DNA of 64,000 bases, from assembly GCA_002070455.1 (NCBI GenBank), contig MWDG01000006.1:1-64000 (forward strand). Reading direction: 5' to 3'. The notes under the pieces were generated by a model that did not search any database, was not told where the DNA came from, and worked only from the letters and a program-made list of their open reading frames with translations. A program made the position numbers and the translations under genes. Positions 1 through 64,000 of the stretch are shown piece after piece (positions within the stretch are counted from its first letter, which is position 1; each line of letters starts with the position of its first letter). The DNA comes from Deltaproteobacteria bacterium ADurb.Bin151 (GTDB lineage: Bacteria > Desulfobacterota > Syntrophia > Syntrophales > Smithellaceae).

Positions 1-336
1 ATCATGATTGTGGCGATTGATGTTCACGCTTTCAGGTGCGGGAATGAAATTGTAACCACGGGCGACTCGGAAGCCGTTGTTCTTACGAGATGCGGACCTC
101 CCACTTACAAAAAGGAAGTGAAGACAGAAACACGGGGTACCACTGGCGGCCGGTATTACAGGGGACACTATTATGGCGGGCAATACAGCGAAGAGACGGT
201 TGTGGTCGAGGAATGGTACTATAACTGCGGTGAAAACGATTTTATTTACATTCTGACATTCAGGGCAGGAGTGCTGGAGAAGGAAACATCGGCAGGGTAC
301 GGTTCGGGAGCATCGGATTGTAAAGGACGCAGGTAG
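1..336 (+). CDS. DUF2845 family protein, 5' end outside window
   Basis: The frame is open from the first base, so the gene almost certainly starts upstream. What precedes the FRCGNEIV segment looks like the end of a signal peptide (hydrophobic residues ending VHA). The mature part has the DUF2845 pattern: FRCG, then GDSEAVVL, then a RCGPPTYK turn, with later Cys residues (YNCG, SDC). Family members are small secreted or periplasmic proteins of unknown function. The middle is unusually rich in Gly and Tyr (GRYYRGHYYGG). An ATG at position 4 is in frame but would give an unnaturally short leader. Family assignment is by recognition of the motif. Confidence 0.7.
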   Translation: MMIVAIDVHAFRCGNEIVTTGDSEAVVLTRCGPPTYKKEVKTETRGTTGGRYYRGHYYGGQYSEETVVVEEWYYNCGENDFIYILTFRAGVLEKETSAGYGSGASDCKGRR

Positions 337-468
337 CAGATGGTGGTTAAAGTCTTTACGGTCTTATTCGCAGAATTTAAAATATATTTAGTCGATTCAG
401 GTTTTAACGGCGTGTATTGAGTTCTTTGATACAATTTTAAGGAAATCAGACTTTCAAAGGAGGCTGCG

Positions 469-618
469 ATGTACGGACATATCGTAACCACAGGAATCTC
501 TTTCGGTACGGCACTGGCCATCGCCATCAGTTACAGCACCAACCATTCTGTCTTGTGGGCGATTTTTCATGGGTTTCTTTCATGGATTTACGTGATTTAC
601 CATGTCATATTTCATTAA
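469..618 (+). CDS. Small membrane protein, 49 aa
   Basis: A short frame with a strong Shine-Dalgarno (AAAGGAGG, about six bases before ATG). It encodes 49 residues starting MYGHIVTTGISF and ending in HVIFH. Nearly the whole chain is hydrophobic and fits two short membrane helices, roughly residues 8-20 and 29-47, joined by a polar SYSTNHS loop. No family is recognised. The ribosome binding site and residue composition support translation. It sits alone between the DUF2845 gene and the fad operon with more than 100 bases on each side. Confidence 0.6.
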   Translation: MYGHIVTTGISFGTALAIAISYSTNHSVLWAIFHGFLSWIYVIYHVIFH

Positions 619-847
619 TCTGAAATCATTTGAATTTTCGGAATGTCTTTGTAGATTGCCTGTTGAATTTTTTGTCCATATTGTTGGTTAAGGAATTGAA
701 AACAATAAGATATTGTCCACAATGGACTCCATTTCATACAGATCATAAAGAACGTCAGGATAAATATTCTGTCAGACAAGATCATTCATTCCAGACCACA
801 TCCCAGGAGTCATTTTTACTAAAAAGTTAAAATTCATCAGAAGCTCA

Positions 848-875
848 TTGACAAAGCTTATTATGTGATGATAGT
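848..875 (+). promoter_or_regulatory. Candidate sigma-70 promoter of the fad operon
   Basis: Perfect -35 hexamer TTGACA at 848-853, 16-base spacer, then GATAGT (4 of 6 matches to TATAAT) at 870-875. The position, about 90 bases before the thiolase ATG, is suitable, and no other gene lies between. Prediction from consensus only. Confidence 0.35.
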
Positions 876-903
876 TCTTAAAAGTTAGGGATGAAAAGAG
901 GAT

Positions 904-919
904 TCACCTAGTTTGGTGA
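904..919. promoter_or_regulatory. Operator-like inverted repeat upstream of the fad operon
   Basis: TCACC-TAGTTT-GGTGA is a 5-bp dyad with a six-base spacer. It lies just downstream of the candidate promoter and about 45 bases before the thiolase start, where a repressor of beta-oxidation could bind. It does not match the E. coli FadR site as I know it. The short arms make chance occurrence possible. Confidence 0.25.
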
Positions 920-963
920 CCTTTTATGAAAATAGCCAAGAACACTAGTACGAAGGAGGATGT

Positions 964-2175
964 ATGGATTTAAGAGATGCTTATTTTGTTGATGGAGTGC
1001 GGACATGGTTCGGAAAGTCCCGGCAGGACGGCCATTACTGGACCACACGCGCGGATGATTTGGTGACGAAAGTCATGAAAGAACTCATGAGAAGAAACCC
1101 GAATGTTCCATGGAACGAAGTTGACGACAACATCTGGGGAGCGACAACTCAGGTTGGGGACCAGGGGACTACAATGGGAAGAGTGACGGTTCTTACTTCC
1201 GGTCTCCCTGTGGAGGTTCCGGGATTTTCGGTGGACAGAATGTGCGCAGGCGGCATGACCTGCCAGGCCATTGGTTCGTCTTTCATCAAGACGGGCTGTG
1301 CGGACATTATTATCGCCGGCGGTGTGGAACACATGGCTCACCATCCCATGGGAGCGGGCGCAGACCCGAATCCGCGTGTTGTTACCGAAAAGATGGTGGA
1401 AGTGAAATATTTCAACATGGGGGTTACAGCAGAAAAACTCCATGACTGGCTCCCGGAAAATGGCGAACAGCCGGTGAGCAAGGAAGAAGCGGATGAATAC
1501 GCCTTCCATTGCCTTGATAAATACTTCAAAGCACTGGATGAAGGCTACTATAACAGGCACTGCATTGATATGACTGTGTTTTCTCCCACGGGCTGGAAAG
1601 TTGCCAACTATGACGAGCAGGCCAAACGCGGTACTACGCTGGAGAGCATTAAAAACTTCAGGAAATTCCCGTTCAAGGCGGAAGGCCGCGTCACGGCGGC
1701 AAATGCTTCGGGATTGAATGACGGCGCCTGTGCATCGCTCCTGATGTCCGGTAAACGATGCAAAGAGCTGGGCATCAAACCCAAAATGAAGTTTGTCGGT
1801 GCCGCTTTTGCCGGTGTGGATCCTTCTATTATGGGATGGGGTCCTGTTCCTTCCACGGAAAAGGTTCTTAAGAACTTCGGCATGAAATTTGAGGACCTTG
1901 ATATCATCGAACTCAATGAGGCCTTTGCCGTACAGGCTGTAGGATTCATGAAGCATTTCGGTATGAAATCCCCGGTAGACCCGAGACTCAACCCTTACGG
2001 CGGAACCATTGCCATGGGTCACCCGCTGGCCAGCTCCGGTGTGCGTTTGAGCATGCAGTTGGGGCAGGATTTTGAACTGAACCCGAAGGCCAAGTACGGG
2101 CTTACTACCATGTGCGTGGGCTTGGGCATGGGCGGTTCGATCATTTGGGAAAACGTAGTAGGAAAAAATATCTAG
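964..2175 (+). CDS. fadA: Acetyl-CoA acyltransferase (3-ketoacyl-CoA thiolase)
   Basis: Last step of beta-oxidation: CoA-dependent cleavage of 3-ketoacyl-CoA to acetyl-CoA and a shortened acyl-CoA, in the cytoplasm. At 403 aa it has normal thiolase length. The three catalytic regions are intact: the nucleophilic Cys94 in DRMCAGGMT, NEAF near residue 318 with His353 in MGHPL, and the general-acid Cys384 in CVGLGMGG. The start is fixed by a GAAGGAGGA ribosome binding site. The FadB-type gene begins 12 bases after its stop, so the two form an operon and probably a trifunctional-type complex. It could also run in the biosynthetic direction, as thiolases are reversible. Confidence 0.92.
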   Translation: MDLRDAYFVDGVRTWFGKSRQDGHYWTTRADDLVTKVMKELMRRNPNVPWNEVDDNIWGATTQVGDQGTTMGRVTVLTSGLPVEVPGFSVDRMCAGGMTCQAIGSSFIKTGCADIIIAGGVEHMAHHPMGAGADPNPRVVTEKMVEVKYFNMGVTAEKLHDWLPENGEQPVSKEEADEYAFHCLDKYFKALDEGYYNRHCIDMTVFSPTGWKVANYDEQAKRGTTLESIKNFRKFPFKAEGRVTAANASGLNDGACASLLMSGKRCKELGIKPKMKFVGAAFAGVDPSIMGWGPVPSTEKVLKNFGMKFEDLDIIELNEAFAVQAVGFMKHFGMKSPVDPRLNPYGGTIAMGHPLASSGVRLSMQLGQDFELNPKAKYGLTTMCVGLGMGGSIIWENVVGKNI

Positions 2176-2187
2176 GAGGCTCACACA

Positions 2188-4269
2188 ATGGCTAAATACA
2201 TAACAGAATGCAAATTAAACTTTTTTCAGTCAAAGAAAGCAGGCAAGATAGCAATTGTCACGATGGACAACGGACAGTTCTATAATATTCCCAACACCTG
2301 GGGTGAAGAGGCCTTTGAATCGCTCAACAAGGTCATCGATACTGTGGAAAAAGACAAGGATGTAAAGGGATGGATTCTCACGGGAAAACCTTACATTTTT
2401 AACGTGGGCGCCGATATCATGAGTGTTGACCCGAATATGAAAAAAGAGACGGCTCTCCAGATCGGCGCGCTGGGACATACTACTTTCAAGAGGATCATGA
2501 ACCTCAAGATTCCGACCCTTGCAGCCATCAACGGTGCTGCCATGGGCGGTGGTGTAGAAGTTGGCCTCTATCATAACTACCGCACGATCTCCAAAAGTCC
2601 GGGCGGGTGCGATCATTATGCGCTGCCTGAATGCTTCCTCGGCCTTGTGCCGGGTTGGGGTGGAACCCAGCTGGTTACCAAGCTGTGCGGTCCTGAAACA
2701 GCCATCGAGCTCATCATCACGAACCCGCTCAACATGAATAAAATGATTAATTCCAAAAAGGCCTTCGAGATGGGCCTTGCGGACAAACTGATTGCACCTG
2801 CGGAGTTCATGGATGATTCCATCGCTTTCTTCGAACGCATCATCACTGGCGAAGAGAAGATCGAACGCAAAAAAGTGGATCCGAAGATGAGCGATGATCT
2901 CTATAACAAGACAAAAGAATTTATCATCGGCAAGTCTCATTCAGGAGCAATAGGGCCGTTCCGGGCGCTTGATCTCATCAAGGGCGCAGGTGAATGGTCC
3001 CTGGATGAAGGGTTCCAGAAGGAGAACGAAACACTGGCTGACATGATCATCTCCGATCAGTTCAAGTGCGGTGTCTACTCATTTGATCTTACCCAGCGCC
3101 GGGCCAAGAAACTTCCCGGAAGGCCGCCGAAAGAAGTCAAGGGCAACAAGATTGCGAAAATCGGCGTCATCGGTGCCGGTCTCATGGCATCCCAGATGGC
3201 CCTGTTATTTGCACAGCGGTACCAGTGTCCCGTGGTGATGAAGGACATCAAGCAGGAATTTGTGGATAAAGGGTTGGCTTACTGCAGGGAACAGCTGGCC
3301 AAGACGGCTAAAAAAGGCAAACTGTCCGCAGCGGATGCCAAATGGATCGGTGAGGAGCTCATTACCGGTACCTTAACATACGAACCGTTCAAGGACTGCG
3401 ATTTCGTCATCGAGGCCGTTTTCGAAGAAATGGGCATCAAGCAGAAAATTTTCGGCGATCTGGAAGCTGCCTGCAAGCCGGAGTGCCTGTTCCTCACCAA
3501 TACATCCTCTCTGGATGTTGCCGAGATGGGCAAAAACCTGAAGGATCCTTCCCGCGTGGTGGGCTTCCATTTCTTTAATCCCATTGCCGTGCTGCCACTT
3601 GTCGAGATTATCAAAACAGAAAAGACCAGCGATGTTGTCCTGGCAACGGCATTCGACATTGCCAAGAAAATCAAGAAGACACCGGTTCTTGTGAAGAACG
3701 CGCCTGCTTTCCTCGTCAACAGGATTCTGCTGGCATGGATGGACGGCATCTTCCAGTGCATCGATGAAGGTGCGCCTTTCATGCAGGTGGATAATGCCGT
3801 AGTCGAGCTGGGTTACCCCATGTCGCCGTTTACCCTTGCTGCGCTGGTGGGACCTGCCATTGCTCTGCACGTGCAGGAGACCCTCAACAAGGCATGGCCT
3901 GACCGGTTCCCGGTGAGCACAGGACTCAAAAACCTTGTGGCGAAGGGCAAGAAGTCCATTCTGACCTTCACAGATAAGGGTATCGATGTTGATCCCGAAA
4001 TCGCAGCCGGCTGGCCGCAGGGCAACAAAAAGTTCACCGACGACGAGATCAGGGAACGTGTTCTGAATCGCGTTGCGAAGGAGATCGATTTTATTCTCAA
4101 AGAGGGTGTCGTGGCGAGTCCCAAAGATGTGGATACCGGCGTGATCATGGGAGCTGGTTGGCCGTTCTTCATGGGCGGTATTACCGCATACCTGGATCAG
4201 AAAGGTATTTCCAAGAAGGTCGTGGGCAGAGACTTCCACGAGAATGGTTTCCTGGCAATAGAAAAATAA
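2188..4269 (+). CDS. fadB: Enoyl-CoA hydratase / 3-hydroxyacyl-CoA dehydrogenase fusion
   Basis: Bifunctional beta-oxidation enzyme, 693 aa. The N-terminal crotonase domain (about 1-290) carries the oxyanion-hole segment GAAMGGG and two glutamates matching the FadB catalytic pair, Glu124 (GGGVE) and Glu148 (LPECF). The NAD-binding domain starts near 324 with IGVIGAGLMA. The dehydrogenase His461 is in GFHFFNP. The C-terminal 3HCDH domains follow. It hydrates enoyl-CoA and oxidises 3-hydroxyacyl-CoA with NAD. It is co-transcribed with the thiolase upstream and closed by a strong terminator. FadB and FadJ cannot be told apart from sequence alone. Confidence 0.92.
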   Translation: MAKYITECKLNFFQSKKAGKIAIVTMDNGQFYNIPNTWGEEAFESLNKVIDTVEKDKDVKGWILTGKPYIFNVGADIMSVDPNMKKETALQIGALGHTTFKRIMNLKIPTLAAINGAAMGGGVEVGLYHNYRTISKSPGGCDHYALPECFLGLVPGWGGTQLVTKLCGPETAIELIITNPLNMNKMINSKKAFEMGLADKLIAPAEFMDDSIAFFERIITGEEKIERKKVDPKMSDDLYNKTKEFIIGKSHSGAIGPFRALDLIKGAGEWSLDEGFQKENETLADMIISDQFKCGVYSFDLTQRRAKKLPGRPPKEVKGNKIAKIGVIGAGLMASQMALLFAQRYQCPVVMKDIKQEFVDKGLAYCREQLAKTAKKGKLSAADAKWIGEELITGTLTYEPFKDCDFVIEAVFEEMGIKQKIFGDLEAACKPECLFLTNTSSLDVAEMGKNLKDPSRVVGFHFFNPIAVLPLVEIIKTEKTSDVVLATAFDIAKKIKKTPVLVKNAPAFLVNRILLAWMDGIFQCIDEGAPFMQVDNAVVELGYPMSPFTLAALVGPAIALHVQETLNKAWPDRFPVSTGLKNLVAKGKKSILTFTDKGIDVDPEIAAGWPQGNKKFTDDEIRERVLNRVAKEIDFILKEGVVASPKDVDTGVIMGAGWPFFMGGITAYLDQKGISKKVVGRDFHENGFLAIEK

Positions 4270-4292
4270 CAGAAGGATAAATTACCAGATTC

Positions 4293-4334
4293 AGGAGCCG
4301 GACAGTCTTAAGACCTGTTCGGCTCCTTTTTTTT
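4293..4334 (+). terminator. Rho-independent terminator of the fadAB operon
   Basis: A 13-bp stem with a single G-T wobble (left arm AGGAGCCGGACAG at 4293-4305, right arm ending GGCTCCT at 4327), a nine-base loop and a run of seven T. It lies 23 bases after the fadB stop. Confidence 0.9.
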
Positions 4335-4385
4335 ATGGAGTGTTTCCCGGAGATTAAAAAAGTTCAGCAAACCGATGGTGTTATT

Positions 4386-4712
4386 CTATGGTGAAACCTT
4401 ACCACTTTTGACGGTTTCAGCCAGGCGCCGGCTCAACGAGTCATAATTAACCGCATCTTTTTTGCTTTCTGCGGGGGGAGGAGTGATCTCTCCTTTGTCA
4501 CCGGTATCACGGGCTATTTCCTTTTCCGTCTTGAAAGCATCTTTTACCGTTTCATTCGTGGTGTCTTTGGCGGGTGCCCCTTTTACATAAGCTTGAGTTT
4601 GTCCCAGTTCCTTATCGGCGACTTTGTCCATATCTGCAAAGGCTGATGAGATGAGGATTGCGCCAAGCAGCAGGACAGCGCAAAAAATTGTTAATCCTTT
4701 GAATCCTTTCAT
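4386..4712 (-). CDS. Small secreted protein of unknown function
   Basis: A 108-residue protein with a clear Sec signal peptide: positively charged MKGFKG, a hydrophobic core (LTIFCAVLLLGAILISSA) and a likely cleavage after AFA. The mature part is short, charged and low in complexity (Lys, Asp, Thr, Glu), likely disordered, ending in VKSGKVSP. I chose the ATG at 4712 because AAAGGAGC lies just upstream; an in-frame ATG seven codons earlier has no ribosome binding site. No family recognised. It converges on the fad operon terminator. Confidence 0.6.
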   Translation of the reverse strand: MKGFKGLTIFCAVLLLGAILISSAFADMDKVADKELGQTQAYVKGAPAKDTTNETVKDAFKTEKEIARDTGDKGEITPPPAESKKDAVNYDSLSRRLAETVKSGKVSP

Positions 4713-4977
4713 TTTATGCTCCTTTCGTTGCATTGCCCGCGGTTTGTCTGCAATGTTTCTAAAAAACTCCCGGGCAGCAACCTTTTGCCGTCCGCCGATT
4801 TTCCGATATTTAAGTTTAATTATAATGCCGATTTTAGAAAAATCAAGCTTTAGTCGTCTTTAATTATATGGTAATAAAATCATTGGGTTGGCATTTTAAT
4901 TTGCAGCTCGCTAAAAAACTTGTTATCGGGGGAAAAGACACAGCTGAAAATCTAAAAAATCTGCAGGAGGGTAAATC

Positions 4978-6183
4978 ATGCGTAAATGGATAGCGGGGGT
5001 TTTATTCTTACTGGCAGCGGCAGCGGGTATCTTCTGGTTCGGGATTGACACAGACATGCGCCAGTTGATTTTACACGTGCCGAAAGACAGGAATGTTCTC
5101 TTCTGGTCCATCCCGCAGCGTGATGCTGCTTTTCGCGCGATGGACAGGGTGCCTCTTGTTGTTAAATCCCGGATCATTTCTGCCGGTAAAGATGTTTATC
5201 CCCTGCCGAAGGGACAGCCGCTTGATATTGGAGTCGATGTAGATGCCTACATGAAGGACCAGCGCACCGCCGGATTGCTGATCATTCAGGACGGCAAAAT
5301 CCGTCTTGAAAAATATGGACTGGATTTCAGCGCCGACAAACGATGGACCAGTTTTTCGGTTGCCAAATCATTTACATCGACATTGGTCGGTGCGGCAATC
5401 AAGGACGGCTATATCAAAAGCGTCGACGATAAAGTGTCTGACTACATTCCCGACCTAAAAGGTTCTGTTTATGATGATGTTACGATCAGGCAGCTTTTGA
5501 CCATGACATCCGGTGTAAAGTGGAATGAGGATTATGCTGATCCCAAATCAGATGTGGCCTTGTTTGATGTGCACAAGGCCGAACCGGGTGTTGATGTCAC
5601 GGTCAGCTATATGCGTAAACTGGAGCGTGAAGCGCCTCCGGGTGCGAAATGGGTTTATAAAACAGGTGAAACCAACCTGGTTGGCGTGCTGGTCAGTTCG
5701 GCGACCAGGAAGACACTGGCTGACTATCTGTCTGAGAAAATCTGGCAGCCCTTTGGCATGGAGCAGGACGCGAGTTGGTTATTGGGTACCACCGGGCATG
5801 AAATCAGCGGGTGCTGCGTGCAGGCATCAACCCGCGACTTTGCCCGCTTTGGTCTGTTTATCCTTGGCGGCGGCATGGCAGACGGAAAGTCGGTGTTGCC
5901 TGACGGCTGGATTAAAGCGGCAACGATGAAGCATGCCGATACCGATCGGGCGGATTATGGCTACGGCTATCAGTGGTGGGTGCTGAAAGATGGCAGCTAT
6001 GCGGCGAGAGGGATTTTCGGTCAGGGCATCTTCATCGATCCCGGGCGGAAACTGATTATCGCGTCAAACAGCAACTGGCCGCATGCGACGGATCTTCAAG
6101 GTGGAGACCAGGGCAGCAAGCGTCTTTCTTTTTACAGGCAGGTGCAGAGGGCGATTGACAACGAGGCGAAAGCCAAAAAATAG
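4978..6183 (+). CDS. Serine hydrolase of the beta-lactamase (class C / NylB-like) fold
   Basis: A 401-aa membrane-anchored hydrolase. Residues 5-21 form one N-terminal membrane segment with no lipobox. The penicillin-binding/beta-lactamase fold follows, with the nucleophile motif Ser127-Val-Ala-Lys130 and Tyr227 in a WVYKTGETN segment at the usual second motif. The third motif region reads GIFGQGIFID, as in esterase and 6-aminohexanoate-dimer hydrolase (NylB) relatives rather than true beta-lactamases (KTG). The physiological substrate, an ester or amide, cannot be deduced. The start has a GGAGG ribosome binding site. It stands alone, with no operon partner. Confidence 0.8.
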   Translation: MRKWIAGVLFLLAAAAGIFWFGIDTDMRQLILHVPKDRNVLFWSIPQRDAAFRAMDRVPLVVKSRIISAGKDVYPLPKGQPLDIGVDVDAYMKDQRTAGLLIIQDGKIRLEKYGLDFSADKRWTSFSVAKSFTSTLVGAAIKDGYIKSVDDKVSDYIPDLKGSVYDDVTIRQLLTMTSGVKWNEDYADPKSDVALFDVHKAEPGVDVTVSYMRKLEREAPPGAKWVYKTGETNLVGVLVSSATRKTLADYLSEKIWQPFGMEQDASWLLGTTGHEISGCCVQASTRDFARFGLFILGGGMADGKSVLPDGWIKAATMKHADTDRADYGYGYQWWVLKDGSYAARGIFGQGIFIDPGRKLIIASNSNWPHATDLQGGDQGSKRLSFYRQVQRAIDNEAKAKK

Positions 6184-6400
6184 ATCCGGACGATTCGGTG
6201 AATTATCCTGAACCGCAGTTGGCTAAAGGTATCTTCCATGAGTTTCAGAAAATAATCCCGATCTTCCAGTTAGGCTTGCTTCCGGCCATAAGCGAATATC
6301 GGTTCCTTCCAGTTTCGTCAACAACATCGGGACAGATGCCTTTACTGGATTTACTCCTTTCTGTAGATTAGCAACGGCTGCTCGTCTGCAGATGAATTCA
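6184..6400 (-). pseudogene. Possible frameshifted gene remnant
   Basis: The minus strand downstream of the SLOG-family gene has two adjoining frames that read like protein. One contains PREFICRRAAVANLQKG and later LEGTDIRLWPEASLTGR. After a shift near 6256-6262, the other frame continues DYFLKLMEDTFSQLRF. Neither has its own start or ribosome binding site. The joined sequence looks like the decayed end of a gene, but I recognise no family and chance cannot be excluded in 217 bases. Confidence 0.22.
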
Positions 6401-6886
6401 CGGGGGGCAATTTGTTGTTTCCCCTTTAAATGTTTCTTTAAGAAGTCTCAAGGTTGCTTTATATATGGCTGGGTCTTTGCGGGCCCTTGGGCCTGCGACA
6501 TTGAGAACCCTTATTCCATGGTTTTTCTGCCAGATGGCAAGGTTATGTGCAGCTTCTTTGATGGTTAATTCTTTCAAGTCGATATGGATCCAATGCTTTT
6601 TGTGCTGCATGGCAAATTCTCTGGTCAGAGCCGAACCATCCGTGAGAAACCCGTAGGATACGATTACAGTGCCGTCAGCGTCAAGGACGTTTTGCTCCGT
6701 CCGCCTGGAATAGTCGGTGGTCGGCATTTCCTGAAGGTGATATTTCGGATCAAGTGTTCCGTCCTCCGTTTTCCTGCCTTTGGGAAGCCAGCCGCCATAA
6801 GAGATGTTGTTGGCGATGGCAAAGTCAAGGACCGCGCGATCCGCTCCGGTTTGTCCTCCGGATATGATTTTATCGATTTTCACCAT
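6398..6886 (-). CDS. Putative molybdenum carrier / SLOG (cpYpsA-like) protein
   Basis: A 162-aa Rossmann-like protein opening with the motif IISGGQTGADRAVLDFA, which defines the putative molybdenum carrier family (MoCo_carrier, in the YpsA/SLOG superfamily). WLPKGRKTEDG and the glycine-rich VSYGFLTDGSALTREFA further support the fold. SLOG proteins bind nucleotide derivatives; a true molybdenum-carrying role has not been shown for most members, so only the family call is firm. The window also has moaC and moeA, but at distant loci. A GGAGG ribosome binding site lies close to the chosen ATG. Confidence 0.8.
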   Translation of the reverse strand: MVKIDKIISGGQTGADRAVLDFAIANNISYGGWLPKGRKTEDGTLDPKYHLQEMPTTDYSRRTEQNVLDADGTVIVSYGFLTDGSALTREFAMQHKKHWIHIDLKELTIKEAAHNLAIWQKNHGIRVLNVAGPRARKDPAIYKATLRLLKETFKGETTNCPP

Positions 6887-7090
6887 CGGCCTCCGTCTGT
6901 TATTCTGAAAAACAAACCTCTCTCAAAGTCTTTCCCCAAAACAGGGCTGTATATGGTGATGGCCACCACAGGATCGAAAGAGCTGTTGGTGTCGCCAACG
7001 TTTGATGTCGATGCAAAACAGACAATAAACAGGGTCAATTTGCATTGACAACGCCCGGAGCAAAGATTTTTTTGCCAGAATGCCTGCGTG

Positions 7091-8452
7091 TTATTTAATC
7101 AGAGTTTTATACATTGCTTTCAGGGCACTGTCAGCATAATAATTCTGAAAACCAAAATGAAAACTTATTTGTGCCGGCCCCTGGTTGATGATATCGATAT
7201 TAATGTTTTGTTCCTTGAGAGCCGTTGCCGCTTCCGCGATGACGCCGGGATGATTTTTCATGCCGATACCTACGGGAGAAAGAATGGAAATATTGTAACT
7301 GAATTCCAGCGTATCGGGATTAAATTCTTTTTCAATCGTTTCTTTGATATCCTTCGCAAACCCGACCATATCATCCTGATTCAAGAGAATGGCTATGTCG
7401 TCCCTGTCTGTCGGATAGTGATAAGTTTCGATGCCGTAATCCTTGATTACGCTCAAAAGGTCATGAACAAAGCTGATAGACTCCCCTGCACCGTCGCGTT
7501 CAATATAGAGGTAGGCGATGTTATCTTTGCGCGCTATACCGACCACAACTTCCTCGGGAACACGTTCAGATACAATCAGCGTTCCTTCCGAAGCAAGATT
7601 GTTCGTATTTCGGATTTTTATCGGAATGTTTCTTTTCTTGCAGTTAACCATTGCGTCATAGTGAAAAACATCAAAACCTTTTGACGAAAGCAGGCGTATC
7701 TCTTTATAAGTCAGACGGGGAATAACTTTTGCTTCAGGAATAAGACGCGGATCCACCTGGTAAATCCCATCCGTGTCTGTCCAGTTTTCATAAAGAGCCG
7801 CCTCGATGGCATAGGCTATTTCTCCACCCGTTAAATCAGAACCGCCGCGGGAAAAAACAGCCACATCTCCCTTGGCAGTCATACCGTAAAACCCCGGGAT
7901 TACGGAAACACCTTCCACCGTGCTGAGTTTTTCCCTTATATTTCGGTAACTAACCGGGATAACGCTGGCATTGGAAAAAATCTCGGATACGACCAATCCC
8001 ATATCTTCAGGCAAAACAAGCTCAGAAAGTATGCCCTGCTTGTTGAAATAACGGCAGACAATTTCAGCATTATATCTCTCGCCACGTGAGGCAAGAAAAT
8101 CCTTTTTCTTTCCTTCAGGAATGGGTTTTTTGATGTCTTTTTCCAGGTTTTTAATAATGTCTTTTCCCTCGATACCCAGATCAGCAATCAGTCTTTGAAA
8201 TTTTTCGATAACATGCTTGTAACTTTTTTGCGCGTCTATTTCCTTGCTTTGTGAACGAAAGTGCCTGCCATCCGTGGCGATGTTTATCAAGTGATCGGTC
8301 AACTTTTCTGTGTCAGAAGAATCCTTTCCCGGAGCAGAGACAACCACATACTGCCTTTCCTTATTTTGTAAGATGATGTCCTTAACTTTATTTATCTGTG
8401 CTGCATTGGCTACGGAAGTTCCGCCGAACTTGCATACAATCTGACTTTTCAT
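7091..8452 (-). CDS. Aspartate kinase
   Basis: First enzyme of the aspartate pathway (Lys, Thr, Met, diaminopimelate): ATP-dependent phosphorylation of L-aspartate. The 453-aa protein begins with the signature KFGGTSVANAAQ (residues 8-19). The amino-acid kinase domain includes RGERYNAEIV and the FSRGGSDLTGGEIA nucleotide loop. ACT-type regulatory sequence follows from about residue 300, ending in LSPVGIGMKNHPGVIAEAATAL. I start at the ATG with GGGAG upstream, six codons inside the longest frame. It is a stand-alone kinase, not fused to homoserine dehydrogenase; the isozyme class and feedback inhibitor cannot be told. Confidence 0.88.
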   Translation of the reverse strand: MKSQIVCKFGGTSVANAAQINKVKDIILQNKERQYVVVSAPGKDSSDTEKLTDHLINIATDGRHFRSQSKEIDAQKSYKHVIEKFQRLIADLGIEGKDIIKNLEKDIKKPIPEGKKKDFLASRGERYNAEIVCRYFNKQGILSELVLPEDMGLVVSEIFSNASVIPVSYRNIREKLSTVEGVSVIPGFYGMTAKGDVAVFSRGGSDLTGGEIAYAIEAALYENWTDTDGIYQVDPRLIPEAKVIPRLTYKEIRLLSSKGFDVFHYDAMVNCKKRNIPIKIRNTNNLASEGTLIVSERVPEEVVVGIARKDNIAYLYIERDGAGESISFVHDLLSVIKDYGIETYHYPTDRDDIAILLNQDDMVGFAKDIKETIEKEFNPDTLEFSYNISILSPVGIGMKNHPGVIAEAATALKEQNINIDIINQGPAQISFHFGFQNYYADSALKAMYKTLIK

Positions 8453-8703
8453 AAAAAATACTCCCGACATAATATGGATAAGAAATTCCTTATTGTAGGA
8501 ATCAGTATAGGAAACTCAAACATGTATGTCAATTAAAGCCTTGGGCATTAAAATCTTGGCAATAGAACGAATATCTCCATTGTATCTTCTCGTGATAATG
8601 ATCATCTGGGCGTGCCCTGTTTTCACCATCGACAGACTGATATTCAATGCGAATACGGAATCCAATACCTTGAATACAGTTCACAGGTGCTGATGCTGAT
8701 TCC

Positions 8704-9837
8704 TTATAAAATTCCGCGTAACACAACTGTTTGATGGAAAATTATATCCTTGCTATTGACCGGGAGACTGATTAAAAGTCCATCCACTCCCACCGTGATC
8801 GGTCCTTTGTAATATTTAGCCGCATCGCCGAGGAACATGTGATTGAAAACCGGCGGTATCGGTGGCAATATGTGATAGAGGACCAATTGTTTAACGTTTG
8901 TCTCATTGGCTATTTTGGCGGCATTTTCAGGGGAGGTGTGGTAGCCGGGAATGTCTGCCGTTATTTTAGCCAGGGATGGGGATGATGACAATCCCGCCTG
9001 GTCGTGTATCATCTTGATCAAGGCAGGCTGCTGTGCTTCGTGAAACAGCACATCCACTCCCTGTGCCTGTTTCTTTAATGACTGGCAGGGCACCGTGTCG
9101 CCACTGATAACCAATGATCTTCCTTTATAGTCAACTCGATAACCAACAGCCGGATATGCCGGATAATGATTCACTTTGAATGCTGTGATTTTGACCCCTT
9201 CTTTATAGACAACAACAATCGACGCGTCTTCTTCAGATGATAAGCCAAACGGTCGGGCTCTACCGCCTGCCCCTGACGGTGGAACGGCAGCTGCTCCATG
9301 AAATGCCACCCGGTATCCCGCATCAAGGCTGTAAGCATGATTGAATCCTTCAACTACGGTTTCAACTCCCTTCGGGCCGATAACATCCACTGGTTTTGCA
9401 TTGGAACCACCTGCCCAGCGCTGAAGCATCATCTCACCCAGATCAGCAATATGATCGGAATGAAAATGGGTAAGCAAAATCGCATTCACCTTGCCTATGT
9501 CAAAACCCATCAGCCCAATATTCCGGGCAGAACCCGGCCCTCCATCTATGATATATAGATTATTGCCAGCCTCCACGACTATACAGGGGCCGACGCGGTT
9601 TATATCGGCAAAGGGTGCCCCCGTGCCGGCCAATCCCGCGTAAAGCCCGTCGTCTTTCTTATAGGTTTGACTCAGAAGCCGCTGCTGAATTATCTTCGTT
9701 GCCATGAATGTGAATATCTGCTTCTGGAAAACAAAAGCGGCCAGTACGACGACGACAATTATAGAAACCACCCAAATGGCAACTTTCGGTAAACGCCCCA
9801 TAGGTTTTTTACATGAGTTAGCGTTTTGCATGATCAT
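8704..9837 (-). CDS. Membrane-anchored metallo-beta-lactamase-fold hydrolase
   Basis: A 377-aa protein with one N-terminal membrane helix (about 19-37) followed by a metallo-beta-lactamase domain. The metal motif is His124-Phe-His126-Ser-Asp128-His129, with VISGDTVPC supplying a further ligand and a late His in VLYHILPP. The arrangement resembles ribonuclease Z/arylsulfatase-like members (COG1234), but the anchor and extended N-terminus argue for an extracytoplasmic substrate. It follows the DUF169 gene by 44 bases on the same strand. The substrate is unknown. Confidence 0.8.
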   Translation of the reverse strand: MIMQNANSCKKPMGRLPKVAIWVVSIIVVVVLAAFVFQKQIFTFMATKIIQQRLLSQTYKKDDGLYAGLAGTGAPFADINRVGPCIVVEAGNNLYIIDGGPGSARNIGLMGFDIGKVNAILLTHFHSDHIADLGEMMLQRWAGGSNAKPVDVIGPKGVETVVEGFNHAYSLDAGYRVAFHGAAAVPPSGAGGRARPFGLSSEEDASIVVVYKEGVKITAFKVNHYPAYPAVGYRVDYKGRSLVISGDTVPCQSLKKQAQGVDVLFHEAQQPALIKMIHDQAGLSSSPSLAKITADIPGYHTSPENAAKIANETNVKQLVLYHILPPIPPVFNHMFLGDAAKYYKGPITVGVDGLLISLPVNSKDIIFHQTVVLRGIL

Positions 9838-9881
9838 TTTCCAATCGCAGGACCTGTCTGCTTTTTATTCAACAGATCCAT

Positions 9882-10718
9882 TCATTTAAGTTGATGCCTT
9901 TTTTTATATTCTTCAATTTTTTCCTGCATGAATTTGAAGCCGGGTGTGATATTCTCCGTAAGGCTCTGGGGTAGCAGCGTCTTGACGGGCTGACCTATAT
10001 TCAACGGTCCTCCGGTTAAAAACAGGTTAGCCGATACATCAAAGACCAGTTTCCCCGGCACTCCGATGGCTATTTCATAATCATAAATGCCTGAAAAGGC
10101 GCGGTCTCCCATGCCTGGTATCACAATCTGGGGGACTCCGGTGATAAAAGGGATCAGGCCGCCTTTCAGGCATGATTCGGCGAACCCCTCGAAAGAGGAG
10201 GTTGGGAAGTTCTCTCCTTCGTATGTTAAGGCATGAATGATATGCGTTATGTTCTCACTGTTCCCAAATATCAGCACGGTGTCCGGCTCGAATCGGGCAT
10301 CAGACAAGGGGCAGCATATAAACCCGGCATACTGAGACAGCCCGGACAGGTTGGCTTCACCGATCATCTTTTTCCCATGATCCAGGCGTTTTCTTTCTGC
10401 CTCTGCATTTCGGTGCCATTTCTGGTGCAACTGGCTTTCCATCAGAACCTCGAAAGGGATATCCACCCACCTGTGCATGACCGTGGCCGGGGTACAGAAA
10501 TTATCATCGGCCGTCATGGCTATTGACAAGGCCATTCTCCGCGCGTAGGTAAAGGCCTGGCACAGGCTGGCCTTCTGACCGAGCGAAGCAGGCCTCAGGA
10601 AACCATCCGGAATCTCTCCGATGTCTCGTATGTATTTGATGGCTACCGGGTAGCTCGACAAATGTAACCGATCATAGATGTCCTGACCGGCTTTGCGGTA
10701 ATCGTCAATCAGCGCCAT
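9882..10718 (-). CDS. DUF169 domain protein
   Basis: A 278-aa protein matching DUF169 (COG2043) throughout: an early SSYPVAIKYI segment, the Cys-containing QKASLCQAFTYARR, a central FICCPLSDARFEPDTV and a late FITGVPQIVIPGMGDRAF. The family is common in anaerobes and archaea and has no established function; conserved cysteines suggest metal or cofactor binding. A strong ribosome binding site (AGGAGGAGA) precedes ATG. It lies between the metallo-hydrolase and the Fe-S protein on one strand, consistent with an operon. Confidence 0.82.
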   Translation of the reverse strand: MALIDDYRKAGQDIYDRLHLSSYPVAIKYIRDIGEIPDGFLRPASLGQKASLCQAFTYARRMALSIAMTADDNFCTPATVMHRWVDIPFEVLMESQLHQKWHRNAEAERKRLDHGKKMIGEANLSGLSQYAGFICCPLSDARFEPDTVLIFGNSENITHIIHALTYEGENFPTSSFEGFAESCLKGGLIPFITGVPQIVIPGMGDRAFSGIYDYEIAIGVPGKLVFDVSANLFLTGGPLNIGQPVKTLLPQSLTENITPGFKFMQEKIEEYKKRHQLK

Positions 10719-10733
10719 TGTATCTCCTCCTGT

Positions 10734-10808
10734 CTAAGTTTGATGGTTTTTCTGCTGAATATGCGAAATCGTCTTACTCTTCTTCAACCTGGAAAACGTA
10801 TTTTGCAT
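10734..10808 (-). CDS. Possible 24-residue leader peptide or microprotein
   Basis: In the 120-base gap before the DUF169 gene, AAGGAG is correctly spaced before an ATG that opens a 24-codon frame beginning MQNTFSRLKK and ending NHQT. The product is basic (Lys/Arg/His-rich) with no membrane segment. The stop lies about 15 bases before the DUF169 start, so translation could be coupled. Only the ribosome binding site supports it. Confidence 0.35.
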   Translation of the reverse strand: MQNTFSRLKKSKTISHIQQKNHQT

Positions 10809-10838
10809 CGGCTCTCCTTAACCGGCAAACAGCACGAA

Positions 10839-11888
10839 TCATGATGAGGGTGTTTCCTGTATCTGATTTCTCTTCCAATGCTTTGGTATTTCTGATGCGC
10901 AGGGAACGCCCGTGGCGCAAAGACCGCATCCATAGATGAAGATGTGATAATGCTTGTTGCAGTGCTTCAGGGAGTCGGCCACTTTTTGATAACAGATTTC
11001 TTTATCGTGATAGTGTTGCGCTGTTATGGCAGTCACCGGGCATCGTTTTGCGCATTTCAAGCATGGATGGCCTTGATAATGGAGACAATCGGCGTGGATG
11101 TCCTCTGGCCTTTTACCATTGGGCTCAAGTTTCAAATTAACTACAAAGCTGCCAAGCCGGTGTGATACCCCCTTTTTTGTAATCAGAAAGTCATGCATTC
11201 CGAAGGTGCCAAGCCCGGCGGCATACGCCACATGACGATGAGACCACGGAGATGCCCACCCTACCTGCGGATATCGCTTTTTATTGAACAGGGGGGTTAC
11301 ATCCGGAGCAACGGCAAGGATTCCCCTGCCCATCAGAACGGTCACGATCTCCCGCACAAACGTCTGGCTGAAGATTTCACCCAACAGGCGCGTCTGGGCC
11401 CACCGCTCTGATGCCCATTCGACAGCTGCGGCATTGTCCCGGATAGTTTTTTGAGTGAATGGCATGACAAAAGAGACTACACTGAGCTCATCCGGATCCG
11501 GTGGTTTGACTCTGTTTTTTTCCGCTTGCCAGCGCATGATCTCCCAGGGGGAGAAATGGTGAGGTCCGATGACTTTCTTGAGCTGATCGAAAATCGGATC
11601 ATTCCCCCGGACAAACCCGACCAGTGGTTCTTCAAAAATCGGTTCACCCCAAAATGGATATTCCATTTGGTTGTCCGGGTGGTTAGCGATTTTTTCTTTG
11701 ATGGTCCGAATAAACCATTCTTCGTCAGGCAAAGGATTATTATCACTCAAGTGGGCGTCGCGCTTCAGGACCGGTTGAGGGGGGAAACCCATCCCCCGCA
11801 TTTCGCCGATGGCATTTTTAATTCCTTCAATGTCGGACAGGAATGAAAAATGACGATATCGATCCTGCATTCTCCTGCGTTGACTCAT
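10839..11888 (-). CDS. Epoxyqueuosine reductase-like 4Fe-4S protein
   Basis: A 349-aa protein resembling QueG-type reductases. The central YAAGLGTFGMHDFLIT segment matches the conserved AGLG region of that group. The C-terminal ferredoxin-like module has one canonical cluster (CLKCAKRCP) and a second, variant cluster CGLCATGVPC, where the spacing before the last Cys is longer than usual. The variant is typical of QueG-like proteins of uncertain role in anaerobes, so true tRNA epoxyqueuosine reduction is doubtful. Its ATG overlaps the stop of the DUF6448 gene (ATGA), implying translational coupling. Confidence 0.75.
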   Translation of the reverse strand: MSQRRRMQDRYRHFSFLSDIEGIKNAIGEMRGMGFPPQPVLKRDAHLSDNNPLPDEEWFIRTIKEKIANHPDNQMEYPFWGEPIFEEPLVGFVRGNDPIFDQLKKVIGPHHFSPWEIMRWQAEKNRVKPPDPDELSVVSFVMPFTQKTIRDNAAAVEWASERWAQTRLLGEIFSQTFVREIVTVLMGRGILAVAPDVTPLFNKKRYPQVGWASPWSHRHVAYAAGLGTFGMHDFLITKKGVSHRLGSFVVNLKLEPNGKRPEDIHADCLHYQGHPCLKCAKRCPVTAITAQHYHDKEICYQKVADSLKHCNKHYHIFIYGCGLCATGVPCASEIPKHWKRNQIQETPSS

Positions 11889-12448
11889 CCCGCATCATTC
11901 CTTTTAAGCTTATTCACATAATAAATGAACTCGATATATATTTCAACAAAAGCGCGCCCCTGCGCGACACTTTCATCCTTGTGCCTGTATGCAGCCTCAA
12001 CAATCTTATAACGTTTCCTGATGCCGTGCGCGATATCCTCAGTGAAATGTTTGAGCAGTGCGTCAGGGGAGCCGCTTTCCAGGGCTTGATCAATTACAGC
12101 AATGACTGGATCTGACTGGCCTTCCAGCTTCAGGCCGGTAAAAGGAACCTCTCGTTCAGCCAGATGGACTTTGATAATCTTCGCATAAAACCATTTTTCT
12201 GCTGCTTCGGCATTTTTCTTGTTTCTTGCGTGGAGCGCCCTGACAAATGCTTCACGGACCGTGGTTTCATCCTCCTGCTTCACCCATTTGAGAATGGGTG
12301 TGGCATCCTTGGTGTCCAGTGCTTTCCGGACATCCTGAACAATAGGTCCATCCAGGGCATCGAAGTGTGCGGAGGCAATGCCACAAACCCCGAGAGTTGT
12401 TATGGCTGATAGTAAAAGCATCCTGATTAAGAAGGTTTTTCTTTTCAT
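11885..12448 (-). CDS. DUF6448 family exported protein
   Basis: A 187-aa protein with a signal peptide (KRKTFLIRMLLLSAI, then a hydrophobic run ending ASA). The mature sequence starts HFDALDGPIVQDVRKAL, the hallmark of DUF6448, in which His and Asp near the new N-terminus may bind metal. The rest is helical and charged. Function unknown. It is the first gene of the minus-strand group and overlaps the Fe-S protein start by four bases, so the two are probably made together although one is exported. Confidence 0.72.
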   Translation of the reverse strand: MKRKTFLIRMLLLSAITTLGVCGIASAHFDALDGPIVQDVRKALDTKDATPILKWVKQEDETTVREAFVRALHARNKKNAEAAEKWFYAKIIKVHLAEREVPFTGLKLEGQSDPVIAVIDQALESGSPDALLKHFTEDIAHGIRKRYKIVEAAYRHKDESVAQGRAFVEIYIEFIYYVNKLKRNDAG

Positions 12449-12808
12449 GGTAATCTAACCCCTGTCTTATGAAGTGACATCATGATCGGAAAATGATGAT
12501 TAAAAATGCTCTAGTGTGAATCGAAAGTCAAGATTGAAAATTTTCATTAAAATAGGGATTAGCATTGTCTTATCAAAAGAAAAATGATAATTTATCCGTA
12601 TGATTTGGAGATATAATTAAAAGTGCCGACGGTTCCGTAAACTCATCATCCAACAAGTGAATAACCGGCAAAGAAAATCAAACTTTGCGCTGGTCTTATA
12701 AAACAGGAATAGGTAGAAATATTTTTCTAATAAATACGATTATCAAAATGGAATCATTGATGGCGTGAAGTCTTTCATATCATTTTATTAAATACTCAGA
12801 GAAACGAT
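12449..12808. other. AT-rich divergent intergenic region
   Basis: This 360-base stretch separates the divergent DUF6448 and CBS-LuxR genes and should contain both promoters. A small dyad TTATCA-N9-TGATAA lies at 12570-12590. I could not assign promoters confidently and see no gene. Confidence 0.4.
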
Positions 12809-13591
12809 ATGTTCACCTTGAAAACATTTTTGCTTGAAAAGAAAAAAGCAGTATGGACAGTCACACCCCGCGCAACACTTCATGAAACCTTAAAAATCAT
12901 GGATGAAAAAAATATTGGTGCGCTGCCCGTGGCCGAAGAAGGAAAGCTGATTGGAATCTTTTCTGAAAGGGATTTCGCAAGAAGAGCCACTTCCGTAAAG
13001 CAGCTTTCCATGAAACTTCCTATAAGCAAATTTATGACGAAAAAAGTCCGTTTTGTAACCCCCGAAAACACGATGGAAGACTGTATGGCTATTATGACGA
13101 CTTATCGTGTAAGGCATCTTCCAATTCTTGAGAAAAATAAAATTATCGGGATCATCACCATTGGAGATGTTGTAAAAAATATGATTCAGGAGCAGAAGTT
13201 TATTCTGAGAAAAGTTCTCGACTCTATTGAGGAAGGCAAAAATCATCTGCGAATGAACATCCGGTTTAATGTGGAACAAAATATCCTGCCCCTTGTTCAG
13301 GCACAGGCAAAAAAATATCCCGGCGACTCTTCTTTTCGCATGCTTGAAGAGCACCTCAATCAAATCTCATCCGAATATTACCGGAAGCTGGTCACTTCAA
13401 AATTTAATTTTACCCCAACGGAAATCTCCATTATCAAGCTCATTAAAGCAAATTACAGGGAAAAAGAGATTTCAGAAGCCCTGAATATTTCCCTGTCAAC
13501 GGTGAAAAAGCACAAATACGCAATCCGTGGGAAACTGGGTATCCGGAATAAATCGGGGAACATTACAACGCATCTTGACTTCATGGACTAG
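12809..13591 (+). CDS. CBS-domain protein with C-terminal LuxR-type helix-turn-helix
   Basis: A 260-aa predicted ligand-responsive transcription regulator. Two CBS motifs occupy about residues 5-130, with IGALPVAEEGKLIGIFSERDFARR and later VRHLPILEKNKIIGI. An alpha-helical linker covers 130-200. From about 202, FTPTEISIIKLI through EISEALNISLSTVKKHK is a GerE/LuxR DNA-binding domain. CBS pairs bind adenosine nucleotides, so it may report energy charge. This LuxR domain resembles those joined to PAS domains in Deltaproteobacteria. The ribosome binding site is weak. The next gene is a paralogous CBS protein without the DNA-binding domain. Confidence 0.8.
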   Translation: MFTLKTFLLEKKKAVWTVTPRATLHETLKIMDEKNIGALPVAEEGKLIGIFSERDFARRATSVKQLSMKLPISKFMTKKVRFVTPENTMEDCMAIMTTYRVRHLPILEKNKIIGIITIGDVVKNMIQEQKFILRKVLDSIEEGKNHLRMNIRFNVEQNILPLVQAQAKKYPGDSSFRMLEEHLNQISSEYYRKLVTSKFNFTPTEISIIKLIKANYREKEISEALNISLSTVKKHKYAIRGKLGIRNKSGNITTHLDFMD

Positions 13592-13816
13592 GTTCTATTC
13601 CTTGTAGAACTAAACCCCCTCCTTTATTCACCTTATCATTCGGGAATATTCGTCTATAGTAAAATCAACGATACGGTTCACGAGGAAGCTGGATATGCCG
13701 TTTTCACAGGTTTGGACTAAAAAGAAGAAGGCTGTTCCTTTTAAGCGAACTGACCTATAAAACGTAAATTGAAGGTTCCGGATCAATACGTATGATAAAC
13801 AAAGGAGGTGCTTACT

Positions 13817-14254
13817 ATGGTTTATGTCAGTGATATTCTTAAAGCGAAGGACCACCGAATTCATTTCATCTCCCCCAAGGCTACGGTGTATGAAGCACTG
13901 GAGAAGATGAGCCAGTATGAAATTGGTGCCCTGGTGATCATGGAGAACAAAAAGGTTGTGGGTATACTTTCGGAAAGAGATTATGCCAGAAAAATCATTC
14001 TCCAGGGAAAAACCTCTAAAGAGACCCTGGTGAGAGAAATCATGTCTTCCGATTTGTTTTCAGTTACCCCGGATACAACCGTAGAAGACGCAATGGTTTT
14101 GATGACCGGGAAACATGTAAGACACCTGCCTGTTTTTGACAAAACGAAGTTTGTCGGCATCATTTCGATTGGTGACGTGGTAAAGACGATTATTTCCAAT
14201 AAAGATTTTCTTATTGACCAGTTAAGTGATTATATTACAGGTAAACACTACTAG
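13817..14254 (+). CDS. CBS-domain pair protein
   Basis: A 145-aa protein made only of two CBS motifs. It shares ISPKATVYEALEKM, GILSERDYARK, VRHLPVF and GIISIGDVVK patterns with the preceding CBS-LuxR protein, so the two are paralogues from duplication. CBS pairs bind AMP, ATP or related ligands and often act as regulatory partners; this one has no effector domain and may modulate the LuxR-fused neighbour. The ATG at 13817 is preceded by an excellent AAAGGAGGTG. A GTG three codons upstream overlaps that site and is rejected. Confidence 0.85.
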   Translation: MVYVSDILKAKDHRIHFISPKATVYEALEKMSQYEIGALVIMENKKVVGILSERDYARKIILQGKTSKETLVREIMSSDLFSVTPDTTVEDAMVLMTGKHVRHLPVFDKTKFVGIISIGDVVKTIISNKDFLIDQLSDYITGKHY

Positions 14255-14272
14255 GAATGAAAAGTCAGCAGG

Positions 14273-14314
14273 GGTTGTAGTTCAAGATACCAATTGGTAT
14301 CTTGAACTACAACC
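14273..14314. repeat. 42-bp perfect palindrome between convergent genes
   Basis: Each arm is 21 bases (left arm begins GGTTGTAGTTCAAGATACC, centre AATT) with no unpaired centre. It starts 18 bases after the CBS gene and lies before the end of the convergent hydrolase gene. There is no T tract on either side, so it is not a standard intrinsic terminator, although it could form a 20-bp hairpin in both transcripts and act as a bidirectional 3' end or RNA-stability element. Confidence 0.85.
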
Positions 14315-14360
14315 ATCAATACGCACGTCCCACCCGATACACTCAAACAATCAAAGGAGC

Positions 14361-15905
14361 CTACCGGTCAATTCGTAAGGCCGGTGTAGTCGTGTTTGTC
14401 GGATTGCCTGGCAGCGCATCAACCGTTTTAAGCCACGCTCCTAAACGCGGAAATAACACGGTCGGTGCTTTCTTTCCCATGACAATGTCAACATGAGCAG
14501 TGCCACTGATGACATACCACTGGTCGTAAGCTGTGGGAGCCTTCTTCGATATGATGAATTCATCCGTTGCCTGCGGGCTTACCAGGGCGCCCGTGATCGA
14601 TGAGAAAACAATCATTGGCACGGTCATACGCGACATATTTTCGCTGTAGTAATAATAACCGTCATTGCCGGGATGGGGAGCGGGGCCGCCTTTCATCCAT
14701 TTTGCCGGTATAAAATTTTCTTCTCCATTTAAATAATGTTCACGAATTACATTCTTCAAGCCCAGATCCATGTATTGGCCGAGGCTGCGCACTGAAGCGC
14801 CGCTGACGCCGTAGCGCACAAACCAATCTCTCATGAGTGGATCCATGTTCTCAGCCAACCAGAAATTCATATAATTAAAGAGGTTGGGATCATCGACATC
14901 ATCGGAAGCCAAGGCGTTGATGAATCCAAAGAACATGTCTGTTGACGTGCAGACCAACGTGCTCGGCAATGGCCGGATAAATTTATCGGAGATGAAATCG
15001 AGAGGCAAAAAGAATTGGGAGCCTGCCATCATCCGGAAGATTGTTGAGTCCAGAAAACCTGGAAGCCATGGAACGCCCGCCGGGTCAATGCCAATAAAGC
15101 CCTTGATGTCGGCATTTCTTGTTTTGGCCAGATCGGCGCTGCTTTTGACATGTGGATGGTATCCCAGGGCAAAACGTGATTTGAAACTTGCTCTCTTTAA
15201 CCATGCCGTGGCAACGTTCCCGCAGTCTAGATAGGCGCCCTGCAAATAGGCATAGGCAACCAGGCCCCCTGTGCTGTGGCCGCCGATGAACATTCTTTTC
15301 CCGGTTATTTCCTTTACCATGGCGATCGCCGCAGGAGCATCCAGAGCGGCCCAGGTATCCAGCGTATTGAGACTCCTGTCGTTGTTTCCCGCACTGTGTA
15401 TGGGGGTACGGCCGGTGTCCCGGTAGTTCACGAGCCATGGGTCATATCCCTGGAGCCAGAGGTAGTGTGCCAGACTGTAATAGCGCATCTTGTCGGCTTT
15501 GATGCTGGCTTCATAGTCTGTCTTTCCCGTGTTCAAGGTCCAGGCCGGAGCGCTGGATACAGGCGGGATATTCACGTTTTCATATGCTTCTTTCATGTCG
15601 GCCGGGGTACAGGAGAGGAACTGGTTCATATTTACCATGATACCCGTAAAGATTACAACCGGCGTGCCCCGGGTGCGGAATTCCGGAGTTTTATTTGTGT
15701 GAGGTGCATAGCGATACAGATAGATCGTTCCGCCGTCATCGGCTGTGGCACTGTAGATCCCCGGGGTGTTCAAGGGAACAGGGCTTGAGGCCTGGCTCAC
15801 CGTTGATGCTATGGTGATCCAAAAAGCCGCAACCATCATGATGATCAGCAGGTTCTTGTAATGATCGGATTTTACCCATAGAGGTATCTTTGCAAGCCGG
15901 GTCAA
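14361..15905 (-). CDS. Exported alpha/beta hydrolase
   Basis: A 514-aa hydrolase with an N-terminal membrane or signal segment (LLIIMMVAAFWITIAST). The nucleophile elbow is GGHSTGG, the GxSxG motif of esterases and lipases, and an upstream YDPWLVNYRDTG loop is typical of the fold. A late His in GTAHVDIV is the probable catalytic acid-base. Size and the STGG elbow recall lipase/acyltransferase-like hydrolases, but the substrate is unknown. The start is TTG at 15905, supported by GCGGAGGAGAA just upstream; no ATG fits as well. Confidence 0.75.
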   Translation of the reverse strand: MTRLAKIPLWVKSDHYKNLLIIMMVAAFWITIASTVSQASSPVPLNTPGIYSATADDGGTIYLYRYAPHTNKTPEFRTRGTPVVIFTGIMVNMNQFLSCTPADMKEAYENVNIPPVSSAPAWTLNTGKTDYEASIKADKMRYYSLAHYLWLQGYDPWLVNYRDTGRTPIHSAGNNDRSLNTLDTWAALDAPAAIAMVKEITGKRMFIGGHSTGGLVAYAYLQGAYLDCGNVATAWLKRASFKSRFALGYHPHVKSSADLAKTRNADIKGFIGIDPAGVPWLPGFLDSTIFRMMAGSQFFLPLDFISDKFIRPLPSTLVCTSTDMFFGFINALASDDVDDPNLFNYMNFWLAENMDPLMRDWFVRYGVSGASVRSLGQYMDLGLKNVIREHYLNGEENFIPAKWMKGGPAPHPGNDGYYYYSENMSRMTVPMIVFSSITGALVSPQATDEFIISKKAPTAYDQWYVISGTAHVDIVMGKKAPTVLFPRLGAWLKTVDALPGNPTNTTTPALRIDR

Positions 15906-15937
15906 ATTCTCCTCCGCTTCTGTTCCAAATTAATAAA

Positions 15938-16504
15938 TTAACGAGCACCTTCGGAATCTTTTATCACAGCGCCCCTGTTTTTTAATAGAATTGCCAGTTC
16001 ATGATTCTTTGCTTTTTTAGCCAACGAATAAGGGGTGTTGTTGTCATTGCCTCTGACGTTGACATCCGCGCCCTTGTCGATAAGCATTCCGGCGACATTC
16101 AGATATCCGTAACCTGATGCAAATAAAAGAGCCGTATACCCATGGCTGTCTTTTGCATTTACATCAGCCCCCCTGTCGATAAGAATTTTGACAATATCTG
16201 AATATCCATAACTCGATGCCCACATAAGAGGTGTAATGCCATCTTCGTCTTTGGCGTTTAACTCTGCGCCGTTATTGATTAAGATTTGCACTGTATCCAA
16301 ATTTCCTGTCCAGATGGCGTACATTAAAGGAGTATATCCTCTGCAATCAGGTTCGTTAATATAAGTGCCTTCATTGATTATTTTCTGGATAGCCAGAGAA
16401 TCACCAGCCGCGGAGGCATGGATCAGTGGAGACTTTGCGTTACATCCGGAGAAAATACAAATTGCCGCGATGACGAAAGCAAAATAAAGGCTTCGATGCT
16501 TCAT
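15938..16504 (-). CDS. Ankyrin-repeat lipoprotein
   Basis: A 188-aa protein with a lipoprotein signal (AICIFSGC, lipobox Cys at about residue 20). Four to five ankyrin repeats follow, each with the GYTPLMYA or GITPLMWA turn and GADVNAKD loops, about 33 residues apart. Ankyrin proteins mediate protein contacts; in Gram-negative envelopes they often shield partner enzymes. It lies 32 bases upstream of the exported hydrolase on the same strand, so the pair could be an effector or enzyme with its envelope partner. That link is an inference. Confidence 0.85.
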   Translation of the reverse strand: MKHRSLYFAFVIAAICIFSGCNAKSPLIHASAAGDSLAIQKIINEGTYINEPDCRGYTPLMYAIWTGNLDTVQILINNGAELNAKDEDGITPLMWASSYGYSDIVKILIDRGADVNAKDSHGYTALLFASGYGYLNVAGMLIDKGADVNVRGNDNNTPYSLAKKAKNHELAILLKNRGAVIKDSEGAR

Positions 16505-16847
16505 GGACGCACTTCTTTGTTTTTTTTTATTTCTTAAATGACATGGAATTGTGAATACTGCAAACAGTAATTTGCCCGGGGGAACCGGTTAATCCCGGCG
16601 ACATTTTGAACAAAAAGGGGATGCCAACGACAGCCGCTCTCCTTTTATCCCTCTTTGCACGAAGGGGAAATTTATACATCCTGCTGGATCAGTGGACTGC
16701 ACCCCTTTCTCAATCCGGGGCAGCTTGCCGCTTTAAGAGCCCCTGTTCCCTGTCCTGAAACCCGGATTACCTATCACGTACCACTTTCAACTACAGATTC
16801 TCTCCTGCAGGTGAAAGTGGTTGTGAAAGAATCTTGTTCGTTGAATC
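16505..16847. other. Intergenic region with a hairpin
   Basis: No credible gene in these 343 bases. A 10-bp inverted repeat (ACCACTTTCA at 16780-16789, TGAAAGTGGT at 16812-16821, 22-base loop) lies just beyond the stop of the propeller lipoprotein gene and may mark its transcript end, although it lacks a T tract. Confidence 0.4.
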
Positions 16848-18035
16848 TTATGGTCCAATATCTATACCCCTGGGCCCGTCTAATCCTGTGATTGTGCGCA
16901 GCGGCGGGTCGGCATCATTAGCAGTACGATCGAATGCGTAGATCAAGCCGCGGCCAACATCGGTCACCAACAGCTCGTTATTGATCGTATTGACAGCGAC
17001 GACTCCCAAATAGCCGCCAGCCACCGTGACTCTGCGAAGCTCATGCGCAGCGGCAGCACCATTGGCAGTGCGAGAGAATACGCTGAAATAATCATTTGTA
17101 GTTCCTGCGATCAGTTCATTGTTAACCAGATCTAAGGCCAATCCCTGTACTCCGTTTACTCCGGTGATTGTGCGTAGCGGTGTAGGTATCCCGTCTGCAG
17201 TACGCTCATATACATAGATTTCAGAGGTGGTATTGTCGGCTACAAACAACTCGTTATTTGTTGTGTCCAGTGCAACTCCTCGTGCTTTATCAGAACCTGT
17301 TGCAATTGTGCGAAGGGCCGCGGCAGGACCATCGAGATCCCGCGCAATTACGATAACTGTGGTGTTATTTGCCACAAACAGTTCATTGTTAACCGGATCA
17401 ACCACCATTCCGACTATGTCACCGGTACTGTTTACTCCATCGATTGTACGCAGCGGCGGGTCGGCACCATTAGCAGTCCGCGAGAATACCTTTATGGTGT
17501 CGTCGCCTTTGCACATTACGAAGAGTTCGTTGTTAACACGGTCAACAGCGACATTATTGGGCATGTTTAATCCTGTGATTGTGCGAAGCGGCCCGGCCAA
17601 ACCATCAGCGGTTCGATTTAAAACATAAACGTTACCTGTGCCTTCATCCGCAACGAAGAGCTCGCTGAACACCTCGATTACCGTCAGTGTAAAATTCTGA
17701 GTCGCATTGGGGAAAATGCCGTTACTGGCAGTAAAGGTCAATGGGTAGGTGCCCGCAGTTCCGGTTTCCGGTGTTCCTGCCAGGATGCCGCTTGTGGTAT
17801 TGAAAGTCACACCTGTTGGCAACGTTCCGCTCAGGGAAAATGTTGGATCGGGATGGCCGCTTGCAATAACCGTGAAGGTTCCGCCTGTTCCTTCAGTAAA
17901 TGTCGCTTTATTAACACTTGTGATGCTTGGTGCAACTACCATGCTCCATACATCAGGTGTGGGAGTGCCGTCGCCGGTACAACCTGTAAGACTCATGATC
18001 AACGCAACCGCCAGTAACATCAATCTTTTTTTCAT
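16848..18035 (-). CDS. Lipoprotein with Ig-like domain and six-bladed beta-propeller
   Basis: A 395-aa lipoprotein (lipobox LTGC at about residues 16-19). Residues 35-115 form a putative Ig domain (He_PIG type: GTLPTGVTFNTTSGILAGTP). From about 122 there are six repeats near 45 residues, each with NNELFVA-like and SRTANGA-DPPLRTITG segments, forming an NHL/SMP-30-like propeller. The C-terminal half repeat (LRTITGLDGPRGIDIGP) pairs with the N-terminal half (SELFVADEG), a Velcro closure. The role is unknown: surface binding, matrix or an enzyme scaffold. Flanking genes suggest an accessory envelope region. Confidence 0.78.
   Translation of the reverse strand: MKKRLMLLAVALIMSLTGCTGDGTPTPDVWSMVVAPSITSVNKATFTEGTGGTFTVIASGHPDPTFSLSGTLPTGVTFNTTSGILAGTPETGTAGTYPLTFTASNGIFPNATQNFTLTVIEVFSELFVADEGTGNVYVLNRTADGLAGPLRTITGLNMPNNVAVDRVNNELFVMCKGDDTIKVFSRTANGADPPLRTIDGVNSTGDIVGMVVDPVNNELFVANNTTVIVIARDLDGPAAALRTIATGSDKARGVALDTTNNELFVADNTTSEIYVYERTADGIPTPLRTITGVNGVQGLALDLVNNELIAGTTNDYFSVFSRTANGAAAAHELRRVTVAGGYLGVVAVNTINNELLVTDVGRGLIYAFDRTANDADPPLRTITGLDGPRGIDIGP
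16880..17660. repeat. Tandem ~135-bp coding repeats of the propeller
   Basis: Blocks such as GTGCGCAGCGGCGGGTCGGC recur near 16890, 17450 and in variant form near 17165 and 17580, with a period near 135 bp that matches one propeller blade. Conservation at DNA level suggests recent amplification or gene conversion. Confidence 0.6.
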
Positions 18036-18617
18036 TGTATTCTCCTAACATGAACTACAAGTAGTAAAGATGTATTACAATCTGGCCAGCCTTTTCATAG
18101 CTGGAACGATGGAATTAACGGTTTTCATGTTGTCCATATCTTCTATAGCGCCATCAAATCATTGTTCTGCATCGGCCGGATTGCAGGATGGATCTTTAGA
18201 AACTGCCCGGCAGTTCTGCCATCGTATCCTTTACACGGACTTAAGTCAAGAACGTTGTGCCGCACCTTTTCAGGTAGTTTGCATAATTTAATAGTAAACA
18301 CTTTTAAGTAATTTTTTAAAACAAATCAATAGATATTAATTGTTTCATAATAATATCAGAATATCATCCCGTCCCTCATCACAAAAGAAAGGCTCCGCCA
18401 TAAGAAAATTAATCCTGCTATTATGGGATGAGCTTAAATTCACCGCAGCTTACGGTGATATAGTTGATTAGAACATCTATTGGCTTTATGTGCAATGAGG
18501 TTGTGCAATCTAGGAAAGGTTCGATTCTTTCAGATGTTGATTACGTGTGCTGTCTGTGAGATTACAATTACAGAAATCTGACACATTGATCAACATAGAA
18601 ATATGAACAACTATAAA

Positions 18618-18658
18618 AATGTAATACAAAACAGCGATGGATATTTTTGTATTACATT
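18618..18658. repeat. 14-bp perfect inverted repeat
   Basis: AATGTAATACAAAA at 18618-18631 pairs exactly with its complement at 18645-18658, leaving a 13-base loop. It is not followed by a T run. It could be a hairpin RNA or a double operator. Confidence 0.7.
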
Positions 18659-18725
18659 CTATTATGGTCACTCATTATGTCCTGTCCCGCAAAAGTCTTC
18701 AATAAAAAATTTTTTTACTGAAATT

Positions 18726-18753
18726 ACTACTATATGAGTATTCATATAGTAGT
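18726..18753. repeat. 12-bp perfect inverted repeat with four-base loop
   Basis: ACTACTATATGA (18726-18737), loop GTAT, and the exact complement at 18742-18753. A compact AT-rich dyad suited to a regulator site or hairpin. Confidence 0.7.
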
Positions 18754-18774
18754 GGAACTTGTATAAGTAAGCAA

Positions 18775-18821
18775 ACATCTGCTTGAATAAATAATTAGCT
18801 ACCCCTTCAAATAGCAGATGT
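18775..18821. repeat. 9-bp inverted repeat
   Basis: ACATCTGCT at 18775-18783 and AGCAGATGT at 18813-18821, with an inner GAA/TTC pair that lengthens the possible pairing. It lies about 110 bases before the first small lipoprotein gene. Confidence 0.5.
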
Positions 18822-18929
18822 AAAAAAATTCAAACTAACAAAAGGTGAATTAGTCGTCATTTTTTCATCAACAAATGTCGATTATAAAATAACCCCAAAA
18901 TGCCTAATTAAGCCAAATAGCGAGGTGAT

Positions 18930-19292
18930 ATGAAAAAGAGACTGTTTGTTTTATCTGTTATATTTATTTTGTTTGCTATTGCTTTATTTACCGGATGCAC
19001 AGGACTTAACGAATCTATAGCACAAAGCGACCTGTATATCCAAGCGATGCAGGACAATACGGTTGTTGCGTTAAAAGAAGATATAGATCCTAGAAGTATT
19101 AAGGTATCTTTCGATCATAATACTTCATCATACTGGCAGCAGTCAAGCTGGTGGTTTGCGGAACTCCCTGATGGCAGAAAGTACAAATGTAGCAAGATGC
19201 AACAGACACCTTCCGTGTGCATTAAAATGTCTTCTAAATCGACAGCCCCTATAGCAGCCGAAAAAAAACAGCCGAAAAAAAAGCGTCGTTAA
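18930..19292 (+). CDS. Small lipoprotein, 120 aa
   Basis: A lipoprotein signal (KKRLFVLSVIFILFAIAL, lipobox FTGC) precedes a mature domain of about 95 residues with no recognised family and a Lys/Arg-rich tail (KKQPKKKRR) that could contact nucleic acid or the anionic cell surface. The ribosome binding site is AGGTGAT. First of three small lipoprotein genes on this strand, all AT-rich compared with their neighbours, which may mark transferred DNA. Confidence 0.65.
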   Translation: MKKRLFVLSVIFILFAIALFTGCTGLNESIAQSDLYIQAMQDNTVVALKEDIDPRSIKVSFDHNTSSYWQQSSWWFAELPDGRKYKCSKMQQTPSVCIKMSSKSTAPIAAEKKQPKKKRR

Positions 19293-19559
19293 TTATTACA
19301 TGATGGGCTGTTAAAGCAGTAACTGGTTGACCATAGGATGGATTTGGTGGACATCATGATGAGAAATGTCAAGAGGAAAATGGAGTTTTCCTCTGCTTTC
19401 CAGGATGTCACCCGTGGTTAGATTGAATCCCTTTTTTCTGTCTAATCTTTTTTATTTTTTCCAATGGACCAACCTGATGATCAGACCCGAAATTGGGGCC
19501 GTACTTTAAAATATCGATGGATCTGTTTTAGACAATTATCATTTGAGAAGGAGGATTCT

Positions 19560-19760
19560 ATGAAGGTTTTTGTTTGCAGCATTATGTTTATGTTTGTTTT
19601 ATTTCTTTTAATGTCTTGTTCGCCAGTCACTATCCAGAAATGTGTTAAAGACTATAAATACGATGGTGATAAATTGAAATCTGAATACACAGAATGTGTA
19701 GTCCAGACACCTGATAAATTGCCGCCTTTACATTTGAAACACCAAGAATTATTTGAATAA
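19560..19760 (+). CDS. Small lipoprotein, 66 aa
   Basis: A strong ribosome binding site (AGAAGGAGGATT) fixes the ATG at 19560. The product has a hydrophobic signal and lipobox LLMSC, then about 45 mature residues including two Cys (KCVKDYKYDG and TECVVQ) that could form a disulfide. No family recognised. The signal and lipobox resemble those of the next gene, suggesting related envelope roles. An in-frame upstream start at 19464 has no ribosome binding site. Confidence 0.6.
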   Translation: MKVFVCSIMFMFVLFLLMSCSPVTIQKCVKDYKYDGDKLKSEYTECVVQTPDKLPPLHLKHQELFE

Positions 19761-19830
19761 TATTTGATTTGTTCTATTGTCACAAAAGCATTTATTTGAA
19801 CATACCAGTCTCTGCTGAAAGGAGCATGTC

Positions 19831-20220
19831 ATGATTTTTAGGAGAAAAAATATCTGTTTATTTACTACAGTGTTAGTTTTATCTATTTTTCTTATGTCGT
19901 GTGCAACGCATGGAAGAAAATGCGAAATTGATGTTCTTAAAAATCATATCAAAATGGAATCATCAAAAAAAGAAGATATACTGAAAATATGCGGAGAGCC
20001 TTTGACTAAAGATGATAATATAAAACAAGGCACGGAAGTATGGCACTACGCCTATGTTGAAAAGAATATTACCGGTCTCGGCGTTGTAGCGCATGTGGCG
20101 GGTGTAGGATCCGAATGGGAGTCTAACAAAACCGTGCTGGATGTCTATTTCAAAAATGATTTGGTGGTTGACATCAAAACAGAATCAAGCAATCAGACCA
20201 ACATGCATTGGCAAAATTAA
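19831..20220 (+). CDS. Lipoprotein resembling the SmpA/BamE fold
   Basis: A 129-aa lipoprotein with lipobox FLMSC. The mature chain has a short helix and a KKEDILKICGEPLTKDD segment, then strands with TEVWHYAYV and LDVYFKNDLVVDIK. This order (helix, GxP turn, WxYxY strand, closing xVxFxxxxVV strand) matches the SmpA/OmlA (BamE-like) domain, which supports outer-membrane assembly in BamE itself. As it is not beside bam genes, an outer-membrane role is only likely. The ribosome binding site is GAAAGGAGC. Confidence 0.6.
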   Translation: MIFRRKNICLFTTVLVLSIFLMSCATHGRKCEIDVLKNHIKMESSKKEDILKICGEPLTKDDNIKQGTEVWHYAYVEKNITGLGVVAHVAGVGSEWESNKTVLDVYFKNDLVVDIKTESSNQTNMHWQN

Positions 20221-20252
20221 GACATCTTTTTCAATCTTGAAATGGGTTTGAA

Positions 20253-20270
20253 GCAGCTTGAATAAGCTGC
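20253..20270. terminator. Hairpin between convergent genes
   Basis: A 7-bp stem GCAGCTT/AAGCTGC with a four-base loop lies between the BamE-like lipoprotein and the Fis-type gene, which converge. There is no T tract on either strand, so termination is uncertain. Confidence 0.35.
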
Positions 20271-20294
20271 ATCAGGTCGATAAATCAGTTGTGC

Positions 20295-20609
20295 TTACCT
20301 GGTTTCTTCGTTGTTGATGCCCAGTTTTGCCATTTTATCGGTAAAGGTGTTGCGGTTGATTCCCAGGTAGGCTGCTGCCGCGCTTTTGACGTTGCTGGAT
20401 CGCCTCAAGGCGATTCTGAAAAGTCCTTTTTCCACCATCGCCATGATTTCTTCATGCAGTCGACTTTTGCCATTGTCGGATCCATACAGAACCGTTGTTA
20501 GATCTTCCAGTTTTTTTTCCAGCATTTCTTCCACTGCCGTGTGGCACTTTTCCTGAAGGCCACTTCCTGCTGCCGGTTTATTTTTTGTTTTTTTCACACT
20601 CATGATCAC
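20295..20609 (-). CDS. Fis-family DNA-binding protein
   Basis: A 104-aa regulator whose C-terminal part is a Fis/NtrC-type helix-turn-helix (KSAAAAYLGINRNTFTDKMA, about residues 75-94). The N-terminal half is helical and probably dimerises, as in Fis. It lacks an AAA+ or response-regulator domain, so it is a stand-alone nucleoid-type or specific regulator. The start is ambiguous: GTG at 20609 with AGGGG four bases before, or ATG two codons later. The single-gene unit converges with the lipoprotein cluster. Confidence 0.75.
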   Translation of the reverse strand: MIMSVKKTKNKPAAGSGLQEKCHTAVEEMLEKKLEDLTTVLYGSDNGKSRLHEEIMAMVEKGLFRIALRRSSNVKSAAAAYLGINRNTFTDKMAKLGINNEETR

Positions 20610-20687
20610 ACTACCCCTGTGTTTGAAACTGTCTTTTCAATTCATTTGTTTCTCTGTAAGCACGATATTTAAAACAGCCGCCAGATT

Positions 20688-21200
20688 TTACAGTTTGAGA
20701 AGCCCGGTTACGATAATGGCTGCAATAATCAACACGACAACCCAGGTCAGCACGATCAGGGATGTCCGCTTGACGGGATGCTCCAGGTAATTTTTTACTT
20801 CCACCTCTACCTTTTCATCCCCCAGCTTTCCCGCCAGAAACTGGATCAGTTTTGCATGATCCTCCAGGAGATTGGACAAGATGTAAAACCCTCTGGTTGT
20901 CGTAAGAAGAAAATACGCTTTGCTACGAATGATAACAACGCCCAGATGTGTGATTTCCGCCCAAGTGAATTTTTTTGTGCGGAAAAATTTTCTTATGCTC
21001 AATCCGTTTTCGGATACGGCAACCTCTCTTTCCAGAGCTTCAATGGCAATCATCATGGTGATGATGAACAGGCAGGCCAGAAGTATTTTTTCCCAGGACT
21101 CGCCGCCAAACAGGCTTAAAACCAGAAGAACAAACAGAAGAACAACTGCTGTAAGAAAAGGGATAATAAATGCTTTCTGAATTTTATAAACCTGTTCCAA
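20688..21200 (-). CDS. Membrane protein with a bacterial PH-like domain
   Basis: A 170-aa protein if translated from TTG at 21200 (AGGGG upstream), which lies just after the moaC stop; the longest frame would overlap moaC by 100 bases. Two membrane helices (IIPFLTAVVLLFVLL and ILLACLFIITMMIAI) precede a soluble domain of about 75 residues with WAEITHLGVVIIRSKAYFLL, resembling bacterial PH domains. A C-terminal helix (SLIVLTWVVVLIIAAII) follows. Function unknown. It appears co-transcribed with moaC. Confidence 0.6.
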   Translation of the reverse strand: MEQVYKIQKAFIIPFLTAVVLLFVLLVLSLFGGESWEKILLACLFIITMMIAIEALEREVAVSENGLSIRKFFRTKKFTWAEITHLGVVIIRSKAYFLLTTTRGFYILSNLLEDHAKLIQFLAGKLGDEKVEVEVKNYLEHPVKRTSLIVLTWVVVLIIAAIIVTGLLKL

Positions 21201-21214
21201 GGATTGTCCCCTGA

Positions 21215-21700
21215 TTATTTTGCCTGTTTCCTGATGAAAGAGCCGCTTTTGCCGCCACTTTTTGCCATAAGTAAGATATCGCTGATAACCATTTCCTTGT
21301 CCACGGCCTTGCACATGTCATAGATGGTCAGTGCGGCAACACTAACTGCTGTCAGCGCTTCCATTTCTACACCGGTTTGCCCGACTGTCTTAACGTTTGA
21401 CTCGATGATGACCTGTGATTTTTCGCGATGAAATTCAAACTCAATATCGATGCCCGTCAGCCTGAGCGGATGACATAGAGGAATGAACTCGCCGGTTTTT
21501 TTGGCTGCCATGATGCCCGCGATTTTTGCGGTTGTCAACACGTTACCTTTGGCCATCTTTCCTTCTTCAAGAAGCGCGAACGTACCGCTCTTCATTTTTA
21601 CTGTGCCGCGTGCCCTGGCTTCGCGCGCCGTTTCGTTCTTTGCCGTTACATCCACCATATGAACATGGCCGGCGTCGTTAATGTGGGATAGTTTTTTCAT
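21215..21700 (-). CDS. moaC: Cyclic pyranopterin monophosphate synthase
   Basis: Molybdenum cofactor biosynthesis: converts the MoaA product 3',8-cyclo-7,8-dihydro-GTP into cyclic pyranopterin monophosphate. The 161-aa chain carries the family landmarks [13 protein letters not shown] near the start, [15 protein letters not shown] in the middle and [23 protein letters not shown], followed by the conserved KSGGKSG near the C-terminus. I start at the ATG giving MKKLSHIND, the usual MoaC beginning; an upstream GTG would add an atypical tail. moaA is not in the window. Confidence 0.93.
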
Positions 21701-21886
21701 GGCGACTGCTGACGTACGTTTGGTTTTTTTGAACACTTAACTGGTTAACTCATTTGGACAGAACCTAGCACAGCGATCCCGATCAGTCAAGGAAGTGGAA
21801 AAGAAATTTTTTTCAATTAAAAACTTGATATATATGAGTGAATTAGCTATTAGTTTCCCATCGCAAATTCTTTCCTGGAGAAAAAA

Positions 21887-23416
21887 GTGTTTATCAAGGT
21901 GCTCAGCATGAGCGTAATTGGCATGGACTCGTTCCCTGTGTCGGTTGAGGTGGATGTGTCTCAGGGGCTGCCTCAGTTTTCCACGGTTGGCCTGCCGGAT
22001 GCGTCTGTGAAAGAAAGTCGGGACAGGATCAGGGCCGCCATCAAGAACTCCGGTTACTCCTTTCCGCGGTCTCATGTGACCATTAATCTGGCGCCAGCCG
22101 ATATCCGCAAGGAAGGAACGGGATTTGACTTGCCGATTGCCGTAGGGATTCTGGCTGCAGAAAACATGATTGAAGAAGAGGCTCTTCTGAAATCCATTTT
22201 TCTGGGAGAACTGTCGCTGGATGGCAGTATTAAGGGTGTACGGGGTGTTTTGACCGCTACTTTTAAAGCAAGGGAGCTGGGCGCCCGATCGGTTTTTGTG
22301 CCTTATGAGAATGCCGCGGAGGCGGCAATGGTTGAAGGCATCGATGTTTACGGGCTCAAAACACTACCTGATGTTGTCGAGTTTCTGGCGGGCAGACAGA
22401 TAGTGGCGCCGCATCAAACGGACACAAAAAGACTTTTTCAGCAGAATCATCGTTACGATGTCGATTTTTCAGAGATCAAAGGACAAAAGCTGGCGCTCAG
22501 GGCGCTGGAGATTGCCGCGGCTGGCGCGCACAATGTGCTCATGATCGGCCCGCCGGGTTCCGGCAAAAGCATGCTGGCCAGACGGATACCGACGATACTG
22601 CCCGATCTGCATTTTGAGGAGGCCATCGAAGTCACCAATGTTTTTTCTGTGGCGGGGCTTCTGAATTCAGGGGAAACGTTGATTGCTGCGCGGCCTTTTC
22701 GATCGCCGCATCACACGATTTCCGACGTAGGCCTGGTTGGTGGAGGACAGATGCCGCATCCCGGGGAAATTAGCCTCGCTCATCTTGGCGTCCTTTTTCT
22801 TGACGAACTGCCTGAATTCAAGAGAAACGCGCTGGAAGCGCTTCGCCAGCCGCTGGAGGATGGAACCATCACGGTTACCCGATCGGCGGTTACTGTAGGT
22901 TTCCCGGCCAGGTTCATGCTGGTGGCAGCCATGAATCCGTGTCCCTGCGGATATTTCGGAGATTGTGTCCGAAGCTGCTGCTGTTCCGCCCAGCAAATCA
23001 GCCGGTATCAGGGAAAGATATCCGGTCCGCTGCTCGATCGCATTGATTTGCATATCGCCGTACCTTCAGTGAAATATCGGGATCTGACGGGAAAAGAAGA
23101 GGGGGAATCATCCGCCGCAATAAAAAAACGGGTGGATAGGGCGCGTGAACGGCAAAAACAGCGCTTCAACGGCGCCGGCATTCTCTCCAATGCGCGCATG
23201 AAAGAAAAACAAATCCGGTCTTTTTGCACTATTGATGAAGAATCTCATCAATTGATGGAAATGGCCATCGAAAAGATGGGTTTTTCCGCGCGGGCCATGA
23301 ACCGCATCCTCAAGGTGTCCCGCACCATTGCCGATCTGGAAGGCACTGATCAAATCAGCCCCGCACATATTGCCGAAGCAATTCAATATCGAAGTCTTGA
23401 TCGAAGGATCGTTTAG
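21887..23416 (+). CDS. comM: YifB/ComM family AAA+ ATPase (Mg-chelatase-like)
   Basis: A 509-aa protein. Residues 1-160 form the ChlI-like lon-fold domain (VSVEVDVSQGLPQFSTVGLP), and Walker A GPPGSGKSM is at 221-229, followed by FLDELPEF as Walker B. The Cys cluster (CPCGYFGDC with CCC after) and C-terminal Mg_chelatase_C domain are complete. ComM is a hexameric helicase promoting branch migration in natural transformation; YifB homologues outside competent species are less well understood. Start is GTG with GGAG six bases before. Confidence 0.9.
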   Translation: MFIKVLSMSVIGMDSFPVSVEVDVSQGLPQFSTVGLPDASVKESRDRIRAAIKNSGYSFPRSHVTINLAPADIRKEGTGFDLPIAVGILAAENMIEEEALLKSIFLGELSLDGSIKGVRGVLTATFKARELGARSVFVPYENAAEAAMVEGIDVYGLKTLPDVVEFLAGRQIVAPHQTDTKRLFQQNHRYDVDFSEIKGQKLALRALEIAAAGAHNVLMIGPPGSGKSMLARRIPTILPDLHFEEAIEVTNVFSVAGLLNSGETLIAARPFRSPHHTISDVGLVGGGQMPHPGEISLAHLGVLFLDELPEFKRNALEALRQPLEDGTITVTRSAVTVGFPARFMLVAAMNPCPCGYFGDCVRSCCCSAQQISRYQGKISGPLLDRIDLHIAVPSVKYRDLTGKEEGESSAAIKKRVDRARERQKQRFNGAGILSNARMKEKQIRSFCTIDEESHQLMEMAIEKMGFSARAMNRILKVSRTIADLEGTDQISPAHIAEAIQYRSLDRRIV

Positions 23417-23473
23417 TGGTATAAAAATTCACTGTTACAATATTCCGTAAAATGTCTTGTTGAAGAGGAAATT

Positions 23474-24544
23474 ATGAAAATTAAAATTGTGAAGGTTCTG
23501 CCCAAATACCTGAAACCGAAACCGGATCAAAGCAAACTGGGTTTTGGAAAACATTTTACCGACCACATGTTTACCATGAAATATAAAGAAGGAGAAGGCT
23601 GGTACAACCCTGTCATTGAGCCATACCAGCTCTTGCAGCTTGATCCAACCTCCATGTGTCTTCATTACGGCCAGGAAATATTTGAAGGATTGAAGGCCTA
23701 TCGGGGACCAAAAGACGAAATATATCTTTTCCGGCCGATGGAGAATATCAGAAGAATGAATGTTTCCGCCGCAAGGCTTTGCATGGCCCAGATGGACGAA
23801 ACAGTTTTTTTTGATGCCCTGAAACAATTTGTGGTGCTGGAGCACGAATGGATTCCCCGGGAGCCGGGATCCTCCCTTTATATCCGTCCAACAATGATTG
23901 CCACGGAACCCGCCCTTGGCGTGCATCCTTCCAGTGAATACCTGTTCTTTATCATCGCGGGGCCGGTGGGGGCATATTACGCGCACGGGTTCGGCCCGAC
24001 AAAAATTTATGTCTCCCAGGAGTATGTGCGCGCGGCTCCGGGCGGTACGGGGAACATCAAAGCTGCGGGCAATTATGCCGCCAGTCTTTATGCCAGTCGT
24101 ATTGCCAGCGACATGGGTTACACGCAGGTGTTGTGGCTGGACGCAAAGGAAAACAAGTATGTGGAAGAGGTGGGCACCAGCAACATCTTTTTCGTGATCG
24201 GTGATGAGCTGATCACGCCGCCCCTGGGGGGAACTATTCTGCCGGGTGTGACGCGGGATTCCGTGTTGAAACTGGCCGTTCATCTGGGTGTGAAGGTAAC
24301 GGAAAGACGGCTGGCCATAGATGAAGTGATCGAGAAGATCGAAAATGGAACCCTCAAGGAAGCTTTTGCATCGGGAACGGCCGCAATCATTTCTCCGGTC
24401 GGACAGATCTTTTTCCGCAACAGAGAGTATATTATCAACGAAGGAAGAACCGGTGCCCTTGCTGACAGGTTATATAGCGAAATTCTTCATATTCAATATG
24501 GAATCGCGGAAGATCCTTTTGGCTGGCGTGTGCAGATCGCCTGA
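23474..24544 (+). CDS. ilvE: Branched-chain amino acid aminotransferase
   Basis: PLP-dependent transamination of Leu, Ile and Val with their keto acids. The 356-aa fold-type IV protein has the PLP lysine Lys196 in GNIKAAGNYA, the substrate-binding LHYGQEIFEGLKAY, and the late EVGTSNIFF and SGTAAIISPVG segments. Length fits the eukaryote-like or BCAT-2 class (about 350 aa) rather than the E. coli 309-aa form. It is probably biosynthetic. The ribosome binding site is GAAGAGGAAATT. Confidence 0.9.
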   Translation: MKIKIVKVLPKYLKPKPDQSKLGFGKHFTDHMFTMKYKEGEGWYNPVIEPYQLLQLDPTSMCLHYGQEIFEGLKAYRGPKDEIYLFRPMENIRRMNVSAARLCMAQMDETVFFDALKQFVVLEHEWIPREPGSSLYIRPTMIATEPALGVHPSSEYLFFIIAGPVGAYYAHGFGPTKIYVSQEYVRAAPGGTGNIKAAGNYAASLYASRIASDMGYTQVLWLDAKENKYVEEVGTSNIFFVIGDELITPPLGGTILPGVTRDSVLKLAVHLGVKVTERRLAIDEVIEKIENGTLKEAFASGTAAIISPVGQIFFRNREYIINEGRTGALADRLYSEILHIQYGIAEDPFGWRVQIA

Positions 24545-24853
24545 TGGCACATCAGGAAAACCAGCGAAGTTTCCGGTGATTTTCTCCTTGACACAGGCAT
24601 TTGAAATTGTATTCCACAACGTTGTGGAAAGGCCTGTTGATAACCATGTTTACAAATGCGGTAAGTCCGCAACGGCCACGCTTTTAGACCTAATTGCTTA
24701 AGGATTAGGCAACGATAATAATCAATAATATCAAGCATATAAAAATATGTTCTTTCATCATGGCTACTTATGGTTTCTCAAGGAAAAAGATATAAACGCC
24801 GTCTGAAAAATTGTGCCATATACGATGAGTTTTTAAATTTTTTTGAAGAAAAA
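24545..24853. other. Intergenic region with a central palindrome
   Basis: These 309 bases between ilvE and lolA hold no convincing gene. The main feature is a perfect 18-bp palindrome TTCCACAACGTTGTGGAA at 24612-24629, flanked by ACAGGC and GCCTGT arms. Confidence 0.5.
24612..24629. repeat. 18-bp perfect palindrome
   Basis: TTCCACAACGTTGTGGAA is self-complementary. Outer arms ACAGGC (from about 24593) and GCCTGT (to about 24638) add imperfect pairing. A regulator binding site is possible. No T tract follows. Confidence 0.6.
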
Positions 24854-25561
24854 ATGACAAAAAAGAATCGCGATAAAAATGAATCATTTATAAACCGTAA
24901 ATTTCTTCCGGTTCTTTCGGCTGTCTTTTTTGTGATTTTTGGGTTTTCGGGTTCCCTGGCTGCCGAAGAGCCTCCTATCCATGAAACCGTCAGAAAACTT
25001 CAGCAACTTTATGAAAAGACGAGGGACTTTCGAGCTACTTTTGTTCAGGAAACCACGGTAAAGTCTATCGGAAAAACAGAGGTGGAAGAGGGGATGGTCT
25101 ACTTTAAAAATCCCAGGCAGATGTTCTGGGATTATAAAAAGCCGAAAGCGAAAAAACTTGTTGTGAATGCCCGGAAAGCCTGGCTTTATCTTCCACATGA
25201 AAAGGCCGTTTACACGCAGGACCCTGAAAAGATTTTTAAATCGGAGGCTTTGATCAAGTTTCTTTCCGGTCTGGGAAAATTGAAAGAGGATTTTACAATT
25301 CAGTATAATCCTTCCGGTGCGACGGATGAAAACGGGAACTACCTGCTTCTTTTATATCCCCGTGAAAAGGGGGCATCTTATCAATACCTGCAGATGACGG
25401 TTGATAAAAACAATTTTCACATTCTTCGCGTCAGTTTTGATGACATGATGGGGAATTCAACAGTATTGAAATTTTCTGGCATTAAAATGAATAGGGGGCT
25501 TTCCTCCGGTTTATTTCAATTCCAGCCGCCATCCGGAGTCAGTATTTTTAAAATGCCCTGA
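24854..25561 (+). CDS. lolA: Outer membrane lipoprotein carrier protein LolA
   Basis: Periplasmic chaperone that carries lipoproteins from LolCDE to the outer membrane; its presence fits the many lipoproteins of this window. After a charged N-terminus and signal peptide (FLPVLSAVFFVIFGFSGSLA), the mature protein has LolA features: ATFVQETTV, then GMVYFKNPRQMFWDYKKP and the strand LWLYLP-type segment (here AWLYLPHEKAVYTQD). I use the ATG at 24854, giving 235 aa; the longer frame adds 28 unlikely residues. The ribosome binding site is weak (GAAG). Confidence 0.87.
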   Translation: MTKKNRDKNESFINRKFLPVLSAVFFVIFGFSGSLAAEEPPIHETVRKLQQLYEKTRDFRATFVQETTVKSIGKTEVEEGMVYFKNPRQMFWDYKKPKAKKLVVNARKAWLYLPHEKAVYTQDPEKIFKSEALIKFLSGLGKLKEDFTIQYNPSGATDENGNYLLLLYPREKGASYQYLQMTVDKNNFHILRVSFDDMMGNSTVLKFSGIKMNRGLSSGLFQFQPPSGVSIFKMP

Positions 25562-25611
25562 TACGCTTCAATTCATGCCTTTTGAAAAAATGGGTATATA
25601 TTCCCTATAGG

Positions 25612-26550
25612 TTATTTTTTATCGGGATCCACCGATTTTTCAAAAGGGGTTTTAGAGTCAAAATCAGGATTCATGGCATTGTCGCTGACTTGTTGAATAA
25701 AAAGATTTTCAAAACCTAAATTTATAGCATAATCTAAAATATGTTTGTATTCCTTACGGGTAATTCTGCGCCCCAGTAACGGGTGCGATTTTACCGCACT
25801 GATCGGTGTGTATTGAGACATGAGACTAACCGGAACATTTGTGGACAATTGCTCTTTAAGAAGTTTCAGAACGGCCATGGAATTTTCAAGCCTTCCGGGT
25901 AAAACCAGATGACGGATGATGATGCCGCTAACAGCGACACCATTTTCCAATTTGAGGTCGTCCCCGACCTGCCTGACCATTTCCTGTATGGATGCCATGG
26001 CGTACTTCGGGTATTGGGCCGCGTCGGAAAATAACCGGCCGTCTTCTTCCAGCCCGTATTTAAAATCAGGCAGATAGATATCCACCATGCCGTCCAGAAG
26101 GCGGATAACGTCCGGATTTTCATAACCGCCGCAATTATAGACAAACGGGACGGTAAGCCCTTGCGCGCGCGCCATGCACAGTGCCTCCATGATCAGAGGG
26201 GCCTGATGGGTCGGGGTAACGGGTTCGACGTTGTGGCAGCCGCGTTTCTGCAGATCGAGCATGACTTTTGCCAGCTCCAGTACGGTCTTGCTCTGTCCCC
26301 GGAGACTGTGGGATATCTGATAGTTCTGGCAATAGATGCACCTCAGGTTGCACGAAGACAGGAAAATGGTTCCGGCCCCGTGTGTTCCGGAAAGGGGTGG
26401 CTCTTCCCCTTGATGGGCCAGTGCGCAGTCCATGACGATGTCGGCTGGCAGGCGACAATAGCCCAGTTCGCCTTTTGTCCGGTCCACACGGCAGGCTCGG
26501 GGACAAAGCGTGCAGGACGTATAAATATCGAGAAGGGATTGAATAATCAT
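25612..26550 (-). CDS. Radical SAM protein of the PflX-type activase family
   Basis: A 312-aa radical SAM protein. The cluster motif Cys67-x3-Cys71-x2-Cys74 (SSCNLRCIYC) binds 4Fe-4S and SAM, and an N-terminal CTLCPRACR-VDRT-KGELGYC segment gives extra cysteines typical of the COG1313 (PflX) family. HNVEPVTPTHQAPLI and YNCGGYENPDVIRLL are family regions. The target glycyl radical enzyme is unknown and none is nearby. ATG at 26550; a repeat element separates it from the patatin gene. Confidence 0.85.
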   Translation of the reverse strand: MIIQSLLDIYTSCTLCPRACRVDRTKGELGYCRLPADIVMDCALAHQGEEPPLSGTHGAGTIFLSSCNLRCIYCQNYQISHSLRGQSKTVLELAKVMLDLQKRGCHNVEPVTPTHQAPLIMEALCMARAQGLTVPFVYNCGGYENPDVIRLLDGMVDIYLPDFKYGLEEDGRLFSDAAQYPKYAMASIQEMVRQVGDDLKLENGVAVSGIIIRHLVLPGRLENSMAVLKLLKEQLSTNVPVSLMSQYTPISAVKSHPLLGRRITRKEYKHILDYAINLGFENLFIQQVSDNAMNPDFDSKTPFEKSVDPDKK

Positions 26551-26570
26551 TTTACCTCACGTCAGGAGTG

Positions 26571-26612
26571 AGGCGTGAGGAGTAAAAAATATGTATTTCA
26601 CGCTTCACGCCT
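26571..26612. repeat. Short repeat element with GTGAGGCGTGAGG core
   Basis: AGGCGTGA at 26571-26578 and TCACGCCT at 26605-26612 form an 8-bp inverted repeat, and the left side holds tandem GTGAGG units. Such GTGAGGCGTGAGG patterns are common as dispersed intergenic repeats in bacterial genomes. It lies between two minus-strand genes. Confidence 0.5.
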
Positions 26613-26632
26613 AACACTTGACTTTTCGCACC

Positions 26633-27700
26633 TCATATTTTTTCGACCATCTCCCGGATCCGGCCGCTTGCGACCAGTTCCAGGAAATCTTCACCCAGCG
26701 GTGCGGATAATTCAACCGCCCTGTTCCAGTTTTCAATCCGCCGGCTGCTGTTGTCAATATAATTCACGAAGTCATCACGATCCGGGACTTTCCCGTCCGG
26801 TAACCTTTCCACAAAACTCTGGGAAGGGAAAACCATGACGACATTGCTCAATGTTTGCGCATCCGGTGCGCGCCGGACAATTTTTTTATCGAGCCAACCG
26901 GGAATAATCCGTTCCTGATGATGGAAAAAAAGCACCAGTTCATTTTCCCCCGCGGCAAATTGGTGGGACAGGTGATAATCGATCAGGCCTCCGTCGCGGT
27001 ATACCCCGCGGGGTGCCCCGAAAATATTTCTTACGCCGGCAACAACCAGCGGGATCGCACCGGAGGCCATCACGGCGTATTTGAAATTTACTTCGTTGAT
27101 CTGTACATATCTTCCGCGGAATTGGGGCTGCAGACAAAAAGAAGGTGGTTTGGAGCCATTGTAAAAAACAACCCTGTCGGCAAAATGATAAAGATGGTCT
27201 CTGTTGAAAAAGTTCATGATATAGCAGGCCGCCAGTGCGCTTTTCTGTAGCAGGCGTTTTTCCGAGGCAACCAGTCCCCGTGACCGGGCTGTGATGACCG
27301 ACAAGCGGTAGTGTTTGTTGTTCAGGGCAAAAGGGAGCGCGTCGTTTTCGATGTATTCATTGATGATCCGGTTAAACTTTTCCAGAATCGTTGAGGGTGT
27401 GTCTTGCCGGGTATAATTTACTGTAATGTAGGTAGAAATTAATTTTCGGTAGGATTCGACGGCCTGCGGCTGGATCCATGCGGCAAAACGCCAGGCTCCT
27501 GCGGACGAGCCGATTAAATTCACAGGTTTGCGTTTTCCCAGGAGGCCTTGCGAAAGAAGGGCAAGGTCAAATCCGCTGGCGACGAGCCAACGCGGTCCTA
27601 CCGCCGCGCCGAAGTAAGCGGAAACCGCGTTAAAATCAAATCCTCCATCTTTAATGATTTTATAAGCTTTCTCTCCTGCTTTAATATGCAAACGGCTCAT
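26633..27700 (-). CDS. Patatin-like phospholipase
   Basis: A 355-aa protein (from ATG at 27700) with a complete patatin dyad: nucleophile Ser66 in GSSAG and Asp236 in YRDGGLID. The MASGAIPLVV segment before the Asp is also typical. It should hydrolyse acyl esters of phospholipids or related lipids; no signal peptide is seen, so it probably acts in the cytoplasm or on the inner leaflet. The longest frame has 50 more residues that look non-coding and lack homology, so the MSRLHIKAG start is preferred. Confidence 0.83.
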   Translation of the reverse strand: MSRLHIKAGEKAYKIIKDGGFDFNAVSAYFGAAVGPRWLVASGFDLALLSQGLLGKRKPVNLIGSSAGAWRFAAWIQPQAVESYRKLISTYITVNYTRQDTPSTILEKFNRIINEYIENDALPFALNNKHYRLSVITARSRGLVASEKRLLQKSALAACYIMNFFNRDHLYHFADRVVFYNGSKPPSFCLQPQFRGRYVQINEVNFKYAVMASGAIPLVVAGVRNIFGAPRGVYRDGGLIDYHLSHQFAAGENELVLFFHHQERIIPGWLDKKIVRRAPDAQTLSNVVMVFPSQSFVERLPDGKVPDRDDFVNYIDNSSRRIENWNRAVELSAPLGEDFLELVASGRIREMVEKI

Positions 27701-27724
27701 AGAATTTTTATCCGGGCAAAGACC

Positions 27725-27757
27725 TTGACACTTATCATTTTGTCTTGTAAATATAAT
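27725..27757 (+). promoter_or_regulatory. Candidate promoter of proA-nadD
   Basis: TTGACA at 27725-27730 and TATAAT at 27752-27757 are both perfect hexamers but 21 bases apart; a TAAATA at the ideal 17-base spacing overlaps. It is about 120 bases upstream of proA. Confidence 0.35.
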
Positions 27758-27879
27758 ACAAACCGTTTGACGAATAAAGTTCATATTGTCCAAACAGTTC
27801 TTCTTGTTCAGAGTCGAAGCGGCTTTAATCAATAATCCCGGAAATTGCAAGCAATTTCATAAAATCAAGGAGATGAAGA

Positions 27880-29139
27880 ATGATAGATATTCACAAGTCT
27901 GTAAAAAAAATGGCTGAAGATGCTCTCGACGCCTCTCATCGACTTTCCCGTGTTTCTACCAATGCAAAAAATGCAGCTCTCTTACGGATGGCCGATGAGA
28001 TCGGTTGGCATCGTGATTTTATTCTCTCCGAAAACAAACGGGATTTGACCAGTGCGAAAGAAAAAGGGCTTTCCGCGCCCATGATCGACCGGCTGACGAT
28101 TAAAGATGACAGCCTCAAGGTTATGATGCAGGGGCTGCGTGAAATTGCGGCGCTTCCTGATCCGGTGGGCAAAGTGACATCCATGTGGCGACGTCCCAAT
28201 GGTCTTTTAGTCGGGCGGATGCGCATCCCTCTTGGAGTGATTGGTATTATCTACGAATCGCGTCCCAATGTTACCGTGGACGCCTCTGCCCTGTGCATCA
28301 AATCAGGCAATGCGGTAATCTTACGCGGCGGTTCGGAATCCATTCATTCCAATCTGGCCATCGCCTCCATCCTGCAGGACGTTCTTAGAGAAAGTCCTCT
28401 TCCCGACAAGGCCATTCAGGTGATTCCCTTTACCGACCGTGAAGCGGTCACAACACTTTTGCAGCTGGATGAGCAAATTGATCTGATTATTCCGCGGGGC
28501 GGCGAAGAACTGATCCGGGCCGTGGTGGCACAGTCCAAGATTCCTGTGATCAAACATTACAAAGGGGTATGTCATATTTTTGTGGATGCCACTGCGGACA
28601 TCAACATGGCCATAAACATTTGCACCAATGCCAAAGTTCAGCGTCCCGGCGTTTGTAACGCAATGGAAACCCTGCTGGTGCATGCGGACATTGCCCCCGC
28701 TTTTTTACCGAAAATCGCGGAAAAACTCCAGAAAGCCGGCGTTCTGATCAAGGGTTGCGAGAAGACGAGAAAGAATCTGAAAAATATTGATGCGGCAACC
28801 GAAGAAGACTGGTACTCGGAATACCTGGACCTGATTCTGTCCGTGCGCATTGTTCCGTCCATCGACGTGGCGGTGGAGCATATCGAAAAGTACGGGTCCA
28901 TGCATACCGAATCCATTATCACCAAAGATTACGCCAATTCACAGCGTTTTCTCAACGAAGTGAATTCTTCAACGGTTCTGGTCAACGCCTCCACACGCTT
29001 CAGTGACGGGTTTGAACTGGGACTGGGAGCAGAAATAGGCATTTCAACCACCAAGCTGCACGCGTTCGGCCCCATGGGACTTGAAGAACTGACCACGTCC
29101 AAGTTTATCATTTACGGCGACGGCCAGGTCCGCAAATGA
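27880..29139 (+). CDS. proA: Glutamate-5-semialdehyde dehydrogenase (gamma-glutamyl phosphate reductase)
   Basis: NADPH-dependent reduction of gamma-glutamyl phosphate to glutamate semialdehyde, the second step of proline synthesis. 419 aa, the normal ProA length. Family regions are present: PLGVIGIIYESRPNVTVDA, KSGNAVILRGG, the catalytic Cys in RPGVCNAMETLL, and the C-terminal ELGLGAEIGISTTKLHA. The ribosome binding site is AAGGAGATGA. Its stop overlaps the nadD start (ATGA), so these unlike pathway genes are co-translated. Confidence 0.95.
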   Translation: MIDIHKSVKKMAEDALDASHRLSRVSTNAKNAALLRMADEIGWHRDFILSENKRDLTSAKEKGLSAPMIDRLTIKDDSLKVMMQGLREIAALPDPVGKVTSMWRRPNGLLVGRMRIPLGVIGIIYESRPNVTVDASALCIKSGNAVILRGGSESIHSNLAIASILQDVLRESPLPDKAIQVIPFTDREAVTTLLQLDEQIDLIIPRGGEELIRAVVAQSKIPVIKHYKGVCHIFVDATADINMAINICTNAKVQRPGVCNAMETLLVHADIAPAFLPKIAEKLQKAGVLIKGCEKTRKNLKNIDAATEEDWYSEYLDLILSVRIVPSIDVAVEHIEKYGSMHTESIITKDYANSQRFLNEVNSSTVLVNASTRFSDGFELGLGAEIGISTTKLHAFGPMGLEELTTSKFIIYGDGQVRK

Positions 29140-29780
29140 AATGGGGGCTCTTCGGCGGCACATTTGACCCGATCCACTTCGGCCATCTGCGTGCCGCTCA
29201 GGAGCTGCTTGAAATGCTGGGCCTTGAGCGTGTTGTTTTTATTCCCGCTTTTCTGCCTCCTCATAAAACGGAACGGGTAATCAGTACTTTTGAACATCGT
29301 TTGCAGATGGTCAGCCTGGCTGTTTCAGACAATGAACGATTTGATGTTTCGGACGTGGAGCACCAGCGGCCCGGAAAATCCTATTCCATCGATACCGTCC
29401 GGTATTTTTTAAATTCCCATGATGAGAAGATCGATTTGTATTTTATTACAGGTCAAGACGCCTTTGACGCCATTACTACCTGGCATCAATGGGAAAAACT
29501 TTTGTCGCTTTGTCATTTCGTAGTCATGACCCGGCTGGGTTATGAAACCCGGGGGCTCGGGAGTATTCTGCCAAACGACATTGCCGTAAACTATGTTTAC
29601 CATGATTTGGAAGACTTTTTTCAGGGGCCGCAGGGGAGCAGAATCTATTTTCGCAAAACGACATTTCTGGATATTTCTTCATCTGCAATCCGGCAAGATG
29701 TTCAACAGGGATTGTCCGTTCAATATCTGGTTCCCGAACAGGTGATCCGCTTCATGAATGAAAAAAACCTTTACCGCTAA
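29136..29780 (+). CDS. nadD: Nicotinate-nucleotide adenylyltransferase
   Basis: Adenylylates nicotinate mononucleotide in NAD biosynthesis. A 214-aa nucleotidyltransferase with the N-terminal GGTFDPIHFGHL signature (residues 7-18), PPHKTE, SYSIDTVRYF and the C-terminal ISSSAIR motif. It overlaps proA by four bases. nadA also lies in the window at 39.5 kb on the other strand. Confidence 0.95.
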   Translation: MKWGLFGGTFDPIHFGHLRAAQELLEMLGLERVVFIPAFLPPHKTERVISTFEHRLQMVSLAVSDNERFDVSDVEHQRPGKSYSIDTVRYFLNSHDEKIDLYFITGQDAFDAITTWHQWEKLLSLCHFVVMTRLGYETRGLGSILPNDIAVNYVYHDLEDFFQGPQGSRIYFRKTTFLDISSSAIRQDVQQGLSVQYLVPEQVIRFMNEKNLYR

Positions 29781-29803
29781 AGAGATATAAAGGGCCGCGT
29801 GAG

Positions 29804-30961
29804 TTACATTTGCAGCAAGCCCTTCGGGCCCTGGTCCTGATAAATGCGGCTGCACACGTCAACAACATCCGCATCGTAAAGAATGCCCCGGTTTCTGGTA
29901 ATTTCAGCCATGGCTGATTCGATGCCGAGCGTGGGTCGGTAAGGCCGGTGTGAAGACATGGCCTCAATCACATCGGCAACTCCGATGATTCGGGCTTCCA
30001 GCAGGATTTCCTCTCCTTTGAGGCCCTGCGGATAACCCGAGCCGTCGATTCTTTCATGATGCTGCAGGATGATCTTTGCGATCGGGTAGGGAAACTCGAT
30101 GGTCTTGAGAATGTCATAAGCATTTTGCGCGTGAGTCTTTACCATTTCCATTTCCAGTTTGTTCAGACGACCCGGTTTTGTCAAAATTTCAGAAGGGACG
30201 GCAATTTTGCCGATATCATGCAGAGATCCGGCAATCCGAATTGCTTCGATTTGTATGTTTGGCAGAGACATATTTCTTGCAATGGTGCAGGCGATTTTGG
30301 CGACATGCTGTTCGTGCCCCGCTGTGTATGGATCGCGGCTTTCCACAATCTTGGACATGGCCAGCTCCGCGCCCTCCAAAATCAACTGAATTCTTTCGTA
30401 ACTGGTTTTCAGCTCCCGGGTGCTCTGTTCCAAATGAAGGGTTTTCATCCTGACTTTTTCTTCCAGATTCTTGTTGAGCTCCATCAGGGCCTCATTCTGT
30501 TTTTTGACCAATTCCGTCAGCTGCTGGTTTTCGATCAATAGCTCCGCCCTGGAAAGGATCTGGTTGATGGAATAGAGCAACTCGTCCTTGCGCCATGGTT
30601 TGGTGATATACAGGTGAATACCTCCGCTGTTGACCGCCTCGATGATTGCATCCATATCGGCATAACCGGTTAAAAGCACGCGCATGGCGTTAGGACAGAT
30701 TTCCCGGGCCTGCGCGAAAAACTGCACTCCAAGCATTCCCGGCATGATCTGGTCGGAGATGATCAGGGAAAAGTTCGGCGATTCTTTCAGAATTTTCAGG
30801 CCTTCTTCAGCGGAATTTGCCGTGTGCAGATCGTAGCCCTGGTTCGCCAGCGTTATTTTCATGATGTCTAAAATGGCTTCCTCGTCATCGATGACAAGGA
30901 TGGAGTGCTTATATTTTAATGGAGATAATGGCAATGAATTCATACGGTTCAGCTCACACAT
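29804..30961 (-). CDS. Response regulator with HD-GYP phosphodiesterase domain
   Basis: A 385-aa cytoplasmic signalling protein. The receiver domain (about 19-135) has an acidic pocket (IDDEEA), phospho-acceptor Asp70 and a conserved Lys in the TKPW segment. A coiled-coil linker (140-195) leads to an HD-GYP domain with His248-Asp249 and HHERIDGSGYP at 301-311, the complete motif of c-di-GMP phosphodiesterases of the RpfG type. No cognate kinase is adjacent. ATG at 30961 is used; an in-frame ATG six codons later is possible. Confidence 0.88.
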   Translation of the reverse strand: MCELNRMNSLPLSPLKYKHSILVIDDEEAILDIMKITLANQGYDLHTANSAEEGLKILKESPNFSLIISDQIMPGMLGVQFFAQAREICPNAMRVLLTGYADMDAIIEAVNSGGIHLYITKPWRKDELLYSINQILSRAELLIENQQLTELVKKQNEALMELNKNLEEKVRMKTLHLEQSTRELKTSYERIQLILEGAELAMSKIVESRDPYTAGHEQHVAKIACTIARNMSLPNIQIEAIRIAGSLHDIGKIAVPSEILTKPGRLNKLEMEMVKTHAQNAYDILKTIEFPYPIAKIILQHHERIDGSGYPQGLKGEEILLEARIIGVADVIEAMSSHRPYRPTLGIESAMAEITRNRGILYDADVVDVCSRIYQDQGPKGLLQM

Positions 30962-31076
30962 CGGATAAAAGGTTATCGGTTTCGGTCTGTCAGGATTTTT
31001 TCATTGGACCACATAAAAAGAATAACAGAATCAATAAAAGAAAAAAAGCAGAAAAACATCATTAGCGGTTTTCAAA

Positions 31077-33908
31077 TCAGGCAATACCAATTTTTTTATC
31101 ATCCAGAATTTTTCTTAAAAACTGACCGGTTGACGATTTCTCATTTTCGGCAACCTCCTCCACTGTGCCCGACGTGATGATCCATCCTCCGCCGGGACCA
31201 CCTTCAGGACCCAGATCAATAATATGGTCAGCGGATTTGATGATATCCAGGTTGTGCTCGATGACGACCATGGTATTGCCCATGTCCACGAGACGCATCA
31301 GCACGTCAAGCAGTTTTTGAATGTCTGCGAAATGCAGACCGATGGTCGGCTCATCCAGAATGTAAAGGGTGTTGCTGTTGACGCGCTTGCCCAGCTCACG
31401 CGCCAGTTTAATGCGCTGCGCTTCACCGCCGGAGAGGGTCGTGGCTGACTGACCCAGCCGGATATACCCCAGTCCAACGTCCACAAGGAGCTGCAGATGT
31501 GATTTCAGTGCAGGAATATTGGAAAAAAAGTCCAGGGCCTGATCGACGGTCATATCGAGCACTTCGGCAATATTCCGGTCTTTGTACCTGATGTCCAGTG
31601 TGTCCGAATTGAAGCGTTTGCCGTGGCAGGCTTCACAGGTTACATAAACATCCGGCAGAAAATGCATTTCGATTTTAATCAATCCGTTTCCTTCGCAGGC
31701 TTCGCAGCGACCCCCTTTCACATTGAAACTGAATCGTCCCGGTTTGTAGCCGCGCATGCGGGATTCCGGCAGACCTGTGAAAAGATCACGGATATAAGAA
31801 AAGATTCCGGTGTATGTGACGGGATTGGAACGGGGTGTCCTGCCGATCGGCTGCTGGTTAATCATAATGACCCGTTCGATATCTCCCATATCCCTGACCC
31901 GCTTGATTTTTCCCATTGAGCCGCTATGCTGGTTTAATCTTCGCGCCATGACTTTGTAGAGTGTTTCAATCACCATCGTGCTTTTTCCGGAACCGGAAAC
32001 GCCGGTCACTGCAGTCAGCAATCCGCAGGGGATCTTAATGTCGATGTCTTTGAGGTTGTTTTGCGATGCGCCCTCCAGGATGATTTGACGTCCTTTGCCG
32101 GATCGCCTGTTGGCGGGACGGGCAATAAATTCTTTGCCGGACAAAAATTTTCCGGTCAGCGATGTTTCGCTTTGCAGCACTTCGGCGGGAGTTCCCTGAA
32201 AAATGATTTCACCGCCCTGGGTGCCTGCACCCGGTCCCATATCGATAATATGATCGCAGGACATCATCATGTCAGCGTCATGCTCCACCACCAAGATGGT
32301 GTTCCCCATATCACGCAGTCTTTTGAGCGTGTCGATCAGCCGCAGGTTATCTTTCTGATGAAGCCCGACGGTCGGTTCGTCCAATACGTACAAAACTCCC
32401 ATCAGACCGGAGCCGATTTGCGTGGCCAGGCGGATACGCTGACTTTCTCCGCCTGACAGGGTGGACGTTGAGCGGGCCAGATTCAAATAGTCCATTCCGA
32501 CGTTCAGCAGAAAAGAAAGTCTGCTCTTGATTTCCTTGAGAACGCGTTCGGCAATCAGCGTTTCCTGTTCAGACAGATGCAGGGTTTCAAAAAAATGAAA
32601 ACAATCTCGAATGGACATCAGGCACAGGTCGTAAATATTCTTGCCGCCCACCGTTACGGCGAGGCTTTCTTTTTTCAGTCGCGCTCCGCCGCAGGATTCA
32701 CATGCCCTCAAATCGATGTAGCGCGCCAGATCGTTGCGCACAGCATTAGACGATGTTTCTCTCCATCGGCGTTCCAATTGCCTGATCGCCCCTTCGAAGG
32801 GTCGATGGGCGAAGAAGCGCTTGCCGGGATGGTCATGATAGAACTTGATGGCTTCCGTTCCCGATCCGTAAAGAAGAATATTTTTTATGGTATCGGGAAG
32901 TTTGTTGAAGGGTGTGTTGATGTTGAATTTGTAATGTGAAGACAGAGCATCCAGCATGTTATAATAGTGCAGGGAGTTCCGGTTGGCCCACGGAGCAATG
33001 GCGCCCTCGCGAAGCGAAAGTCCGGGGTCGGGGACGACCAGATCAACCGTGAAGTGCATGCGTGTTCCCAGCCCGTTGCACTCCGGACAGGCCCCGTAGG
33101 GATTATTGAACGAAAAAACGCGGGGCACGGGTGTGGCCATGCTGATTCCGCAATCCGGGCAGGAATATTTTTCGGAATAGAGCGTTTCAACTCCATCCGC
33201 TGAGAGAATCCTGACAAGTCCGTCGCCTTTGGCCGCGGCTATTTCCACGGAGTCCCGAAGTCTTTTTCGGATCCCGTCCTTCAGCACCAGGCGATCGACA
33301 ATCAAATCGATGTCATGACGCTTCGTTTTGGCAAGAACAATATCTTCCGACAGATCGTAGATTTCCTTGTCGATGCGGACACGGGCAAAGCCTTCCTTCT
33401 GCAGCTTCTTCAATTCTTTTACAAATTCGCCTTTTTTCCCCCTCACCAGCGGCGCCAGAACGCTGAATCGTGTGTTTTCCGGCAACGCCAGGACATTTTG
33501 TACAATGCTGTCGATCGTTTGTGACTGGATGACACGGCCGCAGCTGTAACAATGGCAGATTCCTATTCCTGCGTAGAGAAGGCGGAAATAATCGTAAATT
33601 TCGGTTACGGTGCCGACGGTGGAACGGGGATTGTGGCTGGCCGCGCGTTGTTCGATGGCAATCGCAGGTGAAAGCCCTTCGATGGATTCTACATCCGGCT
33701 TGTCCATCTGACCGATGAACTGGCGCGCGTAAGTGGAAAGCGACTCGACATACCGGCGCTGGCCTTCGGCGTAAATGGTGTCAAACGCCAGAGAAGATTT
33801 GCCGGAGCCGGAGACGCCCGTGATCACCACCAGTTTGTCCCGGGGAATGTCCAGATGAATATTTTTAAGGTTATGCTGCGATGCACCCTTAATTTTTATA
33901 AAATCCAT
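31077..33908 (-). CDS. uvrA: Excinuclease ABC subunit A
   Basis: DNA damage recognition in nucleotide excision repair. A 943-aa protein with normal UvrA architecture: two ABC ATPase halves (Walker A GVSGSGKSS near 32-40 and GVSGSGKST in the second half), two LSGGE/Q signature motifs and zinc-finger cysteines (CPDCGISM with the CPEC partner, and CEACEGNG with CEACHG). The ATG has only a weak ribosome binding site. uvrB and uvrC are not in the window. Confidence 0.97.
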   Translation of the reverse strand: MDFIKIKGASQHNLKNIHLDIPRDKLVVITGVSGSGKSSLAFDTIYAEGQRRYVESLSTYARQFIGQMDKPDVESIEGLSPAIAIEQRAASHNPRSTVGTVTEIYDYFRLLYAGIGICHCYSCGRVIQSQTIDSIVQNVLALPENTRFSVLAPLVRGKKGEFVKELKKLQKEGFARVRIDKEIYDLSEDIVLAKTKRHDIDLIVDRLVLKDGIRKRLRDSVEIAAAKGDGLVRILSADGVETLYSEKYSCPDCGISMATPVPRVFSFNNPYGACPECNGLGTRMHFTVDLVVPDPGLSLREGAIAPWANRNSLHYYNMLDALSSHYKFNINTPFNKLPDTIKNILLYGSGTEAIKFYHDHPGKRFFAHRPFEGAIRQLERRWRETSSNAVRNDLARYIDLRACESCGGARLKKESLAVTVGGKNIYDLCLMSIRDCFHFFETLHLSEQETLIAERVLKEIKSRLSFLLNVGMDYLNLARSTSTLSGGESQRIRLATQIGSGLMGVLYVLDEPTVGLHQKDNLRLIDTLKRLRDMGNTILVVEHDADMMMSCDHIIDMGPGAGTQGGEIIFQGTPAEVLQSETSLTGKFLSGKEFIARPANRRSGKGRQIILEGASQNNLKDIDIKIPCGLLTAVTGVSGSGKSTMVIETLYKVMARRLNQHSGSMGKIKRVRDMGDIERVIMINQQPIGRTPRSNPVTYTGIFSYIRDLFTGLPESRMRGYKPGRFSFNVKGGRCEACEGNGLIKIEMHFLPDVYVTCEACHGKRFNSDTLDIRYKDRNIAEVLDMTVDQALDFFSNIPALKSHLQLLVDVGLGYIRLGQSATTLSGGEAQRIKLARELGKRVNSNTLYILDEPTIGLHFADIQKLLDVLMRLVDMGNTMVVIEHNLDIIKSADHIIDLGPEGGPGGGWIITSGTVEEVAENEKSSTGQFLRKILDDKKIGIA

Positions 33909-33926
33909 ATATTGATTTGCTGTCTG

Positions 33927-34904
33927 CTAATACCTGATATCGATGAATGATTTTTTACGGATGCCTTCAATCCATTCATCATATTTTTGGGATGCCTTTT
34001 CATTTTCGATTTTTGCTTTAATTTCATTGCGCACTTCGGATGTGGATTTCAGCCCCTCTCCACGCTTGTCGACAACCATCACGATGTGAAAACCCATTTC
34101 TGTTTCGATGACGTCGCTGACCTGTCCGACGGGCATCTCAAAAGCGGCTTTTTCCACATTTGGCATCATAGCGCCTCTTTCCACAAAACCGATATCTCCG
34201 CCCTGTGCCGCAGCCGGTTCTTTGGAATATTGGGATGCCAGCATTTCAAAGGATTCTCCTTTTAGAATGCGCTCATACAGTTGTCTGGCCTGTGCCCTGA
34301 CGTTTTCACGGGATTTTTGTCCCTGGCTGACCGGTGCCGGAAGAAAAATCTGCCGGATGTGGACCGCTTCCTTCCCTTCGTAGTTACTGCGGTGTTTGTC
34401 GTAGTATTCGCCGATTTCTTCATCCGTAACTACGATTTTGGATTGTACTTCGCTTCTGAGCACCCTCATGCGCAGCATTTGTTCGGAGATGTCCTTCTTG
34501 ACGGCCCGAAGCGTTTTCCCCTCTGAGGCCAGTTTTTTTAAATAGGCGTCCATAGACATGTTATTTTTGGTTAGCATGTCCATGATCACGGCCATCACTT
34601 CCTCATCTTTAATGGTGGTGAAGTTTTTGCCTGCTTTTTTTGCTTCATTTTCAATCAGGATCTGATCGATCATACGCTGCAGAAAAATTTTCTTATTATA
34701 CTCCAGGACCCCCTCCAGATCGTTGCCTTTGTATGTTGTTTGAATTCCTTTCGCGTAGGGTTCAAATGACTGATTCAGTTCACGCATCGTGATGATCTCG
34801 CTGTTCACCACGGCCACGATTCTGTCCTCCAATTCGGCGGCAACACTTCCGCATGCCAGCAATACAGCCAGCATGGTCATAAAATATATTTTAATTCCTT
34901 TCAC
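33927..34904 (-). CDS. surA: SurA-like periplasmic peptidyl-prolyl isomerase
   Basis: A 325-aa exported chaperone: signal peptide, a SurA N-terminal domain (DRIVAVVNSEIITMRELN), then a parvulin rotamase domain around 180-280 with VHIRQIFLPAP, AAAQGGDIGFVERG and ETEMGFHIVMV. It assists outer-membrane protein folding. The start is GTG, firmly set by GGGAGGAATCT. It lies between uvrA and a second parvulin gene, followed upstream by mfd, an order common in Deltaproteobacteria. Confidence 0.87.
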   Translation of the reverse strand: MKGIKIYFMTMLAVLLACGSVAAELEDRIVAVVNSEIITMRELNQSFEPYAKGIQTTYKGNDLEGVLEYNKKIFLQRMIDQILIENEAKKAGKNFTTIKDEEVMAVIMDMLTKNNMSMDAYLKKLASEGKTLRAVKKDISEQMLRMRVLRSEVQSKIVVTDEEIGEYYDKHRSNYEGKEAVHIRQIFLPAPVSQGQKSRENVRAQARQLYERILKGESFEMLASQYSKEPAAAQGGDIGFVERGAMMPNVEKAAFEMPVGQVSDVIETEMGFHIVMVVDKRGEGLKSTSEVRNEIKAKIENEKASQKYDEWIEGIRKKSFIDIRY

Positions 34905-34922
34905 AGATTCCTCCCTGAAAAT

Positions 34923-35903
34923 TTATTTATTCTGCAATTTTTCCTTGAATATTTTGGTGTCTTTTTTAATTACAGCTTTGCGTTTCAATTTTTCCAGCCA
35001 CGCTGTAAATGCTGCATCTTCCTTATGAATCCGGATGTCGGCAAGAATATCTTCCTTGCATTCTTCAAAAGTCCGGGTTCGGGCCGGATATTTCTCTCTT
35101 ACTTTGAAGATATGGTATCCATAAAGGCTTTTCACAATCGGGCTGATGATGCCCACGGGTAAATGAAAAATCGTATCATCCAGCGGTTCCGGCATAGTCT
35201 GTTTTGTGATCAAACCCAGATCACCGCCGCGTGAAGCCTCAGGGCCGATGGATTCCTGGACCGCAACGCTGGAAAAATCGTCGCCTTTTTCCAATCGGGC
35301 TTTTATTGCACGGGCCTTTTCCGGATTCCTGACAACAACTTGTGACACACGGACCCGCTCTTCAGCTTTGCATCGGTCGGGATTTTTATGAAAGTAATCT
35401 TTTGCTTCGTCCTCCGAAACAAGGACGGACGCGTTTACATCCGCGGCCACCACTTTGTCCATCAGCATTTCTTTTTGAATTTCTTCACGCCACTCATTGT
35501 ATTGCACATTTTGTGCAATGAGAAAATCAAAAAAATGATCGCCGTAATCTTTCCGGAGATCGAGCACCTTCTGCTCCAGTTCCGTGTTGCTTACCGCCAG
35601 GTTCAATTGGCCTGCCCTCTGAAGAATAATTTTCTCCGTGATCATGGATTCCAGGATTTCTTCTTCGAGCATTCTCCGCTTACTCAAAGAATCAGGCAGG
35701 GCTCCCGGCGGCAGAATGCTTTTCCGGGTGTTCAGCCGCTTTTGATATTCATCATAATAGATTTTTTCATCGTTTACCGTGGCGATGTATTCCCGATCGG
35801 ACAAATCATCCCTGCTGCAGGAAACAACGAGGCACACGATCCCCAGAAGAACCAGGGACATGGAAGGTTTTTGCATATTCTTTGTAATAATCGAAGGTTT
35901 CAT
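34923..35903 (-). CDS. Parvulin-type peptidyl-prolyl isomerase lipoprotein
   Basis: A 326-aa lipoprotein (lipobox VVSC, about residues 26-29) with a SurA/PrsA-like N-terminal chaperone region and a parvulin domain (VRVSQVVVRNPEKARAI, ASRGGDLGLITKQTMP, LYGYHIFKV). It probably works with the soluble SurA encoded 18 bases downstream; the membrane anchor suggests a tethered division of labour, which is an inference. The start has a weak ribosome binding site. Confidence 0.83.
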   Translation of the reverse strand: MKPSIITKNMQKPSMSLVLLGIVCLVVSCSRDDLSDREYIATVNDEKIYYDEYQKRLNTRKSILPPGALPDSLSKRRMLEEEILESMITEKIILQRAGQLNLAVSNTELEQKVLDLRKDYGDHFFDFLIAQNVQYNEWREEIQKEMLMDKVVAADVNASVLVSEDEAKDYFHKNPDRCKAEERVRVSQVVVRNPEKARAIKARLEKGDDFSSVAVQESIGPEASRGGDLGLITKQTMPEPLDDTIFHLPVGIISPIVKSLYGYHIFKVREKYPARTRTFEECKEDILADIRIHKEDAAFTAWLEKLKRKAVIKKDTKIFKEKLQNK

Positions 35904-35935
35904 GTTATTCTTAACTTTGTATAGCTCGATAATGA

Positions 35936-38900
35936 TTATTGGGCAAGCATCTTTAAAAGCTCTTCAGCCTGATCCAGTATTTCAGGTGCAGTTGCCGCCT
36001 GGGCCGGCATAAACAGCCTGAAATCGGGCGTAAAACGTAAGCCTTTGATTTTCTTGCGGGTTAAAGTGATGATCCTGGCTGGATCAATCGATGATGTTTC
36101 CCGGAAATGCAGATAAAAATATTTGCCGTCATATCCCATTTTTTTTGCGGATAACGGCTTCAGCCTGTTTCGGATACTGATCACACGCAAAAGATTGTCC
36201 GCTTCCTGCGGCAATGGTCCATAGCATTCGGCAAGTTCACCCCGGATTTCGTCGAGCTCTTCCGGGTTTTCCGCGAGAGATATTCTTTTGTATAAAATCA
36301 GCCTCTGGTGAACATCTTCGACATAATTTTCAGGAAGAAAAGCGGAAATCCCCATTTGAATTTCCGGAAGGGGTTCTTCAACCGGCGGAGTTTTCCCCTG
36401 GATTTCCCGTACGGTCTTTTCCATCAGTTCGGTATAAAGTTCATAACCGATGGCGGAAATGTGTCCTGCCTGGGACAGGCCCAGAAGGTTACCGCCTCCG
36501 CGGATTTCCAGGTCATTATAAGCGATGCGGAAACCGGAACCCGGTTCGGAAAATTCTTTGATCGATTGAAGGCGCTTCATCGCGTCGCGCGAAAGGAGGG
36601 CCCCTTTTGGCAGGAGCAGGTAAGCACAGGCTTCCTGATTGCCCCGTCCCACACGGCCGCGGATCTGGTAAAGTTGGGACAGGCCGAATCGGTCGGCACG
36701 GTTAATCAGGATGGTATTTGCCGAGGGAATATCCAGGCCCGATCCGATAATCGTCGTGCAGACCAGTACATCAAATTCATGCCGGATAAACTGTGCCATG
36801 GTTTTTTCAATTTCTGCCGGTTTCATCTGGCCGTGTACCACGCCGACCCTGGCCTTGCCGACCAGTCGCTGTACCAGATGGGCGATGGAATAGATCGATC
36901 TCACCCGGTCGTGGACAAAAAACACCTGGCCGCCCCTTGCCATTTCTGCTTCGATGGCCGCCCCGATCGTATCTTCATCAAATTCCAGAACATAAGTTTT
37001 AATCGGCTGACGCTCCCGGGGCGGGGTGTTGATAATGGACAAATCCCGGATGCCGACCAGCGAAAGATGCAGCGTGCGCGGGATCGGCGTGGCCGAAAGT
37101 GTCAGGACATCCACCAGGGTCCGCATCTTTTTGAGCTTCTCCTTGTGCTGCACACCGAATCGCTGTTCTTCATCAATAATGACCAGCCCCAGATTCTTAA
37201 AATCCACGTCTTTTTGCAGCAGGCGATGCGTTCCGATGACGATATCCAGTTTCCCGAGGCGCAGTTCTGTCAGGGTTTTTTTGGTTTGGGTGGAACTCTT
37301 AAAACGGTTCAGCACGTCGACGCGGATCGGGAAATCGGCCAGACGCTCCGAGAAGGTCGCATAGTGCTGCTCGGCGAGAATGGTTGTCGGCGCCAGAAGA
37401 GCCGCCTGTCTGCCGTCCATGACTGCGCGGAACGCGGCACGCAGGGCGACTTCCGTTTTGCCGAAGCCCGCGTCCCCGCAGATCAGCCGGTCCATAGGTT
37501 TGACATTATCCATGTCTTCATGGATATCTTCAATGGCCCTGGCCTGATCGGGGGTTTCTTCAAACGGAAAGGTCGAACAGAATTCCTCGTAGATGCGGTC
37601 CGGCGGAGCAAAAGATTTTCGTTCCATCGCCTCTCTTGCCGCGTAGATGGCCGTCAGCTCCTCGGCTACATCACGCATGGATTTTTTAACCCGTTCCTTG
37701 ACGGCGTCCCATGATGTTCCACCCATCTTTTCAATTTTCGGTTGATAGCCGTCCGGTCCAAGATAGCGCTGGATTTTTTCAAGGGAGTTCACCGGCAGGT
37801 AGAGTTTGTCTCCCTCTGCATACTCGATCACCAGAAAATCGTTTTCAATAATGCCCACAGTGATTTTCCGCAGGCCGCGATAAATTCCGATCCCGAAATC
37901 CGTATGGACAACAAAGTCTCCCTCTTTGAGATCGCCAAAGGACTTTAAAAAATAGCCTTCCCGGACCGGCCGGATCCTGCCGCGGGAAGTCTTTTTGACA
38001 AAAATTTCCTCTCCGCTGATAAAAGCAAATCTCATGGCTTCCAGCACAAAACTGCCCGATATTTTCCCTTCCAGCAGAAAGAGCCCCGAATCGTCGCCCA
38101 GGTTACGGATGGTTTCCAGAAGAGGCGTTCCGGAAGGCAGAATCTGCACATGCAGATCATAGCCCGCGAACAGATGTGCGATCCGGAGATTGTCTTCCGG
38201 TGTTGGAGAAAAAAGGAAAACTGTCATTTGTCCGGACAACCACTGCTTGATTTTATTCGCTGTATTGCGAAGAAGCGCCTCTTCCTTCACTTCACCGGCC
38301 AGCGGTTCGGTGGCCATCATCTCCCGGGGGGCCTGAATCGTTACGGATGGATTCTGCTGATCGTTGCTGTCCAGCATCAGACCGGAAAGGCGGACCTGCC
38401 TGAATCCGGCCAGTTTGGCCCAAAGCGTTTCTGAATCCAGGTAAACGCCATCACTTTCCAAATAAAATTTCCCGCCAGTCTTTGCCTTGTAAAGCAACCT
38501 GTCCATACTGGCTTCGGTGGCTTGTGCGGCCTGTCTTATCGCCAGTACATCGTTGAGAATGAACCGGGTGTTGTTTGGCAGGTAGTCAAAAATACTGGAG
38601 AGTTTTTGTGGTTCAGGAATGTTCGGTTCACCCTGGTCTTCGTAGAACAGGGGCAGAAAAATCGGGTTGACGGATGAAGCGGATTGTTGTCTGAGCGTCT
38701 CTGTAAGTCTGCTGCGAAGATCCCGCGAAAGATCCAGATCATCGGCCCGCCGTTTGATATTGCCAATGGCAAGGTTTCGTCTTGTTTCGTCGATCAGAAT
38801 TTCACTTGCCGGTCCGAGCATAAAGGCGTCAATTTTCCCTCCCGAACGCTGTGTTGTGCAGTCAAAACGGCGGATTGATTCGATTTCGTCACCGGCCATT

Positions 38901-39499
38901 TCCAGACGCAGCGGTTCGGGCTCACTGGGCGGGAATACATCGAGAATATTGCCTCGCAGGCTGTATTCTCCCCGTTCTTCCACCAGAGAAACTCTCTGAT
39001 ATCCGCCGGCCGAGAGCCTGGCGGGAAACTCTTCCATCAGCAGGATATCCCCTGTCGAAATGATTTTCAGATAATGCTGAAATTCCGAAAAGGGCATCAC
39101 TTTCTGCATGCAGGCGGCAAAGCAGGTGACAATGATTTTACGGCTGTCCACCTGCAGCCTTGTCAGCACGTTGAGCCTGGCGAGTTCTTCTTCACGCTGA
39201 AGGGCGAACATGTCAATGGAAAGAAAATCCAGCGGGGGGTAATGTAGAACGGGCTCTTCACCCAGAAAGAGTGTGAGGTTACGTGCGAAATCGGTAGCCT
39301 CTTTGGCTGTGGGGCAAACGATGGTGATGGGGTCGGCCAGATGGTCAAAGATAACGGCTGTCAGAAAAGCACGGGCGGCATCCGTAAGACCGTGAACATC
39401 GATGATACGTGTTTCTTTTTCGAGCAGTTCCAGAAGCTCGCGCACGGGAGGGGCCGTACGAAGCATTTTCTTATCAATGATTTTTCTCAATGAAGTCAA
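35936..39499 (-). CDS. mfd: Transcription-repair coupling factor
   Basis: Removes stalled RNA polymerase and recruits UvrA. 1187 aa, the usual Mfd size, with UvrB-homology region, polymerase-interacting domain (EYAEGDKLYLPV), superfamily 2 helicase motifs (CGDAGFGKTEVALRAAF, IIDEEQRFG) and the C-terminal TRCF domain. The start is uncertain: TTG at 39499 has a poor ribosome binding site, and ATG 11 codons later (39466) is an alternative. It shares a strand with the parvulin genes and nadA. Confidence 0.95.
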   Translation of the reverse strand: MTSLRKIIDKKMLRTAPPVRELLELLEKETRIIDVHGLTDAARAFLTAVIFDHLADPITIVCPTAKEATDFARNLTLFLGEEPVLHYPPLDFLSIDMFALQREEELARLNVLTRLQVDSRKIIVTCFAACMQKVMPFSEFQHYLKIISTGDILLMEEFPARLSAGGYQRVSLVEERGEYSLRGNILDVFPPSEPEPLRLEMAGDEIESIRRFDCTTQRSGGKIDAFMLGPASEILIDETRRNLAIGNIKRRADDLDLSRDLRSRLTETLRQQSASSVNPIFLPLFYEDQGEPNIPEPQKLSSIFDYLPNNTRFILNDVLAIRQAAQATEASMDRLLYKAKTGGKFYLESDGVYLDSETLWAKLAGFRQVRLSGLMLDSNDQQNPSVTIQAPREMMATEPLAGEVKEEALLRNTANKIKQWLSGQMTVFLFSPTPEDNLRIAHLFAGYDLHVQILPSGTPLLETIRNLGDDSGLFLLEGKISGSFVLEAMRFAFISGEEIFVKKTSRGRIRPVREGYFLKSFGDLKEGDFVVHTDFGIGIYRGLRKITVGIIENDFLVIEYAEGDKLYLPVNSLEKIQRYLGPDGYQPKIEKMGGTSWDAVKERVKKSMRDVAEELTAIYAAREAMERKSFAPPDRIYEEFCSTFPFEETPDQARAIEDIHEDMDNVKPMDRLICGDAGFGKTEVALRAAFRAVMDGRQAALLAPTTILAEQHYATFSERLADFPIRVDVLNRFKSSTQTKKTLTELRLGKLDIVIGTHRLLQKDVDFKNLGLVIIDEEQRFGVQHKEKLKKMRTLVDVLTLSATPIPRTLHLSLVGIRDLSIINTPPRERQPIKTYVLEFDEDTIGAAIEAEMARGGQVFFVHDRVRSIYSIAHLVQRLVGKARVGVVHGQMKPAEIEKTMAQFIRHEFDVLVCTTIIGSGLDIPSANTILINRADRFGLSQLYQIRGRVGRGNQEACAYLLLPKGALLSRDAMKRLQSIKEFSEPGSGFRIAYNDLEIRGGGNLLGLSQAGHISAIGYELYTELMEKTVREIQGKTPPVEEPLPEIQMGISAFLPENYVEDVHQRLILYKRISLAENPEELDEIRGELAECYGPLPQEADNLLRVISIRNRLKPLSAKKMGYDGKYFYLHFRETSSIDPARIITLTRKKIKGLRFTPDFRLFMPAQAATAPEILDQAEELLKMLAQ

Positions 39500-39521
39500 T
39501 CCAAACGGCTAAAACGGCCGA

Positions 39522-40454
39522 TTAAGATGCCGTAAGCATTCTGTCCAAAGCATTTTTCGCGGCCTTACCGATGTCGCGGGGAACGGTGATCACCGGCTGC
39601 ATGGTTTCCAATGACCGTTCAATGTCGTCCAGGGTTATTTTTTTCATATCGATGCAAACCAGAGAGGGAGATGCGGGGATGAAGATTTTTCCAGGATTTT
39701 GTTTTTGCAGTTCGGTCAGAATGCCTTCCTCTGTTCCGATGATGATTTGGTTTGCGTTCGTTTCACGGGCAAAACGGATAATTGCTGATGTGCTGCCGAC
39801 AAAATCGGCGAGGGCCAGCACTTCCTGACGGCATTCCGGGTGTGCCGCAAAAGGTGCCTGCGGGTATTTCTGTTTGCATTCCCTGACTTCCTCGACGGTC
39901 AGCGCCTGATGAATCGGGCAGCAGCCTTTCCAGGCAATGATCTGTCTGCCGGTGACGGATGCCACATGCCTCGCCAGGTTGCCGTCAGGCAGCATGACGA
40001 CCTTTTTTGCCGGTGGCAATGTCTTGATAATTTTAAGCGCGTTGGACGATGTGCAGCAGATGTCGCTTTCGGCTTTCACTTCCGCGGTGGAATTGACGTA
40101 GGCCATAAAAACAGCATCGGGTTCTTCCATTTTCATTTTTTTGACCGAAGCAGCGTCGGCCATATCAGCCAGGGGGCATCCGGCGTCTACGCGCGGCAAA
40201 AGAATGGTTTTTTGAGGTGAGAGCATGGCTGCGCTTTGCGCCATAAAATGAACGCCCGCGAAGACGATGACTTTCGCATCCGAGCTTGCTGCCGACTGGG
40301 CAAGCAAAAGCGAATCGCCAAGGACATCGGCTATTTCCTGAATTTCCGGCCTGGCATAGAAGTGAACCAGTAAAATCCCCTCTTTATCGGCCAGCATTTT
40401 ACGAATTTTTCTCTGTTGGGAAGTCATCAATCGTTTCCTTTTATTCATTTGCAT
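39522..40454 (-). CDS. nadA: Quinolinate synthase A
   Basis: Condenses iminoaspartate and dihydroxyacetone phosphate to quinolinate for NAD synthesis. A 310-aa protein with the three cluster-ligand regions of NadA: CCTSSNA, GCCPIHQ and the late VCIDMKKITLDDIE, along with HPECR and GTEEGIL. Three in-frame ATGs occur at the start; GGGAG precedes the first two. A terminator-like hairpin lies on the opposite strand 50 bases upstream. nadB and nadC are not seen. Confidence 0.93.
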   Translation of the reverse strand: MQMNKRKRLMTSQQRKIRKMLADKEGILLVHFYARPEIQEIADVLGDSLLLAQSAASSDAKVIVFAGVHFMAQSAAMLSPQKTILLPRVDAGCPLADMADAASVKKMKMEEPDAVFMAYVNSTAEVKAESDICCTSSNALKIIKTLPPAKKVVMLPDGNLARHVASVTGRQIIAWKGCCPIHQALTVEEVRECKQKYPQAPFAAHPECRQEVLALADFVGSTSAIIRFARETNANQIIIGTEEGILTELQKQNPGKIFIPASPSLVCIDMKKITLDDIERSLETMQPVITVPRDIGKAAKNALDRMLTAS

Positions 40455-40507
40455 TCTCCCTATCGCAAAAGTCCGCTTAATTCAAGGGGAAGAAAGGATC
40501 GAGGATC

Positions 40508-40529
40508 AAGGGGCCTTGCCCCTTTTTTT
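40508..40529 (+). terminator. Terminator facing moeA, just upstream of its promoter
   Basis: A 7-bp stem (AAGGGGC/GCCCCTT) with a three-base loop and five or more T, oriented toward moeA. No gene on this strand ends here, so it would stop transcripts antisense to nadA or act as an attenuator. The moeA promoter candidate begins three bases later. Confidence 0.6.
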
Positions 40530-40531
40530 AA

Positions 40532-40559
40532 TTGACAAGCAAAAAGTCTTTGATAAGGT
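40532..40559 (+). promoter_or_regulatory. Candidate promoter of moeA
   Basis: TTGACA at 40532-40537, 16-base spacer, TAAGGT at 40554-40559 (3 of 6). A transcript starting near 40566 would include the GGAG at 40577 and favour the ATG at 40590. Confidence 0.4.
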
Positions 40560-40589
40560 GCACAAGTTAAAATGGATGGAGAAAATATC

Positions 40590-41831
40590 ATGATTTCCGT
40601 GGAAAAGGCGCTTGAAACCATTCTTGCAGATTGTCGCCCGCTGGGATTCGAAAAAGTCAATATTCTGGAAGCTTCAGGCAGGGTGATGGGAGAAGATGTT
40701 ATTGCGCAGCGTGATATTCCCCCTGCGCCGAATTCAGCGAAGGACGGCTATGCTGTTCGCTCAAGTGATACAAAAGGAGCGAACAGCCGAAACCCTTTGG
40801 AACTAAAGGTGATTGAAACCATTGCAGCGGGCAGTCTTCCCCGTAAAACAGTGAACAAAGGCCAGGCAGCCCGCATAATGACCGGTGCCATGATTCCCAA
40901 AGGCGCGGACGCAGTGGTTCTTAGGGAAGAAGCGGAAGAAAAAGACAAAACCGTCATGATCAAGACCCCGGTGCTTCAGGGCGTTGAAGTCCGTTTTGCC
41001 GGTGAAGATGTTAAAAAAGGTGAACTTGTTATTCAAAAGGGCAGCGTTTTGCGTCCTGGGCACATCGGTATGCTTGCCGCGTTGGGAAAGGCGTTTGTCA
41101 CGGTTTATCAGAAACCCCGGGTAGCGATTCTTTGCACCGGCGATGAACTGGTCGAACTGGAGACGGACCCACCTCCGGGGAAAATTGTCAATTCCAACAG
41201 CTATTCTCTTGCCGCCCAGGTTCGGGAATGCGGTGGTGTCCCGATTCTGTTGGGTATCGGTCGTGACAGCAGGTCTGATCTGGCGGAAAAATTTCAGGTT
41301 GCGGGTCGGGCCGACGTGGTTCTCTCTTCCGGCGGCGTCTCGGTCGGCGATTACGATTTCGTGAAAGACGTGATGGCGGATTTGGGCAATGCCATGCATT
41401 TTTGGAAGGTGGCCATGCGTCCGGGTAAACCAATGGCCTTTGGATCCGTAAACGGTGTTCCGCTTTTCGGTTTGCCCGGCAATCCTGTTGCCGTCATGGT
41501 TTCGTTTGAACAGCTGGTCCGTCCCTACCTTTTGAAGATGCAGGGACACACACAAATTTTCCGTCAGATCTTCAAGGCGGTGAGCGCTCAGAGCATCCGG
41601 AAGGAAACCGGTTTCAAACATTTTATGCGCGGGGTGGTTAAAAAAGAAAAGGATCGTTATGTCGTTTACCTGACCGGTGAGCAGGGGTCCGGTATTCTGA
41701 AGTCCATGGTGGAGGCCAATGCTTTTATGGTTCTGGATGAAAATGTTTCCTCCGTAAAAAAAGGGGATGAAGTGGTTGTGCAGATGCTCGATGAAACGAT
41801 TCTTAGAACAGATCTTCCCGGTTTCGGTTAG
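40590..41831 (+). CDS. moeA: Molybdopterin molybdenumtransferase
   Basis: Inserts molybdate (or tungstate) into adenylylated molybdopterin to finish the cofactor. 413 aa from the ATG at 40590, with MoeA landmarks SAKDGYAVR, GQAARIMTGAMIPKGADAVV, PRVAILCTGDELVE, SSGGVSVGDYDFVKD and GLPGNPVAVMVSFE. I prefer this start to the ATG six codons upstream because GGAG is well spaced and MISVEKAL is the usual MoeA beginning. The window also has moaC. Confidence 0.93.
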   Translation: MISVEKALETILADCRPLGFEKVNILEASGRVMGEDVIAQRDIPPAPNSAKDGYAVRSSDTKGANSRNPLELKVIETIAAGSLPRKTVNKGQAARIMTGAMIPKGADAVVLREEAEEKDKTVMIKTPVLQGVEVRFAGEDVKKGELVIQKGSVLRPGHIGMLAALGKAFVTVYQKPRVAILCTGDELVELETDPPPGKIVNSNSYSLAAQVRECGGVPILLGIGRDSRSDLAEKFQVAGRADVVLSSGGVSVGDYDFVKDVMADLGNAMHFWKVAMRPGKPMAFGSVNGVPLFGLPGNPVAVMVSFEQLVRPYLLKMQGHTQIFRQIFKAVSAQSIRKETGFKHFMRGVVKKEKDRYVVYLTGEQGSGILKSMVEANAFMVLDENVSSVKKGDEVVVQMLDETILRTDLPGFG

Positions 41832-41962
41832 AAAATTAGCTTTGCCGTGCCTGCATTTGTGGGGGTCACGCGAAAAAATCATAAAGCAAGTGAACAGGAT
41901 CAGGCTTTTTGCTGAAAGATAGAAAGCACTTTAAAATAAACAGGAAAAGAAAGGAATATTTT

Positions 41963-42667
41963 ATGCGTAAATCAATGATATTTATTTTTGTTGTTCTTAT
42001 CGGTCTTTGGGGTTGCTCTCCAGAGCCGCCGAAAACAGAGGAGCAGAAAGCATTCTATGCACTGGGTGCCCATCTCAATAAACAGTTGTCGGTTTTTGAC
42101 ATGTCTCCCGAGGAAATGAAATATGTTCAGATGGGGATGTCCGATGCATCTGCCGGCAAGAAGCTGGTTGCGGAGCCGGAAGATAACATGCAGAAACTTG
42201 CGGAAATGATAGAGTCGCGCATGAAAAAAGCCACGGAAAAACAAAAAGCGAAGTCCAAGGCATTTCTGGAAAAAGCCGCCGCCGAGAAAGGCGCGAAAAA
42301 AACCACGACCGGTCTGATTTACACCGAGATAAAAGCTGGAACAGGCGCACAGCCGAAAGCCACGGATGTCGTAAAAGTCCATTATGTGGGCAAGCTGATT
42401 GACGGGAAAGAATTTGACAGTTCCATCAAACGGGGCCAACCCGCGGAATTACCGCTGGGACAGGTATTCCCCTGCTGGGTGGAAGGGGTTGCCATGATGA
42501 AAGTGGGAGGCAAATCGAAGCTGGTGTGTCCTGCTGAAATTGCCTATGGCGATAAAGGGCGTCCGCCCGTAATTCCCGGAGGCGCAGCACTGGTGTTTGA
42601 AATTGAACTGCTGGATGTGAAACCGTCCGGGGAGGCATCCGCGCCAAAACCGGCAGGAAAAAAATAA
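41963..42667 (+). CDS. FKBP-type peptidyl-prolyl isomerase lipoprotein
   Basis: A 234-aa lipoprotein: signal with lipobox LWGC, a helical FkpA/Mip-like dimerisation region (about 25-115) and a C-terminal FKBP domain with VKVHYVGKLIDGKEFDSS, VEGVAMMKVGGKSKLVCP and a closing VFEIELLDV. It folds proteins in the periplasm. The start is set by AAAGGAATATTTT before ATG; 18 upstream codons of the open frame lack support. A strong terminator follows. Confidence 0.9.
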   Translation: MRKSMIFIFVVLIGLWGCSPEPPKTEEQKAFYALGAHLNKQLSVFDMSPEEMKYVQMGMSDASAGKKLVAEPEDNMQKLAEMIESRMKKATEKQKAKSKAFLEKAAAEKGAKKTTTGLIYTEIKAGTGAQPKATDVVKVHYVGKLIDGKEFDSSIKRGQPAELPLGQVFPCWVEGVAMMKVGGKSKLVCPAEIAYGDKGRPPVIPGGAALVFEIELLDVKPSGEASAPKPAGKK

Positions 42668-42698
42668 ATTAACCCTCAAAATCGATTCAATGATCATG

Positions 42699-42736
42699 AT
42701 GCAGGGGGGGGCGAAGCGCACCCCCCCTGCATTTTT
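42699..42736 (+). terminator. Rho-independent terminator of the FKBP gene
   Basis: A 12-bp G/C-rich stem (ATGCAGGGGGGG at 42699-42710 and its complement ending at 42732), about nine bases of loop, then five T. Confidence 0.88.
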
Positions 42737-42753
42737 ATCACAAGGAAGGTCAA

Positions 42754-44232
42754 ATGATTCATTCGATTCAGGAAAGCCCGCTTTATTCCATTGTCAATCC
42801 AAGAAGTATTGCTTTTTTCGGTGCGTCCAATAATTTTTTGCGAATGGGTTCCATGATGCTTTCATCGGTGCAGGCCCTTGGTTACGAAGGGGAAATATAC
42901 CCAATCCACAGGGAAGAAAAAGAGGTTCGCGGTTTAAAGGCTTATTCCAGCGTGATGGATCTTCCGGAAGTTCCGGACCTGGCGATCATCGTTTTGCCCA
43001 CGGACATTGTCTGCCCGACCATGGAGGATTGCGGGAAGAAGGGCATCCGTCATGCCATTGTGGTGTCGGGGGGGTTCCGGGAAGCCGGCCCCGAAGGCAT
43101 CGCCATCCAACAGGAACTGGAAACGATTGCCAATCGTTATGGCATCCGTTTTCTCGGACCGAACTGCCTCGGCGTTGCCAACATGCACCAAAAACTGAAT
43201 CCTACGACCATCACTGCGGAGGGTCCTCCCGGTTTTGTGGGGCTGGCGTCCCAAAGCGGCAGCTTTGTTACACAGATGTTTGATTATCTTCATCGCCACG
43301 GGATGGGGTTCAGTTCGGCATTGAGTGTCGGGAATGAGGCCAATATTGACATTGTCGATTGCCTGGAATATCTGGGTGCATGTCCCAACACGAAGGTGAT
43401 TACACTATACATTGAAGGAATAACCCGTGGCAGGAAGTTTGTAGAAGTAGCGAAAGCGATTACACCCCACAAGCCTGTTGTGGCTCTTTATGTAGGCGGT
43501 TCTGAAACAGGCAGGCAGGCGGGTCTTTCTCATACAGGCTCCATGTCAGGACCCAATGAAATCTATGACGGTGTCTTCCGCCAATGTGGTATCATTCGGG
43601 CGACGACGATCACGGAGCTCTTTGATTATGCTCTTGCTCTGGGTACGCTTCCACGGCCCGGGGGAAATCGTGTCATTATTCTAACGCACTCCGGAGGTCC
43701 GGGGGCCACGGCTGCCGATTCCTGCGGACGAGCGGGCCTTGCCCTGCCGCAGCTTTCCCCGGAAACATTAGATAAGTTGAAGCCCATGATTCCCAGAACA
43801 GCCAGTACAGCAAATCCGGTTGATCTGACGTACAACAGAGATTTTGCAGAAAGTTTCTTTGATATTCCCGACGTTCTGTTGTCGGAAAAAGATGCTGATA
43901 TGCTTCTGGCTTATATACTGTCTCCCGGAAGTTTCGCAGACCGGATTTTAAAGGAAATGGGGGTTCCAGAGGAATCAATCCCACTGGAACGGGAGAAACT
44001 TCTTAAGGAGCATTCCAGGGCTTTTGTCAGTTTGACCAAACGCCACCCCGGAAAACCGATCGTTGGTTTTACCTACCGCAGCCTGCAGGAAACCATGGTT
44101 CGATACCTGATCGATCGGGGTGTTCCTGTTTATCAGGATCCGGAACGAGCCGCCCGATCCATGGCGGCGGTGCTGCAATATTATCATAAACGCGATAGAA
44201 TGGTCCGGGAAGACAAAACAGGAGGGGTTTGA
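42754..44232 (+). CDS. ADP-forming acetate/acyl-CoA ligase, alpha-type subunit
   Basis: A 492-aa protein with the CoA-binding Rossmann domain (PRSIAFFGASNNF) and succinyl-CoA ligase-like domains of NDP-forming acyl-CoA synthetases: FLGPNCLGVAN, GLASQSGSFV and LSHTGSMSGP, whose His is the expected phospho-carrier. These enzymes make ATP from acyl-CoA and ADP plus phosphate. The ATP-grasp beta domain is not fused and not adjacent, so a partner must be encoded elsewhere. Ribosome binding site AAGGAAGGTCAA. A protein-acetyltransferase-like role is a less likely alternative as no GNAT domain is present. Confidence 0.82.
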   Translation: MIHSIQESPLYSIVNPRSIAFFGASNNFLRMGSMMLSSVQALGYEGEIYPIHREEKEVRGLKAYSSVMDLPEVPDLAIIVLPTDIVCPTMEDCGKKGIRHAIVVSGGFREAGPEGIAIQQELETIANRYGIRFLGPNCLGVANMHQKLNPTTITAEGPPGFVGLASQSGSFVTQMFDYLHRHGMGFSSALSVGNEANIDIVDCLEYLGACPNTKVITLYIEGITRGRKFVEVAKAITPHKPVVALYVGGSETGRQAGLSHTGSMSGPNEIYDGVFRQCGIIRATTITELFDYALALGTLPRPGGNRVIILTHSGGPGATAADSCGRAGLALPQLSPETLDKLKPMIPRTASTANPVDLTYNRDFAESFFDIPDVLLSEKDADMLLAYILSPGSFADRILKEMGVPEESIPLEREKLLKEHSRAFVSLTKRHPGKPIVGFTYRSLQETMVRYLIDRGVPVYQDPERAARSMAAVLQYYHKRDRMVREDKTGGV

Positions 44233-44304
44233 TGCCACTTTTTGTTTTGTATTGATCAGAAAATGGATCACGCGGGGAAAATGCCTGGCCGGGCGTATGA
44301 GTGT

Positions 44305-44793
44305 TCAGGTAAAGTCCCGGACAGGATTTTGGCGGGTTGAATCGGATTCGCGGCTGACGGTTTTGTTTCGTTCTTCCACGGCATCTTCGATGGCAAGGCA
44401 AAACTGTTTTTGATCAAATGGTTTTCTCACCAGCAGGTGAACGTCTTTTGTGTCTTTGCGGGTCAGGGTCAATTGACCATGTCCTGTCATGATGATAAAT
44501 GTCTTATCCTGGTTGCACTGCTTCATGTTGGATATCAGCTGGCAGCCGTTCATATCCGGCATGCACTGATCGGAAATGATGATGTCCACTTCATCGCTGT
44601 GGTTCGTATACCACTGAAGGGCGTCCTTCGGATCATTGAATAAGACCGTAGTGTGCCCGAGGTTTTCCGCGTATTTTTCCATAATATCAAGCATGTATTT
44701 CTCATCATCCACGACAAGGAGCTTTCGCGGATCCGGCGGATCTTTCGGGAGCCTGAAAGTTTCCTCCTTTGCATCCGACACGAGCAGGTCCAT
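44305..44793 (-). CDS. Receiver domain, C-terminal remainder of a split hybrid histidine kinase
   Basis: A 162-aa frame dominated by a receiver domain: acidic pair in VVDDEKYMLDI (Asp29-Asp30), phospho-acceptor Asp75 in ISDQCMPDMNG and the Lys of VRKPF. It is in the same frame as the histidine kinase upstream; reading back from this ATG without a stop reaches the TGA at 44953-44955 and includes the kinase GGSGIGL box. The ATG has no good ribosome binding site, so independent translation is doubtful. Confidence 0.7.
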   Translation of the reverse strand: MDLLVSDAKEETFRLPKDPPDPRKLLVVDDEKYMLDIMEKYAENLGHTTVLFNDPKDALQWYTNHSDEVDIIISDQCMPDMNGCQLISNMKQCNQDKTFIIMTGHGQLTLTRKDTKDVHLLVRKPFDQKQFCLAIEDAVEERNKTVSRESDSTRQNPVRDFT

Positions 44794-44952
44794 TTCAAAA
44801 GTTGTCCAGGTCTTTTCTCTGTTGATTTTCGAGGCCGGATCGCCGTTCTTTTGCGGGGGGGTGAAATCGTTGGTGTAGCGGATGCGTGCTCCGAAACGGT
44901 CCAGGGTGCTCTTGACGGCCAGCAGGCCGATCCCGCTTCCACCATGGGTGGA

Positions 44953-46875
44953 TCACACTTTTTCATTGAACAGATGAGTCAGGATGTGGTCCGGCACCGG
45001 CGGACCGTCGTTTGAGACGCGCAGGCGGATAACATCCTCGGAGTTCACGTTTTTCTCTTTTTCCCAGGATATGCAGATAAGGTTTGTGCAGCCCCGGGGA
45101 AATTCGGCAACTGCGTTGTTGATCAGATTCACAACAATTCCCATGAATTCTCCTGCATTGCCAAAAACCGTGGCTGATGGTGAAGCATCGCATATTTCCA
45201 CAGAGACGGTTTTACCCTGATCCTGTGCCATGGGTTTGTATTGTCCCTTGGAGAGAGACACGGCCCCGCGGATGGCCGGCCGGATTTCAAAACTGTTCAG
45301 GGAATGGTCCTGTTTCACGTAATCCCGGATTCCCGATGTTACATCGCGGATGATCAGTCCTCCATTATTGACATAGGTAAGATATTTACGTGAGGCCTGT
45401 ATGTTTGTTTTCAGATCTACGAGATGATCCGGAAGTTTTTCATGGAGGAATTCCTCCAGATGGCGGGAAATGCCCTTACTCCCAGTCTTGCAGGAGCGGA
45501 TCGTATCGATCAGTTTCATTCGCCCGGTATCGATCTTATCGATGGTTCTTTCGCTCTTGCCCAGGTACATTTTCGTAAGATCCTGTCCGCCGGTTACTCC
45601 TCCCAGCGCATTATTGATGTCGTGGCTCAGACCGGCAACCAGTGCGGAAATGGCCTTTTCGGTTGATGCCTGGGCCAGTGCCGCATCTTTGGTGATAATT
45701 TCTTCCTCCATCTGCTTCAGATCAGATATGTCTTCTGATATTCCCAGCAAATATTCCAGCTGACCACGTTGATCGTATAGCGGGATCAGGTTGGACTTCA
45801 TTGTTTTCATCCGGCCGTCTTTTTCGGGTACCGTGTGTTCAAATATGACAGCGGATCCTGTGCTGAGGGCCGCGTCTTCAAACTCGGAGAGGACGCTGGA
45901 GAGCATGGGTGAATTTTTATGCAGATCATCCCACATTTTGTTTCCAATCACATACATCCCCTCTTTCTTGTAGTCTTTCATGTAAACCGCCAGAGGGAAG
46001 TTCTCGAACACCTTGGACATCAAATCACGGCTTTTAATGAGTTCAAGCTCGGCTTCTTTATGTTCGGTAATGTTCCTGGAGGAACAAATGACAGAGGCCA
46101 CCCTGCCATTTTGCGCTTTTATAGGTTCGATGCTGGTCATGTAATACCGCACACTGTCTGATCTCGGCAATTGCATTTCGATGACATTGTGATTGCCGCT
46201 CTCGAAGACTTCATTGACCATGACGCTTATTTTATCAGCTTCATACCGGGTGAATATGTGCCAGACAGATTTTCCCATGATATCTTCAGAAGTCGTGTTC
46301 ACGGCACGGGCAAATGCACGGTTGACGTATTTGAATATACACTGGAGATCAAGGGTGAATATCGGGTCGTTGGATTCTTCGAGCAGGACGAGATATTTCT
46401 GTTCACTTTCTCGTAGCTTTTCTTCCATCAGTCCCTGCCGGGTTATGTCTTTTTGCATGATAATAATTCGAACAGGGTTGCCTTCGTTCGTGATCGCTTT
46501 GGCCACATTTAAAACGCGCCGGTAAGTGCCGTCGCTGTGCAGGATGCGGTACTCACATTTGCTTATTTTGCTCCGCTTTTTTCGAAGAGAGGATAAAGAG
46601 TTGAATGCGTCCTCTCGGTCATCGGGGTGCAGCATCCTTTTCCAATCATAGATGTCATTCCCTAATCGGGTCGTTTCATAGCCCAGCATGATTTTCCACA
46701 TTTTAGAAAAACGGACTTTGTTGTTTTTTAAATTCCACTCCCAGAGACCATTGCCTGCATCTTCGAAAGCAGTCTTAATAATATCCCTGCATTCCATGAT
46801 GGCTCGCTCTTCCCACCCGCGGGATAATGCGTTAGTTAAGCCGTCACGTATTTTGTCAAGATTGGAAATCGGCAT
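44953..46875 (-). CDS. Soluble PAS-PAS-PAS histidine kinase, ended early by in-frame TGA
   Basis: A 640-aa cytoplasmic sensor kinase. Three PAS domains (about 30-150, 155-275 and 285-395) come before a dimerisation domain with phospho-acceptor His418 (GLSHDINNALGG). The ATP-binding domain has the N box (VNLINNAV) and G1 box (NDGPPVP) but stops at FNEKV. The next in-frame codons encode the missing GGSGIGLLAVKSTL G2 box and then a receiver domain. Without readthrough the kinase would lack its G2 box and probably be inactive. No membrane segment is present. Confidence 0.8.
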   Translation of the reverse strand: MPISNLDKIRDGLTNALSRGWEERAIMECRDIIKTAFEDAGNGLWEWNLKNNKVRFSKMWKIMLGYETTRLGNDIYDWKRMLHPDDREDAFNSLSSLRKKRSKISKCEYRILHSDGTYRRVLNVAKAITNEGNPVRIIIMQKDITRQGLMEEKLRESEQKYLVLLEESNDPIFTLDLQCIFKYVNRAFARAVNTTSEDIMGKSVWHIFTRYEADKISVMVNEVFESGNHNVIEMQLPRSDSVRYYMTSIEPIKAQNGRVASVICSSRNITEHKEAELELIKSRDLMSKVFENFPLAVYMKDYKKEGMYVIGNKMWDDLHKNSPMLSSVLSEFEDAALSTGSAVIFEHTVPEKDGRMKTMKSNLIPLYDQRGQLEYLLGISEDISDLKQMEEEIITKDAALAQASTEKAISALVAGLSHDINNALGGVTGGQDLTKMYLGKSERTIDKIDTGRMKLIDTIRSCKTGSKGISRHLEEFLHEKLPDHLVDLKTNIQASRKYLTYVNNGGLIIRDVTSGIRDYVKQDHSLNSFEIRPAIRGAVSLSKGQYKPMAQDQGKTVSVEICDASPSATVFGNAGEFMGIVVNLINNAVAEFPRGCTNLICISWEKEKNVNSEDVIRLRVSNDGPPVPDHILTHLFNEKV

Positions 46876-47270
46876 TGCTTTGTTTTCCTCAAAGTCCCCC
46901 GGTAATGAACCTTCATTATGATCGTGGTGCTTGTCATTATTATGTGTAGAGTTGTATTAAAAATTGTGCACTTTCTTATCATAACACCTAAGGTGCTGTA
47001 AACAATAAAATTTATTGTCTCTTTGGAATGTGAAAAAAGATTGCCGGAAAAATGATTCGCAGATTCGTTTCTCCGGCAGGAATTTTCTGACGTTTGTTTT
47101 CATGATGATAAAAATCTTCAAACCATAATCAAAAAGATGATCTTCGAGGTGAATTCTTCAAAGCACGCTTGAACTTGATAATTTTAGGCAAAAAGATTAG
47201 AGTGATCACAAATGAGATGACTTGCCGCGGATAAAGATTGTTTTCAGACTGGAAATGAAGGTTATTTGCA
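46876..47270. other. Divergent intergenic region with two dyads
   Basis: 395 AT-rich bases between the kinase and MshEN genes. They contain CACC-TAA-GGTG at 46985-46995 and a 17-bp palindrome ACAATAAA-A-TTTATTGT at 47002-47018, both likely regulator sites. No gene seen. Confidence 0.45.
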
Positions 47271-48053
47271 ATGTCGAACAGTTCTGCTAAAAATCTCAAA
47301 AACACCTTAAGCAATCTGACTCTTGCCGCCAAGGCACTCGAAGTCAAAATTGAACAGGCCGATTCCTCCACCCGGGCCAATCTGAAAAATGCTTTAGACG
47401 GTTTAAACGCTACTATCAAAAGACTGGAATTCGAAATTAAGCAGGCTGAAGCTCCACCTGATAAAATTGGACAGATCCTTGTTTCGAGAAACATTATCAC
47501 GGCAAATGATTTGAACGAAGCCATGAAAAGAAAAAGGAAAGAGCCGACCAAGTATTTGGGACAAATCCTGTGTGAGATGGGGCTTCCGCAATCCAAAATC
47601 ATGCACTGGATTTACTACAGCAACAAAAGGAAGCAAATCGGTCAAATTCTTGTGGAACTGAACATCATAACGGAGGCGCAATTAAGAGAGTGTCTCCTGC
47701 AACAAAAGGACATGAAGCAGCAAGGCATATTTGCCCCCCTGGGTTCTGTGCTGATTAAAAACAGGATGATCAGTGAAGAGAGCTTTATGATCGCGCTTTC
47801 CGCTCATTTCAGTATGCCGATTATATCTCTGAAGGGCCATACGCTATCCCCTGCAATGCAAAAGGTGGTAGGGGAGAAATATGCTTTCAGGCATCGAATT
47901 GTCGTTTTGAGTGATGATTCCGATCATGTGAAAGTGGCTCTCGCGGAGCCCCATCTTGAGATTATTGGTTATCTTGAGAAGGCGATGCCTAGAGGTAAAC
48001 ATATCATGTTTTACCTAGCCAGAGAATCGGAAATAGAAGACTGTTTTCACTGA
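47271..48053 (+). CDS. Stand-alone MshEN / GspE N-terminal domain protein
   Basis: A 260-aa protein. Residues 1-62 are predicted coiled coil (KALEVKIEQA and following). Three MshEN-like repeats follow: IGQILVSRNIITANDLNEAM, a divergent one around LGQILCEMGLP, IGQILVELNIITEAQL and LGSVLIKNRMISEESF. This domain normally caps type II secretion or type IV pilus ATPases and in MshE binds c-di-GMP. Here no ATPase is attached, so it is a possible free c-di-GMP receptor. It diverges from the split histidine kinase. The ribosome binding site is weak. Confidence 0.7.
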   Translation: MSNSSAKNLKNTLSNLTLAAKALEVKIEQADSSTRANLKNALDGLNATIKRLEFEIKQAEAPPDKIGQILVSRNIITANDLNEAMKRKRKEPTKYLGQILCEMGLPQSKIMHWIYYSNKRKQIGQILVELNIITEAQLRECLLQQKDMKQQGIFAPLGSVLIKNRMISEESFMIALSAHFSMPIISLKGHTLSPAMQKVVGEKYAFRHRIVVLSDDSDHVKVALAEPHLEIIGYLEKAMPRGKHIMFYLARESEIEDCFH

Positions 48054-48177
48054 AGCACGGATAAATGGGCAGAGGAGTGCGTGTCTTAAAGGCATGATGC
48101 GCAGAAAACATTCATCAATAAAAAATGACCATGCGGTTATACTTTGTTACTCTGTCGCTTATTGAAAGGAATTTTTT

Positions 48178-48882
48178 ATGACGAAGAGAAATTTTATCGT
48201 TGCCATCATTCTTATGCTGTTTATGGTTTCTTCAACAGGTTTTGCCGCCGAAAGGTATCAATGGAAGCATGCAGGGACGGAAGACGGATGCCAGATCTAT
48301 ACAAGCAATGTTGCCGGCAAAGATTATATCGCTGCAAAAGCCACGTGTGTATTTCCCGCCAGAATTGAGGTCATCGGCGTAATTCTCAGGGACATACCGA
48401 ATTACCCGGAATGGATGGATGATTGCGAATCAACAAAAGTTCTGAAAACTGTGGATGATGAAAAAGATGTTTTCATCTTCTGGCTGCGTCAGCATGTTAC
48501 GATGTTCCCGGACAGGGATATGGTGCTGAAAAGCAAAACGATCATTGATATGAAAAACGGCCGCAGCCTTGTTTATGCCGATTCGACCAACGAAATTCCT
48601 TACGACGCGGGCAAAGGCTATGTCCGTATGCCCTCGTTTCATTCATTGTTTACCATGGAATGGATTGACCGGGAAAACACACGCGTAACATTCATGGTGG
48701 ACCCGGACCTCGGCAAGGGAATTCCATCGTCCATTGCCAACCGGTTGATCAAAACCAATCCGTATAAAACGTTAAAGAAAATGATGAAGATGGCAAAAAA
48801 GAGCCAATATATTGATGCGGCTGCAACATCCAAATATCGCAGGTATGTTGAGGAAGCCCTCAAGAAGAATTATCTGAAGTAA
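48178..48882 (+). CDS. Exported START-domain (SRPBCC) protein
   Basis: A 234-aa protein with a cleavable signal (IVAIILMLFMVSSTGFAA). The mature part matches START-like lipid-binding domains seen in Gram-negatives: WKHAGTEDGCQIYTS at the start, then VIGVILRDIPNYPEWM and FPDRDMVLKS in the helix-grip fold. It may bind a sterol-like, hopanoid or lipid ligand in the periplasm; the ligand is unknown. The ribosome binding site GAAAGGAATTT is good. Confidence 0.82.
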   Translation: MTKRNFIVAIILMLFMVSSTGFAAERYQWKHAGTEDGCQIYTSNVAGKDYIAAKATCVFPARIEVIGVILRDIPNYPEWMDDCESTKVLKTVDDEKDVFIFWLRQHVTMFPDRDMVLKSKTIIDMKNGRSLVYADSTNEIPYDAGKGYVRMPSFHSLFTMEWIDRENTRVTFMVDPDLGKGIPSSIANRLIKTNPYKTLKKMMKMAKKSQYIDAAATSKYRRYVEEALKKNYLK

Positions 48883-48921
48883 TGTTCCTGATACATTTTC
48901 TCGAGGCCCGATATCATTTGA

Positions 48922-49731
48922 TTACGAAGAGTATCCCTCTATCTTGCGCTGGGCGGAGATAACCGGGTGCAGGCGGACCGCCAGCCACATCAATTTAGAG
49001 AAAAATCCCGGACATATATGCAGCCTGCCGTTCTTCGCACCCTTCAGTGCACAGGTGACGACATGGGCAGGTGAGGTCGCGCAGAAGCCCGGCAGGGTGG
49101 ATATTTGCGGGTCGCCGAACCTCTGCGATTTCAGGATAGGAGTTTTTGAAAAAAACGGGTACACAATGGATGTCCGAATGCCGTGCTTCCTGATTTCTCC
49201 ATGCAGAGCCATGGCAAACGATCGAACAGCAAATTTTGATGTTGAATAGGAAACGGCCAGCGGCGTGGCCACGAATCCGGCAACGGAAGACATGTAGATC
49301 AGATGACCGGATCTCTGTCTGATCATGTCGGGAAGAAAAAGAGCGTTCAGCCTCATGATGGACAAAAGATTGACCTGGATGATTTTTTCATTGAGCTCCG
49401 GCGGAATATCGGCATATTCCCCTCCAAAAGCGATGCCCGCATTGTGGATGATCATATCCACCCTTTTGCCGAGCTTCCTGTATTCTTCATGCAGCGTTTT
49501 GCACCCCTCGGTGTTCGAGAGATCAGCAGGGATGATGGACAGGATTTGTTTTTCCCTTCCGGCAACAGGAACAGGCAGGCTTTTTTCCCTGTCGCGTATC
49601 GGTATAGTACTTTGCGGCGTATCACAAAGGATCAAAGAGGCCCCGCCGTCCAGCAGCTGAGAAATAAAACAAAGTCCGAAGCCGCCAAACGCGCCGGTAA
49701 TGAGGATATTTTTACCCCGGTAATATTCCAT
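48922..49731 (-). CDS. Short-chain dehydrogenase/reductase (third enzyme class of the TetR operon)
   Basis: A 269-aa Rossmann oxidoreductase: cofactor loop TGAFGGFG (residues 12-19), NAG motif in IIHNAGIAFGG, catalytic Ser in YMSSVAGF and Tyr/Lys in YSTSK. Asp in LCDTP after beta-2 favours NAD(H). It ends the six-gene minus-strand operon, eight bases after the decarboxylase-family gene. Substrate unknown, probably a hydroxy or keto acid derivative made by the pathway. A second SDR lies two genes upstream. Confidence 0.84.
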   Translation of the reverse strand: MEYYRGKNILITGAFGGFGLCFISQLLDGGASLILCDTPQSTIPIRDREKSLPVPVAGREKQILSIIPADLSNTEGCKTLHEEYRKLGKRVDMIIHNAGIAFGGEYADIPPELNEKIIQVNLLSIMRLNALFLPDMIRQRSGHLIYMSSVAGFVATPLAVSYSTSKFAVRSFAMALHGEIRKHGIRTSIVYPFFSKTPILKSQRFGDPQISTLPGFCATSPAHVVTCALKGAKNGRLHICPGFFSKLMWLAVRLHPVISAQRKIEGYSS

Positions 49732-49739
49732 TTTACCTC

Positions 49740-50513
49740 TTAATCATCGATCAGGTTTCTGGCACCGAAAAGGATTGCCTCCATGACGGGCATATACTGG
49801 TAGAACAGCGGTTTCTCGCTGAGTTTGATTTCCCTTAGTTGCCCTGCAATGTCATGATTTCCCAAAGTGAGTTTGGCTGCCTTGCCGCTCATGGATTTTC
49901 CGAATTCGACGGGGTTCATATAAACATTTGCTGCCAGAGGCACCCCGTTTTTCAGGGAGTAGGTTTTGAAGCGGTTTACCTTTTCCGCGGCTGTCTTGAG
50001 TTGTTGACCCTTCAACGTGAGAATGCTTTTTCCGCCTTCGGAAAGCCTGCAGACAAGCATACCGTTTTCTTTTGCAAACGTAATGTCGGCGCAGAACTTG
50101 GGATATCCGTACATTTCGACACCGCCCCGGCGGGCTCGCTCTGTCGTGACCGGGAGCTGCCAGACATATGCCGTGAAGTATCTGCGGGCCATCATTCCCA
50201 GAACGGTGATGCCTGGAATGCCCTTTTTCCGGAAGGTGATGGGAAACGAGATAGAAAATTCGTTGTAGGGATCAATATCGGTTTTGCGGTATTCAAAAGC
50301 GGTAAAGGCAACCAGGGCCCTTCCGACCATGGCTTCCACGGGGTGCATATCCGGGAGGGGAAGAAGCTTTCGTACCCTGTCGGTGGCGGCGGTGTAGATC
50401 GCTGTCATGGATGTGTTATCATAGTAGAATACCGGCAGCTTGCCCTGAAGAGACATGTCCGGTGTCATGATGTCCCACTGAACAACCCCTTTGAAAAAAT
50501 CACCTCTGTTCAT
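49740..50513 (-). CDS. Acetoacetate decarboxylase family protein
   Basis: A 257-aa member of the ADC superfamily: GRALVAFTAFEYRKTDI, YNEFSISFP, then VEMYGYPKFCADITF, which resembles the family's lysine loop. In acetoacetate decarboxylase a lysine forms a Schiff base; here Lys follows YGYP but the next residue is Phe, so decarboxylation is not certain and a dehydratase or aldolase role is possible, as in other ADC homologues. Start at the ATG with AAAGGAGG; the longer frame would overlap the SDR gene. Confidence 0.8.
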   Translation of the reverse strand: MNRGDFFKGVVQWDIMTPDMSLQGKLPVFYYDNTSMTAIYTAATDRVRKLLPLPDMHPVEAMVGRALVAFTAFEYRKTDIDPYNEFSISFPITFRKKGIPGITVLGMMARRYFTAYVWQLPVTTERARRGGVEMYGYPKFCADITFAKENGMLVCRLSEGGKSILTLKGQQLKTAAEKVNRFKTYSLKNGVPLAANVYMNPVEFGKSMSGKAAKLTLGNHDIAGQLREIKLSEKPLFYQYMPVMEAILFGARNLIDD

Positions 50514-50565
50514 AAAACCTCCTTTCCTGTGAATGTTTACCGGGCTTTTACAATATCCCGACCGG

Positions 50566-51402
50566 TTATTTGTCTGCATATTCCTGTGCGATCTTTCTGC
50601 TGAACACGGTGCTCAGCGTCACGGAGGTGCACGGGAAAAATCGTGTCAACCAGTCCAGGATCTTTGCATCCGTGCCAATTAAAATTCGCCTTCTGTTGCG
50701 CCTGATGCCGGCAATGATGATCTTTGCCGCATCGTCAGCTGTCGTCTTGAAGAGTTTTTCTTCGTAGAGACTGGCGGCTTTTTCCTGGGTCAGTCCAAAC
50801 ATGGCCCGGTTCACCCGTGCATTGCGGGCGATGTTGGTTTTGATGCCGCCGGGATGGACGCAGCTGACATGAATGTTTGTGCCGTGCATTTCCTGGGCGA
50901 GCGTTTCTGTGTAACCCTTGACTGCAAATTTGGCACAGCAGTAGGGGCCGTTATTGGGGTTCGGCAGGATACCGTTGATGCTGGATATGTTTACGATGTG
51001 CCCTTCCGGACGCTTTTTCAAGTGGGGAAGAAAGGCCATGGTGCCATATACGACTCCCCAGAAATCGATGCCCATGAGCCATTCAAAGTCTTCGAGGGGA
51101 ATGGTTTCAAGAAAATCGCCGACAGAGACACCGGCATTGTTGATGATAAGGTCCACACCGCCGTGGCTTTCGGCCGCCTCATCGGCATACCGGAAGACCT
51201 GTTCACGCTGCGACACGTCCAAAACATGGGTTGTTACTTTCACACGGTTGCCGATGAGTTTTGCGGTTTCCTGCAGGGCCGGGGCATTGATGTCAGAAAG
51301 TGCCAGGCCGCATCCTTCTTTTGCCAGGTTGACGGCAAGCATCCTGCCAATACCCGAGGCCGCGCCGGTAATGGCTGCAGTCTTGTTTTTGAGAATCTTC
51401 AT
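50566..51402 (-). CDS. Short-chain dehydrogenase/reductase
   Basis: A 278-aa SDR with the cofactor loop TGAASGIG (13-20), LSDINAP (Asp for NAD(H)), NNAGVSVGD, catalytic Ser in NISSINGI and YCCAK. The PGGIKTNIARNARVN tail resembles SDRs annotated as acetoin or cis-2,3-dihydrobiphenyl-type dehydrogenases, but specificity is unknown. Part of the minus-strand operon, 47 bases after the acyl-CoA dehydrogenase lacking the catalytic Glu. Confidence 0.84.
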   Translation of the reverse strand: MKILKNKTAAITGAASGIGRMLAVNLAKEGCGLALSDINAPALQETAKLIGNRVKVTTHVLDVSQREQVFRYADEAAESHGGVDLIINNAGVSVGDFLETIPLEDFEWLMGIDFWGVVYGTMAFLPHLKKRPEGHIVNISSINGILPNPNNGPYCCAKFAVKGYTETLAQEMHGTNIHVSCVHPGGIKTNIARNARVNRAMFGLTQEKAASLYEEKLFKTTADDAAKIIIAGIRRNRRRILIGTDAKILDWLTRFFPCTSVTLSTVFSRKIAQEYADK

Positions 51403-51449
51403 TTCTGCTCTTTCCCTGGTTGCATATACGTTTTACAGCCATGAAAAGA

Positions 51450-52589
51450 TCAGGCTGTGTTTGTGCCGACCTCCGGAATGCACCGGATTCTGGCAAGTTT
51501 CTTCATGGGAACCGAACCGAGAAGCGCCTGCACCATGCGCGCGTCCCGATAGCGTTTCTCCTGGCCGTAGTCCTTCATGTAGCCGTACCCGCCGAGAATT
51601 TGAATGCCGTCGGTTGTTGCTTCACAGGCCAGTTCTGCGATATGTAATGTGGCTGCGGAAATGCGCGACTCGTATCCATTTTGTTTTTGCCTCAGCTCCC
51701 GGCATGACTGGCAAACACACATGGCGGCAACATCGGCCTTGATGGACAGATTGGCGAGCATCATGGTGACTTCGCTCCACTGGACAATCGGTCTTCCACC
51801 CTGCTCGCGTTTTTGGGCATAGGCCAGTGCTTCGCAATAAGTGCCGCGCAAAATTCCTGAGATGATCGCCGTTGCGACGGCACTCATCTGGGGCAGGACT
51901 TGTGCAAAGTAAGCCGCTCCAGCATTTTCCTCGCCGACCAGTTGCGCTCCGGCGCCCCCAAAAGTGACATCCACCGCCGGACAGGCATGAAGACCCAGCG
52001 AAAAGACCGGGTCGCTTATTTCCACACCCTTTCCGTCAAGATCCACCAGAAAAAAGCTGTAGTCCGGTCCGCGGCCCGTACGTGCGGGAATGACGGCATG
52101 GGGAGTAAGATTGCCCGGAACCAGAAGTTCAATTCTTCCTGCAAGGGTATAACCGCCACCGGTAATTTGCGCTGTGGGAAGCGTATCCGTTGAAGCGGGA
52201 TCAATATAAACGGGGAAGGCAATCAGGATTGTTTTCATGGCAGTACCTGCCTGAGACAAGCTTGCGGCCAGTTTCCCCGCTCCCGCAGCCATCAGAATTT
52301 TCTGGGAGAGTGCCTGTGTATAAATGATTCCGGCGGGGGATGCATCGACCTCGCTGATATTCTCGAGGATTGCACAAAGGGCCTCGATGCCGAAGTCCGT
52401 TCCGCCCAGTTCTATGGGGAGCACAGCGTTCAGAAATCCAACGTCATGAAGTTTTGCCAAAACCTCCTCATAAAACCGGCCGAAAGGATAGCGGTCGTGT
52501 TCGGCAACCTTTCCGGCCAGCTCCCTGGCGGCAAAAGAACGCGCCAGATCTGCAAAGGGTTTCAGGTCGTCTGAATTCAAAATAGACAT
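51450..52589 (-). CDS. Acyl-CoA dehydrogenase homologue lacking the catalytic glutamate
   Basis: A 379-aa acyl-CoA dehydrogenase fold (LNAVLPIELGGTDFGIEAL at the N-terminus; the C-terminal ILGGYGYMKDYGQEKRYRDAR FAD-contact region). Where SCAD and MCAD have IYEGT, this protein has ALLGS, so the base Glu is replaced by Leu, and no Glu is seen at the alternative isovaleryl-type position. It is nine bases downstream of an intact acyl-CoA dehydrogenase gene, which suggests the non-catalytic subunit of a heteromeric enzyme, as in mycobacterial FadE pairs. Confidence 0.83.
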   Translation of the reverse strand: MSILNSDDLKPFADLARSFAARELAGKVAEHDRYPFGRFYEEVLAKLHDVGFLNAVLPIELGGTDFGIEALCAILENISEVDASPAGIIYTQALSQKILMAAGAGKLAASLSQAGTAMKTILIAFPVYIDPASTDTLPTAQITGGGYTLAGRIELLVPGNLTPHAVIPARTGRGPDYSFFLVDLDGKGVEISDPVFSLGLHACPAVDVTFGGAGAQLVGEENAGAAYFAQVLPQMSAVATAIISGILRGTYCEALAYAQKREQGGRPIVQWSEVTMMLANLSIKADVAAMCVCQSCRELRQKQNGYESRISAATLHIAELACEATTDGIQILGGYGYMKDYGQEKRYRDARMVQALLGSVPMKKLARIRCIPEVGTNTA

Positions 52590-52598
52590 AGCGTCTCC

Positions 52599-54104
52599 TT
52601 ATTCTTCAAATACTTTTACCTGCGGCACCGCAGGGGCGATCAGGCACTTAAATGCGTTGAGGCGATTGAGCTGGTTGGTTCCCTCATAAATCTGCAGAAG
52701 CTTGATGTCGCGCAGCAGTTTTTCCGCACCCGCATCCTGCCGCAACCCTCTGTGTCCCATCAGTTCGATGGCCATCTGGCAGTTTTTAACGCCAAGGTCC
52801 GTTCCCGCGTATTTCGCAACGGAAGCCCAACCCGAACAGCAGCGCTGATCTGCCGGTTTTGCGTGATCGAAATAGAGTTTGCCCATGACTCTGGATGTCA
52901 GTCCCAAATCAAGGAAGGGAGAAATGACCTTGTCAAACCAGATACGGGGCATGAAACGGAGGTATTGATAGACGGGTTTTATCTGGAGGATACGGTACAG
53001 GCCCCGCAGGCTGTTGGCATTGTTCGCCTCCGTGTAGGCGAGCCTTCCCAGAAGAACGTTTTTATACATTTCGGCAAGCAGGCATTGTGCCCATTCCTGA
53101 TTGATCAGCAGGCTGCCGTTCACTTCGGTGCTGGCTGCATATTGCAGGGCTGTTTCAAATGCGCCGCGCGCGACGCCTGTACCGAAGGCGCAGACGCCCG
53201 GACGTGTGGCGGAGACCACATAATCAATATAGCGTTGAGAAACATCTCTGTTGGGCTGACCGGAATATTTCTTCACGAGAGCCGCGCTCATGATCACCTG
53301 GTCGTCAGGGATGAAACAGTCCTCGAAGATAAGAACGCTTGCCGGGCAGGCCCGTTGCCCCATTTTGTTTTCATGCCCGCCGAAGGAAAACCCCTTGGCG
53401 CCGGTTTTGACGGCGAAGCCGATGTTTGTTTCGGAGGGCCGCCGGACATCTTCATACGCGGAAAGAACTGTCCATGTGGAAACGTGCCCCATCGAAATGA
53501 ATACCTTGGTCCCATTGACGATGTAACCGCCTTCGACACGCCTGGCGGTGCAGGTTACGCGTCCCTTGTCCAGGAGTTCGACTTCTTCGACATCCGTTCC
53601 GGCCCCCGGCTCCGTGGTGGCCAGCGCCAGCAAACAGGGTTTTCCCGACTTCTCGCCGTCAATCACCTCCCGCAGAACCCTTTTGGAGATTCTGGCGTTG
53701 CCCGATGCGACAAGGCCGGCCACAGCCAGGTAATGCACACCGATGACGTTTGCAATACCGGCACAGGCCGAGGCAACCTCTTCCAGGAAAAAGGAACTCG
53801 AAGGCATATTGTATCCCTGTCCACCGAAAATTTTCGGAATCCACATGGTATAGAAGCCCCACCGGTTTGCCTCGTCAATCAGATCCCAGGGGAGGAAATC
53901 AGGGTCTTCATGCGTGCGACGATCCAGTTTCAGGGCGAGGGGCCTTGCCACTTTTTCATTGAATTTGCGGGCAATGGCAATGGCCTTTCGGGTTTCCTTT
54001 ACCATGTGCCCGGGCATGCGGGGGCCATAGGGCAGACCGATACAGGAATCCTCAAATTTTGGGAAACCAGACAGCACGGATGCGACTTCTGACCTGCTTA
54101 ACAT
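52599..54104 (-). CDS. Acyl-CoA dehydrogenase
   Basis: A 501-aa flavoenzyme, about 110 residues longer than SCAD or MCAD and like long-chain dehydrogenases with an extended helical insertion near residues 360-420. FAD-binding LATTEPGAGTDVEE and the catalytic Glu in LLQIYEGTNQLNRL are intact. It oxidises an acyl-CoA to enoyl-CoA, passing electrons to ETF. It lies directly upstream of the Glu-less homologue. Ribosome binding site AGGAGG before ATG. The electron-transfer flavoprotein genes are not in the window. Confidence 0.88.
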   Translation of the reverse strand: MLSRSEVASVLSGFPKFEDSCIGLPYGPRMPGHMVKETRKAIAIARKFNEKVARPLALKLDRRTHEDPDFLPWDLIDEANRWGFYTMWIPKIFGGQGYNMPSSSFFLEEVASACAGIANVIGVHYLAVAGLVASGNARISKRVLREVIDGEKSGKPCLLALATTEPGAGTDVEEVELLDKGRVTCTARRVEGGYIVNGTKVFISMGHVSTWTVLSAYEDVRRPSETNIGFAVKTGAKGFSFGGHENKMGQRACPASVLIFEDCFIPDDQVIMSAALVKKYSGQPNRDVSQRYIDYVVSATRPGVCAFGTGVARGAFETALQYAASTEVNGSLLINQEWAQCLLAEMYKNVLLGRLAYTEANNANSLRGLYRILQIKPVYQYLRFMPRIWFDKVISPFLDLGLTSRVMGKLYFDHAKPADQRCCSGWASVAKYAGTDLGVKNCQMAIELMGHRGLRQDAGAEKLLRDIKLLQIYEGTNQLNRLNAFKCLIAPAVPQVKVFEE

Positions 54105-54193
54105 GAAAACCTCCTGTTTTGTCCCGTATAGGCTGGACTGGCTGTGATCCCCCGTAGCTTGCTGCGAAATGGTTGATTCCCGCTGGTATCTGG

Positions 54194-55105
54194 TTACAAC
54201 ACCCGATGAGACGCTCCGTTCATATGTTTTTTCAGAAACCGGATCTGATCTCCGACAGTTTGCTGAAAAAGCGGTGGAACATACACATCGAAATGTCCGC
54301 AGGGATAAACCAGGAGTTCGCCTTTCGGTGCGTTCTTCGCTGCCTTTACTGCCGGCTTCACGGGGGTTGTGAGATCATTGGCGGCAACTTGTACCAGCCA
54401 GGGGATGTTCAAAAGTTTTGCCAGTCGCCCGGGTGAATAAAGACCCACAGACAGGAAAATCCTTGCTGCAACCCTTTCGTCTGCTTCGAATCCCGGTGGA
54501 TAAAGCTTCTTCACCCCTTCCACCACGCCGGGGGCGGTCATGGCGGCCAGGTCCCCGGGAAAACCAAATGCAGGGACATAGCAGGGTTTGCGGCCCATTA
54601 TCCTGTTTGCCAGATCAAGCAGGGCGGCTGTTCCCAGCCGGATGCTCTGTGCGGGACCGCTTGCCGCCGCTGTGGCGAAACCGCTGATGTGCGGTGCCTG
54701 TGAGATGACTGCGGTGATGTCGGGGTCCTGATCCTTCGCGGCTATTTCAAGAACATGGCCTCCGCTGAACGATGTGCCCCAGAGAACCATCCGGTGCGAA
54801 TCCACAGCCGGTAATCCTTTGGCAAACCGGATCGCGGCGCGCCAGTCCTGATGCTGTTTTTTGATGTCGAGGATCTGCCGGGGATCGCCTTCGCTGTCGC
54901 CAAAATGTCGGTAGTCAAAAACCAGGGCGTGGTATCCGGCCTCGGCAAAGGCTTCGGCATACGCGTCAAGGCGCAGTTCCTTGACTCCGCAGAAGCCATG
55001 GGCAAGAACAACGCATGGCGCATTGGCCTTGCCGGGGGCTTTGAAAAACCAGCCCCGGCATTTTAATCCTTCTGATATGAAATGAATGTCTTTTCTGTTC
55101 CCCAT
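54194..55105 (-). CDS. Alpha/beta hydrolase, first gene of the TetR-divergent operon
   Basis: A 303-aa cytoplasmic hydrolase: oxyanion-hole region VVLAHGFCGVKE, DYRHFGDSEG and nucleophile elbow GTSFSGG, with a late GHFDVYVP giving the catalytic His. Such proteins cleave esters, thioesters or C-C bonds; in a catabolic operon it could release the carboxylic acid or act on a CoA-ester intermediate. It starts 95 bases from the divergent TetR gene, and 89 bases separate it from the dehydrogenase, so an internal promoter is possible. Confidence 0.8.
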   Translation of the reverse strand: MGNRKDIHFISEGLKCRGWFFKAPGKANAPCVVLAHGFCGVKELRLDAYAEAFAEAGYHALVFDYRHFGDSEGDPRQILDIKKQHQDWRAAIRFAKGLPAVDSHRMVLWGTSFSGGHVLEIAAKDQDPDITAVISQAPHISGFATAAASGPAQSIRLGTAALLDLANRIMGRKPCYVPAFGFPGDLAAMTAPGVVEGVKKLYPPGFEADERVAARIFLSVGLYSPGRLAKLLNIPWLVQVAANDLTTPVKPAVKAAKNAPKGELLVYPCGHFDVYVPPLFQQTVGDQIRFLKKHMNGASHRVL

Positions 55106-55132
55106 GGGATATCCCTTGCCTGAACAAAAAAT

Positions 55133-55152
55133 CTGACATTAAAGATTGTCAG
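55133..55152. promoter_or_regulatory. Operator-like dyad 1 in the TetR intergenic region
   Basis: CTGACA-N8-TGTCAG, a 20-bp dyad. A near-identical copy with the same eight-base spacer lies 43 bp away, centre to centre. It sits between the divergent hydrolase operon and the TetR gene, the normal place for a TetR operator. Confidence 0.6.
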
Positions 55153-55175
55153 TTTCGTATCAGATCTCCTTGACT

Positions 55176-55195
55176 TTGACAAGAGATATTGTCAG
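55176..55195. promoter_or_regulatory. Operator-like dyad 2 in the TetR intergenic region
   Basis: TTGACA-N8-TGTCAG, differing from dyad 1 at one arm base. It ends four bases before the TetR ATG, so binding would block TetR transcription or early initiation. The 43-bp centre distance is close to four helical turns. Confidence 0.6.
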
Positions 55196-55199
55196 AATT

Positions 55200-55871
55200 A
55201 TGTCCATGAAAACGAAAAAAACAAGGAGCCGGGTATACGGGGGTATCAAAGCGAACCTGAGACAGGCCGAACGACGGAAAAAGCTGATCGAAGCGGGCCT
55301 TGAAGCTTTCGGAACGAAGGGCTACGCGAAGACAAACATCAAAATGATCTGTGGTATTGCGGGTCTGACGGAACGGTATTTTTATGAATCGTTTCGACAT
55401 AAGGAGGATCTGCTGCGCGTCGTATACAGGGAGCTGATCGACGAGGGTCAGCGCGATGCCATGGCAGCCCTGGAAGATAACGAGGGTACCCCCGTGGATG
55501 CAGCTGCACGGGTGTTACGAATGTTTTATCAGCGTTTTTATCAGGATCCCCGACGGGCGCAGATCCAGCTTTTTGAAATTCTGGGGGTCAGTAAAAATAT
55601 AGACAGGGAATACCAGAACGCCATGCGTCTGCTGGCCGACCTGGTCAGACTTTTCTTATACAAGGTATTTCCCAGGATCCATGAAGAAAAGCTCAGCAGG
55701 AGCATTATTCCGACCGGTCTGGCGGGATCGATCATCATGATTGCTCATGAATGGGTTCTCAATGGTTTTGTAACCCCGCTGGATGACATTATTTCCGAAT
55801 GCATGGATCTTTTTATGGCCATGGGGAAACACCTGAATAAAAAGTCGGGATCGCGAAGCGAGCGGGCATGA
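55200..55871 (+). CDS. TetR/AcrR family transcriptional regulator
   Basis: A 223-aa regulator. The N-terminal helix-turn-helix (about 28-75: EAFGTKGYAKTNIKMICGI, then LTERYFYESFRHKEDLL) is typical of TetR, and a mostly helical ligand/dimer domain follows. It diverges from the hydrolase/dehydrogenase operon with two matching dyads between, suggesting it represses that operon and itself and is relieved by a pathway metabolite. The start has no clear ribosome binding site; ATG at 55200 or 55206 are both possible. Confidence 0.85.
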   Translation: MSMKTKKTRSRVYGGIKANLRQAERRKKLIEAGLEAFGTKGYAKTNIKMICGIAGLTERYFYESFRHKEDLLRVVYRELIDEGQRDAMAALEDNEGTPVDAAARVLRMFYQRFYQDPRRAQIQLFEILGVSKNIDREYQNAMRLLADLVRLFLYKVFPRIHEEKLSRSIIPTGLAGSIIMIAHEWVLNGFVTPLDDIISECMDLFMAMGKHLNKKSGSRSERA

Positions 55872-55921
55872 TGCCGCTTTTTGCAATGAATATAAATGAA
55901 ATGTGAAAGAGATGGCTGCGT

Positions 55922-56467
55922 ATGAAAGAGCTTTTTGAATGGATCATCAATCTTGTCTATAAGGCGGCAACAGGTACTAAAAGAATTCGAATCATCCTTA
56001 CTCCACTGTTTGGCTTTATTTTTTTCTGCATTGTACTGTTTCTGATCTTGATTTCCTTCCGCCTCGATCATTTCTGGAGATTGCCTGAATTCATTTCAAA
56101 GCCTTTGAGCATTGCCGTTTCGGCGCCCTTTTTGATTTTGGGTTCCTTATTGTGGTTATGGTGTGCGGTGAAATTCCTGAAAACGAAAGGGACTCCCGTA
56201 CCCGTGAACCCGCCGCCAAAATTGGTGACTGACGGACCCTACGCTTATTCACGCAATCCGATGATGACCGGTCTTTTTATGGTATTGGCCGGGATCGGTA
56301 TTTTGTCCGGTTCAATAACGCTCACTTTTGTCATGACGCCGCTGTTTGTTTTGATGAGCATCCTGGAATTCAAGTATATTGAGGAACCGGAACTGGAGAA
56401 GCGTTTTGGACAGGAATACCATGAATATAAAGAAAGAACCCCGATCATTATTCCAAAGATCCGCTGA
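55922..56467 (+). CDS. Isoprenylcysteine carboxyl methyltransferase-like membrane protein
   Basis: A 181-aa membrane protein with about four to five hydrophobic segments. The C-terminal half has the ICMT/PEMT methyltransferase signature: LVTDGPYAYSRNPMMTG and EEPELEKRFGQEYHEYK, which bind SAM and the lipid-proximal substrate in related enzymes. Bacterial members methylate unknown carboxyl groups or lipids. It is 50 bases after the TetR gene on the same strand and may belong to the same regulated locus. Confidence 0.8.
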   Translation: MKELFEWIINLVYKAATGTKRIRIILTPLFGFIFFCIVLFLILISFRLDHFWRLPEFISKPLSIAVSAPFLILGSLLWLWCAVKFLKTKGTPVPVNPPPKLVTDGPYAYSRNPMMTGLFMVLAGIGILSGSITLTFVMTPLFVLMSILEFKYIEEPELEKRFGQEYHEYKERTPIIIPKIR

Positions 56468-56902
56468 CAGATTGAATATCAGATTTGTCTTACACTGATT
56501 ATCCTCAAGATCAATTCATCGTTACCAGTGTCGTATTTCTTTTCAAGTCCAGACAATTAAAAATAATATCTATATACATGCAGTTAAGTGGTTTTTTTCA
56601 AAAAACATGTGTTTGATTTGTCTGAAAGTGTCGGGTCTCTTGACAGTTCTTTATTTTGTTTTCGGGTTTGTATACACGATATCATCGAATAAAAGATATT
56701 TTTAATTTTTGTAAACCCTTACTTATAAAGACATAGTTTGAATTGTAATGCATTGTCTTAATTATTTAAGCAACTTGGAGCACAGTTTGTGCATAGAAAC
56801 TTGTGTAGATAACATAAGGATCGGATTTTCAAATTTGATTTTTAGATCGCCAAAAAGAGCATTTAGTGGAAGAGGGGCAACTAAATTTCAAGGAGGGTCA
56901 CC
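56468..56902. other. AT-rich intergenic region
   Basis: 435 bases without a convincing gene. TTGACA at 56640-56645 and TATACA at 56671-56676 are 25 bases apart, too far for one standard promoter. A short open frame at 56748-56951 has no ribosome binding site and overlaps the next gene. Confidence 0.4.
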
Positions 56903-57217
56903 ATGTTATATGTCAACCGCACAGACAAAAAGGATTTCCATAAGGCTTTAATCAGAGATCAGGAAGAAAATGTCCGTTTTAGTGAAAAACTCATTGAGTG
57001 TTACCAGGAGATGGAAAAGAGGTATTCCTGTTCAGCTGACCAGTCACAGGAAGACAGGGACAAAACCGAAAAATACAGGAAGATGATCAGGGAATGGGAA
57101 GATAGCCTGCAGTTGGCCAGGAGCAGGTTAGTGAAAACGAAAAGAGAGTATGAAGAGATTTTCGGGGGGAATGGAGGCCTGACGCTTGCCCAGGATGAAT
57201 TATGCAATGAACCTTGA
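56903..57217 (+). CDS. Coiled-coil protein, 104 aa, unknown function
   Basis: A soluble, charged protein, strongly alpha-helical. Glu/Lys/Arg-rich heptads between about 15 and 88 (EKLIECYQEMEKRY, DKTEKYRKMIREWEDSL) predict a coiled coil. No signal, membrane segment or known family. The ATG has an excellent ribosome binding site (CAAGGAGGGTCACC), which supports translation. It stands alone in AT-rich flanks and is followed by a terminator. Confidence 0.65.
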   Translation: MLYVNRTDKKDFHKALIRDQEENVRFSEKLIECYQEMEKRYSCSADQSQEDRDKTEKYRKMIREWEDSLQLARSRLVKTKREYEEIFGGNGGLTLAQDELCNEP

Positions 57218-57548
57218 AACGATTAGGGAAAAAGGTTCAGGTAGTGAAGATCTTCAATCAAAAAATATTCACTTGACTCCGCAACTTATTAAGATAAAAA
57301 TTTAATCAATTAAATGAAAAAAGGTGAATGATTGAAGCATTCGTCCGAATCCGTTTACAAGAATCATCATAGAAAGAAATGATTAAATCCCCGTTTCTCA
57401 TCAAGAGTTCGGGGATTTTATTTTTAGTGTGATTAATTAAAAGGGATGAAATCGTTTGTAGCCGGTAGGCAGCAACCGTTCATAAAAATCGTATCACAAG
57501 CACATGCGGGATTTCCCGAATAATGATTTATAAAGAGAGCGTTTTTTT
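57218..57548. other. Intergenic region containing a terminator
   Basis: 331 bases between the coiled-coil and SdsA-like genes. The terminator at 57385-57425 is the only clear feature. No small gene with a ribosome binding site seen. Confidence 0.5.
57385..57425 (+). terminator. Rho-independent terminator
   Basis: A 9-bp stem AAATCCCCG/CGGGGATTT with a 16-base loop that can form a small inner stem, followed by TATTTTT. It lies about 170 bases after the coiled-coil gene, so it may serve a longer 3' transcript. Confidence 0.65.
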
Positions 57549-59519
57549 ATGAAAACCTTTTACGCTATTTTTCTTTGTCTGGCACTTCCGGGAATGATTG
57601 CCGGCTGCGTCGTTAAACATTCCGGAATCGGCGGTGTTGCGGGCGATGCAACAACTGCAACGCTGATGGCAAATGAGAATTTCTCTCACTTAAAGAAACT
57701 CGACAACCCGAAAGATTACGATGATGCTAAACGGGGGCTGATTGCCAGGCCGCATGGAAAGATCACCAATTCGGAAGGAGTGGTGCTGATCGATTTCGAC
57801 GCATTTATGTTTGTGGAAGGCAAGGCGCCCGGGACAGTCAACCCGAGTCTCTGGAGACATGCCCTTCTCAATGCCCAAATCGGTTTGTTTAAGGTGTCGG
57901 AAGGCATCTATCAACTGCGTGGTTTTGATATTGCCAACATGACCTTGATTGAAGGAAAGACCGGTTGGATTGTCATAGATGCATTGACCTGCCGGGAAAG
58001 TGCAGAAGCAGCCATCCGCTTCGCAAGGATGCATCTGGGATACAAACCAGTCTCCGCGGTGATTTTCACACACAGTCATATCGACCATTTCGGCGGTGCT
58101 TTGGGAGTGATCTCTCCCGGGGAGGTGTCCCGGCGTAAAATTCAGGTCATCGCGCCTGAGGGATTTATGGAAGAGGCTGTCAGTGAAAATATTTTAGTCG
58201 GGACCGCCATGGCGCGACGGGCGGGCTATCAGTTTGGTATGGCTCTCAAGCGCTCCGCCAAAGGAATGGTTGACACGGGATTAGGCAAGGCCGTTGCGTC
58301 GGGCACTTGTGGCATTCTGGCTCCCAATATCGTCATCAGGCAGTCCCGGGAGGCTATGGTCGTTGACGGCATACGCTTCGTCTTCTATAATGTGCCGGGG
58401 GCTGAAGCTCCCGCAGAGCTGACCTTTCTTCTTCCTGATAAGAAAGCTTATTGCGGGGCTGAAATTCTGAGTCATACCATGCACAACCTCCTGCCGGTGC
58501 GGGGTGCAAAGGTGCGCGATGCTTTACGCTGGGCGGGCTATCTGCAACAGGCGTTGGAGCATGCCGGCGATGCCGAAGTCTGTTTCAACACACACCACCA
58601 CCCGATCTGGGGCCGGACGCACATTGCCAGGTTCATCACCATGCATCGCGACGTTTACAAATACACGCATGACCAGACAGTGCGTCTCATCAATGCCGGC
58701 TATACGGCGCGCGAAATTGCCGACAGGATCAAACTGCCCGACTCTCTTGAAAACTATGTTTCCAGCCGCGGCTATTATGGCGACCTGCGACACAACGTCA
58801 AGGCGGTCTATCAATTCTATATGGGCTTCTACGACGGAAATCCGGCAAATTTGAACCCGCTGCCGCCTGAAGAGTCGGCCAGGCGATACCTCGATCTTGC
58901 CGGTGGCGCAGGCAGGATGATTGAAGCCGCGCAGGACGCATTCGACAAGGGAGATTATCGCTGGAGCGCCGAACTGTTGAACCATGTTGTATTTGCTGAG
59001 CCTGGAAACGAAAAAGCCATCGAACTGCTGGCCTGCACCTATGAGCAGATGGGCTACATGGCCGAAGCAGCCACCTGGCGAAACAGCTATCTGACAGCGG
59101 CCTTCGAATTGCGGAAGGGTCCCCCGAAAAAGGGCATTGATAGAAGCTCTGTCATCGACATGCTCATGCAGACACCGACAGAGCATTTCCTTGATGCCAT
59201 GGCGGCAAGCCTCGATGGTCCGTCTGCGGAGGGGAAAGATCTCTCCATCAATCTTGTCTTTTCCGATACGGGGGAATCTTATGTGCTCTGGATAGAAAAT
59301 GCGGTGTTGCATCACAGAAAAGCAGCTCCCGCAGCCAATGTCAATGCAACCGTTACACTGACCAGGAATCTTTTTATTAAAATGATAACCGGTACTGCCG
59401 GCGTGAAGGACACACTGATGAACAGCAAACTGAAAATTGACGGCAGCAGAATAGATCTGGTCCGCTTCTTCGCGCTGATCGACAGAGCAACAGGCACGTT
59501 TGCCATTGTGACGCCATAG
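57549..59519 (+). CDS. SdsA/BDS1-type alkyl sulfatase homologue, lipoprotein
   Basis: A 656-aa metallo-beta-lactamase-fold enzyme of the linear alkylsulfatase family. The signal has a lipobox (MIAGC), so it should be membrane-anchored. The metal motif HSHIDHFGG is complete, and THHHPIWG plus a GAEAPAELTF segment are the sulfatase-specific landmarks. A helical dimerisation domain and a C-terminal SCP2-like domain (NLVFSDTGESYVLW) follow. It may cleave alkyl sulfates to release sulfate, or other esters. It is 68 bases upstream of an amidase. Confidence 0.85.
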   Translation: MKTFYAIFLCLALPGMIAGCVVKHSGIGGVAGDATTATLMANENFSHLKKLDNPKDYDDAKRGLIARPHGKITNSEGVVLIDFDAFMFVEGKAPGTVNPSLWRHALLNAQIGLFKVSEGIYQLRGFDIANMTLIEGKTGWIVIDALTCRESAEAAIRFARMHLGYKPVSAVIFTHSHIDHFGGALGVISPGEVSRRKIQVIAPEGFMEEAVSENILVGTAMARRAGYQFGMALKRSAKGMVDTGLGKAVASGTCGILAPNIVIRQSREAMVVDGIRFVFYNVPGAEAPAELTFLLPDKKAYCGAEILSHTMHNLLPVRGAKVRDALRWAGYLQQALEHAGDAEVCFNTHHHPIWGRTHIARFITMHRDVYKYTHDQTVRLINAGYTAREIADRIKLPDSLENYVSSRGYYGDLRHNVKAVYQFYMGFYDGNPANLNPLPPEESARRYLDLAGGAGRMIEAAQDAFDKGDYRWSAELLNHVVFAEPGNEKAIELLACTYEQMGYMAEAATWRNSYLTAAFELRKGPPKKGIDRSSVIDMLMQTPTEHFLDAMAASLDGPSAEGKDLSINLVFSDTGESYVLWIENAVLHHRKAAPAANVNATVTLTRNLFIKMITGTAGVKDTLMNSKLKIDGSRIDLVRFFALIDRATGTFAIVTP

Positions 59520-59587
59520 ACTTATCTTGAGATACAGGATCGTGCTTTCTATAATTTGCCAACAAAAAGGATGTCTTTGTCAATCTT

Positions 59588-61003
59588 ATGAATGAACAAA
59601 ATAAACGGGTAAGCGCCTTTTGCAGTGACGCCTTGGGAACTCTCGATGGCGTCGGAATCGCGGAAAGAATATCTTCGGGAGAAATCAGCGCCGCTGAAGC
59701 GGTTGACGCCGCAATAGCGCGCGCGAAGTCGGTTAATCCGGCACTCAACGCCATTGTCACAGAGACCTTTGACACCGCCCGCGCGCAGGTTAAAGATCCT
59801 GTCACCGGCTCTTTTGCGGGAGTACCTTCTTTTATCAAAGACAATGAAGATGTGCAGGGTGCTCCGACGCTATGGGGCACCAGGGCTGTGCCAAATAAAC
59901 CCGCCGGAAAATCGAGCAGATTTGTGAAACAGTTTTTTTCGACAGGCCTTGTCTGTTTAGGAAAAACCGCTTTGCCGGAATTCGGCTTAACGGCAACAAC
60001 GGAATCTCTTGCTTTCGGCACAACTCGTAACCCTTGGCATACGGATTATTCTACCGGTGGATCTTCGGGCGGGTCGGCGGCGCTCGTGGCTTCCGGTGTC
60101 GTTCCCCTCGCACATGGCAATGATGGCGGTGGCTCTATTCGCATTCCGGCGTCGTGCTGTGGACTGGTTGGTCTCAAGCCTTCACGGGGGAGGCTTGAAC
60201 GTGTAGAAGGATCGCGGCTCATGCCGGTCGACATCGTTTACGAGGGTATTTTAACACGGACGGTTCGGGATACGGCCACCTTTTATCATGGGGCGGAGAA
60301 ATATCGCCGTGCTCCCCGAATGCCTGAAATCGGAGACGTAAAGCACCCGGGGAAGAAACGCCTGCGCATCGCTCTTTTCACAGATTTACCTTACGCTACG
60401 CCTGCACACTCCGAGTCAGCCGATCTGGTATACCGCACCGGAGATCTCTGCGAAGAACTCGGCCATACGGTGAGGGAAATCCCCTGTCCCTGTGATGCGC
60501 AGATGGCAGACGACTTTATCATCTACTGGGGGATGCTGGCCTTTTCCTTCAGATTTTATGGGAGGTTAATCATCAGCCGGGGCTTCGATCGAAGCAGGCT
60601 GGAAGACTGGACGATCAATCTCAGCCGCCTGTTTTTGAAAAAATCATTTAAAGCACCGGGCGTGATAAAAAGGTTACGCAGATTTGCCACCCTGTATAAT
60701 GATATCTTCAGCACCTGCGATATACTGATCAATCCGTCGCTGGCCCACCCCGTTCCAAAAGTTGGTTATTTGGGACCGGAGGTTCCCTTTGATGAAGCTT
60801 TTGAACGGATCAGGAATTATGTTGCTTTTACTCCGCTGCAGAATGTCAGCGGCGCCCCGGCCATATCGCTTCCGCTGGGATTCAGCAATAACGGCCTTCC
60901 CCTGGGGGTCCAGTTTGGTGCCGCCTTCGGCCGTGAAAGGGAACTCCTCGAACTTGCCTTTGAGCTGGAGGAAGCCAGGCCGTGGCCGATGATCGGACAA
61001 TGA
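59588..61003 (+). CDS. Amidase-signature family hydrolase
   Basis: A 471-aa enzyme of the amidase signature family. The Ser-Ser-Lys triad is intact: Lys84 in [11 protein letters not shown], a Ser in the GGSSGGSAA loop (about 157-165), and nucleophile Ser183 in [11 protein letters not shown]. These enzymes hydrolyse amides, including fatty acid and aryl amides; GatA is a relative, but no gatB or gatC is adjacent, so transamidation is unlikely. The proximity to the sulfatase homologue suggests a shared scavenging role. Confidence 0.85.
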
Positions 61004-61035
61004 TATGAAACGTGAAACCTTAATGGAACTCTAGC

Positions 61036-62169
61036 CTAATCCGTTTTTATAAACGATTTTTCCCGGTGGCGTTGAAGGGCCAGTTCAACTAGGCGATCGA
61101 GAAGCCTGTGGTATTCCAGGCCGGTGGCCGCCCATAGCTTGGGGTACATGCTGATGCTGGTAAAACCGGGCAGGGTGTTGATCTCGTTTAAATAAAAACG
61201 GTTTGTCTTTTTCTCCAGAAAAAAATCAACGCGTGCCATAGAATTGCAATTAAGCGCTTTGAAGCCCATGACAGCGGATTTGCGGATCTCCGCTGAGAGT
61301 CTGGTGGGAATCTTTGCCGGAATATTCATCTTCGCACCGTCGGGATCAAGATATTTGGCTTCATAGGAATAAAATTCATGCAGGGGCAGGATTTCACCCG
61401 TTATGGATGCTTCCGGTTTTTCATTGCCAAGTACGGCGCACTCAATTTCGCGGCAGTCAATGCCTGTTTCAATCATGATCCTTGTGTCGTACTGAAAGGC
61501 GAAATCAATCGCCTGTGCCAGGTCTTTTTTCACTTTCACCTTTTTGATTCCGACAGAAGAACCGGTGCACAAGGGCTTGACAAAAACCGGCAGACTAAGT
61601 TTTTTTACTGCTCTGCGCAGGATTTTTTCAGGTGCTTCCCGCCACTCATGCCTGCTGATCGTGATCCACGGGACCACCGGGATACCGGCTTCCTTCAGCA
61701 GCCGCTTGGCGATGTCCTTGTCCATGCCGACGGCGGAACCGGCCACATCCACCCCCACATAGGGCACCATAGCCAGCTCCAGCAGCCCTTGCAAAGTTCC
61801 ATCTTCGCCATATGTGCCGTGCAGAACGGGAAAGACCAGATCAACCGCAACTTTTTCACCCTTCTTTTCGAGATTGTAAATATGCAGTTTACCTTGCTGT
61901 TCGAAATGATTGACCAGCCAACATCCCCGTTTTTTCAAAGACAGGACTTTCCCGAATGCTTGATCATTTATAATTTCCGGTTGATCCTGAACGTACCAAC
62001 GCCCGTCGCGGTCAATCCCGATGGCGATGATATCGTACTTTGATTTGTCCAGTGCCGCGACAACGGATGCCGCGGAACAAAGCGAGACATCATGTTCTCC
62101 TGAACGGCCTCCGTATAAAACACCGATTTTCAATTTAGATAAGAGGCTGGTTTTTTTTGGGGGGCGCAT
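61036..62169 (-). CDS. ddl: D-alanine-D-alanine ligase
   Basis: Makes D-Ala-D-Ala for peptidoglycan. A 377-aa ATP-grasp protein: N-terminal [15 protein letters not shown], the [17 protein letters not shown] loop, [16 protein letters not shown] and the metal-binding [15 protein letters not shown]. Normal length for the Ddl class with an N-terminal extension. ATG at 62169 with AAGGA. Upstream are an outer-membrane barrel gene and MlaA. Confidence 0.92.
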
Positions 62170-62188
62170 ATTTTTATATCCTTATATT

Positions 62189-62992
62189 TTAGTAGGTGTA
62201 TGTGATTGCCGATCCGATAGAAAAACGGTCTGTGTATTGCCCTTCGATGTTCAGACGAAATCCTTTGGCCAGCGGTATGTCTACCCCGAAATATCCGCCG
62301 ATGATTGATTTGTTCTTCCAGGCGATCCTTTGATCTCCCGATTGAATTCCCGGAATGCCACAGGCAAGCTGTGCGTCAGCCTCGGCATAATAGATGAAGG
62401 GGCCGGCATACAATTTTATGCCATAGGGGACTGTTGCCTGTGCACCGATGCCGAAGTTGACATTCCAGAGATTCTTGACTTTCAAATCGTCCGTAAAAGG
62501 CGTCGAATGATAAATTCCGACGAGGTTGTCGGTATAGTTGCTGAAGTTGTAGCTTGCCTGAACAAAGGCACCGATCCCGAAGATGCTGTTGAAAGCGACA
62601 AAGCCTTTTGCTCCCAGGGTCCCGACAAATTTCCAGTTTTCTTCAAAGTGATCTTTTATCGTCGTGGTATAGATATGGGTGGATTTTGAAGCGTCAAAAA
62701 TCTTCAGATCCGACACTCCAATGCGCCCGTATATTTCCCAGATATTCTTTGATCCGTAGGAAACCTGCGAGTAAACATGATGCTGCCGGATCGGATGGCT
62801 TGTGTCATTCTTGTAAGTATCTTCATAATACCAGTAGCCGATGGTTGTATTCAGGCCACCGGATTCCCTGGAAACCGTTTGCGGCGGACCGAACATTCCA
62901 CCCACGGCAGACGGGGCCATGGACAGGATCAAAAATACCGGTATGATGAACAATCTAAATATTTTCGTAACGATTCTCCCTTTTCGTTGCAT
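62189..62992 (-). CDS. Outer-membrane beta-barrel protein of unknown function
   Basis: A 267-aa protein with a signal peptide ([21 protein letters not shown]). The mature chain alternates short amphipathic strands with aromatic ends ([31 protein letters not shown]-terminus), the pattern of a small barrel; the terminal Tyr suits BAM recognition. No family assigned. Its ATG abuts the mlaA stop (TAAATG), so it is translationally coupled to mlaA and may assist or share that lipid-transport site. It has no ribosome binding site of its own. Confidence 0.7.
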
Positions 62993-63919
62993 TTATTTTT
63001 TTACACTCGGACCGGCCGGGGAATCGTCCGCGCCGACGTCTTTAAAAATCAGGGACCTTGCCTTGCGTGCCTTGATTGCTTTCGCGCGATACTGGGCATA
63101 GGCATCACGAATGGCCACATAGGGATCAAGCGCAGCTTCCTGAAGGGATTCATATTCGCCGATGACCAGCGACGCGTTATTGATGATTTTGAAAGGCCGG
63201 ATGCCGATGCCGGTGTACCAGGGCCCGAAATAGGAAAGCGGATCCAGTAAATATTCACCGGCGATATCCACGCTGTCGCGGGGGCTGGAAGGGCCGAGGA
63301 CAGGCCAGAGAATGTAAAAACCGTGTCCCACCCCGTACATGCCCAGGGTCTGTCCGAAATCCGTGTCCTGCTTTGCCAGTTTGATTTCTCCACCTGCCGC
63401 AGGGTCAAGAAGTCCCCCGATGCCCCAGATGGTATTGATCGTGAAGCGGCCAAATTCAATGCCTGCACCGCTGAAATCGGCCTGTAAAAGGCAATTGATG
63501 AAACGGATAGGGAATTTTGCGTTGAAATAAAATTGTTTTACGCTGATCCGTGCTGGTTCGGGAACAATCCATTTGTAAACGGTTGCGACCGGCTTGACTG
63601 CCCAGTAATACAACTTGTCATTGAACTGGTATGAGATTCTGTTGAACGGTTCCAGCGGATCGGCAATGGTCACTTTTGGTTCTGCGAACGGATCATCGTC
63701 GTAATCAAGATTCTGCTCATCGGAGTATGGATCTTTATCGGTGATGCCCGGTTTTCCTGTATTGTGTGCCGGAACACTTCTCGCTTTTGCCCGCGTCGGT
63801 TGTTGAACGGACAAAGAATTTTCCAGTGACTGTTGGGGGTCGGAAGCAAGACCGTAACCAGGAGTGAGCCCAGCGGCAATTAACAGGATCAGTGTCATAA
63901 GTGAAATGCAGTGTCTCAT
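62993..63919 (-). CDS. mlaA: MlaA/VacJ family phospholipid transport protein
   Basis: A 308-aa protein with the MlaA core from about residue 86: DPLEPFNRISYQFND, then FNAKFPIRFINCLLQ, GRFTINTIWGIGGLLDPA and GFYILWPVLGPSSPRDS. MlaA removes misplaced phospholipids from the outer leaflet with MlaFEDBC. The N-terminal signal (LMTLILLIAAGLTP) has no Cys lipobox, unlike E. coli VacJ, so it may not be lipidated. It has an extended, charged linker (about 25-85) before the core. The other Mla genes are not seen. Confidence 0.88.
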   Translation of the reverse strand: MRHCISLMTLILLIAAGLTPGYGLASDPQQSLENSLSVQQPTRAKARSVPAHNTGKPGITDKDPYSDEQNLDYDDDPFAEPKVTIADPLEPFNRISYQFNDKLYYWAVKPVATVYKWIVPEPARISVKQFYFNAKFPIRFINCLLQADFSGAGIEFGRFTINTIWGIGGLLDPAAGGEIKLAKQDTDFGQTLGMYGVGHGFYILWPVLGPSSPRDSVDIAGEYLLDPLSYFGPWYTGIGIRPFKIINNASLVIGEYESLQEAALDPYVAIRDAYAQYRAKAIKARKARSLIFKDVGADDSPAGPSVKK

Positions 63920-64000
63920 GAAAGGGCGCCCGTCATTTTATCCTGAAATGTATTGTCTTTCGTCTTTCCTGTTTCATGCCGGTCTGGAAAAGCGGTTGCC

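Follow-up and report, generated by a model that had tools for sequence, protein, structure and literature searches.

A single in-frame TGA, probably a recent nonsense mutation, interrupts a hybrid histidine kinase gene in a deltaproteobacterial genome

In the draft genome of Deltaproteobacteria bacterium ADurb.Bin151, a gene with the layout PAS-PAS-PAS-kinase-receiver carries a lone in-frame TGA, codon 641, that splits it in two, and the interruption is probably a recent nonsense mutation that has left an ordinary, recently broken gene. The gene occupies positions 46875-44305 on the minus strand of the window, the 64,000-nucleotide stretch of DNA that was analyzed as a whole. In the history that we favor, a C-to-T transition would have turned an arginine CGA codon into TGA in the part of this three-PAS hybrid kinase gene that encodes the ATP lid. 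Ribosomes should then stop at the TGA and release a 640-amino-acid PAS protein that lacks both the G2 box and the receiver, and the kinase output would be lost; efficient termination and a dead kinase are what we infer. We prefer a nonsense mutation because one event explains the data and new biology is unnecessary. The T at this codon could alternatively be a strain polymorphism. The likelihoods that we attach to this and to the other readings below are judgements and were not computed.

The interrupted frame opens with an ATG at 46875, and the upstream open reading frame encodes 640 amino acids. Beyond the TGA, the same frame stays open for 215 codons with no frameshift until it ends at a second TGA (44307-44305), as the original prediction had described. 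The H box (GLSHDINN), N box (NLINNAV), and G2 box (GGSGIGL) are legible in the translation, and the key residues of the receiver (DD, D, T, and K) are intact. The G2 box had been placed directly after the stop; it does lie downstream, but three residues (STH) intervene. A domain search bore out the claim that reading through the stop restores the missing end of the kinase and the receiver. HATPase_c (PF02518) was matched in the read-through product only (E value of 2.1e-9), together with PAS matches and the receiver (PF00072; 2.3e-16); it was not recognized in the 640-amino-acid product alone, and the 162-amino-acid downstream open reading frame comprised only the receiver domain. No plausible ribosome binding site was found for that frame, which begins at 44793, in agreement with the original prediction, and its first ATG is 53 codons beyond the kinase TGA. 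The coordinates are collected in Table 1. Adjoining the kinase gene at 47271-48053 is an open reading frame of 260 amino acids, which, in our own reading of the sequence, presumably resembles the N-terminal domain of type II secretion/pilus ATPases.

Table 1. Positions in the window of the interrupted kinase gene and associated elements
Feature	Position	Strand	Remarks
5' part of interrupted hybrid histidine kinase gene	44953..46875	-	three PAS domains, H box, N box, G1 region; 640 aa; TGA at end
In-frame TGA codon	44953..44955	-	aligned codon CGA in G017, CGT in G011
3' part of kinase gene, same frame	44305..44952	-	STH, then G2 box GGSGIGL, end of ATPase domain, receiver; TGA at end
Receiver-only open reading frame, 162 aa	44305..44793	-	own start required; no ribosome binding site seen
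Hairpin TCCACC-CAT-GGTGGA directly 3' of TGA	44938..44952	-	6 bp; two of six pairs from synonymous changes on own branch
Second hairpin GAuCGGCC-UGCU-GGCCGUC	44914..44932	-	formal bSECIS fit; perfected by one synonymous change

Among 155 genomes of the order, the kinase gene was found in three, including the present genome, and the TGA was seen in the present genome alone. The two orthologues (G017 and G011) also come from public metagenome-assembled contigs of Deltaproteobacteria. Over the last 445 residues, the identity is 88% for G017 and 70% for G011, and the latter is 62% identical over the first 640 residues. Neither is interrupted at the site, and each reads V-R-STHGGSGIGL there. The interrupted frame is not a product of chance, given that the two orthologues read on through the site and can be aligned on either side of it. 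The original prediction had proposed that the codon be compared in relatives, and the arginine found in both (CGA in G017 and CGT in G011) supports a nonsense mutation; it points to a single C-to-T change on the branch of the present species. By parsimony, one such transition on its own branch would be the simplest history of the stop. The kinase gene of G017 is syntenic with the window, since acyl-CoA-ligase-like, moeA-like, and nadA-like genes adjoin the kinase in both. A cation-efflux-like gene (L049:1804-2847) lies between the kinase and ligase genes in G017 and is absent from that place in the window. A scan of genome contigs returned only the two orthologues already found by the genome search, and the search of the 155 genomes of the order gave one further, distant match (27% identity). 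No relative was found in viral contigs. Plasmid matches obtained by tblastn were distant kinases only (<60% identity).

We then compared constraint on the two sides of the stop. Between the present gene and G017, dN/dS was 0.10 before the stop and 0.17 after it. On the gene's own branch, synonymous and nonsynonymous changes numbered 27 and 14 before the stop and 16 and 17 after it, a difference that is not significant (Fisher P = 0.16); the corresponding counts on the sister branch were 13 and 9 before the site and 14 and 10 after it. The part after the stop carries no further lesion. As constraint has not measurably been lost and no second lesion has accumulated, the stop appears to be recent. 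Selection acted through most of the branch, and the data fit a very young stop and a tolerated stop alike.

The original prediction had also pointed to selC and selAB, and this check was positive: selA, selB, selC, and selD are all present in the genome, with a tRNA-Sec that scored 76 bits and has the anticodon TCA. SelD (L121, G000:C179:490-1416) has its own in-frame TGA after VQGAG, which we take to be the arrangement of known selenocysteine-containing SelD proteins. Four genes for molybdopterin oxidoreductases of the formate dehydrogenase type (L054, L055, L058, and L059) likewise contain an in-frame TGA, and relatives of the first of these retain it across the genus and order. The sel genes and these in-frame TGA codons make it very probable that selected TGA codons are decoded as selenocysteine in this cell, so that selenocysteine recoding of the kinase retains a small probability. 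At the four dehydrogenase sites, loops of the GG type (GGUCU or GGCUCU) lie 18 to 23 nt past the TGA, and the SelD hairpin has GG in its loop region. The tRNAs and other selenoproteins of the genome were sampled by searches.

Two hairpins follow the kinase TGA. The 6-bp one directly 3' of it had been noted in the original prediction and is indeed present; as a SECIS element it was rejected, since its apical loop is just 6 nt from the TGA and therefore too near. It is the second one, further on and not mentioned there, that fits the SECIS model. This hairpin has a CGGCC-UGCU-GGCCG core, a bulged U, and two more pairs below. The published limits for a bSECIS are a loop of 3 to 9 nt, a stem of 4 to 16 bp, a G among the first two loop positions, a spacing of 16 to 37 nt, and an energy of -7.5 or lower (PMC13188914), and the second hairpin falls within them (5-bp stem, loop UGCU, spacing of 28 nt after the TGA, and -8.9 kcal/mol). 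Neither orthologue gave a fit at the aligned site. For a base rate, a virtual TGA was set at each codon of 13 gene segments within the window. This revealed a fit at 122 of 5143 coding positions (2.4%), 19 of them as strong as the kinase site or stronger, and at none of the 28 CGA codons in these segments. Three substitutions built the hairpins, all of them synonymous and all derived on the gene's own branch. When three random synonymous changes were introduced into the G017 sequence in simulations, 1.9% of the runs yielded a bSECIS-type hairpin, and 0.2% reached the stability of the observed fold. The 48 nt after the TGA had the lowest folding energy among 413 overlapping windows in the comparable part of the gene and were 7.6 kcal/mol more stable than in G017, the third-largest gain of the 413. 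These base-rate, simulation, and ranking figures are suggestive; they are post hoc, having been obtained after the hairpin was noticed, and the windows overlap. Shuffle z-scores for folding around the TGA were unremarkable (-0.89 and 0.22), which weakens the argument from structure. An Rfam search over 44700-45100 at permissive thresholds gave chance matches only.

The full selenocysteine system in the cell counts against a nonsense mutation, as does the fold immediately after the TGA, the lowest in energy of all those ranked. Such a fold is not what pure coincidence would lead one to expect, although it was noticed afterwards. If SelB bound the hairpin 28 nt downstream, a full-length kinase would be made with selenocysteine in its ATP lid, perhaps responsive to redox state or selenium. 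We retain selenocysteine insertion as a highly improbable alternative on account of the machinery that the genome encodes and of a hairpin that the measured base rate marks as unusual. Against it, the ancestral residue is arginine, and no cysteine was seen at the aligned position among the few homologues inspected (phenylalanine or serine in the few distant kinases), while nearly all known prokaryotic selenoproteins have cysteine counterparts (PMC13188914). The UGCU loop has no GG motif, unlike the five genuine sites in the genome, and departs from the common apical loop pattern G[G/U], the spacing exceeds that at the dehydrogenase sites, and TGA and hairpin together are confined to one genome. 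In a review of prokaryotic selenoproteins, a text search found kinases named only as PSTK (PMC13188914). It would be a long shot that the gene is a newly born selenoprotein; TGA would then have replaced an arginine codon, synonymous substitutions on that branch would have assembled a SECIS-like hairpin, and the full-length kinase would appear only when selenocysteine is available. Were the hairpin to recruit SelB, a selenocysteine site would have been born at a non-cysteine position and two-component signalling would be tied to selenium supply; if the stop is a nonsense mutation, it marks one more decaying sensor kinase, of little import.

The original prediction had set a nonsense mutation beside readthrough or reassignment of the stop. 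The arginine codons favor the former, and genome-wide reassignment of TGA is excluded, since a TGA also terminates the kinase frame. Stem-loop-assisted readthrough by a near-cognate tRNA, yielding a little full-length kinase and much truncated sensor, would accord with the strong, newly derived hairpins and with a downstream frame that still appears constrained. We consider it very unlikely: that constraint is explained equally well by a young mutation, tRNA-Trp has the normal CCA anticodon, and the proposed check for TGA suppressors turned up no suppressor or extra TCA tRNA besides tRNA-Sec among the tRNA loci scanned (most of 43 matches). An error of consensus or assembly, with an intact gene in the population and a T that is a miscalled or minority base, is unlikely as well. 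In its favor, the assembly is a draft in 285 contigs, its contamination is estimated at 4.2%, and the codon is one base away from that of the closest relative. On the other hand, the TGA lies outside any homopolymer, the three nearby synonymous changes show genuine divergence of the region, and a codon-usage scan of the window found no other interrupted genes, the other flagged stops being natural gene ends.

Among bacteria, in-frame stops are widespread in genes that are otherwise under constraint, and such stops tend not to last (Belinky et al. 2021, PMC7918605). The kinase gene resembles such single-stop pseudogenes in having one stop, an otherwise intact and constrained sequence, and a sense codon in close relatives; it differs in that the stop is known from one genome alone. 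With bacterial selenoproteins that use a bSECIS, such as the FdhA-type proteins and SelD of the same genome, it shares an in-frame TGA, the selenocysteine machinery, and a stem-loop at an allowed distance. Unlike them, it has arginine in its relatives and a UGCU rather than a GG-type loop, is species specific, and encodes a kinase for signalling instead of a redox enzyme. Read through, it matches PAS hybrid sensor histidine kinases (PAS_3, PAS_9, PAS_4, HATPase_c, and Response_reg) in domain order and core motifs, whereas the stop here takes away the G2 box and the receiver.
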